Assembly (NCBI RefSeq): GCF_026745355.1 | Contig: NC_079209.1 | Coordinates: 4,076,507 to 4,140,506 of the forward strand | Origin: Beta vulgaris subsp. vulgaris | Taxonomy: Eukaryota > Streptophyta > Magnoliopsida > Caryophyllales > Amaranthaceae | Length of the DNA: 64,000 bases | Reading direction: 5' to 3' | In this document: one piece after another, positions 1 to 64,000 of the stretch | Numbering within the stretch: position 1 is the stretch's first letter | Layout of the letters: every line of letters starts with the position of its first letter | Notes under the pieces: generated by a model | Told to the model about the DNA's origin: nothing | The model's database searches: none | What the model saw: the letters and a program-made list of their open reading frames with translations, nothing else | Made by a program: the position numbers and the translations under genes

Positions 1-54
1 AACATATTTGTTTATTGTAACTGACCCGAGGCATCGCCCGGGAAAAAAAACTAG
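1..54 (+). mobile_element. Helitron 3' terminus (partial, enters from left edge)
   Basis: The stretch ends in CTAG at 51-54 followed by T. A GC-rich hairpin (CCCGAGGC / GCCCGGG, about 29-42) lies roughly 10 bases upstream. This is the usual Helitron 3' end: a hairpin, a short spacer, CTRR, then a host T. The body lies outside the window. A short relative with both ends is present at 35469-35656. Confidence 0.6.
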
Positions 55-1097
55 TTCCCAACTATAAAATGAACCAAATGTTATTGTTTTAGTACTTTGT
101 TACATCAAACTTAATATTATGTTCTATAGGTTATTTGTAATAATTCTTTATTGAATTTTTTTAACTACAATAATAGAAATATTTGTCCATTTTCTCGCAA
201 TAATACAAACTTTTGATTATTTTTTCATAATACAAACTTGTCATAAAAATTCTTCCAGTAGGTCAAGTTGACTTGTAACCGGTTAAAACAGGTAAAAAAA
301 AAAAATACAAAATGATCTTTTTTCTTTCTCCCTCCTACCCCAACCCCCCACCCACCTGAATCACCTCAACTTGTTACTTTCTACAACAAGTTAGCAATCG
401 ACATTGCCTTAATGGAGGAATTTTGATCAAAAGTTTGTATTATTGCGAGAGAACGGGTAAAAGTTTTTATTATTCTTGTTAAAAAATTATTTTTTATTTT
501 AGTTATTGGAGTTGTTTGGCAATCGGTTGTCGGCTTTTGGCTAGTTTAGTTCGCTTGTTTGGCTGGTTGGAAGCATTAACTGCATGTATTAACTTTTTAA
601 GTTGGTTGTATAAGCCGATTGTTTGCAAAAGTGGTTGGTAAAATTAATTGTGGTTGTTGGCTGTTTATTAGAGAGTTTGTGGGTCAACAAATTGCTCCAA
701 TCAGTTTTTTCATTTTCAGCCAACCAAAAAGCTAATAACCAAACATTTTTTCTGACTACTTGACGAAATTGAGAAGCCAAAAATCAATGAAAAATTCATT
801 TACTAAACATGATCATTACTTTATTTGCAAAATTATATATTTAATTCGATTATCGGCTTAAAGAAACTGACTCTAGTTGATCGGTCCTAACTAAACCCAA
901 TCTATTGCATAAACCTCAAACAAACAGGTCCAAAATCGAACTTAAGTCGACCTTAATCCGACCTGAAAATTAGCGGACCCCGAACCAACCCTTCCAAACG
1001 GATTGTTCCGTTTTTTCTTTTAGAGTGACAACTGACAAGGTAGTATTCGTTAATAACACGCAATGCAACACACGAACTCCCTGTTTCACCATCTTCA
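55..1097. other. Upstream region of the TPR gene; no gene seen
   Basis: AT-rich sequence. About 505-760 looks like a MITE remnant, with GTTTGGCAA-type sequence near one end and CCAAACA-type sequence at the other. The last ~100 bases before the ATG at 1098 must hold the promoter and 5' leader of the TPR gene. I could not pick out a convincing TATA box. Confidence 0.3.
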
Positions 1098-4000
1098 ATG
1101 AAGACTCTAAATTTCCAGCACCCAGATTTTCACTTTCTCTCTAAAATTCCTTCAATTCCTAAGACACCCATCTACATTTTGCATTATAAATGCCTCTTAA
1201 ATCCTCAAAAAACCATCTTCAGTTCTCTCAGAACTTCATCCTCCACAAACTCAGCTGCCTCTTGCAATGGCTGGGACGATTACACGATCTGGGTTAACTC
1301 AGACGAGTTGGGTGAGTCCACTCACTTAAAGAAATTTCTAATTTCATTAGGGTTTAATGATAAAAAGTATTTATTTACATGTATACTGGGATTTGTTTGT
1401 GCTTTAGCCATTTCTAGGGTCAGAGTTTCATCAATCATTGTTTTTCCTGCTGCTGCTATTGTTTTTGCTATTGGGTTTTCATTTGGGTTTTCTAATGGAA
1501 AATCACATAAAGGGTTGAGCTTAAATGGGGTTAAATCAAGGGTAAAGGATGATTATTTTAGAGTTTATGCTGAAAAATTGAACAGTTTAATTGAGATTTT
1601 TGATGGGTTTGATGTTAAACTTAGTGATTTGAAGGATGATATGAAGCGTGTGATTGAGAATGAGAGGGTTAATTTTAGTGATTTGGAGAGTTATGTGAAT
1701 GCAGTTGAGGTGATTGGTGGTTTAGTTGTAAATGCTAGGAATGTGGTAGAAGATGGTATTGTTGATAAATCGGTTGATGTGCAAGAGGTGGAAAAGAATC
1801 CGAAGCAGAAAAATAGTCGGAAAAAGAAAGATACTGGTAATACTGGCAATAAAGGGTTTAATTTATTTGGATTTATGGGGAGTTTTGTTAAGGGAAATGC
1901 TGGTGATTCAAAGTCTAGCAGAAGTAATCTTGTTAGCAAGGATATTCTGGCCAAGGATGTAGGTAATCAATGCAAAGAAGATTTGCGTGCTGCTGAAGGA
2001 GCATTGGATCCGGCACCCACTATGGATGGCAGCATTTGCAGTAGGACAACTTCGGGTGATGGTGATAGGAAGAATAGATTAGATGGTAGAGACCATGAAA
2101 CAAACAGGACTTTGCGAAAGGGAAAAATGAATACAATGAAAGCATATATGAATACTGAAAATTTTCTTAATGCTGATGAATATAAGTACGAAAATATAAG
2201 ATTTACAAGTAATCAAAGATTTAGTTTGAATATGTCAGCTCATGAGGAATTTGGAAAATGGGCATCTGATGATAGCATAAGTAGTAATACAGACTTTGAC
2301 ATCTCCAAAGAACTTTCGGGAAATGTGGATTCTTTGAATAATCGACAGGTTTTCCAAAACTCTAAAGGAGCTTATGAGTCCTCCGAACAAAGGGAAAGTA
2401 TTAATTTTGGACGTTTTAGGGCAGGCAGGAGCGAAGAAAGGTTAAACATAGAAGATGAACTTCATTCAAGGAAGTACAGATCTCAATCAGAAAATGACAT
2501 AGGTTCCTTTACCTCATCAGCAATTTCAGATGATATGTTGTTTGATAAATGCCTTAGAAAAGCTAAAGAACTTCTGAAACAAGCCAAGGAGTGTTTGAAG
2601 GCTAGAAATGATGAAAGTGTCGCAGAGGAAATGCTCCACGAGTCTGCCAAGTTGCTCGGTCAAGCTATTGCTTTAAAACCTATGAGTTTACTGGCAATAG
2701 GTCAGCTGGGAAATACTTACCTTCTTCATGGGGAGCTCAAACTGAAGATTAGCAGAGAGCTGAGAGTTCTCCTTTCCAAAAGCGATGATCTTGGTGTAGG
2801 AAGGAGTAATATATTTATTCTAGAGGACACATTTCCAAGCAAAGATCGAATAGAAAATCTTCTTATTAGTTCGTGCGAAGAGTCTGAAGCATTTCTTGTT
2901 GAAGCAGGAAGGAAGTATAGAATGGCTCTGTCACTCGATGGAAATGATGTGAGAGCCTTGTATAACTGGGGGCTTGCCCTTTCCTTCCGAGCACAACTGA
3001 TCTCTGACGTTGGTCCAGTAAGAATTCTCTTATCACCATCTTTCTGTACTAGTAATTATTAAAGTTCCTCTACGTGTATGTACCTTGATCCTGTATCTAT
3101 ATAGGTCACTGCTCTTTGTTACATGGGCTCTTCACTTCACCTTAGAGTGCCTGGGTTAGACACTTTCATATAGAGACTGACTTGAGTACGACATGTAGGC
3201 ATGTGAATTAGGGACTCTAAAAGAGGTGGATAATTGACAACTAATACCATTCCTATTATCAGTCAGATCCTTGATGAAAAGTCCATCTACCATGAAATTA
3301 GAATTAGGTAGACCAGAAGGTTCTCGTACTTACGGGCTCATGTATTTGTCTGGCCAATTCAGGAAGCAGCTCTTGATGCTGACAAGCTGTTCATGGCGGC
3401 GATTGATAAGTTTAATGCTATGATGTCAAAAAGCAATGACTATGCACCAGAAGGTAAACAAGTTGTTTTCATTTTCCTATGTTCAAGTATCAAACCTATC
3501 TGTGCTGGTGTCTTTGCTCGTGCATGCATGGGTACATGTGTTACGAGTTGCACTTGTCTCTGTCTCCGTATGTGTATATTGTTTTATCTGAGTTCTACAT
3601 GTATCTGCCATAATGTGTGTATCTTGTGTTGGTGAGATAACCAGATATACACCTTTTTTCTGTGTTTCTGGATTTTTGTGTTCGTATGAGTGGATGTGTG
3701 TGTTCTGTTTAGGTTTCTTTTTGGTGCTTGTCTCAATTATTGCTTATGTTGGTGTCTTAGGCTCTTAGCTGCATGCACAGGATCTACCCCTTACAATCAT
3801 CTTGAGTAAGCTGAAACAACAGTACTTTGGTTTTAGCCGACTTAAAGAGCATAATAGCTATCTAAGCTTGTCATAATTTGCAGTGTATTTGGTTGAGGTG
3901 AGAGCGATTTTTTTACATTTGGTTTATGAAATTGGTTTATTTAGTGCTTCACTGGCTGGTATGCCTGTGCTAGACATTCTCTATTTTCGGAGTGAGGACA

Positions 4001-5262
4001 TGCAGCTACCAGTGCTCTTAGTCTTAGGTGGCTGACATCTGATCTGAAGTGAGTGTCCACCAAATTAATGTCCTAACTCCTAACTAGATTACCTCTTTAG
4101 TGTGACAAATTTTCTGTTATTGAGTTTTTTTGAATCTGTAGTGTCTAGTCTCTAGATCCTTGTAAAAACAATTTTAAGCAACCTTTTTGGTTAGGGGGAT
4201 TACTCTTAGGCAACCTTTTTGTTTAGGAGGCTTACTCTTCCCATAATATAAATGTTGTCTTACCTATTTATAGGACATTTGCTTAAGCTCAAAAAGGGAA
4301 CACCAACATGGTCTTTTAAGTGTTTGAATTAGAGGTGTAAGTTGACTGGAAAAGGTCCAGAGTCTTGTCAGATCAAATTTCATTGCGGACTCGGAAAATA
4401 TCGCCCCTACAGCCGTTTGTAAATCTTACGTGGTACAGGCGTACAGCCATATCATTCTCAACCAATCAAAATATTTTGGAAGTTATTTTCATTTTTCATG
4501 AATCCCAATAAAACCGTCCTATTTTTCAGGGTTGTGAGACGGTTGTATCGCCACATGGCGCAACGGTTGTACCAGAAATTTCCCACTTTGGACTGAACTT
4601 GGACTCAGCTTTTTGGAGATCAAATTTTGGAAATTATTGTGTAGATATATATATGTTTCATAACAAAATTCAGTCAGACTAGGTCAATGATGTTCATAAT
4701 AACCATTGTCCCTATCATTTGCAATTAATTCGAAAAGAAAATTGTCCGATAGGAAAATGGGTTTAATTGGGCCTAAAACAAAAAATAAAATCTTAATTCG
4801 GAAAATCGGATTATTCGTGGACTAGTTCTGGACTCTAATTATTCGTGGACTAGTTTTGGACTCATTTTCCAAGTCCAACATATTTTGAACCCAACCTAAG
4901 GTCCAATCTAATCCATCCAAGCTACACCTCTCGTTTGAATACCAGTTGGTGCTAAATTAAGCTACCGGCTGTATTTTTGCCATCTTCTGTGGGGCTTTGA
5001 TGACTGTTTGATTACAAATAAAAAGCGCTTAATGTTTATCTTGGCTCTAAAAATTTGCCAAACTACTGCAGCTTTGTTCCGATGGGGTATGGCCTTGCAG
5101 CAAAGGTCTCGCTTGCGGCTAAGCAATAGTGGTGATAAGGTGAAGTTATTACAGCAGGCTAAGCGGCTTTATGAGGATGCTGTCAATTTAGGCTCCAATA
5201 ATCTCCAAGTAAGAAAGGCCTTATCTTCATGCATATCTGAGCTCAACTTTACTGACATATAA
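1098..5262 (+). CDS. TPR-like superfamily protein, putatively plastid-targeted membrane protein (3 exons)
   Basis: Exons are 1098-3017, 3363-3453 and 5072-5262, giving 2202 nt and 733 residues. All introns are GT-AG (donors CCA|GTAAGA and GAAG|GTAAAC; acceptors TTCAG and CTGCAG) and the phases agree. The N-terminus is basic and Ser/Thr-rich, as in a plastid transit peptide. A hydrophobic stretch at about residues 92-135 gives one or two membrane segments. A long charged Ser/Asn-rich middle follows, then TPR-type helices from about residue 490 to the end (ALYNWGLALSFRA and ALFRWGMALQQRS are typical TPR cores). The C-terminus SSCISELNF is typical of this plant family. The role is probably protein-protein interaction at a plastid membrane; I cannot name the ortholog. 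Intron 2 carries a hAT element. The frame is open throughout, so the gene looks functional. Confidence 0.85.
4330..4932. mobile_element. Non-autonomous hAT element in intron 2 of the TPR gene
   Basis: The 603-bp element starts TAGAGGTGTAAG and ends GCTACACCTCTC, which are inverted termini. It is flanked by a perfect 8-bp duplication GTTTGAAT at 4322-4329 and 4933-4940, the length made by hAT transposases. There is no coding capacity. It belongs with the elements at 17779, 23139 and 28773. Confidence 0.85.
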
Positions 5263-6667
5263 TCTTCATATCATACACAACACAAGCCAGGAAGTAGCTG
5301 AAACGTAGCATCGTTCAATCATTTTCCAGTCCTATCTACTGTGCTTCAGTTTCATCATGTGTGGACATCTCCATGTGAACATTTAATATGATATGAAGCC
5401 AGAGAGATCAATTGTTTCACATGGACTCACAGGAAGTATATAATAAGACAGACAGATTTTGATTACTTGCGTGATACGTCCTTTTGTAGTAGCGGTAATA
5501 AATGGTGGTTATAAGAACGGACTTATATCAATTTTTGTAAATAAAAGTCTCATGCCGATGCTCATGGTAACGGAACTGGATCCCCAAATATATGTTTTCT
5601 TCACACATTTTTTTCCGTTACCACTCATTTCCACCTTAAAGTGGTAACGGAAATTTACAAAAAGGAAAGGAATTTAGATGATTAAGCATTACCATGGACA
5701 TTAGTATGAGACTTTTTTGACAAATTTTATATATGAGTTCATTACTATGGATATCATTTATTACTGCTTACACTTAGACACTTAGTGCAATACAACCTGA
5801 GGGCCTGACAGCTGCTCGAGGTAATTAACAGGGTAAATTTGTGCAGATAAAGATTTTGATTGCTATACTGTATGTCTGTATTTATAATAGAAAGCAAGGA
5901 CCAAACGTTTAACTTCACCTTTTCTTTCTTGGAGTATTTTTACTACAGCTATTTGTATAAGATACCTATTATTCTATACAATTTCTTTTATACTTATATC
6001 ATCAATATTTATTGATTATCAAATTTTGATCACTCTTCAGTTCATAATATTTCTTATGTAGATTTATCAAGTACTCCAATTCATTTTCGCTTAATAACAG
6101 GCACTGCATTGCGTTTATGTTTGGTTCAACTGATACCATTTCTTTAACGGAAAAATCAAATTGCAAATTAGTTTTCCTGTGTTTGGTTCCTTACAAGTAA
6201 AGTTACAAATAAGAATGAAAATTAGTGGAGAAAGGACGGATGGAAGAAGAGAGAAGGTAAGTGATGTGGTTTTTGTTCTTTTGAAGAGGAAAATTAATTT
6301 TCATATTTGGAAGGATTATTCTCTATCCTCTAGGAAAATTATTTTCCACCGTTTATAAACAGAAAAAAAATGGAAAATTATAATCTTCAAGAAAGTTTTT
6401 CCTCTTAACCAAACATTATTTAACAGCCCACTTAATATGCAAGTGATAGATGGTGGTAATAAGAGTAATGAATTTCAATAAAGTTTTGTAAAGAAACAAA
6501 TTGATATAAGTATCCATGGTAACGAGAATACATCCCAAATTTCGTCGTAAAGTTTCATTATTATATCCACATTACCACTTTAGATGGTGGTAAACATACA
6601 TGAATTGTGAAATAGATCCCATATTTGAGGATGAGATATTTTAACTATGAATCTATGATAGTACTTA
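5263..6667. other. Intergenic region downstream of the TPR gene
   Basis: No gene seen. The 3' UTR and poly(A) site of the TPR gene should lie in the first few hundred bases. Two related non-coding repeats, about 5455-5650 and 6440-6600, share GGTGGTAATAA- and GGTAACG-type words and look like diverged MITE copies. Another MITE-like stretch with GTTTGGTT / AACCAAAC ends is at about 6115-6415. Confidence 0.35.
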
Positions 6668-6871
6668 GGGCCTGTTCTCTTCGGCATAAAACAGCTGAAC
6701 TGAACTGAACTGAATTGATCTGAACTGGATTGAACTGAACTGAATAGTAATATGTGAGAGTAAAAGTATTGTCAAGAGCTGAACTGAACTGAACCGAACT
6801 GATCTGAACTGAATTGAACTGAACTGAATTGAACTGAACTGAACTGAAAATAAGCTGGGGAAAACAGGCCC
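6668..6871. mobile_element. Tourist-like (PIF/Harbinger) MITE filled with a TGAAC pentanucleotide repeat
   Basis: The 204-bp element has termini GGGCCTGTT / AACAGGCCC and the 3-bp duplication TTA at 6665-6667 and 6872-6874, the target preferred by PIF/Harbinger. Almost the whole interior is a degenerate TGAAC repeat on both sides of a short unique core. Confidence 0.75.
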
Positions 6872-6874
6872 TTA

Positions 6875-8619
6875 ATAACAAATCCATAAATACTTTTTCT
6901 TACAAATTACATATAATTTTGCCATCATTGAAATCATATATTGCCACCTATTTAATGGGCCGTTAAAGTCGATGGATGCAAATTATATCTTAGCAACGAC
7001 TCACAATTTAAGATATTAAGAAATCCGATAATTAAATAATCTAACATAATATTGCTTCCTGGTTATATTTGGGTCTTGTGAGTGGAACGTCCAAAAATAA
7101 TTGAACATGTCAATTTCTGGATTTAGTCTATAAATGTACAATTTTAGCTTGTCCGGATCATCTACCCAACTAATATTAATGAAAGATTTCTTGTCGACTG
7201 TGGGACGTGGCAACAAATCATACAAAACCCAAACATAAAAGTTCAAAATTCAAATTGACCCAATCATTTAAATAAATAAAAAATCTTTACTCTAAATTTT
7301 TAAATATATAAATTGAAAAACGTAGATGTTATTCAAGAAGATTCTGGTAATATGCTCTTCCACGAAGTTCCTCAATATTTTGAGGTTGACAAATGACATT
7401 TTTCTGCTCAAACTTGGACCAATTAAATCTAGTGCTGTTCACTATCGTGACAGTAACATAACAAAGAAAAGCACAAAATAATTAACCCCGTTAATTGTGA
7501 TGTAAGTCAGAAACGAAAATGACATATTGGAATTTTTGTAAAATCAATGAAAAAAAGCTTCACGAATAATGTCAAAAAACTCAAGATCATAAAGGTTCAT
7601 GCACGAAATATCAAGATACTCCCGTTTTTATTCTGGGTTGCTAAATGACGCTATGAAATTTCCTAGTTACGTCCTAAATATGTGTATAAAAATACGGTAT
7701 TGGTATACTTCATCTCTTTTCTCATTCTCCCCTTCTTTTTTCACTTCTCTTCCCTATCATCTTCCACTTTACCACTGCCTTCGGGGCACACCCATCGGCA
7801 TCGGCACACTACCACCATCACAACCCACCCTTCTTTTCTCCTCCGTTTTTCCCATTCTCCCCTACATTCTTCACTCCCCCTCCCTATCATCTTCACTAAC
7901 ACCGGCAACACCACCACCACCATGACAAACGCTACCACCATCACATCCCACCCTTCTTCCCTCCTCTGTTTTACCCATTTCGATTTACAAAAAAAATTCA
8001 AAAAAAAGTGAGGCGTCCACCGTGGACGCCCCTCCACCGGCGGAGACGTCCTTGGCAGGCACTCCATCACAGGATGAGGAGTCTGCCATGGACGCCTCCA
8101 CCAATGGTGGGGCGTCCATCCATGGTGGACGTCTCTCTATTTTTTTTTTCTAAAAAAAAAAAAAATCAGTTTTAGGGTTTGGATAGTGGTGGTGCGTCGA
8201 CTTAAAATGGGGAAGGCGAAGCATGTGATGGTGGCGGTGGGCGTGGTGGTGGTGCGGCGACAACAACACAGGTCGTGGTGGTGGTAGGGAAGAAGTGAGG
8301 GAAAGGGAGAAAGAGAGAAGAAAGGTAAATATACAAATACAGTATAAAAATACTGTATTTAGGACGTTAGTAGTTAATTATAGGGCAGAGAATAACAAAA
8401 TTCTTTAATGCAATTTTTCTTGATATAAAAAAAAAGTTCATGCACGAAATATTAAAGTTCCTCTCAACATAAGATAGATCATATGAATATATATGATACA
8501 TAATCCGCACAAATATTAATGAAGCAATAACAACAATACAATAAAAATCTTGCCATCTATGCTGTGATTAACGATTGATAATTCATAATGAAAAAATTTG
8601 GGTGCTTAAGTACATAATA
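6875..8619. other. Intergenic region between the TPR and CBSX5 genes
   Basis: No gene seen. It holds a candidate TIR element (7665-8372) with CT-rich and CAC/GTG-rich low-complexity DNA. That composition produces spurious open frames on both strands at 7599-8070. Confidence 0.4.
7665..8372. mobile_element. Candidate TIR element with GC-rich GGCGTCCA-repeat core
   Basis: TTACGTCCTAAATA at the left (7667) is mirrored by TATTTAGGACGTTA at the right (8357). Both ends also carry a GTATAAAAATAC word. The interior has repeated, partly palindromic GGCGTCCA / TGGACGCC words at 8010-8135. I could not define a target-site duplication, so the superfamily is open. Confidence 0.4.
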
Positions 8620-11600
8620 TCAGGAAAACGAAGAGACACGATCCCGGAGTACTTTTAACATGCCAGCAAAAGTGACAATTCCGACCAATCTATAATCTTC
8701 TTCGACCACCCATACATGATTTAAGCGATGCGACAATGCTTGTATCATCACTGCCACTAGAGAACTCCCTGGATGTGAAACAATGGGCTCCGTTCCCCTT
8801 ACGAACCTAGTCGAATTTGCTCTTGAGCGCATCCCTTTGGCAGCAACTTCATCATCAGAAGACGAAGATGGTGATGAACTTAGACATGAGGACACTGATG
8901 AGCTAGAGTGATTATCTTCTAAGAGTTCCAACATTCCATCTAATTTCCTCTCTTCTAACCTTGCCTTTACCAACTGAGCAAGTTCTTCTTGTGGGCCTCC
9001 GTAATCAATGTAAGCCATAAGATCACCGGCAGAAAGTGTTGCGACAGCAGGAGCAAGAGTTTCGTCACAACAAGCAAGAGTGTGTAGCGATATCTCACCA
9101 ATCAATCTACCCTCGTCGTCTACCACTGCTACAGAAGTTTGACCAGAGTAAGAGTTGCTGATTGCTGTGAGGGCAGAAAGGGCTGGATCGTTGTAGTTGA
9201 CAGATGAGAATTTCTCCTCAATTATGTTGAGGGATTGAAGTGAGTTGAATGGGGTGGGTGAGAAATGGTTGATAGAATTAAAGAAGAAGCGAATTACATC
9301 TTCTTGGGTTATCCAGCAAAACTGGCGCCCTGTAAAGGGTTTTTGCCTTGGAGTGCCACCATTACGGCTCTTCCTAGGCACTATGAGGCTCTGAGCTCCT
9401 TCAAGGATGCAATCTACTGCGTCGAGTATGCTGCACATTCAAAGGGTAAACAGGAGCAACATCAGGATAAGAGAATTATGCAAACACATATTTAACACGA
9501 ACATCCAACTAACTATCCAAGTATATCAGCATAACATATGTAAAGTGATCATGCTCCTTCCGTCCCAAAATAATTGCCACGCTTGTCCCCAACCTACCCA
9601 GTTAAAAACTTTAACATGGCTTTCCAATCCACCTTATGCAATACATCACCTCTGCATTCCCACCCACTTCATCACATCCGATCCAAGTATGATGCATCAC
9701 TAGTTTCTTAAAAGGTCACTACTTTTTGTATATACAAACATCCCAAAATTAAACAAGCGACCTTTATTTTAGGACGGATGGAGTATCAAGCTCTACAAGA
9801 GCAATGCAAGAAAAGGAAACGCGATTCAAGTATGCAAGAAGACGTACATGAACTAGCTAGGAATAGGATGCAACCACCACCAGACATTTACAAGCTATAG
9901 CCTGATGGCTTCTCGCATATTTCGTATCTAATCTGATAGAATGAAGAGGAGAAATAAATCCCATTAAAGCTAGCATAAATTTTCCACAAAACAAAGGAAT
10001 TACTAACAAGAAACAAATTCCCATGTATAGGAAATGCATGTCGAAATTCAATCAAATTTTGTCCGATTATGTATTTTACTGTGACTATAATTCACTATTT
10101 AAATAATTTTCACATCTAAAAATTATTTGCAGTGTTGCAAGATCTGAAACCATAGATGGTACCATGTCCTGTTGTGGTACAGAGCTGTCATTATGGTACT
10201 TACTGCCTCATACGACAAGGTCAGTCAATTTATAGCCATTTTTGTGTTTAATCGTGTGGATGTTATTACATTTTTATGGGGTGCCCAAAAAGTCCAGAAA
10301 AGCCAGATTTTTAAAGAAAAAAAGAGAGATAAACTTGACCCTAAAACAACCGAAAAGTCATTTGTACAGATACAAAAATATTAAAGGATCTTTTTTTTTA
10401 GGTAGTACACAACTATATACATACAACAAAAAGTTGGTCCATGCCATGGTGAGTTGGTGACTTTATATCCAACACCTTACTCAAAACCTTATTTCAAATC
10501 TTTAAAAGTCCAAATAGTATGATTTGTTCAATAGTATGACTTCTTATTTCTTACATAAGATACCAAAGTTCAAATCTTGATAAAAGCAAAATTTTCAATA
10601 TTGTCGTGGATAGGGGTTGAGGCTTGTTGGTCCTGTGGCTGAGTGACCATGTGCGCTGACAGCATAGAGAAAATTCATTTTACCACGAGATTTCCGAAAG
10701 GGTACCCAAAAAAGAAGAAGTGTGAGCTAATTCCCCTTTAGAATAAAAAAGCTAGTACATTGAATCACAGGTATTACTGTATTGTGATTCCATGCGTTTG
10801 GTATGAGGGATTGGGAATGGGAGTTAGAAGGTGGGAATTTATTAAATATATTCCAATCCCTTGTTTGGTATGTCAGTGGGATTAAGTAGGGAATATATTG
10901 CTAAATTACAAATTTACCCATTTTAATGAAGGATAACAAAAGAAGAACAAGCAATATTAGTGAAGTATATTTTAATGAAGGGTAAATTTGTCCCTAATAC
11001 CTGCCCCTCCCCATGTCTTATTTTGGTGGGATAAGAGGGGTTTTAATCCCATTCCCCTTCACATGAGAATTTAAATATCCCCTCAAACAAACATGGGATA
11101 TCTATCCATAGGGATATAATATCCCATTCCCACTCCCTAATCCCCCTAAACAAACACCCCGTTAAGGAAAAAAAAATGCTCTCATCATTTAGGAAGTAGG
11201 CAAACCCCAAAATAACAAAAAGCGCTAAATCATATAATTAATTACACCTTGTAATTTAAATACCTATCAATTTTTTAGCAGCTAAATCTGCCTAAACATA
11301 TGAATGCTTTAACCTATAAATACTCTTCCTGCAAAAAAAATGTCTGGGAGCCAAAAAAAAACGGAAGATTGACTTTGGAGTTTGGATATCTAAATAATTA
11401 AATCAGATCACTTCAGGATTTTATATAGCTTTTATGAAATTCTTGTAACTTTGACATTAATAAAATAAAATACTTCCTCCACCTTTTTTTTAATGAATAC
11501 ATCTACATTCCTACTTGTGGGTACTTTTCAAATTTCACGTGACAACTTTGACGTTCTTCAATTTTATATACAACCATAAAATCATATTTATAAGAAATCT

Positions 11601-12131
11601 TGTTCGATTATCGTGTATTTTGCAATGAATATTAAGAATTAAATTCGTGTCTCAAAAACCGTAAACAAATAATGTAGCAATTAATATAGAGGAATAACAA
11701 CCAAATTATAACAGATCTCATAAAATATTCATTTGTTGCATTTAAAACGAAACAGAGAAAGTATAACATATCGCATAAAACACATACCTGGAAGTGGGGT
11801 CCAATTGCTTGACGAGAGGAGGAGCATTAGCATTAGCATTAGAAGGAAGGAGGAGAGAAACAGGAGAATTTAGAGCAATAGAAGGATTAGAGATATTATC
11901 TTCTCTACAAAGGAAACACAAAACATCGACAATAGTGACTTTGCCAATGCATTTGGAAGGTTGTTCAGGTGAAGAGGGATCAGATGACCAAACGCTTAGC
12001 GAAGGTTCGCCTGAACAACGGCGAAAGATCGAAAGCGAGGCGGCGACGGTAGAGGTGGAAGGGAGAGGCCTTAGAGGCGGCTTCCCGAGACAAAGGTCTG
12101 ATATGTCATGAGACAATAGTTGAACTGCCAT
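8620..12131 (-). CDS. CBSX5: CBS domain-containing protein CBSX5-like (2 exons)
   Basis: Exons are 12131-11788 and 9430-8620, giving 1155 nt and 384 residues, close to the ~390 of Arabidopsis CBSX5. The donor is CAG|GTATGTG, the acceptor TGTGCAG, and the joined codon stays in frame. The protein starts MAVQLLSHDISDLCLGKPP, the conserved CBSX5/6 N-terminus. The first CBS motif region runs to about residue 115. A CBS motif follows at about residues 200-240 (TSVAVVDDEGRLIGEIS), then a Ser-rich linker, then the last CBS motif near the C-terminus (HVWVVEEDYRLVGIVTF). CBS pairs usually bind adenosine nucleotides and tune partner proteins; the partner cannot be read from sequence. The 2.36-kb intron contains at least two MITEs. 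No defects seen. Confidence 0.9.
9554..9783. mobile_element. Stowaway-like MITE in the CBSX5 intron
   Basis: Termini CTCCTTCCGTCCCAAAATAA and TTATTTTAGGACGGATGGAG are inverted copies of the Stowaway end. The flanking dinucleotides are TG and TA, so the TA duplication has decayed on the left. Confidence 0.7.
10796..11162. mobile_element. MITE in the CBSX5 intron
   Basis: The left end (GTTTGGTATGAGGGATTGGG) and right end (CCCTAATCCCCCTAAACAAAC) are imperfect inverted repeats rich in GGGATTGGGAATGGGA words. A TTA lies just right of the element. The left duplication is unclear, so this is probably an old PIF/Harbinger or hAT MITE. Confidence 0.5.
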
Positions 12132-12245
12132 ACAACACTAGAACAAAAGAAAAAAAAGATTTGAGCACACAGATCTTGAATTAGGTCCAAGTTTTTTGAA
12201 TGGAAATGTGTGGAATTGTAGAGAAGGGGAAATTGGGGGGATGGG

Positions 12246-12253
12246 TATTTATA
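12246..12253 (-). promoter_or_regulatory. TATA box of the CBSX5-like gene
   Basis: TATAAATA on the minus strand lies about 115 bases upstream of the start codon at 12131, with a pyrimidine-rich stretch between them. The spacing implies a short 5' leader starting near 12220. Confidence 0.5.
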
Positions 12254-12483
12254 GGTGGAGAAAGAGGGGGGCGTGGGCGTTCTATTTTACAGGTTGGATG
12301 ACAGGAACGTACCACGGACTTAAGAGTTGTGGGGCCAGACTCGTTACTTTTTCTTTTTATTTTTAATACAGCGGTTTTTTAATTTTTACTTGGGTTTTGG
12401 AAACGGTAAAACACGCGTTTTTCCTCTTCATTCTTATCTATTTCAATTCTCAAATGCCTAATTTTGGACCAAACACACAACAA

Positions 12484-12957
12484 TAGAGGTGTCAAAAACT
12501 GGGCCGGCACACAGGTGAACCCGCATGCGACCCAGACCCAACATGTTCCGAGTCGAGATTGGTCGGTTAGAAAGCCGATCCATTCCGACCCAACGTTCAC
12601 CCATGCCCAGTTTAACCCGTGAAATTGGTAACTCAACCTAAATTGGGCCGACCCGGTTTGACTCGTGCCCAGTTGCACCCGTGAACAACAACCCAGACCC
12701 AACCTGTTTCCGACCCAAAACAACCCGCACCCAACTTCACCCGCCAATGACTCAGTTAAGCCCACCCAATTATCACCCAACCCAGTTATCACCCAACCCA
12801 GTTTTGACCCAACCCAGCTATCACCGACCCAGTTGTGACCCAACCCAGTTACTACCCGACCCAGTTGTGACCCAACCCAGTTATGACCCAACCCAATTTC
12901 GACCCAACCCAGTTACCACCCGACCCAATACCATTCCAACCCAATACAACCCGACAA
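12484..12957. repeat. Degenerate 13-14 bp tandem repeat (GACCCAACCCAGTT type), possible truncated hAT interior
   Basis: About 470 bases dominated by ACCCAACCCAGTTAT/GACCCGACCC words. The left edge TAGAGGTGTCAAA at 12484 matches the hAT ends found elsewhere in the window, but no matching CACCTCTA end is found on the right. The open frames here on both strands are translations of the repeat. Confidence 0.6.
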
Positions 12958-14256
12958 TGAGTAAATGGATACTCTTTTGGTCAATTTATATAATTTTTGA
13001 ACAGAAAATATTTCGTCACTTTTTTTGATCAACCCCCAATATTCAACCCCCAAATTCCTTCGTTATACATAACTTTAGTTTACAAAACTGATACATTGGG
13101 ATTATATTAATAGTTTACATAACTATTGCAACGCCTTTATTACTAATATAATATCTTATTTTGGCAACACCTCAATAGCGAATGCAACTCTAATACCATA
13201 ATAGCCGTAAATTAATATATATATATAACTATATATTTAGAAGTCTATTTTGAAATTTTATACCCAAAAGAAAAATTATGTATACAATTGTTGTGCGATC
13301 ATGAACAAATTTTACAAGTCTATTAATTAACTAATAAATTAAGCAAAATTCATGGTTTCTCAAATCTTTTCAAAAGAACTTCTACATGTAAAATGCTCCT
13401 CTATCTAGACTTCGAGCAAGCATATGTCTGACAGATCTCCGGAGATTACCCCTTGCAATACTGTTAGCATTAAGGATATAAATCCCAATAGTTATAGATC
13501 TGTCCACCATCATTCTACACAACTACATTAGTATTTTTCTTCCTACTTAATCAAACCCATACAAGGAAGCAAATTAAAATAGTCCATATATATACATCTA
13601 ATACCCTTACAGATGCCACATAAACTATTATATACATTATATAATCTGATTAAAGCAAACTTACCTTAATTGTTTCATAATTCCTACCTAGGCCAAATTT
13701 CCGAGTCATATACTAGTATATACAACAATTGAAAATCTAAACCAATTCCATTCTCATGTCTAAGACCAACAGATGATAAATAATAGAAAATAGTTAAACT
13801 TATGTCACTACATTAATTTCCACTAATCAATAAATGCAACACCCTTCAACAAGACTTTTTTTAACAAAACAAATGGAGTACTACTCTAATTCAAATGCAC
13901 AACAACAAGACAAACAAAGTAGGTTTTAACATTTAACAGTTAGCACAATATACACAAATCTTTTAGTTTCCTGAATATATACATCAAGCTACGATCACCA
14001 AGTCTTCACGTCTTTGGCAATTTGAAATTAAGAAGCTTGGCCACAACTCACAGGAATGCACGAGCTAAGTAGTGGGTTTATGACGAAAACAAAATGAATT
14101 CTAAGCCTACAGAACATATTCACATAAGAGTATATAATTCAATCCATTAGAAAAGTATTAATCTTAAATTTTAGCTTAATAACAGACACATATAAAATAA
14201 AAAAATTAAGGTATAAGAAATTGAATTGAGTATGGTACCAGATTTGAAGTTTCTTC
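12958..14256. other. Gene-poor AT-rich stretch
   Basis: No supported gene. A minus-strand frame of about 43 codons (13515-13387) follows an AG and could be an exon of the small gene at 14257-15250. No splice phase joined the two, so I do not call it. Confidence 0.3.
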
Positions 14257-15250
14257 CTATTCAAGTGAACCGGAAAGATTGCCACCGGTATCGCCAGAAG
14301 ATTGCGAGCTTGTAGAACCGGTCATGGCCGAATCTAAGAACTTAAGACAGAAAAAAGAAAGGAAAAAACGAATTTATAAAAAGAAGATAAAAGAGGGTAA
14401 AATTATGATTCGAATTAAATTTGGGATATTTTTTGAGAAGAAACCCACATCACATTTAGATGAATTTCAACCAAGGAAACTCCAGCTTAGAAAAGTCGAA
14501 TTTCATGACCCTAATTAGCTATAACAATTAGCATATATAATTAGATCGTTTAATAATTCAAACCAACAAGCGTAAATCGAACATGAAAATTTCAAGCTTA
14601 ATTGAATCATAATCCGAATATAAAATTACATAATATATACTCCCTCTGTCCCATAATACTCTTTACACTTTCCTTTTTCATCTGTCCCAGAATACTCTTT
14701 ACACTTCTATTTTTGGATATGACCCACTATTATTTTAATCCTTCTACCTTTTAACCATTGGCCCACACTCTCTCTCCTCCAAATAAAATAATACCACTCA
14801 TATTACCTACCAACTCTAACCATTGGCCACACTCTCTCTCCACCAAATAAAATAATATTACTTTTTCAACCTACTAACACCTATCACATCTACTTTTTCA
14901 ATAAAATAATAATTGATAACCAAATAACAACTTATCATCTAAAACTACGTGCCCTGATAAGTGTCAAGAGTATTTTGGGACGGAGGGAGTATTCAAAATT
15001 CTAAAACCGAAATCCAAAAAAAGTAGACAAACATTCACATACAAAAATGGAGGAAAGTGGGAAATACATAACTTGAAGCGTCGTTCTCGTTCTTGAATCT
15101 TGAAGTATCGGCTTGTCTAGCCTTCATCTTCACCACCTAACAAAACAAAAGGTTGCCAATTAGAACACTAATCGACCAAATGCAGAAAGAAGTGAAAATC
15201 AAGTTAGAAAATAGATAGAATTTAGATTTGCTGCTAAATCAAACCGTCAT
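14257..15250 (-). CDS. Candidate small spliced gene of unknown function (3 exons)
   Basis: Exons 15250-15245, 15136-15068 and 14340-14257 join in frame to a 52-residue protein. It is basic in the first half and Ser/Thr/Gly-rich in the second (MTGSTSSQSSGDTGGNLSG), with no signal peptide or membrane segment. The splice sites are plausible: donors ACG|GTTTGA and TAT|GTATTT, acceptors TTTTGTTAG and TGTCTTAAG, the first of these after a T-rich tract. A pyrimidine-rich leader lies upstream (about 15300-15251). Intron 2 holds a Stowaway MITE. I recognise no family. It may be part of a longer gene or a false prediction. Confidence 0.3.
14640..14989. mobile_element. Stowaway MITE
   Basis: The 350-bp element starts CTCCCTCTGTCCCATAATAC and ends TTTTGGGACGGAGGGAG. 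It is flanked by TA at 14638-14639 and 14990-14991. Confidence 0.85.
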
Positions 15251-15299
15251 CTTCGTTCGGAGTGAGAGGGCAAGTGAAGAGGGGTGAGGACTGAGGAGA

Positions 15300-17090
15300 A
15301 GATGAGAAGTTATTTGGGTTTGAGGGCTTGGTTTGGTCTTCTAGGGTGTTTTCATCCAACGGATGAAAGATTGAAGAGCCGAGATTTGCTCTTATGAATT
15401 TAGGGTTAAATTTTTTAAAATTTTTTAGAAGAGTAAATGATAAATGAAGGGCTTGGATTTGGTCTTTCTTTAATGAAGGATTGAGATTTGCTCATTCAAG
15501 TAGGAATCCATCACTAACTCTTTTTAACCAATGAACATTGAGATAGACCAAGCACATGGATTGCTATTTTGATCAATGGTTGGATTTTATCCATTTTGAT
15601 ATTCTCACAAATCAATGACTGTAATTTAATTCTGTCATTTTCATTAAATCAACACTATTTTTATTTGCGAATTCTTAGTTAATCATTCTAGTATTATTGG
15701 TTTGTTTTTTTACTTTAAAAATTAGTTTATTGACTTATTATTAGGAATTAATATAAATTATAAACTTTAAAATTCAATTAGTTATTAGTATTATTAATTT
15801 TAATGAACTTAGTTCATGTCCTAATCCTAAATCGTAGGCCTACTATTGTTATAATATTTAATCATTTTTTAATAATGTAATTTTTGAATGGATTATGTGG
15901 GTCACTAAGTAGATTAAATTGGTCACTAAAAAGATTAAACTACACATTATATTAGAAAAGGTGATGTGTTCTCTTCGTAATACTAAGCTTGTGGACATTG
16001 CCTAATCTTAAATTAAAAGTAAGGTCTCATACAATACCAACTCAGTAGATTAGTGATTACTCGCTTACATTATTGACTTTGATCATGGTATACTCGTATA
16101 ATTTTGTGTTTAGACTCCAATTCATCATTATCAGTCATCATCACCTTTAATCTTTTAATCACTTATGAACTATACTTCTTGTTCTTGAAATATTAAGTAT
16201 ACAACTTTTACTAACTCAATTAAATGTTTTAATTATAGTCATTTATGTGAACTATAGTATAACAATATACTTATATTGATGTGTTATTGTATCAATGAGG
16301 TGTAAGCCATAGGTTTTTTTGATCGATACTTATAGCTTTGTATCAATATCTTGTTAATAAGCAATAAGGTTTAGTCAATTAAGACTTATTAATATGCAAA
16401 ATGATACAATAATTTAACAAACCTCCCTTTGTTGTTGTTGTTGTTGTTGTGTTAACCTAGAGACGATTAACTTATGTGGAGCATTGTTATGTTGAACCAA
16501 TCTACTGAGTTATACTGTTCTACATATGTTGCAACCGAATTAGATGCTTTTCGATTCCGAAATGAATTTAACTTGAAGTGATTAACTTAAGTAGAATATT
16601 GTTATTATCTTGAATTTAACTTATGATACTGTTGAAGTAGTTGTTTTGAGTTTCAATATGAAGTCAACTTATATTAGAGACAATTAACTTAAATGGAGTA
16701 CTTTTTTATTGAACCAATCTACTAAGTTACATTGTTATATATTTGTTGCAATTGAATCAGATGCTATCAGTTCAGAAATGAATGCAACTTAAAGATGATT
16801 AACTTAAGTAGAGTACTAATTATCTTGAATTAGTTTATCGAATTCATTAATACACTCATTCCAATAACAACATGTTTTAATGTAAGTAAATGTTTTGAGT
16901 TTCAATTACTTTACCGACTCTTTGTAAACATTAGGCTCTCGAAGAGTCCAAGTCCGCCCGAAAGACGACTACAACCAAATAAACTCCATCTAAGTTATTC
17001 TGAAAGGAAGCTTAAGGCCTTAAGTCGACCCAATCGCACCCGATCTTGCCTTGTTATAGAGACGATTCATTCCGAATCAAGTCATTTCGA
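15300..17090. other. Gene-poor stretch with (GTT)n microsatellite
   Basis: No gene seen. At 15300-15540 the words GATTTGCTC and GGGCTTGGATTTGGTC recur. A (GTT)n microsatellite lies at about 16428-16450. At 16450-16830 a diverged repeat recurs (GATTAACTTA..GGAGT/GAGTA..TTGTTAT), probably an old tandem duplication. Confidence 0.35.
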
Positions 17091-17091
17091 G

Positions 17092-17660
17092 ACCCGATTT
17101 GTTCCGACCCAAGTCAATACGCGCGCGCGTTTAAGGCTTCAGCCCCCAAGTCCTATCGAGAGTCGATTTCTTACAGCCCAAGTCATTTCGACAACCGATT
17201 TATTCCGACCCAAGTCATTTCGAAACCGATTTATTCCGACCCAAGTCATTCCGAAACCCGATTTTTTCCGACCCAAGTCATTCCGATACCGATTTCTTCC
17301 GACCCAAGTCATTTCGAAAGCCGATTTATTCCGACCCAAGTCATTCCGAAAGCCGATTTCTTCCGACCCAAGTCATTCCGAAATCCGATTTCTTCCGACC
17401 CAAGTTATTCCGAAAGCCGATTTGGGCCGACTTCACCTTATTCCTTTCCGACCCAAATTCACCCAACCCATATACCGGCCGACCCAGTCTCAGCCGACCC
17501 TGTTCCGACCCAGTTTCGAGAGCCCTTCACCCGGTTGAACCCAACCCAAGTTCACCCGACCCACCCAGTTCCGACCCATGACACACTCTCACCCAGATTA
17601 TTCCGACCCAAATCATTCCGACTCAGCTTGGGTCAACCCAAACCCAGCCAGTGACCCAGA
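17092..17660. repeat. 31-32 bp minisatellite (GATTTATTCCGACCCAAGTC unit) grading into GACCCA repeats
   Basis: About nine units of 31-32 bp run from 17092 to 17420. Each starts GATTT and contains CCGACCCAAGTCATT and CGAAA. They are followed by looser GACCCA/ACCCAG words to about 17660. One unit near 17125 is broken by a GCGCGCGCG run. The 202-codon plus-strand frame here (17046-17654) is an open reading through the repeat, not a recognisable protein. Confidence 0.75.
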
Positions 17661-17778
17661 TTGACACCGAGCATGTTTAGTTTATCATTTTTTGACTCTA
17701 AAAAACATAATTAATTATCGATTTCTTTTCTTTATTTTTGGTTCAATTACTCATCGATCCATTATCATTACTTGGTAG

Positions 17779-18501
17779 TAGAGGTGTTCAACGGGCTGGG
17801 CTTAATGCTTTTAGGTCGGGCCATATGTGTAAGTTAAAGGGGTTGGGCTAGATACATGTCTTTAAAGCCTGGCTCGACGCGACCCATTTGTTATCTTTAT
17901 CTCCTGTTAAAATTTGATTATCTGTCAATCAACTTTTATATCTCATTTGTTTTACTTATCTCCTTCATTGACCTACTAGACTAAAGTGATGATTCCATAT
18001 TACTAAACTTTCACAGATTTAGTAGTTATATTAATCAAATCTCCTTAACAATAAGCACACGATTTCTCTCTCATAGACTTTCTTCTTTTATGCAGCTTCA
18101 ATTTGATCTCCTGTTGTAGCAAACCCAATTTCTCTCTCCCCGACTTTCTTCTTCAATCGACAGCAGTGCCGCCATTGTTGTGCGTTGATCTTCGTCTTTA
18201 AGGAGAAGGATAAGCAGTGATGAGGTGCAAAAACTTATCAAGTAGCAAAAAATGAAATTCAAATCCCATGAGAGTTAGAGGAAGAAAAAATGACAGAAGA
18301 GTACACAACTAAACACATGAGAGCTAGAGGAGAGAGAGCCTTTCTTCAGTCCTCTTTAAGCCCATTTTCAGCCTGACCCATTAGATTTTCCATACAATCC
18401 ATTTTCAGCCCGGTCCTTTTTTAGCCCGACCTTCCGAGGCCCTCCTACGAACGGGCTAGATCAAGGCCGAAAATGGGCCTCCGGCTTGTTGAACACCTCT
18501 A
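17779..18501. mobile_element. Non-autonomous hAT element
   Basis: The 723-bp element has termini TAGAGGTGTTCAACGGGC and GCTTGTTGAACACCTCTA. The 8-bp duplication is CTTGGTAG (17771-17778) versus CTTGGTGG (18502-18509), 7 of 8 matching. It does not code for a transposase. Confidence 0.85.
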
Positions 18502-18509
18502 CTTGGTGG

Positions 18510-19603
18510 TAATGCATTTCTCGAATTTATTACTTTTCCCTCCCGCTCAAGTAACAAAATGCATTATTTGGTGGTAATGGTTACCATTTCATTTTCATTT
18601 CATGGCTTGAACCAAACACCTAATAAAAACCATTTTTGTTACCATTCCTCTCCTCTATTTGTTTTCATTACCTTTCCATTCCATACATTAAACCAAACGA
18701 CCTCTTATAGCGTATTCATTATTGTTTCCTATTTCTCTTGTTTCTAAGAAAAAAATCAAAAGCAAAATTACGGTAACCTTTTTTCAGTATTCTATCACCA
18801 ATTTTCAATTTAATATGTTTAGTATAAGTATGACTAATTTTAATGTTTATTATGCTACTTATATCATATGACTTTTACATTAATAAAATTAAAAAACTGA
18901 AAAGTTACAGTGATGTTGAACGGGCCTTAAATTATGTTCTTCCAAGATAGCAACTAAATAGGTTTTAGTAAAAATAAGTTAACATCGGTAAAAATAATTC
19001 AACGGAAATAAGATTTAGACAAAGTAAGTTTAATAAAAATAAGTTAAATTCATTAAAAATAAGTTAGTTTTAACAAAAATCTACTCTTAGTATCAGCAAA
19101 AATTGAAAACATATAAAAAAATATATATGAATGTTAGTATAGTGCTTCCTCTTTGTAAAATTTGGGTCCTACATTTGATGGGTTTAGGTTATAAATTCAC
19201 CTTAAAACGAAAATGTGTCATGGAATCAAAATACACTTACATGTGCACTTTTCTACTCCCCTCCCCCACCCCAACTAAAATAGAAGGAAAATAGGAAATA
19301 AACAAAACTTTTTGTGCACCCTTGGAGTTCTTGAAAATATCAAATTAGAATGATATTGTTCATTTTGGACTATACAACTCATGCGTGTTTTTTTTTTCAA
19401 TACCTTTTAGAAGGCCTCATACTAATGGATGTACGTGAACATACGTATAATAAAGTTAACTCTTCATTTATCTTCTAATATATATAACTTAATATGATCA
19501 TAATTTTTTAATTCCAGATAGATTTTCCAAGGGATTTGTGTATTACTCATATATATATATATATATATATATAAATATATATATTATATAATATATATAT
19601 ATA

Positions 19604-19634
<31 letters not shown>

Positions 19635-19900
19635 GGCTAACCAAAGTGGATTATCTATTTATCATCATAGGAAAGTGTCACCACTTGATTTTACCTACTG
19701 TTAACGGGATAAGTGATTTGAAAACTTGGACAAGGTCCTAAATAGTTTGAAATATATGAGAGATTGCAAAAGGTTTTGAAAAAAAGAAAAACTTAGATCC
19801 CTAGCTAGTTTATATGCTTTAATGGTTTGAAAAGTCAAGTTGGGTTAATGACTTAGGCTATGTTCATGTAAGAATAATGACTTGAATGGTGCCTTGAAGG
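18510..19900. other. Gene-poor AT-rich stretch with (AT)n microsatellite
   Basis: No gene seen. A MITE-like stretch (GGTAATGGTTACCATT.. / ..AAACCAAACGACC) lies at about 18560-18710. A long (AT)n microsatellite with small interruptions lies at about 19547-19634. Confidence 0.4.
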
Positions 19901-20370
19901 TGTTTGGTAGAATGCGTGAAGAAGGAATGACATAATGCTGACTTTGAATGCACATATCTATCAATCTATAAATGGTTTTGATGTGATTCAAAGTGGAGGT
20001 GATAGCTTGTTCCAAGAGCTTTCCAACGATAGGTCATATGCCCAATTCCGCTGAGAAACGAGAAAGTTATGTCAGTTTTACGAAGAACTGACGAAATTGT
20101 TTTCGTCCTCGCCCGGTCGGGCGGATCTCGCCCGGTCGGCCGGGCGGGTCGGCGGATTACGCGGAAACGCGTTTTTGAGCGCTAAGTATAAATAGGTTAT
20201 TTGTACCTAGGTTTTAAACGTCAAATTAGTCTCTATTCTCTCTGTAATCTGGTTTTCCTCACATGATAAAATATTCTCTCCCTCTCTGCCGTGGACGTAG
20301 CCAAATTTGGTGAACCACGTAAATCTGTTGTCTGATTTTATTGTTTTTGCATTCATTATTTGTTTCTCTC
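19900..20370 (+). mobile_element. LTR fragment of a retrotransposon
   Basis: The words CCAACGATAGGTCATATGCC and GAGAAACGAGAAAGTTATGTC are typical of plant LTR U3 regions. They are followed by a GC-rich CGCCCGGTCGG cluster (20110-20155), a TATAAATA at 20186-20193 and GTGGACGTAGCC..GTGAACCACGT near the 3' side. No internal domain or second LTR is seen. Boundaries are approximate. Confidence 0.45.
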
Positions 20371-20404
20371 TCACATCCGTTATAACAGTTCACTTCACCT
20401 TATT

Positions 20405-21596
20405 TTTGCTTATTTCATATCAGATCAGATTAGATCAGAAAAATAAGTTCAGATCAGATCAGATCAGATCAGATCATGCTTATATTTGAAAATCATGACT
20501 TATATTTAGTAATTTGCTCATTATTATGCTATTATATTAATATTAATATCTAGTTACTTATTAATTATTAATATTAGTAATTATTATTAATCTCGTTGTT
20601 ATCATTATAAATGTCATTGTTATCATTATTTTAAATTATTTTGTTATTGTTAAATAATAGAAAATTAAAAGTCACGTGTTAAGAACATACAATTGGCAAA
20701 TAAAAAGTCATAATATTGGCAAATAAAGCTTAAAAGTTCCATAATAAAATTTAACATGATGCAATAACATCATATCAAGCTACTTAAACTTAAAGGTCAT
20801 ACAAAATATTAGCTCTATAGTACCTAAATTAATACTAGCATAATACCTCAGAATACTAGATAGTAGAGATAACTCATTAAAAACCCAAACGCAAACTAAA
20901 GTTAAGCTCAACACTTCAAGTAGATTTATCATAAGGATGAGGAATATAAGCTTCATTAGAAGGACATGCAAATGTCGTTCTCAAAAATTGAAAATATCAA
21001 TGTTCACAGAGCAAATGAGGGGGTTAGGGGAGGCTGCGTGGTGTGCAACGTAAAAGAGAAATTAGTAGTAGTACTTAGGTAAAGTTTCATGGTTGTTTGT
21101 ATATGAAAAAAAAAATGAGTTGAGTCTGCCGACTTTTCAAGTGTGAAATTTTTTTTAAAAGGGAAAATGTGAAACATTTTAGAAGTGCTCTTATAAATTA
21201 TTGACTTGGGTTATAGAATCATTTTTAGTAATAATAATTATTATTATGATTATAATTATTATTGTTGTTATAATAATGATAATAATTATTATTATTAATA
21301 AAAGTCGTGTAAAAGTTGTGATAGAAATAAAATGATAATAATAGGAATACTATAAATAAGATCTTATAATGTATTGCAAAATAATGAATTACAAAGTAAT
21401 AATATAATAGTAATAATATATTTTATAAAAGATAAGATCTTGTAAATCAGATCATATCATATCATATCAGAAAAAATAAGTTCAGATCAGATCAGAAAAA
21501 TAAGTTCAGATCAGATAAAATAAGTTCAGATCAGATCAGAGAAGTTCAGATCAGATCAAATAAGTTCATATAAGATCAAATAAGTTCAAATAACAA
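20405..21596. repeat. Two AGATC/TCAGATCAG pentamer arrays flanking AT-rich DNA
   Basis: AGATCAGATC arrays lie at 20418-20476 and 21440-21590. Both contain the same AAAATAAGTTCAGATCAGA word in the same orientation. The kilobase between them has no gene. The second array was the target of the small LINE insertion at 21597. Confidence 0.6.
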
Positions 21597-22526
21597 TAAT
21601 ATCTCTGCTGCGCCCCCCTTCTCCCCTTCTCTCTTTTCTATCTAAACCCTAGCCTCCTTTACCCTTTTTTCATCAGTTAGGGGCTGCCATGGATGTTTTC
21701 ATCCATGGTAAGCCCCTCTTCCCTTTTATTTTCAGTTTTTAGTTTTATTCAATAAATTAGTATCTCTTTATGAGATTCTTTTAGTCTCTATTTTGGAGAT
21801 CTCCTTCTCCCCTATGGGAGTTGTGAGTAGGGTTTTGTTGTTTTTAGGTATGAGAATTTGTTTTCATTGGTTGAAGTTCAAGACTCAACATGAAGATATT
21901 GGAATTTCGAATGCGGTAAACATGGCCCGATCAAGAATGTTCTTCCCAAACTATGTCAGAATGATAGACTTCCTCATCAATAGTTGTTTGATTCAGCAAA
22001 TACAAGAGGGCTGCGCTGTATTGTTCAATCTGGTTCATTGTAGTTTTTTTGAATATGAATTTGATTTAACCTTGTTTGATTGTATCTTATTTTTCTTTAA
22101 TACTCCCTCCGTCCCATAATATAGTGCTTGCATTCCTCTTTGGGTGTCCCAAAATGTTGTGCCTATTTTTTTTTATCAATTTATTTGGACTAAATTATCC
22201 TTCATTTCTACATATAACTTTCCAAAATACCCCTACTTTTTTTGAAAATATGTGCCCCTATTTATTGTTTTACACCATTTCAAGGTATATTTATTGCTCT
22301 TTCATTTTATTTTAAAGGAAAAAGAAGAAAAAAACTAGTTCCAAGATAAAAATACCCAATAAACATCTACTTATATATATATTTTTGTGAAATCCTAAAA
22401 CTCTTTCTATTTTCCTTAATTCTTGTGAAAAATGAGAAGTGAGCACTATATTATGGGACGGAGGGAGTATCTATTGTAGATGCCATTTGGCCTTCAATTA
22501 ATGAAATTTCTCTTTAAAAAAAAAAA
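21597..22526 (+). mobile_element. Short internally deleted LINE with 14-bp target duplication
   Basis: AGTTCAAATAACAA occurs at 21583-21596 and again at 22527-22540, directly after a poly(A) run (22516-22527). This is the mark of LINE-type retroposition. The 5' part is pyrimidine-rich like LINE leaders, and the 3' end reads TTAATGAAATTTCTCTTT before the A-run, a common plant L1 tail. RT and endonuclease are missing. A Stowaway MITE is nested at 22103-22467, so the original insert was about 560 bases. Confidence 0.7.
22103..22467. mobile_element. Stowaway MITE nested in a short LINE
   Basis: The 365-bp element has ends CTCCCTCCGTCCCATAATAT and ATATTATGGGACGGAGGGAG, perfect inverted copies over 20 bases. 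TA flanks lie at 22101-22102 and 22468-22469. Confidence 0.9.
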
Positions 22527-22739
22527 AGTTCAAATAACAAAATTTCAGGTGAACTATTAAGGATGAAATTAACTCCTCGGAATCCCCTCAAAAAAAAAAA
22601 AAAAAACTCCTCGGAATAGTGGACTAAAGTCATTAAAGGTGAAAAACAACTTATAAATTTATTGAAGATGATAATTATAAAACATCAATCACTAATTGTT
22701 ATGCTTCACTCCAAAACCTAAAATTAATAAAATTGTAGA

Positions 22740-23440
22740 AACTAATTTTAGGAGGGAAGTGCGAACAAAGCGCATTGCATCAACTTGGGATTCAAGCCTT
22801 GCTGAACCGATGGTAGCATCATAGCATGTTATGCGGTTTATCTTGTTCATAGGTCGGGTTACAACAAGATAATCATTGAAGGAGATGCTATGGTGAATTA
22901 ATGCGCTGAAAAACGTTGTTATTAAGAGTGTTTCCCCTATACTCGTATTTTTGATGTTATTTTTAATGATAATTTCATATTTTTTTTTCTCTTCTCGTGT
23001 TAAGCGAGCTCGTAATGTTATTTCTCATTTGTTAATTCAATGAGAGTATTCTTGTAATTCTGAAGTTTTTTGACTATAACTTTATTTCCACTATCTTGAC
23101 GGACCTTGATTTAATTTAATATAGTATCTCTGTTTCTCTAGAGCTGATCAACTCAACCCGGTCCGTGGGTCCAGTTCGATTTTTGAGTGGGTTTTGGGAA
23201 GAATTTTCGGCCTATGGTTGGACCCGATCTGACTTTTTTACTTATGTTGGGTTTTGGACAAGTCAAAAATGACTTTTTCGTCTATTTTTGGCTCAAAAAA
23301 CCCACTCATTTTAGCCCGAAATAGCAAGTTTTAGCCAAAAAAAATCGGCCCGATCCAGCCCGATCAATGGGTAATTTTATTAAAAGCACGGCCCAACCCG
23401 ATCCATGATAACTTCTAGTTTCTCCCTTAAAAAAAAAAAA
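22740..23440 (+). pseudogene. LINE 3' remnant: RNase H domain, 3' UTR and poly(A)
   Basis: A frame-broken translation shows the RVT_3 RNase H region found in plant L1 ORF2. It has IIIEGDAMVN (compare LIFEGDALLVVN in the LINE at 24831), then RVKRARNVISHLLIQ (compare HVKRAGNCVAHLLAR), and ends TDLDLI-stop. A poly(A) run at 23430-23441 follows. A hAT element is inserted between the stop and the A-run. It is old and 5'-truncated. Confidence 0.7.
23139..23417. mobile_element. Short hAT element in a LINE 3' UTR
   Basis: The 279-bp element starts TAGAGCTGATCAACTC and ends ATGATAACTTCTA. GTTTCTC flanks both sides (23132-23138 and 23418-23424). The interior is rich in GGCCCGATCC words like the element at 17779. 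Confidence 0.7.
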
Positions 23441-24009
23441 GTTTAATCTGGTGTACTTTTGTCATTATCTCGTACAGTCGCAAATTTTCCAGTTCCAGAT
23501 ACTTCAACATCTAATTTGGTTGCATATATAGGTGATGAGTGACTAAATTAAATTCTTTTAACTAATCCAAGAGGTCCAAGAGACAAGGATAAAGTGAAGC
23601 GTGGTGGATTCCAGTCCAGAAAGCTCTCGACCAATTTTATAACAAAAACAAAAAAAAGTTGCTACTCTTTGACCAATTTCCTTTTTCTTTTTTTTTGAGG
23701 GATCTTTGATCCAAATTGTAAAATACAAAGGTCAATTTGGTGTCTCAGATTTCCAGGTTGATTAAGGCACTCCTCAAAATTTAAAGAGGAGCCACTGTTT
23801 TTTTTTTTCGGTAAATTGTACTTTATTAAGGATTTTGAAGCCATAACTGTGGAATTTTTGTTTATTTTGGAGAAATTAAAGATTTTCCTAGAGAATAGGG
23901 GTATTTTATGAAGTTATTTGACAAAAAAAAAAATGAAGCACAATTTACATCACTCTCTTATTTATTTGATCTATGATAATATTTTTAAGCTTTTAATGAT
24001 TTCTCATAG
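23441..24009. other. Gene-poor stretch
   Basis: No gene seen. There are poly(A)/poly(T) runs at about 23684-23694 and 23799-23808, possibly from small retroposons without clear boundaries. Confidence 0.3.
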
Positions 24010-24449
24010 TTTTCTATCATATCAAAAGACGTTCCTAAACTAAGAACGACGCCGATAGTTGTTTTACTCCATAATCCACATTCAAAAAAAAAATTAATTA
24101 AATTGTATAAGATTTGATCCCGTGACTTCAAGTCTATATACTAAAGTATTTTACCTCAAAATCAAATGACATTTGTTGTTACTATTTCAATGTAAAATAT
24201 TATTAAATAAAAGTTTTCCTTACCCGACGAATATCATGTGCGTAAAAAGTAGTCTATCTATCTATCTATATACTAATATATTAAAAGGTGTTCCTAAGCA
24301 AGGAACTACGCCATGTAACGCTATCCCTTAGAGTCTTTTACTATATGTAAACACGCATATAACAAAAAAAGTAATAGAAATGAGTCTTATAAAATTTGAT
24401 CCCATGACTTCAAGCTTATACACAAAAGTGTTAACCACCAAACCAAATA
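24010..24449. mobile_element. Two Helitron fragments
   Basis: TCTATATACTAATATATTAAAAGG at about 24264 resembles the 5' end of the complete small Helitron at 35469. Both blocks share GATTTGATCCC(G/A)TGACTTCAAG and TACTAAAGT..TTAACCAC words with it. The first block ends near CTTACCCGACGAATATCATG. The second is cut by the Stowaway at 24450. Confidence 0.5.
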
Positions 24450-24788
24450 CTCTCTCCGTCTCAAAATATAGTTCTCATTTTCATTTTGGGTGTCCCAAAA
24501 TATAGTTTCCATTTCCATATTTAGTTCCACATATTTCCATAATTTTTCTAGAAAAATCGTGTCTATCATTTATTTGCTTCTTGAATTTTGTTTTTTCTTT
24601 TGTTTATTTAACTAAAATGTTACAAATAATGCTATTTCACCAATTATTCTCCATTCGCTCTCTAAAAACCATCTTTTCTCATACAACATTCAAATAAACA
24701 AAAAATCTTTACTACCTCTCTTAGATTTTTATTGCATAAATTACCGTGAAAAAAGGAAAATAAGAACTATATTTTGAGACGAATGAAT
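24450..24788. mobile_element. Stowaway-like MITE
   Basis: The ends are CTCTCTCCGTCTCAAAATAT and ATATTTTGAGACGAATGAAT, with TA at 24448-24449 and 24789-24790. It has mutated in its outer bases at the right end. Confidence 0.75.
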
Positions 24789-24858
24789 TAATATTTATAA
24801 TTATCCGAGACATAACTCAAGTTCCAAGCGTTTTTTTTGAGGGGAAAAGCAGATTTGA

Positions 24859-27800
24859 TTAAAGGAGATCAAGTTCCGCCAAAGTAGAGATACTTTGAGG
24901 GAAAGACTCAAACCATACAAATTCGGTGTTACCTGCACACTCCCAACGAGCTAACAAATGGGCCACACAATTACCCGCTCGTTTAACATGTGAAAAAGAA
25001 AGGGATTCGAAACTCAAACACATACGATTAATATCACTAAAAATATGAAACATAGGAGATCCACCATCACATTTATTCTTTACGGCATTGACCACGAGCA
25101 AGGCATCCCCTTCGAAAATAAGATTGCCATAACCAAATCTGCAGGCCAGCTCAACTGCGTATAATGCCGCCATAGCTCCGGCTGTAGGCACATCCCATTG
25201 CGTAGCTACTCGCCTAACCCCCATTGCACACACTCGTCCCTCAGCATCACGAAACACCACCCCCAACCCAGTCTCGCCATTTGGGGATATGTGCGCATCA
25301 AAATTCGCCTTCAGCACCATTGCAGGAGGGGCATTCCACGAAGACGCCGACGCCTGCAAACCTCCACGAGGCTGAAAAACCCGTTGCGAATACCCACAAT
25401 ATTCGTCCACCAACCTTACAAAATTCGCAGCCACATCAGGTGCTACTAAAGTCTCCTGGTCAAAAACTCTTTTGTTTCGACAGTACCACACAACCCACAT
25501 CAACGCGCACAGGGTACGCATCTCCTCCTTTGAACATCTGCTATGTAGCCAAGAGAAGACGACATCAAAAGGACCATCAGGGGCAGCAGCAATTAGGGGT
25601 CCATAAGTGCTTACCTTCCACACCTCCTGAGCAATAGTACACGAAAACAACGCATGACCAATTGTCTCACTTGGAGAGCCACACACAGGACATGAGGCCT
25701 CCTCACAGATGTGCCGCCACTGCAGCCGCTCCTTCACCCCCAAACTACCTTTACACGCGCGCCAGATGAAGTGTTGAAGTTTCGGTGGCCCCTGCACCCT
25801 CCAGACATTACTCCACAACTTCGTCTCCCCCTCACCATGTTGTAGTCGCCAGGTTCGAAGGTGGCCCAATTTACCCAGCCAATAACAAGACTTCACCGAA
25901 AATAACCCATTGCGAGCAGGCCACCAGTACCGCCTATCCTCAGACCGAAAGCGGGACAATGGAAGATTAAGAATCAGCGGCCACTCATCTTCTCGAAAAG
26001 TTTGGTGAACCAAGTCCACATCCCACCCCTTAGTATAAGGGTCTATCAAAGCACTCACCTTTAAATCCATATCACTAGCCTCCTGTGGTGTTGGGACACA
26101 ATGTGAGCCGTCTCCAATAATCCACGCGTCTTCCCAAACACTAATCCTTTCACCATTACCCACCCTCCACTTCAACCCTTCCAGTAATAAAGCCTTCGAC
26201 CCCCATATGCTCCTCCACGTAAAACTAGGATTATATCCCCGTCTTGCCTCAAGGAACTCCACCCCTCGGTAGTAACGCGCCTTTAGGACCTGATGTAACA
26301 AAGAAAGGCCATCCTGACACAATCGCCACGCCTGCTTTGCTAATAGAGCCAGATTGAAGCAATGTAAATCACGGAAACCAAGACCGCCCATGGACTTTGG
26401 GAGGCATAATGAATCCCAACAGTGCCAATGCATCTTCCTTTCCACACCATTAGAACCCCACCAGAACCGAGCAAACATAGCATGAATCTCATCAATAAGA
26501 CCACTAGGTAGGCAGAAAACGCTCATCATATACGTGGGAATGGCTTGAGCAACGGATTTTAATAGCACCTCTTTACCAGGACGTGATAGCAGTTTCTCTT
26601 TCCATCCTTGCAATTTCTTCCAGATACGTTCCTTAATACACGCAAAGGTTACCTTCTTTGATCGACCAATAACAGTAGGGAGACCTAGATATTTAGCCTG
26701 ACAAGCAACCTCCTGCACCCCTAATATACTTACAATATCATTGCGACGCTCCACATCAACACTGCTACTAAACACAACTTCCGTTTTGCTTAGATTGACT
26801 TTCTGTCCCGATGCTCTCTCGTATTTACTGATAATATCAGCCACCACAGAACATTCTTGCACAGAAGCTTTAGTAAACAGTATGCTATCGTCGGCAAAAA
26901 ATAGATGAGAAACTAGTGGTGCACCTCGACAAATGCGCGCCCCAGGAATCCTTTTCTCATGTGCTGCTTTCGATAGGAGAGTAGAGAAAGCATCAGCACA
27001 CAGGAGAAATAAATAAGGGGATATCAGATCCCCCTGGCGAAGGCCCCTAGATGGCACCAACAATCCGTCCACAACCCCATTGACTTTGAAAGTAAACGAG
27101 ACACTAGAAATACATGCCATCACCTTTGAAATCCATTCAACACAAAAACCCATCTTTTCCATCACTCTCTCTAGAAAACACCATTCCACGCGATCATATG
27201 CCTTACTCATATCCAATTTCAACGCACATACCCCCTCTCCACGCACATCCCTCCTTTTCATAGCATGAAATATCTCAAAAGCCACTAAAGCATTATCAGT
27301 TATAAGACGACGGGGAACAAAGGCACTCTGGTTTGGTGAAATAATAGAAGGAAGCAGCACTTTTAACCGATTTGCCAACGTTTTGGATAGAATTTTATAC
27401 ACCACAGTACAGAGGCTAATAGGTCGAAAATCCTTCATACTCTTCGGGCTCTCACATTTCGGAATCAATACAATGCACGTTTTATTGACCACACTCAAGT
27501 CCACCCCACCATTCCACCAATCCTGCACAAATCTAACAATATCCTGCCCCACAATATGCCAAAATTTCTGAAAAAATAGAGCATGGAGGCCATCAATACC
27601 TGGAGCTTTATTCGGGTGCATAGAGAACAAAGCCTCCCGAACTTCATCGTCAGAAGGCGGGGCCACCAATCGCACATTCATCTCCTCAGACACACACGCA
27701 GATAACCCACCCAACGCCTCATCCATATCAACCGGCTCATCTGACATAAATAGATCTTCGAAATAATGCCGCACAACCTCATTCATCTCTTCTCTTCCTT

Positions 27801-29531
27801 TTTTCCACACACCATTCTCATCCAGCAATCCCTTAATGCAACTGCGGCGCTTACGCTGACTTGCTTTATGATGGAAATATTTGGTATTCTTATCGCCATC
27901 TCGAATTTCATTTGCCCTTGCTCTAGCGTGCCAGTAGGATTCCTCCAGACGGTTGATAGCATCAAGATCACCAGCTATCGCGTGACATTGTGCGATAACC
28001 GACGCATCCTGGTCACGCTGCTGCAGCTCATCAAGTCCGGAGAGAGCGTTTTTTTTACGCTTTTTCAAGTCCCCAAAAATCTGCGACGCCCAACAAGCCA
28101 ACTTGTTCGACACCCTCGCCAGCCTGGTCGACACATCATCCCCACCCGACGATCTCCACGCCTCCTCTACAACTGTCGCACACTCGTCCCGGGAGAGCCA
28201 CATAGCCTCGAAGCGGAACAATTTGTTGTTGCGCCTATACTGATCATTTATCCCCGTTTTCAGCAGTAACGGAGCATGGTCGGAACGGTACCTAGGAAGG
28301 TGCGCCACTTCCCAAGAAGGAAACAAGTTACACCATTCATCATCACCCAACATACGATCAAGACGTTCCCTAATAAGCGTAGACGGAGAATTCCCACGTT
28401 GCCAGGTAAACCTGCTACCTTTAAAACCCAAATCCTTCACCCCACAATCATCAATAGCTTCTCTAAACGCATCCATCAGCCTCTCACTTCGAGGAACACC
28501 TCCTTCTTTCTCCTCTAGACTCACAATCTCATTAAAATCCCCAAAAAACACCAACGGGAGAGTGCATTGGTGCCTGATTTGCCGCAATAATTGCCACGTC
28601 AAATACTAATTCCCCAGTTCAGGCCAGCCATAGACCCCTGCTGCATACCAACTCGGATTCTCCTGGTCATCTAACACCGCCACAAGTACATGGTGAGAGG
28701 AAAAGGAGATCACAGACACATCCAGTTCATTCCACCACAAGCCAATCCCACCAGAATTCCCATTACTACTCATAGGGGTGTAAGTTATTTGGTTAAAAAC
28801 TGAAAACCAAACCAAACCAAACCGAATTAGTAATTTGGTTTGGTTTTTTTTGAAATTCGGTTTGGTTTGGATTCAAAAAAATTATTTTTTCGGTTTTTCG
28901 GTTTGGATTGGTTTTGGTTTTGGAAAACCGAAAAAACCAAATTATTGTCACTTAACATATTAATTTTGTCTATTATTTTTTTGTGTTTCTTTTTTTTAAT
29001 ATTACTTACGAAAATACAAAAATATTGTCACTTAAAATACGAATTATCAAAAAGTTTGGTTTAAATTCGGTTTGGTTTTTATCTTGGTTTGATTTAATTT
29101 CATTTCGGTTTGGTTTGGATTTTGGAATATGAAAAAAAATTGGTTTGTTTTGGTTTGGATTTTAAAAGAAAAAAAAATCCGGTTTAGTTTGGTTTGGTTT
29201 GGTTTTTGATTTCATATTTTGGTTTGGTTTGGTTTGGATTGAGTCGAATTTCGGTTTGGATTTGGTTTGGAAATTTCAAAACCGAATTTATTTCGGTTTG
29301 GTTTGGTTTTGACCTAAAACCAAACCAAAAACCGAACTTACACCCCTAACTACTCAGACATAACCCATCCGAAAACCCACAACGATTGCGAATTTTTTCA
29401 AGTATCTTCGTATCAAGCATTGTCTCCATCAGAAAGACAATATTCGGCCGCTCCCTCCAACATAAAGAATGAAGGGCACTAACTGTCCAAGGGTTAGCCA
29501 GACCCTGACAGTTCCAGCTCAAGATTTTCAT
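24859..29531 (-). pseudogene. LINE ORF2 polyprotein (endonuclease, reverse transcriptase, zf-RVT, RNase H), interrupted
   Basis: ORF2 starts at the ATG at 29531 (MKILSWNCQGLANPWTVSAL, the L1 APE-endonuclease start). It is interrupted after 29349 by the hAT element and resumes at 28764 in the same frame. One in-frame TAG at 28608-28606 follows, then an open frame to 24859, 1363 codons in all. Domains in order: AP-like endonuclease with FFGDFNEI and SDHAPLLL; RT with KAPGIDG, FRPISLC and FFADDSIL (near 26890, an FADD catalytic motif); zf-RVT (about 25820-25640, CPVCGSP..HALFSC); RNase H (about 25300-24880, FDAHISPNGETG..FEGDALL). The stop follows an Asn codon and could be a CAG-to-TAG change; that is inference. 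The ATG overlaps the ORF1 stop by ATGA. Confidence 0.9.
28773..29348. mobile_element. Non-autonomous hAT element inside LINE ORF2
   Basis: The 576-bp element has termini TAGGGGTGTAAGTTA and GAACTTACACCCCTA and an exact 8-bp duplication ACTACTCA at 28765-28772 and 29349-29356. The interior is a low-complexity GGTTTGGTTT / CGGTTTGG array. Removing it with one duplication keeps the LINE frame. Confidence 0.93.
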
Positions 29532-32500
29532 TGCTCTTCACGGGGTTGGGCACATCCAACCTCCGTTACTGGGACCATAGCCTGATCCTGGCATTCACCC
29601 TTCCATTTTTTATTACTACCAACCACCAGCACATCATCAACAGTTAATAGAACATCTTCACATTTACGTTTTCCAGTATTTTCAATATTATTAACATCCA
29701 CCGCAGTGACAGCAAGAGGGGAAAAATAAGAGGTATCCATAGGGGTAGCAGAGTGTCTACAAAAATTCACTTTTTTAGTTAAAGCAGGTACCTTTTTCTT
29801 TGGTTTCACCTTTTTGGGCGCATGGGAATCAGGTGTAATCCCCCACAATTTTAAAGGGTTTTCATAAATATATTAAAGTATTTATGTAGTTATATTTAAA
29901 TCCAAATGAGTTTGGAAAATGATTTGACTTTTAAAAAGGGTTGACTATTTTAAAAGTCAACTAAAAATATTTTTCATAGCTTAATAAAATTCGTAATATT
30001 AAATTAAGCATGTTTTAAATAAGAGTTTTAATTATTAAAGTATATTGAAAAAGAAGTTTAATGGAATCGAAACTCCTAAAAGGATAAAAAGGAAAAGAGT
30101 CATGTTGATGATTAAAGTCCTAAGTTGTTCATCTTATTAATCATCAAATCTTATTAAATCTTATCTCTTTTCCTAAGCCTAAAAGGATTAGTCTTTATGT
30201 AAATATCCTAAAACCCAATTATTTCACCCTACACACTTATTTTCTCAGAATCACGCCACTTTCTATTCTCTCTCCCCTCATGGTTTTATTTTTCCTCTCT
30301 TCACTCGTTTTTTCTTTCACCCGAATCTGATTGGCCACATTTCTCATAGTTCCGTTAATTTTTAGCCAAAACTTCCTTCTTGAAAGTTGTAGATCTCGAA
30401 AAGTTATTGAAGTTAGGCTCAAGAATCACTCAATTCCGATTCTTATCCTATTAGTTATGGCCTCTACAAGTTTCGCAATTCTGCTGCCATATTTCACTCG
30501 CGAATTCGGTATATTACTCTTTTTCTTCCTTTTTCCTTTTGATTCTTTTCCTCCTTATTGTTTTGGTTGTTTTTCTTTTCTTCTTCTCTAAGATTCCATT
30601 AAAGTATTATTTTTATATTATTTTATTGTTTATTAGCATGTTTATGATTTAAATTATTATTTTATATGGAAAATATATTTCGGTTTTCATATATGTAAAA
30701 ATAATAAATTTCAGATTTATTATTTTCAGTTTTTATTATGAAAGATATAGTTTTTAGGATTTTTAATCACTAGAAACTATATATTTAAAGTATAAATATG
30801 AGTTTTGGTTAGAATATGATTTTTATATGTATTAAATATATTTTCAGAAGATTTATAAATTTTTATAAGTGCTGGAATTTCAGAAAGTATGTATTTTAAA
30901 GGTTTTTAATGATTTTTAATCACTAGAATAGTTGTACTATACTAGAGATTAAAAATAATGAAAGTTTAATACATAAAAAACGATTTTTAAAGACGTTTAA
31001 AAGGGTTTGGGACGTTTTTAAAGTTGCTGTAAATTTTTAGTTCAAAGTATTTACTTGTTATTTTATTTTCTAGGCGGAGAATTCATAGTAGGGGACTTTT
31101 AGAGAGTAAAATGGCCTACCGTTCTTTACACAAGGTACGTACATAGTCTACGTGCTATATGGTTAGAAACATGCCTTAGGGATGTTTTATTTATTAGTAT
31201 CATGTATAGGACCTTGTTGTTCGTATATATGATTACTGAATTGTTTTACATGATATTTTGCCTATGTGCTACATGTAAATTAGAAATTATGAATATGTAT
31301 GTTTGTATGGAAGTTTGATGCAAACAAAAGAGTTCAGTTCATGTATTAATTCGTGAGAGAATTAATGTAAGTAAGTTGGAATCATGTGTTACATAGATTC
31401 TTTGAGATTAATTATTTATCTTATAAGAACCGTGGATCTTATTTGGTAAATATGAGTTATACCTATATAAAGGTACAGTTTACTGTTGGCTAGGTTCAAC
31501 AGGCAAGTTAGTAAAGAATAAAAGAAGTTAAAGGAGTCTTGAATGATAAGTTGTGAACACTTGTTGATTCTAAGATTAAAAAGGAGTTTTGTGATGTTAT
31601 GTGAGTATTAGTTGTGAGTGTTATGTGCTTGGTTGGTGTCAACACAAGTATAAAAATGAATGCAACGTAAAGTGAAACGAGATAGGTTATAGACTTTAGA
31701 CTGGTGCACGTCTAGAGTTGGACACTAAGGGTTGGAGTACATGGTGGTACCATGCTTTCCTGGATTGGATTGATCACCTTTCCTTTTAGCTCAAAGGTTC
31801 CTCGATATCGCAGGTCAATTGGAATATGTGGTAGCTCCCATATCTCTACTTCAGTATAGACAACTCGTCCCATAACTATTCCATTTAAAGAAGAAATAAA
31901 AGTTTAGAGTCTAGTTCAGTAAGAGTCATCTGCAGTTTGTTATATGCTTATTATTATTATTATTTATGTTGTAGTATCATGTTTAGGATTATTTATGTCT
32001 GATATGTAGTACTCAGCTTTGCTGATTACGTGCTTGTTTGTGTGTGTGATCATGGCTTTGCCTATTGATCCTGTGATGATCCTTCTGGTGAGCAGAGTCA
32101 GTATTGCATTGACATTACAGGTTCGCAGATGCATCACATTGGGAATCTGGAATGGAGAGGCTTATACTTAGCATAGTTTAAGTTGTTTTCGTAGGGACAT
32201 CTTTACTTAAGTTTGAGGTTTTTAGTTGGTGTGCTTTAGTTTCCAAACAGTTGTCATTTATTTCATAAGTTTAATAAAGTTGATTTTATTTTAGTAAATT
32301 GTTTTCCGCTGCAAAATTCTGAGTAAGCCGAAACGTTATCACACGGGCGATAATGCCTGGGTAATTCTCTAGATTTGTTATAAAAGTATTTTCTAGAAAG
32401 AGAGAGTTATCGGGGTGTTACATCAGGTCCCAAAGAGAATGTAGGGGATAAGGCAGCAGGTTGCCTCAAATCATGTGCATCATGGTTGACCGCCACCTCC

Positions 32501-33651
32501 ACCTGGGTCCCCACGTCCGTGTCAGCCAACAAGGGGGAGTTAGTGGTCCCCTCCCCATTTATGCAAGGAGCCCCATTAATGCTAGAAGCCCCATCACTCC
32601 CATCCTTCACACTACTGACAAGTGGACCCACCTCCACCACAGGAGTGGTCCCCTCAACCTGTGAATATAGTCCAGTAGACTCACATTGTACCCCACAAGC
32701 ACCCATCTTCTCAAACACCTTCCCCCCATTTTCTAAACCCTCCACATTACAACACTTGTCATTCCCATCCACAGTCAAAACCCCATTATCCAGACTCCTA
32801 TGATCCGCATTTCGAGAGGGGGAATGTATGGTTTCCACCCTCTTAGCATCCTTATTAACCACAAACAGAACTTTCTTCCTAGCTTTTATCGCCATTGCCT
32901 CCTCTCTATTCCTACTCCTCCCCTTATGTGGCGAAGCTTTCAACCACGCACCCCAGCCCAACTCACCTTCCTCCTCCAACAACAGCTCAACACTACAATC
33001 CTTATCACTGTGACCCAGCACCCCACAACGAAAGCAAAAATGAGGAAGCCGCTCATATTTGTACTCAATCATCATTATCACTCCATCCTTTCTCCTAATC
33101 CGTTGTTGACGACGCAAGGGCTTAAAAATATTCAACATAATTTTGACTCGACAGAAGCGTTCCAGTCCAAAATCATCCACATCCACCTCCAAAACAAGAC
33201 CTAAACAAGCGGTGACAGCCCTAATATCTTCTTCCGCACGACAGTTAAAAGGGAGATTATAGATACGGACCCAGAATGGGGAAGAATCCAAAACAACCTG
33301 CGAGGGTTGTTCGTCCCCCTCAATAGCTTGCAGAACCAACAACTTCTGTTCAAAACTCCAGGGTCTCCCAGCAAGGATCTTCTCCTTATCCTTCCAATGA
33401 AAAAATTGGAAAGCAAAAGTATTTGTATCAATCATCCGAACAACGAGACCATGATTAAGGGCCCAGATTTGGTTCATCGTCCGTCTAAGAGCATCAAGGT
33501 TAACTGTTCGTTCCGTGATTACCTTACCCACCAGCATAAGGGAGGTATTAACATCCGTATTTTGAGAATCCACCGCCCCCAAATCCACAATTTCATTCTC
33601 TTCCTCCAGAATATTCAAACGGGCACATTTTTCAACCAATTCATCCGCCAT
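29528..33651 (-). pseudogene. LINE ORF1 (DUF4283 and zinc knuckle), split by a solo LTR
   Basis: The likely start is the ATG at 33651 (MADELVEKCARLN); an upstream in-frame ATG at 33699 is less likely. DUF4283 covers about residues 30-180 (FQFFHWKDKEKILAGRPWSF, SPFWVRIYNLPFN). A CCHC knuckle follows at about residues 200-215 (CFRCGVLGHSDKDC), then a long low-complexity tail. ORF1 binds RNA in plant L1 elements. A solo LTR (29834-32422) interrupts the tail. Removing it with one 5-bp duplication gives 1530 nt, exactly 510 codons, with no other break. The frame resumes as SHAPKKVKPKKK and ends TGA at 29530-29528, overlapping the ORF2 ATG. Confidence 0.88.
29834..32422. mobile_element. Solo LTR (2589 bp), probably Ty3/Gypsy
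   Basis: It starts TGTAATCCCCCACA and ends CGGGGTGTTACA (TG...CA) and is flanked by an exact 5-bp duplication TCAGG at 29829-29833 and 32423-32427. There is no gag-pol, PBS or second LTR, so it is a solo LTR left by recombination. Length and GGTGTTACA ends are typical of large Gypsy LTRs (Tekay-like is a guess). The small frames inside are not genes. Confidence 0.88.
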
Positions 33652-33754
33652 CACCGTCCAAATCGACCACCCTAGGGTAGCGACACCAGCCAGCCGCACT
33701 GGGAACTATGCCCTAACCCAGAGAGAGAAGGGGACTTTACTCAAGTCCCAAGCG

Positions 33755-34244
33755 TAAAAACTACTTTCTTATTTAAAAAGTGCGGGTAACATTAATGTAG
33801 TTTAGGAAGTAGCGCAAAGTTTATCTTTAAAAAAAACTACCCTCATGCAGTCTGCAAAATCATCAAAATTTCCTCATAACGTTTGAAAATAACCTTAAAT
33901 TCCATTCACCCTCATGAATCAACTGCACACTTCCCACCAGGGTTTTATTTGGCCAAACTTGGTGCCAACTTCTATGGCCAAAGATGGTTCATGGATCAAG
34001 GCAACCAAACATGCAGGTATTGGTTGAGTCATACCTAATCAAATGTCTTCAACAACTAGAGTCTACAGGACGAGGTGATTTTACTATAACCAACTCTTCC
34101 TTTTAAGCAGAATGCTTGGCCTGTTTATCGGCGCTTAGATAGGCTTCAACCATGGATCTCCTAAGCATCAATCTGATCCACCAACTAAATTCTTTATGAC
34201 TAAAGCTAATTGACATTATTTGGACCATCCAACATATCCTACAA
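33755..34244. other. Stretch right of the LINE; no clear gene
   Basis: No supported exon. It is the genomic target of the LINE and leads into the minus-strand MON2-like pieces. Confidence 0.3.
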
Positions 34245-34825
34245 CTTGGGGGAATGTTTGCCTGGTGCACTATGCAATATGTCAATCGTCAACAAGTTAG
34301 AAATAGCACCCACTAAGCCTTTCAGAAAAGATGCTACATTGGGTGCCTGATGTTTGTTATAGGACAATAGGAATGCACTTCCCAAAAGCTAGCTCAAGAG
34401 TAGGAGAGCCCATTATCCTATATAAACCACACACCAACCTCCCATACGGTCGATGTGGGATCCTTTCCCTGGGTCAGTCCATAACATTCGTCCCCCCATA
34501 AGGACCAACGTCCTCGTTGGTCACGGCTGGCTGGTTCCAGGCCACCACTCCGTGGGCCACCACTCCGAGGTTTGGCTCTAATACCATTGTTATAGGACAA
34601 TAGGAATGCACTTCCCAAAAGCTAGCTCAAGAGTAGGAGAGCCCATTATCCTATATAAACCACACACCAACCTCCCATACGGTCGATGTGGGATCCTTTC
34701 CCTGGGTCAGTCCATAACAATGTTGAAGTCATAATCTTTCCTGATTCAACAGAATCCGCTATTGACCTTAATGATTGAGATGTCACACCATCAGGGCTTT
34801 CGTTTTTTCCCAATTTTTTCTGCTT
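34245..34825 (-). pseudogene. MON2: MON2-like exon fragment, interrupted by a TRIM
   Basis: After a good acceptor (AAATACAG) at 34826, an open frame reads KQKKLGKNESPDGVTSQSLR and runs into the TRIM at 34719. Beyond the TRIM the frame continues (GTQCSIFSERL) and then needs a shift to stay open (AISNLLTIDILHSAPGK). Its place next to the two MON2-like exons at 35.0 and 36.0 kb, and the SIFSERL..LL..AP pattern, suggest the exon before the one at 37.5 kb. The match is weak. The TRIM and the frame shift make it non-functional. Confidence 0.4.
34355..34719 (-). mobile_element. TRIM retrotransposon with two identical 132-bp LTRs
   Basis: LTRs lie at 34355-34486 and 34588-34719 (TGTTATAGGAC...GTCCATAACA on the plus strand). 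The target duplication is exactly ATGTT at 34350-34354 and 34720-34724. On the minus strand the LTR is followed by TGGTATTAGAGCC, a primer-binding site for initiator-Met tRNA, and a purine tract (GGGGGGACGAA) precedes the 3' LTR. The internal part is only 101 bp with no gene. Identical LTRs imply recent insertion. Confidence 0.92.
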
Positions 34826-34943
34826 CTGTATTTGAATGAACAAGCAAAAAGTGAAAACAAAAGAAAAAGGTCTAATAATTCACATTCATGCTAAATAAAA
34901 ATACTGAAAAGTGAAAACATCAATCAGTTGGCAATAGCAACAC

Positions 34944-35131
34944 CTTTGCTAGAATCTTCTCTGTGTTTCGAAGCAGGAGGAGCTCTTGGAAGGCACTTCC
35001 AAATTGACTGAAGAAAGAGAGACCACAAAGAAGACAAATGCTCCGATGGACAAAGAAGTGGTAAGATTTCAAGCATAGTACGTTGCAAAGGAGGAATGCA
35101 TCCGTGAAAAATTGTATTCAGGAACAGAATT
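34944..35131 (-). pseudogene. MON2: MON2-like exon (HEAT-repeat region)
   Basis: The minus-strand frame contains CIPPLQRTMLEILPLLCPSE and HLSSLWSLFLQSIWKCLP, which I recognise as the conserved segment before the C-terminal part of plant MON2, a large HEAT/ARM protein of Golgi-endosome trafficking. The acceptor is TTCTGAAG at 35132; a donor AAAG|GTGTTG is possible at 34944. The phase does not fit the exon at 36.0 kb by one base, so a small frame error is likely. Confidence 0.6.
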
Positions 35132-35468
35132 CTTCAGAAAATTTACTTACACTCTATGGGAAAAGCCACATTCAAAATGAAAATTTTAAGTAAACCTGCT
35201 TGCACATGGGAAGGACTAACTTTCAGTGTACCCAAAGGTAACTGTACCACATATGTAGCAATTAAAAAAAAGCCTTGGAGTCCATGCTGCAAGAAGTGTA
35301 GCATCTAAAATAAGAGGAAGAATTAATGTAAGGTACGCTCACTTTGCTTGATTTTCCCTTATCGGAACCATACTTTATTTATAGACAAGAGGTGTGTAAG
35401 AAATTATTTAGTTAAGAACATTGAGTAAAATGATGACACATGGCATAGGCAGTTCCATTACTAAAATA
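35132..35468. other. Intron-like AT-rich stretch
   Basis: It lies between two MON2-like minus-strand exons, adjoining a small Helitron. Nothing else seen. Confidence 0.3.
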
Positions 35469-35656
35469 TCTATACAAATATATTAAAAGGCGTATTTAGA
35501 AATTGCGTAGTATAGGATTTGATCCCGAGACCTCAAGTACATATACTAAAGTCTTAACCACTAGATTAAGTTGTATTTAGTGTTATTATCATAAAGTGTT
35601 ATATTAATAAATGAAATTTTTTCTTACCCGGGGCATAGCTCGGGCCTAATAACTAG
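35469..35656 (+). mobile_element. Small complete Helitron
   Basis: The 188-bp element starts TCTATACAAATATATTAAAAG and ends CTAG after a hairpin (CCCGGGGCATAGCTCGGG). It is inserted between A (35468) and T (35657), the usual Helitron target. It is non-autonomous. The same 3' hairpin type ends the fragment at 1-54. Confidence 0.8.
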
Positions 35657-35916
35657 TTACAGTGTTAAATGGAGAAAGGAATATAGTATCCTCCTAGGTG
35701 CCTCTACTCAATATTTTTTGGGGAGAGAAGAGGACAATTTTTTGGGGAGTGTTAAATGGAGAAGAGGACTGTGCTGCCTAGTCATGAAATGAAGTGCTTC
35801 AGTACTCAGGCCTTTAATAAACCGCAGGTAAAAGTCAACCTTTTCATTATACCAAAGATAAGCATACACGACACAATCACCAATCACGTCAGATCTCATA
35901 TTAGATGGTAACTTAC

Positions 35917-36033
35917 AGGATCAACTGTAGCACTATCCACAGTCGTAGTGGCCTGAATTGCCACATCCACTACTTCTAGCAGGTGCTTGTGATCATGTAC
36001 ACATTGCTTTCCAATATCAAAACAGACTCGTTT
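35917..36033 (-). pseudogene. MON2: MON2-like exon (39 codons)
   Basis: The exon is bounded by acceptor CCTTTAG and donor CCT|GTAAGTT and reads KRVCFDIGKQCVHDHKHLL then EVVDVAIQA, open throughout. It precedes the CIPPLQRT exon in transcription order, as I would expect in MON2. The sequence match itself is modest; the call rests on splice sites and neighbours. Confidence 0.45.
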
Positions 36034-36234
36034 CTAAAGGATATAAATCTTACTCTCTTTAGGCCAAAAAATTGATAAAGAAACCTCGAATCAACTAGTT
36101 GGTCTTATGGTACATCTCAGTATCAAGGACAATACCAAGTATTTCTCTTGGCGGATAGTTTTTACACGGAATGACTATTTTTGATACTGTGCAATATGTG
36201 AGATCCTATTCAAGTGAGAATTTGATAAAGTTAG

Positions 36235-36850
36235 GGACACTAGTTTAAGTTGTAGGAAATAATAAAGAGTTAGAACAAAAATCATTTAGGGTTGTAAGAA
36301 GTACTAATTAGAATTATAGGCTTATGGCAACAATTTTTCTATAATTGTAGGAAGTAGTAGTCAAGAGTTGTAACAACATTTGTTTAGAGTTACATGAAAT
36401 AGTAATTAGAGTTACACTTATTTAGAGTTGTAGGAAGTAGTAGTTCTAATCAAATTGTTCCCACAAATCTAACTTGTACTTCCTACAACTCTAATCAAAT
36501 GTGGGCATAAAATTTAACATCTACTTCCTACCAGTTAAAGTTAATGTTGCTATAACTTTAACTTCTAATTCCTACAACTCTAATCAAATGTTGGCATAAT
36601 TTTAACTTCTACTTCCTACAACTCTAATCAAATGTTAGGATAGCTATAACTTTTAGGTCCTATAACTCAAATTAAATGTTGGCGTAACTTTAACTTCTAA
36701 CCCGTACAACTCTAATCAAACGTTGACATAACTCTAACTTCTACATGCTATAATTCTAAAAGGGGTTGAATCATGAGATAGAGAGTTGTAGAAGTAAGTT
36801 CTTAAGAGTTATATAAGCTATTATTTAGAGTTCCAGGAACATGTAACACA
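36235..36850. repeat. Palindromic cluster of AGAGTTGTAGGAAGTAG units
   Basis: Units of the form TTAGAGTTGTAGGAAGTAGTA run left to right up to about 36440. Their reverse complement (CTACTTCCTACAACTCTAATC, about 45 bases per unit, with AAATGTTGGCATAA) then repeats to about 36760, and the first orientation returns at 36780-36840. It could fold into a long imperfect hairpin. Confidence 0.7.
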
Positions 36851-37006
36851 ATTCAAACCAACAATCTCACAATTCCAATCAACAAAAACACCTAAATTAA
36901 ACTGAATCCTCCAAAAATAAACAAAATTCAAACAAAAAAAATAAAAAGAGTGAAGTTACACTAGATATTATTCTCAGCCATATAAAGTATAGTGAAACCA
37001 TCATTG

Positions 37007-37306
37007 CTGTATTTTTGGTCTGATTTGAAGTAGAAATCAACAAATGTGATCACATAACACCTAGGTTTGTGTCATGTGTAGGAAAAAAAATTAGTTTGTG
37101 TACCACAAATATTGTTTGTTTAGCTTTTCAAGATGAGGTGTTGTTACTTGTTAGCAGGGACTTATAGAGAGGGGAGCAGATGGGGGATATCTGTACCCTA
37201 ATTCCTTAAGAAAAATATACGAGCTTCAGATTCTTTTTTTTTGGGGTTAAAGGAGAGAATCATGAGAAATAATGCATGAGTGATTGACTAAATGACTAGC
37301 TGATTA
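37007..37306. repeat. 300-bp repeat, copy 1 (other copy at 42742-43043)
   Basis: Same orientation and roughly 90 percent identical to 42742-43043 by eye. Shared words include GATCACATAACACCT and TTTTCAAGATGAGGTG. Copy 1 is the intron next to the MON2-like exon at 37308-37591 and ends within a base of its splice donor. Confidence 0.8.
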
Positions 37307-37307
37307 C

Positions 37308-37591
37308 CAAGGATAGTTAAGAATGCCATATCTAGTGATATATCAGCCTCCAGTGCAATAGAAGACAACACATTGGACGAAAGAGCACGTCCACAATATC
37401 CCACAAGAAAATATTCAAAAATATCTGCTGCTTCTTTCCAGAGACGACGACTTCTAGCAGACCTAATACATGGATGAGTTTCACCATTCTGGGATAATTG
37501 ACCAACATCAATCACAAGAATACGGTTAAAGCCTTCAACAGCTAGCCTCCAAATGAAACCATCTGTACTGTCTCTTCTTGTTGTCATGCAC
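37308..37591 (-). pseudogene. MON2: MON2-like exon (GFIWRLAVEGFN region)
   Basis: The exon has acceptor CTCTATAG (exon starts at 37591) and donor CTTG|GTAATC (exon ends at 37308); 284 nt, open. It reads CMTTRRDSTDG, IWRLAVEGFNRILV, RRLWKEAADIFEYFLVGYCG and FLTILG, a strong match to the conserved C-terminal part of plant MON2. The split codons at both ends agree with the family. In MON2 this exon should follow the pieces at 36.0, 35.0 and 34.5 kb, but here it precedes them. I found no further C-terminal exon downstream, so the gene is broken. Confidence 0.75.
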
Positions 37592-37639
37592 CTATAGAGA
37601 TAATTGAAGTTAATACACAGGGAAACAATCAGCATAAAT

Positions 37640-38690
37640 GAAGTTATAGTATAGGCACATTAGATGTTGGTTGCAGGTGAATCAGTGCAATGGGGAATGA
37701 CAAAGCAAGATAAAACCTGACTAGGCCACCAGTACAAAATCAACAAACAATTGGTATTCCTCCCAGGAGGGGAAACAAAGAAACCAAATACTAGAAAGTA
37801 GCAACTTCCTTGTGTAACTTGCTTGTATAAAAAGAAAACATAAAAAAAATAGTAACAAGATTTCGTTATGAAGCTCTCCATTCCTAAAAAAACTCAAAGT
37901 AACAACAATTAGAAGAAAGTTTTGGGAATGTGAACTTCGAATCGTCCATTAAGAAAAAAAAAACACTCACAGTCAGCAATAATAGCACACAGAAAATTGT
38001 CATGGTTTGGCCCCTTCACCAATATCTACTATGAAAGCCTCATCAACTATAGCGATCTATTCAAGAGTAGACAAAACCAACTTCCTAAAACCTCTCTTTC
38101 ATATCATAAATCACCATCAACACCCTTAATTATACTACAGAGAGGACATAAAATTCTGATTCCTTCCATAGAAGAGAAGAGAGGAAAAGGATATAATATT
38201 ATTTGGAATATCTTGCTAAATTTGAAATTTGTGGCAACTGAATCTTTATTTATTACACTGATGGTTTATGTTTTTCTCTCTCTCTGTTTATTGGGTGATT
38301 TCTTATCAGGTTGTTGACCACTTGAATCAACCCATTAATGACATTCTTTTCACTAGCCCTAACCCTGACCTGTGTGGCCGCCTCTAACCCCCATGGCCTT
38401 GACCCTAGCCCTGCCCACTGATGGTTTCATATCGCCAAAAGAAAAGGAACTTTATCTACTGACCAGGGGGCCTTATACTATCATACCATATCTTGTTTCA
38501 TCAAGCATTTACTTATTAGTCAGTCTACCCCCTGCCACAGCTCATTCATTAAATGCAATGTGAATCACATAAATATGGCTGATTGGTCCCAACCCACAAG
38601 ATAGTTTTAAAGTGGAATGAGGGGCAGTAAAATACATATGAAGCATGCATAAGAAACAGGGGAGAAGAAAAAGAAGCATGCATAAGAAGC
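37640..38690. other. Stretch without a recognised gene
   Basis: It lies between the MON2-like exon and the RIP-like ORF. Open frames here are short and composition-driven. Confidence 0.3.
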
Positions 38691-38696
38691 AGGAAA

Positions 38697-39743
38697 CTAA
38701 TGAGAGACTGAAAAATAGATAGAAAGAAATCTACCCTCAAACTTTGAAATCGTTGATTCCATGTAATCAAGGTCTGCTTTTAGAAAATTAGCAGGAGCTG
38801 TACGTTGGTCGAATTTCTTCACCCACTCCTCACGAATCTTAGCAAGGCTTGTGTTACTTAAAAGTAACAATGAATGTCTCAGTGTCCTAACAAACTTCAC
38901 CCCACATGCATCAGCGATCTCCTTCTTCAGTGAACAAATCGTGTTCCGACTTAAAAAATAAACCATCCATGCTTTGCAGAGTTGTTTGAAGTGCTTAATA
39001 AAGGCCACGACCTGATCATCTCCAGGAACAGAAAGGTTCAGATCAACAATAATGGGTCTCAAAGAAGGAAGAATGTCCGTACAACTTTCAGTATCCAACA
39101 TTTCATTCTCTCCCTGAAATATATCTTCAGCAGTGGAAACACAAGGCATCATAGTCCCAGCAATATTTAAGCGGAGTAACTTAATGCGAGAAGCCTCGCA
39201 CAAGTGTACATCAAACACCATGGTCGCCTTTGAAGCAGTCAAATCATTACGAGAATCCATACAAGCAAATGCATCGATCATGGGCTTCACGCCTAAAGCA
39301 TTCCACGGCTCCCCTTTCCCTTCATAACTAGCAGGCAATTGCAACTGGCGAGCTTTGACTTTGCGCTCAAAAGCAATGCTCCATTCTGAATCAGCAAAGA
39401 CTCTCCAACCACGCCGCCGCGAAGAATGAAATGCCAAGATATAAAGGGTAGCCCGAGAAATCAAGAATCTCCTTGAATTTTGCTGGTAAACAATTTTCAA
39501 TTTAACCAGGGGATAACTTCTCACACATCTAAGTGATCTAATACCATCAAAATCATGACCTTCCAAACAACCCCACTCAACCATCCAATCTAAAAGCTTA
39601 AACAATTCATCCAACAGATTCAACTCATCACATAAAACCCACGTTTTCTTTTGAACATCTGGCAAATCACTATACTTAACTACCTTGTTTTTTGCAACCG
39701 GTGCAGATGAAGATGTCTCCCCAATCTTACGTTTTTTACCCAT
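38697..39743 (-). CDS. Protein with a tentative ribosome-inactivating-protein (RIP)-like domain
   Basis: The open frame of 348 codons starts at 39743 with a basic, NLS-like MGKKRK. Residues 1-75 are a Lys-rich and helical segment (DELFKLLDWMVEWGCLEG) that I do not recognise. Residues ~80-240 resemble the RIP N-glycosidase fold: a strand with Tyr101 (TLYILAF), an LxLPxSY word at 135-140, Glu183-Ala-Ser-Arg186 in the position of the catalytic ExxR helix, and LPSLRPIIVDLNL at 225-237. The second active-site Tyr and the Trp usual in active RIPs are not seen, so activity on rRNA is doubtful. Residues ~240-348 are helical and unassigned. There is no signal peptide, unlike classical secreted RIPs. 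A donor GAGG|GTAGAT at 38735 may lead to further exons that I could not find. A leader exon with donor TTTCAG|GTAATT at about 40241 and an acceptor TTTGGCAG near 39767 are plausible. Confidence 0.5.
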   Translation of the reverse strand: MGKKRKIGETSSSAPVAKNKVVKYSDLPDVQKKTWVLCDELNLLDELFKLLDWMVEWGCLEGHDFDGIRSLRCVRSYPLVKLKIVYQQNSRRFLISRATLYILAFHSSRRRGWRVFADSEWSIAFERKVKARQLQLPASYEGKGEPWNALGVKPMIDAFACMDSRNDLTASKATMVFDVHLCEASRIKLLRLNIAGTMMPCVSTAEDIFQGENEMLDTESCTDILPSLRPIIVDLNLSVPGDDQVVAFIKHFKQLCKAWMVYFLSRNTICSLKKEIADACGVKFVRTLRHSLLLLSNTSLAKIREEWVKKFDQRTAPANFLKADLDYMESTISKFEGRFLSIYFSVSH

Positions 39744-40389
39744 GTTAGTTAGTTTGTGTTAACTTCTCTGCCAAAGGTAAACAAAATAAAGCCCATTGCA
39801 TAATCAAATCCCATTTCTTGATTTAAGCATACAAATGACTTTCATTGTTATTATTGAGCCCATTAAACAATTACGCTAATAATAATACTGTAAATCAATA
39901 ATTAATAAAGTGCCCAGAATAGATTAAGCCCCAATTAAACCTTGGGGCCAGAATAAACAAGAAAGCCCTCGATAAACACTTATTATAATCCCATCCCATC
40001 CCATCAATGCTTGTAAAAAGAAGCCCAATCATTCAATCAACAGCTCCTGCTAATGTTATGTTATGTGATTAGTATGAGCCAAGATAACTAAACTGTTATC
40101 CTCTAAATTACAAACAAATCCCTCTAACATTACGTACTGTACTACATAAACAAAGCCATAAAATTAGATGAAGGAAACATACATTTGCAATATACTTACA
40201 ATTTTTACAAAGTTGAAACTTGAAAGAGTAGTAAATTACCTGAAAAACCAAACGAAAAAGAGCGACTTTTGGACTTTGAAGAGACTAGAAAGGCGATTTT
40301 TAGGGTTTTGTTTCGTTGGACTCTTTCCCTTCCTTCTAATACGAAGTAAGACTCATTAGTATTTTTTTATCAGTATTTTCCTTCTTATT

Positions 40390-40572
40390 CAGGGCCGTAT
40401 TTGGATATGGGCGAGAGGGGCAGTTGCCCAGGGCCCCAAAACATTTCGGACCAAAAAATTATTTATTTTTTGGTCTAGACCGAAAAATTAAACATTCAAA
40501 AAACTTAGACTTAATCAGGGCCCTACTATGTAGGCTCGCCTTTGGGCTTCCAAAATCTCAGAAACGGGGCTG
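40390..40572. mobile_element. hAT-type MITE copy 1 (183 bp)
   Basis: It starts CAGGGCCG and ends CGGGGCTG. It has the same length as copy 2 and about five differences from it (roughly 97 percent identity by eye). The flanking octamers differ from each other (TTCTTATT left, ATGATATA right), so it is not a simple insertion. Confidence 0.85.
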
Positions 40573-40946
40573 ATGATATAGAAGATTGGAACAGTTGGTA
40601 TGACATTTTTATCTTGGAGGCTGGTAGTAATTGGGTACTCAAACATGAAAATGTCATAACAAGTCGAAGTTTGAATTTTGATGAACAAGTTTTTGGTATA
40701 GATGGTTTGTATATTTTATCAAATTATGGAAGTTGTTTTACGCGAGATCCTTTGCCTTATCTATATCATTACAATGTTGTACGTGGGACTTCAAGAATTC
40801 TAAGAGTACCGCAAGATAGTGATGATCAAGATAATTTTGATATGAATACGTGTACTTTTCGGATATTTGGATGGGAGCGTAAGATGAGAGATTGTGTGTT
40901 CGAGTCTATTTGTCTAGTTAAGTTTTTTCGATCGGATTCTTCATAA
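40573..40946 (+). pseudogene. F-box protein, C-terminal part (displaced upstream)
   Basis: The frame reads from the ATGATATA octamer: DIEDWNSWYDIF..WVLKHENVITSR..LPYLYHYNVVRGTSRIL and ends at a TAA at 40944-40946. No start codon belongs to it; the apparent ATG at 40542 is inside the MITE. The content is like the C-terminal part of plant F-box proteins with an associated interaction domain. Its N-terminal half lies 160 bases downstream at 41108-41644. Confidence 0.65.
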
Positions 40947-41107
40947 ATTATATATAGTTTATGATCAGAAGTCAGAACCTTATACTTACATACGTCAAAT
41001 ATTTAGGTTCAATAATAATACTCACCTTTCCTCCTCTCACTTGTTCTCAGTTTTTAGCTTCTTCTCGCCATAATACTCCTTCACTCGTACGAATCATCAA
41101 CATAACC

Positions 41108-41644
41108 ATGTCTTTTAATGGAGAGTTATTCGAAATTATGTCATGGTTACCTGTAAAAACTTTACATAGATTATCAACCATGACAAAAATCTGCAAAGAT
41201 ATTCTATCCGAACCCTACTTTACGGAGAAACAATGTCAAAATTCGTGCTCGAAAACCGATGAGTGCTTGATTATAGAAGAAGATTCAGGCCTAAATACAA
41301 AGGTTAGAAAACTACAATTTTCTTTCTTATCCAAACCACAATCTTACAATGGCATCCCAAAAAATCCCTTAAGTTCTTAGTGAAAAAAGGTCGAATTTTG
41401 GCATCAAAGAATGGGTTAATCTTAAGTAGAACTATAAACTCCAAAAAAACCAACCGAATTATTTCTGTGCAACCCTGCAACAAGAACTTGGTCGACTATT
41501 AAGTTGCCTAACAAGGAATTAGCAAGGAGATATCAAATTGATGGAAGTTTAAATATTACGTTGGTATGTGGTAATGCATGTAATAAACAAAATATTAAGT
41601 TTCCATTAGACTATACTCTTTTGATGTTTACCATACATGATATA
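41108..41644 (+). pseudogene. F-box protein, N-terminal part (displaced downstream, frameshifted)
   Basis: The ATG at 41108 starts MSFNGELFEIMSWLPVKTLH, then KICKDILSEPYFTEKQC, an F-box motif as in plant SCF-type F-box proteins (substrate receptors binding SKP1). The frame then breaks near an A-run at about 41352 (CCCAAAAAATCCC) and again near 41465. It recovers as NPATRTWSTIKLPNKEL and IKFPLDYTLLMFTIHDI up to the octamer ATGATATA at 41637-41644. The two small frame breaks make it a pseudogene independent of the permutation. Confidence 0.7.
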
Positions 41645-41827
41645 CAGGGCCGTATTTGGATATGGGCGAGAGGGGCAGTTGCCCAGGGCCCCAAAACATT
41701 TCGGACCAAAAAATTGTTTATTTTTTGGTCTAGACCGAAAAATTAAACATTCAAAAAACTTGGATTTAATCAGGGCCCTACTATGTAGGCTCGCCCTTGG
41801 GCCTCCAAAATCTCAGAAACGGGGCTG
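41645..41827. mobile_element. hAT-type MITE copy 2 (183 bp)
   Basis: Same termini and length as copy 1. The left flank is ATGATATA and the right flank TTCTTATT, the mirror of copy 1. Confidence 0.85.
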
Positions 41828-41877
41828 TTCTTATTAGGATGAAAATGATTTTTACTTAATGAGAATTTGATCTATCT

Positions 41878-42235
41878 TGGGTCTACACTAGAGTTTAGTT
41901 CAAGTCGAATAATCTAATGGGTTGATTATAGTTCAGTTTAATTCAATTTATTAAACCTTCGGGTTTGATACGGGTCATTCTCAGTTATGGTTAATCTTTA
42001 TTCAAGTTCAGTTCAGGTTAATATTTGTTCAAGTTCAGTTCAAGTCAATAATTTATAGGTCAATGACAATTCAGGCCGCTTTCAGTTCATGTTAATAATT
42101 TACAGGTTAGTAATAGTTCATACCACTTTCAATTCAGGTCAATCTTCAAGTTACGGGCCTTCATCTCAGGTCACGATTAGTTTGATTAACCCAACGGATT
42201 TCCACCCAAACTGACATCTCTTGTCTACACTAGAG
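41878..42235. repeat. Degenerate GTTCAGTTCAGGTCAAT repeat between 15-bp direct repeats
   Basis: GTCTACACTAGAGTT occurs near 41880 and again near 42222. The DNA between them is made of TTCA(A/G)TTCAGGTTAAT-type words. The direct repeats look like a target duplication, but no termini of a known element are clear. Confidence 0.45.
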
Positions 42236-42741
42236 TTCGACATGGACCCAATCAAGCGAGCGAGGTATTACATTGTCGTCTCTAGCAAATTTGTGCCTTG
42301 AGCAAAACCTACAAAGGGGCCTAATTAATAGTCAAGCATCTTAAATGGAAAACAATTTTCAACACCGACGAGAATCCTAGGTCTCATAATTATGAAAATA
42401 AGGAACAAAGAAAACTGAGAAAAAATAAGAAAGTATTTCTTTTCTTTTCTTTATTGTAGAAAAAAAATCAATATTTTAAAAAAAAAATTAAAAAACCAAC
42501 TTTTAATTATGTGGGATTCTTAAAAATGAGGGGCTCGGAGCCATCGCTCATCTTGCTCGCCCTTGTGAGCCAGCTTTGGAATTAAAAGTATAACATTTCA
42601 CTTTTGAGAAATCTACATGTATGACACTATTGTAGTTCGTCAAAGAAAATGTTAATTGGGGTTAAAAAAAGATTAGGATTTTGCCTCGGTATACTTATTT
42701 TGATTTATGTGTCGGGAAAAATTGTCATGTTAAAGTTTTTA

Positions 42742-43043
42742 CTGTATTTTTGGTCTGATTTGAGGTAGAAATCAACAAATATGATCACATAACACCTTGG
42801 TTTGTGTCATGTGTGTAGGAAAAAAAAATTAGTTTGTGTACCACGAATATTGCTTGTTTAGCTTTTCAAGATGAGGTGTTGTTACTTGTAAGCCGGGACT
42901 TATAGAGAGGGGAGCATATGGGTACATATGTACCCCATTTCCTTAAGTAAAATATACGAGTTTCAGAATTTTTTTTTTTGGGATTAAAGGAGAGAATCAT
43001 GAGAAATCATGCGTGAGTGATTGACTAAATGACTAGCTGATTA
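42742..43043. repeat. 300-bp repeat, copy 2 (other copy at 37007-37306)
   Basis: It is a copy of the intron next to the MON2-like exon at 37.5 kb, without the exon. The similarity stops at GCTGATTA, within a base of the exon boundary of copy 1. The DNA right of it (43044-43484) shows no gene. Confidence 0.8.
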
Positions 43044-43484
43044 TCCGAATTGTTACTGTTTTTATGCCATTAATTCTTTGAATTAAATTTATTATTGTTA
43101 TTATGCTACTCCGTATTTGATTAGTATGACAATAGTGCTTAGATTTTTTGGGATATATTTATATATTAGAATTGTTGGATATAAACTAGTGTATTTGCTT
43201 TTATGTCTAGTGTTGATTCTTTTGCAACTAATAGTATTTATTGTGCCAATTGTGCTTCTAATGATGTCACCATAGTTCCTACTTCCTAGGTAAGAATTTA
43301 GGTAAGTGTTTTGTCTATTATTGACGTTGTTTAAGAGTGTTTTTTTTACTTACCATAAAGTTGTTTCAACTTAGAAACAACAGGTTGTGCAGTATGTATG
43401 CGTTCTTGCAGTTGAGAGGGAATTTTTCCATCATCTTGCTGCTTGCATGTTATGATATAGATGCAAGATTAATCTATTGGAATG

Positions 43485-45820
43485 TATAGAAGATATACAT
43501 CGACTATATCTCAGTTAAATATTTTAGTTATTGTAATCTAATATATATAGGATATCATATTTATCTTTAGGATATTATCACTTTATTATAGCATATTCTC
43601 TAGAATATTATTAGCCTAATATATTTATTCCCCCTATTAGTTGTCATCTCTTGTACTATAGAAGGTGTACTTACCATAACATTCAACTAGAATTTTTTGC
43701 ACGCGATGCGTGCTTGAATTTTTTTAAAACAGAAACTCGATTTTCTTCGGCATAAGAGTCAAAATTTAAACATTAGACATACGAAGTATAAATTTTTTTA
43801 GTTGCAAAATTTAATTAGTTTAGTTTCTGTCACTTAATTCTCTCACCATTCTTTTTGTTTTTTTTTTTACTTTTCAAAGTTAAATTCTATGAACAAAATA
43901 GAAATTTTATTGAATTTATTTATGATTTCTAATATTATAATTTTTTAGTTGATTTTTGAATTAAGTACAGTAGAGTATTTTATAAATTATAAAAAAAAGT
44001 GGACACTTTGATTTCAAGTCAATTTTGTCATAGGTTGTAGTTTGTAAGTGAATTTTAAGTTTTTGTAAAGTTTCCTCATTTTAGTGATTTGCATAACGTA
44101 AATTATGCAATTTTATGATTTTAGTTGACTTGTGAGTGATTGTTATAATTATATTTTTCGTATTTTTGTTTGAAGCCCCCTTTGATTTGTAAGTGAATTT
44201 GTAATTTAGAATGGGAAGGGGTAACATAGTCTCTTCATTCATGGACACCATAGTTCCCCCCTTCCCTTATATAATAGAGATATGTTATACTTTAATTCTT
44301 GAATGATATTTTATATAAATCTTTTTACCTTGATAATTAATCGCTATTATATAATAGAAAAAGATAGGTCTAAATATATTTAAAAGTTTCATAATATATA
44401 GGAAACACTATAAAAAAGTAAATAATTTTTTTCCTTGTCTAACTTCTAAATTCTGATTTCACTACAAATACACCTCTCTTTTTTTATCATGACCCACCAT
44501 TAATTATGAATGGTTCTTGAGAATACTAATTTGCAAGTAAATTTTTGTAAATTTTTTTCTATGTATTGACATTCTAAGTTATTAGTTTAGTTTGTATGTT
44601 AATTTTAAGTATTAATAAAGTTTCCTGATTATTTAAGTGATTTGCGTGATTTTTATAACGTGATTTTCTCGATCAATTGTATGAGTAATTTGTAAAGTTT
44701 CTTCTTTTAAGTGATTTGTGAGTGAGTGTTGTAAATTAATTTTCGGTAGTTTTCTTTCAGTGCCGATTTTGATTTTGACATTTATTTTGTAATTTAGAAA
44801 GGGAAGGGGGCAAAATAGGCATTTCGAAAGAGGACATCATTGCTCCCCCCTTCCCTTATATAATAGAGATATAAGCTTTCTCATAAATTCTATCATGGTA
44901 TCAAGAGCTTTGATCCGCAACCACGCTTCCCCTCCCTAATCTCCTTCCCTCAATGGCGGTAGTGATAATATCACTCCCACACCAGCCATCATCCTCCTCC
45001 ATCATGGCTACACCATCAAAACCTTTTGCCGACGTCGACAAATGATGGTGACCATATCAAACTTCCTTCTCATAAAGCTTCAAACCAAAATCACACTTTC
45101 GCTCAACTCTTTTGGCACCCCGTATTTCATATACCATGAGATGCCAATTATCAATTTTTTTTTTCTCCAAACCTTTACGGAGAAACAATCCCTTTTCGAC
45201 ACCTTGTAGTTTGTCTACCACGTGTTGCCAAACATAAATTTCCTTCTCCAAAACCATCATGGAGAACCATAAAATTCTCTTTTAAATAACCATCACCATC
45301 ATTACATTTTTCTATCTTTTCTCTAATGGTGGTGAAGGAACCCATATATTTTCTCCCATACAATAAAATATTCCTCTTTCCTGTCAATGGCAAGTTAATA
45401 ACCAGTTAGCCCTTGACGAGAGCACAACCTACTCATCATGTTTATTGTCACTTAAACTCGCAGTGGAGCTTCGAGAACTTCTCATATGGTACACCCCCCA
45501 TCTTCATCCATGGTGTTTGCTATCTCCTGATCCTCCTCTACTTTTGTCCAAGACTGGACTCTCGTCCCGGTCGTCCGTCTTGTGGGGGCGTATAGAAGAT
45601 AAACATCGACTATATCTCAGTCAAATATTTTAGTTATTGTAATCTAGTATATTTAGGATATTATATTCATCTTTAGGATATTATCACTTTATTATATAGC
45701 ATATTTTCTAGAATATTATTAGCATAATATCTTTATTCCCTCTATTAGTTGTCATCTCTTGTACTATATAAGGTATACTTACCATACTATTCAATATAAG
45801 CTTTCTCATAAATTCTATCA
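43485..45820 (+). mobile_element. Non-autonomous Copia-type LTR element with Helitron in its 5' LTR
   Basis: The target duplication GAATG is exact at 43480-43484 and 45821-45825. The 3' LTR is 45591-45820 (230 bp, TATAGAAGAT...AATTCTATCA). The 5' LTR is 43485-43686 plus 44870-44895 (228 bp), split by a Helitron. The primer-binding site TGGTATCAAGAGC at 44896 suits initiator-Met tRNA. The internal 695 bp has no protease, integrase or RT. It is a short derivative with a decayed gag-like leader. Confidence 0.85.
43687..44869 (-). mobile_element. Helitron inserted in an LTR, with internal tandem duplication
   Basis: On the minus strand it starts TCTCTATTATATAAGGGAAG at 44869 and ends at CTAG (43690-43687) after a GCACGCATCGCGTGC hairpin. 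It sits between A and T. The other LTR of the host element has the uninterrupted site TTCAATATAAGC, proving both boundaries. A second copy of the 5' end lies inside at 44280, and about 290 bases (43990-44280 and 44560-44869) are duplicated. Confidence 0.85.
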
Positions 45821-45825
45821 GAATG

Positions 45826-46322
45826 ACCATTAGGTTAGAGCCTTGGCACAGAGTTAGGGTTCTACTCATCCGGTGGGTTTTCAATCAGATCTGATCATAC
45901 TAAAAAGGATAGGCATCCTTTGTAGTTTGTCACCTTGATCGGTGATCCATCATATAAATTCCAACATCTTGTTTTTTCTTTTACTCGGCCTACTCTATAG
46001 GGTTTGGTTCTTAAATTATTTTGGGACTAAGGCTTTGTTGTTGATGTTGTATATGTTTCTCATAGATGATTTCTCAGTTGCAATGCGTGTGAAAAGGTTG
46101 CAATTTTGGAGTTGCCTTATATCCCAAGTTTTGTTATTTTATCTTCATTATTTATAGATGTTGTTAGAAATACCTGAATCGTACCTGCAATGTGTTGGTC
46201 TTTTCTTGTCCTGGCTGATAAATTTGTTTCTACTTATCAAATAGGACAATAATATTTTTGTAAAAGTGAAGAAATGATTAATTCTGAATTTTTATGTACT
46301 ACTTTTGACGGGTTTTCCTCAG
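45826..46322. other. Stretch upstream of a MON2-like exon; no exon recognised
   Basis: Open frames are short. This should hold intron and earlier exons of MON2, but I could not match any. Confidence 0.3.
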
Positions 46323-46392
46323 TATGTTAGTGAGGGTCAGAACTCTTGATCTGCCATTATGGCACCACATTCTTGTTCTTGAAATTCTTAGG
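46323..46392 (+). pseudogene. MON2: MON2-like exon (LDLPLWHHILVLEILR)
   Basis: Acceptor CCTCAG, donor AGG|GTATGTC; reads MLVRVRTLDLPLWHHILVLEILR, recognised as the HEAT-region segment of plant MON2 just before the GFC..RT exon. Its phase joins the exon at 52932 exactly. The LINE insertion begins 28 bases downstream of the donor. Intact in itself; the gene around it is not. Confidence 0.75.
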
Positions 46393-46473
46393 GTATGTCA
46401 AATAAATGTACCTGTCTTTTTTTTTTCTTGGTAAACATGGCCTTTCATTCCTTACGTAATAATGTTAAACATA

Positions 46474-49400
46474 TTACAATCCGAAGTTAAATATTCCATA
46501 CAATAACTGGGGGGGAGTGGGGAAAATCCTAGTTACAAAGCTATCATCATCCATGATCCTACAAGCTTTGGCCATGTGATCCGCTACTTGATTGAAATGC
46601 CTGCTACAATGTTTAATCTGAAGTTCCGGGCTCTTAGTAGTCCACTGCCTGCATACGTTAATCAAATTAGAAAACAAGTCAGACTGCCACCCTTTGAGGA
46701 GCTGGATCGCGTCCCTTACAGTCAGAGTATATAATAGCCGTCGGGAGGTTATACTTCTCCACAAGGCAGAGGGCTTCAAATATTGCTAAAATTTCCGCTG
46801 CAAGGGAGTTGTTAGTATAAATCTTTTTCCCAAAACCCCAAACCCATTGGCCATAACTATTACGAATCACACCACCAATCCTTGCGGCCCTGGAAAGTAC
46901 CAACAAAAGATGCATCAACATGTATCATCAAGGACTGCTGCGGATGGGCAAATATGAGTGGATCCCTAGTTATAGTAGGCGAACTTGTGGCATTAAGGTG
47001 TTCCTTCATCCTAACTCTAGCCCTGAAGCATATCACCCTGAAAGGCGATGAATTTTGGTTTTTGAAGACACAGTCATTCCTATCCTTCCAGATTTCATGA
47101 CAAAGATAGGGAAACAGGCACCCCCAAGGAAGCTCCCAAAAGCTCTCCTTCGAATGCATATTCTCCCTAATCCAATATCTAAAGTCTGGGTTCGTTCCTA
47201 CAGGCATCCCAGGCCATCCCCAGACCTCCCTACTTTGGCTACACTCCCGAATAATGTGGGCACTATGCTCCTGGTGGGACTGACATCTGGGACAAGAAGG
47301 GTCTTGGGTCATACCTCTAACCACCAGAAGGTGCCTATGGGGGATGCGGTCGTGCCAAAAAAGCCACGTGAAGAATCTAATTTTTGGTTCGCACATACCC
47401 TTCCATATCCACATCAGGTCATCTTGCGAAGTTTGCAAGATGGGGAGTTGGGCCATGTAGGCCCTTTGAAGCATGAAGCCTTGTGATTAACAAAGTTAGG
47501 GATAAGGAGATCCCCGGGTGCATTCTGAGGGGGAGGAATGATACTAAGAATACGATTCTTGAGACATATTGGGAGAGAAAGAGTAAGGGACGATAAGTCC
47601 CACATACTAAGGCATACTAGGCTATCAACCTTTCTACCACTCTCCTCAAGGCTAAAAGGACCTTGAACCCACCCACACAACGGGCCTATTGAGAGCCAAT
47701 CATCATACCAAAAGTCAATGCTTCTACCATCCCCTAGACTCCATGAGCTATTTTCTCTCAGCAGGTCCCACCCTTGCCCTATATTTTTCCAGGTCACCGA
47801 CCCATTTTGGAACTTAATCACCTGATTTCTGTACATGTACTTTGAGCGAATGCACTGCTGGGCCAAGTTAGTTTGGGATTGCGCTAACTTCCAACCAAGT
47901 TTGGCCATGTACGCTCTATTCATAAGTTTCTGACTTCTAATACCCAACCCCCTGATGTTCCTTAGGCATAAAGGTGATTTACTTACTAACCAAATGAATT
48001 TTCTTTCCCCCCCCCCCTCCTCGCCCCATAGGAAGTTGTTACAGATTGAGTCAAGGTCATTGAGGGTACTAGCCGGGAGGGAGGTAGCCTGCATATAATA
48101 AGTCGGGATAGTTGATAGGGTTGAGGAGATAAGACACATCCTACTTGCTTTAGATAAGAATTTTGTTTTCCAGTTTGCCAGTCTAGCTCTGACCTTCTCT
48201 ACAATAAACTGGACCTGACTTCGAGAGGGGAGCTTGTGAGAGATTGGAAGGCCCAAGTAAGTCCCTAAGTTTGTGGTCTCCTCCACATTAAGGGTTTCCA
48301 TGAAGAGGTGTTTATGTTCAGCCGGGGTGTTAGGGGAGAAAATGAGTTTGCTCTTGGCTTCATTAATTTTTTCCCCAGAGTCGTTACAGAACCTCTCAAG
48401 CACTCATCGAACGTCAAAAGCAGTATCCTCCTCCACCCGCCCAAATAGAAGGAGGTCATCAGCAAAGAGGAGGTGGGAGATCGGGACTTTCCCTCTCCCG
48501 ACCCAGAAGGGGGTCCAGTCTTTATTCAGACAAGCTTCATTAATTCTACTGGTCAGGGCTTCGAGGCAGATATTGAACAGGTATGGGGACATAGGGTCCC
48601 CCTGTCTAAGACCCCTGGAATTCTTGAACTCATCTGACTTGCGACCGTTAATTAAAATACGAGAGGAAGCCTTAAAAATACAACTCATAATGAGTTCAAT
48701 GGCCGGGGAGTCTACCTGAAGGTTTAGGAGACATTCCCTAACAAAGGCCCACTCAATTCGGTCGTAGGCTTTTTCTAGGTCGATTTTTAAAACAAACCAG
48801 CCCCACTTGCCTTTCTTCTTCTACATTGAGTGAAGCACTTTGGAAGCGACCACAAGATTGATGTCCGGGCCCCTACCCTTTATGAAACTATTCTGGTTAT
48901 GGGCGATCCAGTTCGGGATTAGCGGCTTAAGGCGGGTAACGAGGATCTTTGTGACAAGCTTGTAGAGCGTGTTACACAGACTTATGGGTCTGAACTGCTT
49001 GACCGTTTCCGGGGAATTTTGCTTAGGAATGAGACATATCAGTGCCTGGCAAAGGTCCTCGGGAACCCATTCCTGCCTAAACCACTTGCACCCGTCCTTA
49101 CACACATCATCCCCTATAACATCCCAAGTTTTTTGGAAGAAAACTGAGTGGAACCCATCAAGCCCAAGAGTCTTAAGGAGTTTCATACTAAACATAGCCC
49201 TCTTAATTTCCATGTGGGATGGTTCAGAGCCTACATTACTTCCCATACTAACCCCTGAGCCCACAACCCACTGACAAGCTACTTCATCCGTAGAGTATAC
49301 GTCCTTGTAGAAAGTTAGGATTAGGTCATCAATATCCCGCTGGTCCCTCACCTCATTCCCGACATTATCCCTTAAGCTATTAATTCTGGAGGCGTTTCGC

Positions 49401-50503
49401 TTAATAATGACACTTCTATGGAAGAACCTCGTGTTACGGTCCCCCTCCCCAACCCTATCCATTCGGCTCTTTGCTTTCTAAAGAGCCTCCTCCTGGTCCA
49501 AGGTTTCTATAAGGTCTTTTTGGAGATTGCATTCTAGGTCTTGGTGGAAGGGAGATGTAGGGTGGGTCTGGAGGTAAAGTTGAGTACCCTTCAACCTAGC
49601 TAAAAGGTGGCGCTTCCTACGATAGACATTTCCAAAAGTTGAGTGATTCCACTCGATGAGAATTTCCCGAAACGAATTTAGGATTTCTTGAATCGAAGAA
49701 GACTATCTAGGCCATTTAGATAAAGCGGTCTCTCGAAATCTACTATCCAGGAGCCACATTGGTTCGAAGCGAAACGACTTTTCGCCTTGAACAAACGAAT
49801 CAAACTGGAGCTTAAGCAGGATAGGGCAGTGATCAGAGGTGATTCTCGGAAGGTGCCACAGGTTCGCATTAAGGAATAACTGGATCCACTCAGTATTAGC
49901 CCAGGCTCTATCAAGTCTATCTAAGATAGGGTTAATTTTTCTTTTGTTGGTCCAAGTAAACTTTGGCCCATTGAACCCCAGATCTACAAGCTGACAGTTG
50001 TCCATAGTGGAGGCAAAGAGCTCGGCTTTCTTTCTAGACACTGGACGACCTCCCAGCTTTTCACTTTGATTAACAACATCATTAAAGTCCCCTACAACTA
50101 GCCAAGATTACCCTAAGTTCTGAGCAAAATTCACTAACTCATGTCATAAGTTTTGACGAATATGAAATTTAGGACTAGCATAAACTGCCATAAGCACAAA
50201 AGAAGTATTAGTAGAACGTACCTCTACCACACCATAGACTCCCTGAGCACCTTCTCCTATCACATGGAAATCCAGGATGTGCGATTTCCAGAGCAGGATG
50301 ATGCCCCCCACAAAACCATCAGGTTCAAGCACATGCCACGAATCAAACCCCAAATCAGCAATAATAGCATCAGTCTTCTCCCGACCAACCCAAGTTTCCG
50401 CCAGGACCACAAATGAAGGATGGTGTTGCTGCATAAGTAGTCTGAAATTCGGTTTGAAGGAGGGCCTAGCCAACCCTCGCACGTTCCAGAATAGCACAGT
50501 CAT
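46474..50503 (-). pseudogene. LINE ORF2 (endonuclease, RT, zf-RVT, RNase H) with several frame breaks
   Basis: It starts at 50503 (MTVLFWNVRGLARPSFKPN), five bases after the ORF1 stop. The endonuclease is in two pieces, 50503-50144 and 50041-49703 (NPILDRLDRAW, SDHCPILL). The RT is in 49462-48821 (FRPISLCNTLYKL), 48688-48404 (RGLRQGDPMSPYLF, LLFADDLLLF near 48460) and 48403-47414. zf-RVT is in 47474-46860 (CPRCQSHQEHSAHIIREC). RNase H is in 46921-46474. At least six stops or shifts separate the pieces, so the protein cannot be made. Confidence 0.85.
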
Positions 50504-50507
50504 TCCT

Positions 50508-52015
50508 TTATGTAATGGTGTTTTGTCGAGGAGCATCTTTAAGATCCCCTCGTTTCCTACCACCCATGGGTCTACTTTGGCTCCGATTTGTGGACATGTC
50601 CAGGCCCTCCTGTGTGGCCAAAGCACCAACTCGGCTTCTCGAGGGTTTTTTCTCCCTTTTACCTCGACCCATGTTGCTATAATCCCCAGCTGTTTCATCG
50701 GAAGGTGCAGACGTGCAAGTAGCAATGCATTGCAGTTGCTGCTTGCAATCATGCGCACGTCCCTTTGTTTCACCATGATCAGTGTTCGAATCATGGGTAG
50801 AGGCAGCAGGTCCACACATGGTCCCAGGCTTGCCAGCATGGCTCTTTCTTCGGCCTCTACTTCTACCTCTTTCTCTACGAACCACTTTAAAAATATTTTC
50901 ATGCTTTGGGGAAGATGATCTGCATCTAGAACTTGAGGGACATGAGCCGGGCGGAACTTGGAATTCGAGTACATCATCAAATGATTTGCTATTTCTGCGT
51001 TTAAAGCCGGGTTGGCAATGAGTGCTTTCACTTCCTTGAACGTTAATTTCGTGTGGAACTCGTTCGGGTGTTCCAGACAATTGGGAAGATAATATTCCAC
51101 CTCTTCCAGATTGAGCTCCGGTTTGAGCGGACGGACTGATCGTGCGAACAGCACTGGGTTGCGTGGGGATACGATCATCACCCGAGGCTTTGGTGGCGAG
51201 TTGGGCGGTGACAAAGGAGGGGGAGGGGAGAGTGATCCTGACAGGTCGAGATATACTGGGTCGCTGGGCATCCACATTTTCAGAGAGGGGGTTAGAGTTT
51301 TTAGTGAGAGATGTGTTTACCAGATTTTTTGTAGGAGAAGAACTGGTTCTGGGGGGTTTAAATAAGGGGGACGAAAGAGAGAGGGGGTTGTCTGAGGCCA
51401 TGGATTCCAACTAGACCAGGTACAAGGTGATGGGAGGGATGAGATGGATTTGATGGAGTTGCAGGTAGTTTGAGTAAGTTCGGCTGACACCTCCCCCTCT
51501 CCCACGCTTTTTTCGGAAAAATACAGGAGGAGGAGGGTACTTCTTCTTGAATTGATTGGAGCGCCTAAATGGGTTATTCCCCAACTTCTGAAGATTTTGG
51601 AAATCTTCAGCACCCCTGGGAGTATGCGTGTGCAGAGTAAGGGTCCCATCTTGGCCTCCTTTTTCTCTCTCCTGAACAGGATCAATCACATCCCATTTTT
51701 TGGGCGTCCACCTAGGCTTAGATGTGGGCCTTCCTTTTTTATTTTCTTTTTCCAAGTGAACTCTATTATTTTTTTCTTTCCCCCTACGTAAACCCATGAA
51801 GGTTCTTTTTGGATTTCTGAGTTCAACTTCTTCCTATCTCCATTGATACCAGTGGCTTGAGCTTGACCCATCTCCACTTTGTTTTGTGGGCAATTTTTAA
51901 AGTTATGGCCAACTTTCCTACACATAGGACATAACCAAGGGGACTCCGAATACACTAAATCCTGACATGTAGCTCCCACCCATGCCCGACCCGGGACGCA
52001 CCGATTCGCTTCCAT
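50508..52015 (-). pseudogene. LINE ORF1 with CCHC zinc knuckle, decayed
   Basis: Pieces at 52015-51686 (CPMCRKVGHNFKNC knuckle), 51797-51411 and 51410-50508 continue one another after frame changes. The rest is basic, Ser/Pro-rich linker. DUF4283 should lie upstream (52020-52800), where only broken frames remain. ORF1 ends with TAA at 50510-50508. Confidence 0.65.
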
Positions 52016-52931
52016 TAGAACACAGACAGAAGTAAAGCGTTTCCGTTCACCATCTAGGGAATGCGTATCAATTTTTATTAAACTACGTACCTATGGAATT
52101 CCCTATTGCTTGCAGAATGTCTTTTCAAAAGAATTCAAGAGGCAGTTCAGGGAGACTTACCCAAATAGGGTAATGAGAGATAGCAGCTAGGGAAGGTTTG
52201 AATCCCGCTTTCCAGGCTTGGACCCAAACAAGATACCCCATTACAAACCATGGGCGTCCGGCGTGAATTCGGGACTACTCCTCCGGCAAATCATATTTCA
52301 TGTTGTAGAACCCCTTCCCCAAGGAGATGAGATCCACAGTTGTCTTCCACTTCCATAATTTTTGTAGCTCCTTCTTTAGGAAATCATGCGAGAACGATTT
52401 CCCCACAACCTTGCAAATGATGGCTTCCTTCCATGGTGTCACAAGGTCCCAATATTGGCTTTAGGATATCAAAATAAACACATCGTCCTCGTGACAATGC
52501 TTGGGTTGAGATTCTGCAAATGGGACCTTCATTCCTTGCAATGGAACAATTTCTGAAATTCAATAAGGGTATTCACTTTGAACCTGGGTACTTACGTCTT
52601 TAAAAGACCTGGCATCCTGGCAGAATTTCGGCGAGGAATCTAGCGAGAGGCGGCCGACGAAGGGGACGATGACGTTAGCATCTGCTTGAACCTCTGGGTT
52701 TTGCTTCTGGAGACTCTGGCTAGGTGTCTCTCTTTGGGCCTTGAGGGCGGGTGTGGGAATTTTCTATGGTGTTACAAGGGGAGGGAGGGGAGAGGATTCT
52801 CTCTCCTCTTTCTCTCTCATCTAAAAGTATATAAGTTGTGATATGGATGTAATTTACCTGTCTTTACAACACTTGTTTAATTACTTGATGTATTAACTGT
52901 TACGTTTGTGCTCGTATAATATGCGGGACAG

Positions 52932-52984
52932 GGCTTTTGTGTCGAGGTACGAACCATGCAAGTTCTCTTCCAGAATTTTGACAT
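52932..52984 (+). pseudogene. MON2: MON2-like exon (GFCVEVRTMQVLFQNFDM)
   Basis: Acceptor GGGACAG, donor GACAT|GTAAGA; 53 nt. It reads GFCVEVRTMQVLFQNFD and donates AT to the split Met codon completed by the next exon at 54124. Both phases fit the neighbouring MON2-like exons, strong support for a former contiguous gene. Confidence 0.78.
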
Positions 52985-54166
52985 GTAAGATTTAGTACCA
53001 TTCTTGTCTCACTTTATTCAGTCATAATGACTGATTTCCATAATGTGCTTGCTTTTAAGGACCTAGTTTGATGCTAATAGCCAAAGTACGTCACTTCTTC
53101 TTTTCCCAATACATCTAAATCATTTACAAAAAAAGAGCTAGCCACAGAATAACTAAAACAACTAAATTTAGGCATGAAGCTAATTGACTCCATGGGAGAA
53201 GCACCAAGATCTGTTATCCAGACTTGAATGAGTATGTTAGACTGAAAGCGAAAGCTGGTGAATTTACTGGATAAAAAATATGGATGTGTATGTTCTCAAA
53301 AGAGGCTGAAGCCGGAGTTTTGTTCTTTAGCTGGTTTCCTTTCGTTTTTCATTTTACTCAGAGGATGTGTGGACTACTTTGAATCTTCCTTCATTCTCTA
53401 ATATAATTCAGCTTCGTTTTCTCTTATGCAAGTCCAATCACTCAATCAGTCACATTTACTTGACAATAAAAGGGATGAGATAATACCCAATAGCTTATAG
53501 TTTTCTCCTAAAGTTTCTAGATATCTCCTGGGTTTCTTTTGAAGTTGATGTTTTGGGTAGTAGTATCAGCATTTGCCACCACTCCTCTCACCTCCATGGT
53601 GGCATGGCCTCATTAGCATCCCCTATTTAAACTCTTGACTCTAACCTTTCTACATAAAACACTTATGCCCTGTTCTTCAAACTTAATTTCAGTTCACTTC
53701 ATATGACTGCACTTCAGTTAATTTCATTTCAACCCGATTCAATCCAATTCAATTCATTTGCACTATGGTTTAGTCCAAAGAATAGAGCCTTATTTCCTAG
53801 AGTTCGTAACCCTACTCGACAATGAGAAGTGATGAGATCCTTCAAATGAACTTAGAGGGCTAGTGTAGGTTGTGTGAGGCTTTGCTAGAGGTCCAATGTC
53901 TGTGATATCTACCACAGATAGTTTTTGCATCATTCAACCATTGTTTTACTCCTAGGTGTTTTATGATCATCCATCATCTTCATTTTATTTTATTAATTTT
54001 TATTATTTTATATGTTTGTGTGCATTCACTATTCAATAAGTGGCAAAATGTTATGCAAAACATCTTGTTTTGGGCCAGTTTTTGCTTACCAATATGGCCT
54101 AAGCTATGATCTGATTTTTCTAGGAACCCGAGCAACACAAATGTTATGGAGAACATTGTGAAAGCC

Positions 54167-57100
54167 TGAACAATTCAGTATGAATTGATTTGATCAAGAA
54201 AGAAGAGAGAGAGAAGAGAGAATTTAGAGAGAGAATACAAGAGAGAAAATTATATCTCTCAATGTAATGATCTGCCTTTCATATATCATGAGGATGTATT
54301 TATATACAAGTATGCTGATTAACTACTTTAAGAAGAGAGAAGCTAACTAACTTGTAATACAATAACAGAAAGACTAACAACCATAACAAACTTAATTTAC
54401 AGTGTAACAGCTTATCACCCCCCCTTCAAGTTGGACATGGGGATGAAACAAGTCCAATCTTGGAACTAAGAAAGTAATGCTGATCTGATCCCAATGGTTT
54501 TGTCATTATATCAGCAAGCTGTAACCCAGTTCTGATGTGAAACAATTGAATAAACCCAGAGTGAACATTTTCACGAACATAGCATACATCCAATTTCAAA
54601 TGCTTAGTCCTTTCATTGACACAATGATTTTCAGCAATGTGTTTGGCAGCCTTATTGTCACAATACATAGGAATTGGTTGAACAACAGAAACCTTCAAGT
54701 CTTCTAAAATGCCTTGCAACCATGCCACTTCACTAGTTGTTTGGCTAAGACTCCTATATTCAGCCTCAGCTGAACTCTTAGAAACAACCTTCTATTTCTT
54801 TGTTTTCCAGGAAATAAGAGATTTACCTAGAAAAATGCACCAGCCAGTTAAGGATCTCCCTGAGTATGCACAAGTGCCCCAGTCTGCATCACTAAACCCA
54901 GTAAGCTGAAGATCAGAATTAGAAGAGTAGAAAAGACCATAGTTGAGAGTCCCTTTAAGATATTGCAAAACATGTAGAGCTGCTTTAAAATGAGGAACTC
55001 TAGGAGTATGTAGAAATTGACTGAGCTGCTGGACTGAATAAGAAATGTCAGGCCTAGTCATATTGAGGTACAACAATTTGCCAACTATTCTTCTATAGGA
55101 CTCTGCATCAGAAAGAAGCTCTCCATCATCAAGACTCAATTTTAATCCTTTTGGTAAAGGAAAGGAAGAAGTATGACAGTTAGTCATCTGAGTATCTTGC
55201 AATAAATCCAAGATATACTTTCTTTGATTTAAAAGAATACCAGTAGAGTCTCTGGTGACTTCTATACCCAAGAAGTATTTAAGTTCACCAAGGTCTTTAA
55301 TAGTAAAAGCACTGTGCAAACTATCTTTGAGATGTTGAATAGCAGTAGCACTATCACCAGCAATCAATAGATCATCTACATAAGCCACTACTGCAGTGAA
55401 AGAGTGATCATCTTGTCGAGTAAACATAGAAGAATCACTAGCTGATTGAACAAAACCAGCTGCAAGAAGAAACTTGCTGAGTTCCAGATTCCATTGTCTG
55501 GAAGCTTGTCTCAATCCATAAAGAGACCTTTTTAATTTGCAAACAAGACCTGGTAGAGCTTTAGAATACCCTGGAGGAGGAGACATGTAGACTTCCTCAT
55601 CAATAAACCCATGTAAAAAAGCATTGTTAATGTCCAATTGATGAAGATGCCAATGCTTTGCTGCAGCTAAAGCTATAAGAGTTCTGACAGTGCTGAATTT
55701 TGCAACAGGACTAAAAGTTGACTTGAAATCTTTGCCCTTGATTTGCTTGTCTCCCCTGGCAACAAATCTAGCCTTGCACCTTTCAACATTCCCATCAGGT
55801 TTAAATTTAACCTTATAGACCCATTTACAGCCTATAACATGTTTATCTGGTGGTAAGGGAACAAGATCCCATGTTTCATTAACTTCCAAAGCAAAAATTT
55901 CATTTTCCATGGCTGCAATCCATTGTGGATCATCTTTGGCTTGTGAATAACAAGAAGGCTCATAGGTGTGGGAAATAGGAAGAACATTAAGTGAAAGAGA
56001 AGTATTAGAAGGAGGCAGATGTAATTTGTCAGGTAAAAAAAAAATAAGAAAGTTTTGTAGGAAGAGATTTCAATCTAGTAGATTGTCTGATTGGTTGAAT
56101 GAGAGGTGGTAAATCTGTATTGAGAGTAGGAGTAGTATCTGGAACAGAAGGTGAAGAAAGAGAAAGAGAAGTAGAATCAAAAGGAGGTATATTGTGATGT
56201 GAAGAAGATGAAATAGAAGTAGGAGTAGATGTAATTGAAGGATCAGAAGTAGAGATAGATGAAGGAGTATCAGGTGAAGGAAAGGAAATAATAGGTAAAG
56301 AAGGAGAAAATATAGTGGTAGGAGAAGAAATAGAATGAAATGGAAACACAGTTTCATCAAATATGACATCTCTACTTAAAAACACTTTGTGAGTTTGTAA
56401 ATCATAGAGTTTACATCCCTTTTGAGCATAGGGATAGCCTAAAAGAATGCATTTTCTGGATTTAGGTGCAAATTTATCAAGAGTTTTTATGAAAGGATAA
56501 CATAAACAACCAATGACTTTAAGATGTGCATAACTAGGCTTTTTGTTCATAAGAACTTCATAAGGAGAAAGCCATTTGAGGACTTAACTAGGCATGAGAT
56601 TAATGAGATATGTGGCACTCAATAAACAATCCCCCCAAAACTTCTTTGGTAAATTTGCATGAAATTGGATGGCCCTAGCAGTTTCCAAAAGATGTTTGTG
56701 TTTCCTTTCTACCCTCCCATTTTGTTGTGGGTTATTAGGAATAGATTTTTGATGAACAATGCCATGCTGAGCAAAAAGAGAAGAACAGGTCTGTTGAACA
56801 ATTTCAGTACCATTATCGGTTCTTATGGTTTTAATAGAAGTGTGAAAATGATTTTGAACATAAGCAAGGAAAGCAGACACAATAGAAGGTACTTGTGTTT
56901 TAGTTGTCAATAAGTGTGTCCAAGTAGTTCGACTACAATCATCTAATATAGTTAAGAAATAGGTAGCTCCAGTATAACAAGGTGTTCTATAAGGACCCCA
57001 AAGGTCAATGTGAACAAGATAAAAAATCTTAGTAGCATGGGAAGAAGATAAAGAAAATGGAAGTTTATGATGCTTTGCCATTATACAAGCTTCACAATGC

Positions 57101-59289
57101 ATATTATCTAATGAAGAAAGATCAAGAAGATCTGTTACATGTTTCATCTTAGAAACAGACATATGACCTAGCCTTGCATGCCAAATACACAATGTTGGTT
57201 TTACATGTGTTACATTGACAGAAGAATTATTAGCCAAAAACTGAGAATTATGTACAATAGGAGATGAACTAGAGTAGGAAACATTGAACTTGTAGAGACC
57301 TGAATGTCTGATCCCAAGTGCTGTGACCTCTTTAGTTAAAAGGTCCTGAAACAAACAGCAAGTTGGTTTAAAAATGGCTATAAGATGATTTTGATCAAGA
57401 AGTTTGCCTACTGAAAGCAAATTGTGTTTGAAAGAAGGAATAAATAAGACATGTTGTAATGTAATTTGAGAAGAAAGAATAACAGTTCCAGCTTGATGTA
57501 CTAAAGTGATAGTACCATCAGGTAAGCCAATTTTAATTGGATGAGGAAGAAAAGATAGAGATGCAAAAAGATGTACATTATATGCCATATGATCTGCTGC
57601 ACCAGTATCAATAATCCAAGCATCAGAAATAGGAGAATTCATTATAGCATTAACAGAAGAAGCAGATGATATACCTGCAAAATTCACTGATGTTTCAGAA
57701 AGAGAACCAGAACCTCCAGTAGGTGTATTATGAGCAATTTTCATTACTTCTTGACATAAAGCCAGAAGTTTAGGATCAATGTGAGCATGAGAGGTACTTG
57801 GCTGCTGAGAAATATCAAAATCCAGAGGAGTATGACCAAGAATGCCTGGTTCATGGACAGATACAGTGGCAGCCATTTTGTTCTTGCCTTTGAGAACTGA
57901 ATACCAGTCAGGATAACCAACAAGTTTGAAATATTGATCTATTGTATGACCTTTCAGTTTGCAATGATCACAGAATTTGTCAGATTTATCAACCTTAAAT
58001 TTCTTGTAATCTCGCTTTGGAAGAGGTTTGACAGAAGGTTTTGAAGCCATATAAGCACTAGTTTCTGCTGAAGTGAAATTAGTGGAAGAAGAATTGAGTT
58101 GTGATTGTTTTTCTACTTGTTGTAAAGTATAGTAGACTTTGTTAACAGGAGGAAGAGGATCTGTACTAAGAATATTTGTGGTGACTTGGTCATAAGAAGG
58201 ATTCAAACCAGTAAGTAACTGAATCAACTTCAAACGTTGATCAGCTCCAAGAATTTTTTTCAGAATACCACAAGTGCAGGAATTAAGAGCACCACAAGTA
58301 CAATCCGGTAAACCTTCCAAAGCATTCAATTCATCCCAAATACGTTTCATCTTGCTATAATATTCAGCTATTGAGGCATTTTCTTGTTGTAAAAGAATAA
58401 GAGTTTTATGGAGTTCAAAAATCTGAGGCACATTAGAACGTCCATATCTCTCAAGAATTTCAGACCATAATTGATGAGAGGATTCAACAAACAAGAAATT
58501 TTCAGCAATAGACTTTTGCATTGAGTTAATCAGCCAAGAAAGTACCATATAATCATTGCGAATCCATTTGTGATGATTACTGGATGTAAGAGGTGGCTTG
58601 ACAAGAGTTCCATCCAGAAATCCAAGCTTATTGCGTGCAATCAACGCCATCTTAACACTTCTGCTCCAATTTATGAAGTTATGACCAGTAAAAGTATGTG
58701 TTGTTAAACACATTGATGGAGAATCATTTCCAGTTAAGAAGTATGGATCATCAAAATTAACAGCTAATTGAGATTGATGTTCGTTTGAATTTCTAATATT
58801 AACATTTGAATTTTCTGTTTCAGTGTTTTCAATCGCCATAGAAAGTGATTGAGATTCAATCAGTTTAATTGAATCAGAATAAGAAGAATCGATTGAAGAT
58901 TATCAATCAATTAGAAAGATAATCAAACTGGATTTGTTTATCAGAAAACAGTTTGATTAAAGAAGAAGAAATCAGCTACAATCAGCTGAATTTTAGAGAA
59001 AATTTGCGGAATTTGCTACAAACGTAGCTCTGATACCATGAACAATTCAGTATGAATTGATTTGATCAAGAAAGAAGAGAGAGAGAAGAGAGAATTTAGA
59101 GAGAGAATACAAGAGAGAAAATTATATCTCTCAATGTAATGATCTGCCTTTCATATATCATGAGGATGTATTTATATACAAGTATGCTGATTAACTACTT
59201 TAAGAAGAGAGAAGCTATCTAACTTGTAATACAATAACAGAAAGACTAACAACCATAACAAACTTAATTTACAGTGTAACAGCTTATCA
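54167..59289 (-). mobile_element. Young Ty1/Copia retrotransposon
   Basis: 5123 bp with LTRs 54167-54417 (3' LTR) and 59039-59289 (5' LTR), each 251 bp and differing at one base (A versus T). LTR ends are TG...CA on the + strand. The target duplication is AAGCC at 54162-54166 and 59290-59294. The primer-binding site TGGTATCAGAGC abuts the 5' LTR (59038-59027). The polypurine tract GAAGGGGGGG abuts the 3' LTR. Inserted antisense to the MON2-like exon. Confidence 0.97.
54426..58839 (-). pseudogene. Copia gag-pol polyprotein (gag, protease, integrase, RT, RNase H) with three breaks
   Basis: Starts at 58839. Order: gag; zinc knuckle with CX2CX4HX4 but Tyr where the last Cys should be (CDHCKLKGHTIDQY); protease AWIIDTGAADHM; integrase HHCC zone (WHARLGHM..CEACIMAKHH) and DDE core (VHIDLWGPY, RTDNGTE); RT YVDDLLIAG (about 55370); RNase H GFSDADWGTC, then CDNKAAKHIAENH near the end. 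Breaks: in-frame TAA at about 56586-56584, a one-base length change in a T10 run (about 56035-56044), and an in-frame TAG at about 54794-54792. Element protease order before integrase before RT marks Copia. It is probably inactive alone but could be mobilised by a relative. Confidence 0.93.
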
Positions 59290-59740
59290 AAGCCCTTGCA
59301 CGTGTTGTGTCTAGTTAACAGGTAAGAGTTGCAAGGTATCTTTGCACCTTGCTCCATCCAAATTTGTTTCATCTCCACCAATGACTACCTTTCTCTTCTG
59401 TTGATATCTTACATGAATGCTGGAAAACACTGGTACCGTTGTTTTGTAAGAGATTTTTTGTGTGTGATATTGATTCACCAAAAATTTCTATTGCCATCTG
59501 ACTGTAGCGTATCTGTTGGAGCTTGCTTGTGACCTTTTGTGGTATTTTTTGCCTTACATTTACTATGTTTGAAAATCATTGGCCGGGAGTGTCATAAATG
59601 TTTCTCGGCTCAGTAGGAAGTCTTCTGGGCAGTATAGTGATTTTAACATTCTCATTCTTAGGTGAAGTAATATTGGCACATAATGCATAAATGCCTTTTT
59701 AAATGCTAATATCTAAGTTATTACATTTCACATGTTGTAG

Positions 59741-59930
59741 CTCTTCGAAAGTTCTGCAGTACTGATGCATGTCGCTGCCGTGAAATCTCTTGTCTTTGCT
59801 CTTCGTCAACTGTCACAACAGTCCCTTCCTGGAATAGCTGGTGGTTTTCCTGCATCATCAAGTCAGAAAATTGGAAGCATTAGTTTTTCTATTGAGAGGA
59901 TGCTGTCTATCCTTGTGAATAATGTCCACA
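59741..59930 (+). pseudogene. MON2: MON2-like exon (LFESSAVLMHVAAVKSLV)
   Basis: Acceptor ATGTTGTAG, donor CCACA|GTACGTG; 190 nt and open. It reads LFESSAVLMHVAAVKSLVFA, LRQLSQQ and KIGSISFSIERMLSILVNN, strongly typical of plant MON2. No following exon (RVEPLWD region) is seen in the remaining 4 kb of the window. Confidence 0.78.
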
Positions 59931-61441
59931 GTACGTGTTTATAGTTTTCACAGCTTTATTGCTTCCTCCTTAAACTTTTGGCATTTCATTTCTTATATGA
60001 GCTTTCTCCTATGTTTGTTTGAATGGTCAGTGCTATGTTAGTTGTTAAAATTTAAAGACAAAAAGTACCCGAACCTCACTCACACGCATCCGCTCCGACT
60101 CCAAATGCTTGATATATCTACAACTTACTTATGCAATCAAATAATACAATTTTGATTCATTAAAGCATTACAGACAAATCTGGAAAAGCAACAATTTAGA
60201 ATCATGCATTTCAAGAAAGCAATTCAAAGTGTAAACAAACAAATTTATCAAAGTAGCTTGAGCACAAGCGAGAATATGAGTATAAGAAATAATAAGGAAA
60301 AAAAAGTTACAAATATAATTATTTTTTTTAGATTCATGTATTTAGTTCTAGTTCTAATTTGATTTAATTCTGCACAAATGCTTAAATTGTTACATTTACT
60401 CTTCTATCACTATTTCAAAGTATGCTATTTTTATTGTTTAACTACTTTTGATTGTCTTGCAAACTATAAATCAAATACATAAGTATAATTAGTAAAAGCA
60501 AGAGAAATAAATATAGTGAAAAATGAAGGAAAGGGAAAAAAAGCACACAAAGCAAAAGACTTTTTGCTCATCAGTCATCACATGGGGGGAAAGGGTTAGG
60601 AATTGTGGGAAATTTAACTAAAAATGAAAAAAAAGTGGAATTATTACAAGTATTATTTAACAACCAAAAAAAAAAAGAAAATGTTGCAAATATTTCGTAA
60701 TGGAGGATGTATAACCTCACTCAATTTTTTCTCATATTGAAATTTTTTTGGTTCATCTTGGAAATTATGCTCATTTAATTATATTAAATGAACATACATT
60801 GCAAATGCAAAAAAAAAAAAAAAAAAATGAAAAAGAGTGAAGTTGTATGGTAAATTTTGCCCAATGGTATGTGATTCTAAATAGAATATCCCTTATCTAT
60901 TATTAATATTATTACTAGTTTAGTCCCATGCGTTGTACGATTTATTTTGTTTTTATTTTTGGTAAGAAAAGAAAAACATATTTTTTCGATTTCTTTCAAA
61001 AAAGCTACACTCATAATCTTATTAATTTTTTAAAAATAATCTCATTAAATTTTGATTGAAGCATTTATTGTTTAAGATTTTCAAACTAAATAATTAATAT
61101 AATTAATAATCTCATTGAATCTTGAAGGAAGCATTAATTATTTAGATTTAATATTAGGTAGATAAAAAAATTACTCATTAAAAAATAAATGAAGTCAATA
61201 ATAGCTTGGAGGGAATTTTTTTTATGAGAATGTGACATGTAGCCATAGATAACGTAACATTAGCATAGCCTATTTTAGTAATTATGTATAGATTGATTAT
61301 ATCTATCTATTATCTAAAATTAGGTCACTTTCTTTACCGTGAAGTGCTGCCTTGAAAGAAAGGCGAAACCCTTCTCTACCCGATAGAGAAACCCTCCTTC
61401 TGGTTGCCCTCCGCCGTGGCGGCAGCGCTCCTTAGTCATTC
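59931..61441. other. Gene-poor AT-rich stretch
   Basis: No exon or gene recognised. A-runs (60789-60827) and short AT repeats only. Confidence 0.4.
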
Positions 61442-62505
61442 ATGGCTGAGGAGATCACTAATATTGTTTCCAATTACGCATAGATGATGAAGAGGACCAA
61501 ATTCTTGATCTTGAAGCGGTGAACCCTAATAACGAGAACACCGTATCTTTACTATTATTGGGACGATTACTTACAGAACGGAATTATAATGTCGAAGCTT
61601 TTAAAAGAACAATCACCACAGTATGGGCTCCGAAGCATGGCATTGTTATTAGGGTTCTTAGCCCTAATTTATATGCGTTTCAGTTTTTTCATTGGCGTGA
61701 TATGATGAAGGTTCTTGACGGTCGACCGTGGTGCTTTGATAATATGCTTGTTTTGCTTAAAGAAGCCGACGGAGATGAACAACCAGACCAGGTATCTTTA
61801 ATCCATTCTCCGTTTTGGATTCGTTTGAAAATTTTGCCTTTTAACAGTAGATCCAATGATGTTGTTAAGGCTTTAATTGGTAATATGGGTGAAATTCTTG
61901 AAATGGAGGAAGATGTTTTAGGCTTTGGTAGGTATCGTCGTGTTAAAGTAATGCTTGATGTTTCCAAACCAAACCATTACGACGTTTTCGAAAAATGAGG
62001 GACAGGAAAGGGAAGGAAATTCAGGTTGATTTCTCTTATGAACGTCTCCCTTATTTTTGCTTGGCTTGTGGTGTTATGGGGCATTCTGAGAAGGACTGTC
62101 ATTCAGTCCTTGAAGAAGATAAATGTGAAAACTTGGTTGGCATCTGGGTTTGAAAGCTACTCCACGAAAAGGCAGAACAAAAGAGCTTGAGGAGGAGAGC
62201 AAATTTCGTAGCTGTAAGAAAATTCTTTTTGATGATGCAAGTGCAGTTTCATTGGTGAATAATGAAGAGAAAGGGACTGAATCTTCTTTAAATACTGTTG
62301 CAAAGGGCAAAAAATGGAAATGGTATCTAATAGATGGTCCCAAAGCCTATTAACTTGTGTCGTGTATTTTAAATCAGTGGTAAATATCGTTGTAGACCAC
62401 GGGGCTAGCCCGACATGACAATGGCTTCCTCCATCATCATAGCCCATTGATTTTGTTTTGGGCTCGGATTTCTTTATTTGTCAAGGCAATGAGCTAAAAA
62501 AAAAA
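61442..62505 (+). pseudogene. LINE ORF1 relic (DUF4283 and zinc knuckle)
   Basis: MAEEITNIVSNY at 61442 is followed by a shift, then DUF4283 from about 61470 to 61998 (LLLLGRLLTERNYNVEAFKR, FQFFHWRDMMKVLDGRPW, SPFWIRLKILPFN). A second shift precedes a CCHC knuckle (CLACGVMGHSEKDC, about 62055-62100). It is homologous to ORF1 of the LINE at 24831. ORF2 is absent and the sequence passes to a poly(A) run at 62494-62505, so it may be an internally deleted LINE. No target duplication found. Confidence 0.75.
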
Positions 62506-64000
62506 AATCTTTCGATGTACCATACTTATAATATGATCGAATAGTAGGGTGTATAGTAAAATGTGTAAGATAATGTCATGTGGATAGTTCACAATGTGTT
62601 AGAAGCTAGCATCATCCCTAAGTCCCAACTATGTCATCAATAGCCGATAATAAAGCCACGTGAATAGGTTATTCACATTATGTTTTAGAATTTGTTATTT
62701 TTATAAATAATATGCTAAACGGCTACTATTAAGCCTAATCACGATAAAGGGAAAATCTGAAAAATGAAAAATGAAAAATGAAAAATATTCAAACACAACT
62801 GTAAATGTATTAATATGCAGTACTTTTAATTACTCCCGTCAAACCCATGCAAATCATAAGATTTCATCGTTCTCAATCATCTAAAGGTTAGGACCTTCTT
62901 CCTCCGTTCTTTTCATATTGCAACAATGAGATTTTCACACTATTCACTCACCACCATCTAGCTATCTATTGTCATTTTTTACGCAAGGAAATATATAATC
63001 ATGTGGGGTCTTGTTAGATTCGTCTCGATGTATACTTGCAAAATATCAAATTTGTATAATTTTTACTACAAAGTAACTAAATACATTAACAGTTGAATGT
63101 GTGCATTGACAAGCCTGAAAACTCAATTGTTGCAATAGAAAAAGAACGGAGGAAGTATATTAGAGTTCAAATTCCTATTTTTGTTTCGAGGTATTCCCGA
63201 TTTATTGTAAATAATACGTCCACCAACCTCGTATACTTAATTAATTATTACCACCTGCTTAAGCTTTGTCATTCCTTACCTCAATATTCAATCCAAATAT
63301 AAGTGCTAAATTTTAGTACTGTTACATCTATTTCATTTAATTCGTGATCCTTTTAAGTAAACACTATTTAGTTTTCTCCTTTACAATTACAAATGACTAA
63401 CAGTATACCAATTATAAGAATGTTTCCATAGAAACAACACATTAATCGTTGTTTGTATTATTCACAATGTTTTTTCTATTCAATAAATTATCATAGGTTT
63501 ATACTTTTTTGTTAAATGATAATGCAATCTTACTTATGGTGAAAATGTTGATTTACACATTGATATGATGTGTTAATAACTTAATATAGTTGTTAGATAA
63601 TTTACTTTGTAATTATGCCATAGCTTAAATTAGCTAAAGAACAACAACAAAAAAGTTTGAGATAAGTGATTCAATTACTTAATTAGCTAAACAAAATACT
63701 TCATAAAAATAACAATTAGTAGCTTACTATTACGATTAATTTCCTTATTTTGATTTCTTTTTCTTTCCATTCTACCTTGAGCCAAACATCCTTCTAAATT
63801 CAGTTTACCCAATCACTCCTAACCGCGAGCAAGGTCAAGTAACAGTTAGTATATGGTGGACTCGTGTCTACCATTGGAATGGTAGACACGGGCCAAAACA
63901 CAATCCAAAAAACATAAAACGTGTGAAACTAATGTACATCAATTGCTATTCAATGAGCATGTTAAACTAATGTGCATCAATTATTCTCCAACGAACATAT
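62506..64000. other. Gene-poor stretch to the right edge
   Basis: No gene seen. A (GAAAAAT)n run lies at about 62758-62787. MITE-like GATGTACC / CGGAGGAAG words are too weak to call. Confidence 0.35.

What the first reader, a model, noticed from the sequence alone, without database searches (positions are those of the whole stretch)
40382..41835. Circularly permuted F-box gene between two MITEs: footprint of a circular (or tandem-derived) gene copy
Seen: outer flanks are the same octamer TTCTTATT, inner flanks the same octamer ATGATATA. The F-box gene between is split exactly at ATGATATA, with its C-terminal half first and its N-terminal half second, and the two ends rejoin in frame. A simple insertion or linear duplication does not give this. 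Two models fit: (a) an extrachromosomal circle carrying the gene with the MITE recombined into a resident MITE at this site; (b) hAT transposase moved MITE-gene-MITE as one unit out of a tandem array. Either is a route for gene movement by short non-autonomous elements that I do not know to be well described.
Basis: partly seen in the sequence, partly recalled or inferred. Interest (0 to 1): 0.88.

Follow-up and report, generated by a model that had tools for sequence, protein, structure and literature searches.

The report
Dead gene moved by paired MITEs
A short stretch holding a broken plant gene, with its two halves in swapped order, was most likely cut out of a row of gene copies on the same chromosome by a jumping-gene enzyme that used the outer ends of two tiny transposons; it is a natural example of a process known from maize experiments.

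Summary
Two direct 183-bp hAT-type MITEs (40390-40572, 41645-41827) enclose a permuted F-box-associated-like gene; outer flanks TTCTTATT, inner flanks ATGATATA. I found a source. A tandem array on the same contig, 6.8 Mb away (C11:10935302-10945820), has seven gene units, each with the same short MITE at ATGATATA and the same unit junction as the window. Three MITE-free relatives (C5 twice, C12) carry the gene in normal order with a single ATGATATA. The permutation is thus the register of a tandem array read from MITE to MITE. The short MITE is an internal-deletion form that I saw full-length only in the array (7) and the window (2), among the 40 of 410 candidates scored. Both window MITEs carry the array type at all five base markers and the deletion, which disfavours recombination of a circle with an unrelated resident MITE. 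Macrotransposition (a hAT transposase using the left end of one MITE and the right end of the next) explains everything in one step. The gene was already truncated and ended early in the array. Macrotransposition is known from maize Ac/Ds; here it is natural, made by MITEs and primed by tandem duplication. An empty TTCTTATT site in a relative is still needed.

The parts
40382..40389 (.). left copy of the outer 8-bp target-site duplication TTCTTATT
   Evidence: sequence
40390..40572 (+). left MITE, 183 bp, hAT-type ends CAGGGCCGT...ACGGGGCTG, array subtype
40573..40580 (.). ATGATATA, right-hand copy of the target duplication of the original MITE insertion in the gene
   Evidence: single copy in three MITE-free relatives
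40573..40925 (+). C-terminal half of the gene, truncated at its 3' end at the array unit junction (end approximate)
40917..40939 (+). unit junction (3' end of one gene unit joined to the 5' region of the next), shared with 6 of 6 array junctions apart from two variable bases
40930..41644 (+). 5' region and N-terminal half of the next gene unit (start approximate); frame from the F-box-like Met near 41108 stops after 90 residues
41637..41644 (.). ATGATATA, left-hand copy of the target duplication of the original MITE insertion
41645..41827 (+). right MITE, 183 bp, array subtype
41828..41835 (.). right copy of the outer 8-bp target-site duplication TTCTTATT

Best explanation
The 1,438-bp stretch 40390-41827 is a macrotransposon. 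Shown by comparison: a hAT-type MITE sits in an F-box-associated-like gene at ATGATATA on C11 near 10.94 Mb, and that MITE-bearing gene, truncated at its 3' end, stands there in seven tandem units of about 1.25 kb inside a segment that is otherwise colinear with MITE-free relatives. Inferred: while the array had at least two units, a hAT transposase acting in trans bound the left end of one unit's MITE and the right end of the next unit's MITE, cut out MITE-(C-half|N-half)-MITE as one element and inserted it 6.8 Mb away, making the 8-bp duplication TTCTTATT. The apparent circular permutation is the register of the tandem array read from MITE to MITE; no circle is needed.
For: Donor array with 7 of 7 MITEs flanked on both sides by ATGATATA; octamer-to-octamer spacings 1547, 1252, 2725, 1236, 1254, 1253 bp, the two long ones holding later insertions; window 1255 bp. 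Same unit junction in the window and in 6 of 6 array junctions, apart from two variable bases. Array flanks colinear with the MITE-free relatives on both sides, so it arose in place. Three of three relatives have a single ATGATATA in normal gene order. The short MITE was seen full-length only at 7 array and 2 window places among the 40 of 410 candidates scored; the 7 of 21 other family loci in which I found a 5' part are 508-1216 bp, and 4 of those 7 have perfect 8-bp duplications. Array MITEs differ from the family at positions 16, 17, 35, 100 and 137 and at the deletion; both window MITEs have the array state at all of them. Three of the left MITE's four private states (118, 152, 159) occur in 0 of 21 family copies and look like later mutations; the fourth (72) occurs in 3 of 21. 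The outer 8-bp duplication is what a hAT insertion of the whole unit leaves. The window copy ends early in the same region as all seven array N-halves.
Against: No present array unit is an identical donor: the six inter-MITE array segments differ from the window's at 1.9-2.7 percent of sites. In a tree the array segments group apart from the window copy with weak support (75/83). At 10 of the 12 sites where two or more array segments share a derived state, the window keeps the ancestral one; at the other 2 it shares the derived state with 5 of 6 segments. This fits a move when the array was young, or later homogenisation of the array, but points to no donor pair, and would also fit a circle made at the start of amplification. 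No MITE-free unit or excision footprint was seen in the array. At position 166 the window MITEs have the state of the family and of 3 of 7 array MITEs, so it does not discriminate. 3 of 7 longer family members with a 5' part show no matching duplication. No relative with an empty TTCTTATT site could be examined, and the left flank has no second copy found in this genome. No transposase was searched for.
Confidence: 0.83

Rival explanations
1. A circular DNA carrying one gene unit with its MITE (from the array or from the making of the array) recombined with a MITE already resident between TTCTTATT copies at the window site.
For: It gives the same outer and inner octamers and the same permutation. 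The window copy branches outside the array segments, weakly supported, as a circle made at the start of amplification would.
Against: A single crossover between an ordinary family member and the circle's MITE would leave one of the two MITEs without array markers. Both have all of them, from position 16 to 137, and the deletion. Gene conversion, or a resident of array type that had jumped earlier, could rescue the model at the cost of an extra event.
Confidence: 0.12
2. A larger piece (MITE-unit-MITE-unit-MITE or more) transposed and later shrank to one unit by unequal crossing over between its direct repeats.
For: A multi-unit array offers larger macrotransposons as well, and direct repeats contract (established knowledge). 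It would yield the same end product.
Against: An extra step with no trace in the window.
Confidence: 0.04
3. Assembly error or chance likeness.
For: Repeats and tandem arrays can be misassembled.
Against: The left flank is single-copy in this genome, the window segment has 4 bases seen in no array segment and no outgroup, and the outer octamer duplication is exact. The right flank was not tested.
Confidence: 0.01

Closest known systems
Ac/Ds macrotransposons of maize (Huang and Dooner 2008, not held here; passages read in PMC9910405, PMC3260210, PMC4270019)
   Same: Two closely linked hAT elements move together with the DNA between them by the outermost ends; an 8-bp duplication or its footprint marks the site.
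   Different: Here both elements are 183-bp non-autonomous MITEs, the pair came from tandem duplication of one MITE-bearing gene (so the cargo is permuted), and the event was found in a genome, not seen in a genetic experiment.
Maize Ac composite insertions by re-replication (passages in PMC4270019)
   Same: Internal sequences switch their relative order, fuse at a new junction, and the whole is bordered by competent ends.
   Different: There the new junction is made by the transposition event. Here it already exists in a tandem array.
TIME-COMP elements of Pseudomonas (abstract and passages of PMC4133298)
   Same: Two miniature elements mobilise the DNA between them like a composite transposon.
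   Different: Bacterial Tn3-type elements with an unrelated transposase.
hATpin / hAT-derived MITEs of beet (Moreno-Vazquez 2005, Menzel 2012; seen only as references in PMC12804786)
   Same: Short hAT-type elements, described from beet.
   Different: Not compared by sequence here, so membership is open.

Membership tests
hAT-superfamily MITE | 8-bp target-site duplication | tested here: met
   The original insertion has ATGATATA on both sides with a single copy in 3 of 3 empty sites; 4 of 7 longer relatives with a 5' part have perfect 8-bp duplications, 3 of 7 do not
hAT-superfamily MITE | short terminal inverted repeats of CAGGG type (motif recalled) | tested here: met
   Ends CAGGGCCGT and ACGGGGCTG; the inverted repeat is imperfect
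hAT-superfamily MITE | mobilised by a related hAT transposase | not tested
   No transposase search was made
Macrotransposon | two elements in direct orientation enclosing cargo, with a matching target duplication outside the pair | tested here: met
Macrotransposon | donor locus with the same pair of elements around the same cargo | tested here: met
   Array on C11 with six MITE-gene-MITE segments, 1.9-2.7 percent different from the window's; two of them also hold later insertions
Macrotransposon | empty target site in a relative | not testable with these tools
   No relatives are held for this genome; the left flank is single-copy in it
Circle integrated by recombination into a resident MITE | flanking MITEs that are reciprocal hybrids of resident and incoming sequence | tested here: not met
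   Both MITEs are of array type at all diagnostic positions; a resident that was itself of array type would not show, so the model stays at 0.12
F-box protein gene | F-box or F-box-associated domain | tested here: inconclusive
   Pfam: no F-box or associated domain in the C5 protein, full length or cut short, or in two C9 relatives (one sub-threshold unrelated match). Homologues: one of 6 is named F-box associated; PF08268, PF03478 and PF24750 are each precomputed on one; P0001 matches PF03478 and PF24750 below their cut-offs

The most novel reading that the evidence does not exclude
Tandem duplication of any gene that carries a MITE automatically builds a string of ready-made macrotransposons, so MITE-bearing tandem arrays act as launch pads that scatter circularly permuted, single-unit gene copies. 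Permuted gene copies in plant genomes would then be a readable record of this route, with no circular DNA intermediate.
Probability: 0.2. Interest if true: 0.7.

Novelty: new variant of a known kind. Interest (0 to 1): 0.45.

Why it matters
A donor array, MITE-free parental sites and the moved product all survive in one genome, so the order of steps can be read: MITE insertion, local amplification, then en-bloc movement. It suggests that very short non-autonomous elements can move gene-sized cargo in nature, and that a permuted copy need not mean a DNA circle. The cargo was a dead gene, so the event itself probably had little effect.

Tried and rejected
Circle recombined into an unrelated resident MITE: disfavoured by the marker pattern, kept at 0.12 for an array-type resident or gene conversion. 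A single donor pair among the present units: sought by shared derived sites and a tree, not found. A second copy of the left flank as an empty site: none found. The right flank: not completed. A whole-genome pattern search for the deletion junction of the short MITE, to turn 'seen only here' into a full count, did not complete; that claim rests on the 40 scored of 410 candidates and the 40 scored of 425. An F-box domain by Pfam: not found. Faulty or partial scripts: one search looked too short a distance upstream; mis-cut the array MITEs and left reverse-strand loci unturned; replace them. One search cut the reading frames of the relatives at the ends of its slices (380 and 326 aa), and searches used proteins cut short in the same way; searches give the full frames and repeat the Pfam test, while the homologue search was not repeated. 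The spacings printed used rounded starts; one search gives them from the octamers. The anchors missed two of the seven array units and the three relatives; those were read. Papers searched for earlier MITE macrotransposons: (for beet MITEs); I saw listings with titles and starts of abstracts, and passages of seven papers (one search showed only a reference). They showed no plant MITE case, but the library holds only open-licence papers and two key papers are not held.

Full report
What is there. ATGATATA | 183-bp MITE | TTCTTATT, over 40382-41835. The MITEs lie in direct orientation and differ at 5 of 183 positions: four private to the left copy (72, 118, 152, 159) and one to the right (121).

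Where the window comes from. The window lies on contig C11 of a 569-Mb genome of 20 contigs. Nine contigs of 55.8-72.5 Mb, seen, add up to about 564 Mb, and named homologues of the parent protein are from Spinacia and Chenopodium.

The parents. Three relatives hold the gene in normal order without a MITE: C5:60596031-60597088, C5:60749095-60750212 (reverse strand) and C12:45453162-45454205. In 3 of 3 the permutation point is a single ATGATATA. The first C5 copy is one frame of 456 aa through that point, 407 aa from the F-box-like Met; the second C5 copy is a 408-aa frame; the C12 copy is split into two frames of 223 and 225 aa.

The donor array. At C11:10935302-10945820, 6.8 Mb from the window, lie seven gene units, each with a 181-183-bp MITE at ATGATATA. 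Octamer-to-octamer spacings are 1547, 1252, 2725, 1236, 1254 and 1253 bp; the two long ones hold later insertions of about 289 and 1,465 bp. The first unit keeps the natural upstream sequence and the last the natural downstream sequence, and both flanks are colinear with the C5 and C12 relatives, so the array grew in place. The junction between units joins a truncated 3' end to the 5' region of the next unit; the same junction stands in the window and in 6 of 6 array intervals, apart from two variable bases. The window's order is therefore one array interval, read from MITE to MITE.

Which model. They differ in where the two MITEs come from. Of 21 other family loci examined, 7 have a recognisable 5' part, with element lengths of 508-1216 bp, and 4 of those 7 have perfect 8-bp duplications; in 14 no 5' part was found within 1.5 kb. 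The short form joins the first 50 or so bases to the last 130. Among the 40 scored of 410 candidates it was full-length only at the seven array places and the two window places. All seven array MITEs differ from the family at positions 16 and 17 (7 of 7 family copies), 100 (21 of 21), 137 (20 of 21) and 35 (6 of 7), besides the deletion, and both window MITEs have the array state at every one of these; position 166 varies within the array and does not discriminate. A single crossover with an ordinary resident MITE would leave one of the two copies without these markers. A resident of array type, or gene conversion, is possible but costs an extra event. Macrotransposition needs only one.

When. 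The window segment has 5 private bases in 1051 ungapped columns, one of them equal to the outgroups; the six array segments have 4, 19, 14, 11, 10 and 16. The tree puts the array segments apart from the window copy with weak support (75/83). At 10 of the 12 sites where two or more array segments share a derived state the window keeps the ancestral one, and at 2 it shares the derived state with 5 of 6 segments. The move probably happened when the array was young; gene conversion in the array afterwards would look alike, and so would a circle made at the start. At a recalled plant rate near 7e-9 per site and year the private bases suggest about a million years or less; this is loose.

The cargo. 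All seven array N-halves and the window copy end early in the same region, and the unit lacks the parent's 3' coding end. The gene was dead before it moved. Pfam does not recognise the parent; among its 6 homologues found, one is named F-box associated and three others carry an F-box-associated, KIB-type or At3g26010-type propeller domain.

What is known. Passages read in PMC9910405, PMC3260210 and PMC4270019 describe macrotransposons: a Ds and an Ac that moved as much as 100 kb between them, and composite insertions whose parts are switched and fused and which are bordered by competent ends. PMC1562414 proposes en-bloc movement of two P elements as a source of a chimeric MITE. PMC4133298 reports miniature Tn3-type elements moving DNA between them in Pseudomonas. 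The listings, and the passages I opened, showed no plant case made by MITEs out of a tandem array; this is an absence from those searches of an open-licence library, not proof. I therefore class it as a new variant of a known kind.

What is shown and what is inferred. Shown: the structure, the donor array, the empty parental sites, the shared junction, and the array type of both MITEs. Inferred: that a hAT transposase did it, that it happened in one step, and that it was cut-and-paste. Not tested: the empty target site in relatives, the right flank's copy number, a full genome count of the short MITE, and the transposase.

Noticed in passing
L009:7450-7739 (C11:10936450-10936739): A later insertion of about 289 bp inside an array unit has 74-bp direct repeats at its ends (at most 2 mismatches), like a very small LTR (TRIM-type) element; the type is recalled, not tested.
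   Followed up: partly
L010:236-1701 (C11:10939136-10940601): A later insertion of about 1,465 bp inside another array unit, with a short direct repeat at its edges.
   Followed up: no
L011, L012, L013: The two C5 copies and the C12 copy lie in longer duplicated segments (several kb, pieces mostly 81-97 percent identical) that also match both flanks of the C11 array; what spread them is not known.
   Followed up: partly
L042-L045 (C9:25284000-25323999): An older cluster of diverged relatives of the same gene (pieces 70-83 percent identical), with long frames nearby that look retrotransposon-like by eye.
   Followed up: no
window 40390-40572: All four private changes of the left MITE are C-to-T or G-to-A, as is the one of the right MITE, as expected from decay of methylated DNA.
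   Followed up: no
L024 and L025 (C12:37.89 and 37.62 Mb): Two family members 270 kb apart share the same 14-base 3' flank, so they may lie in a segmental duplication.
   Followed up: no
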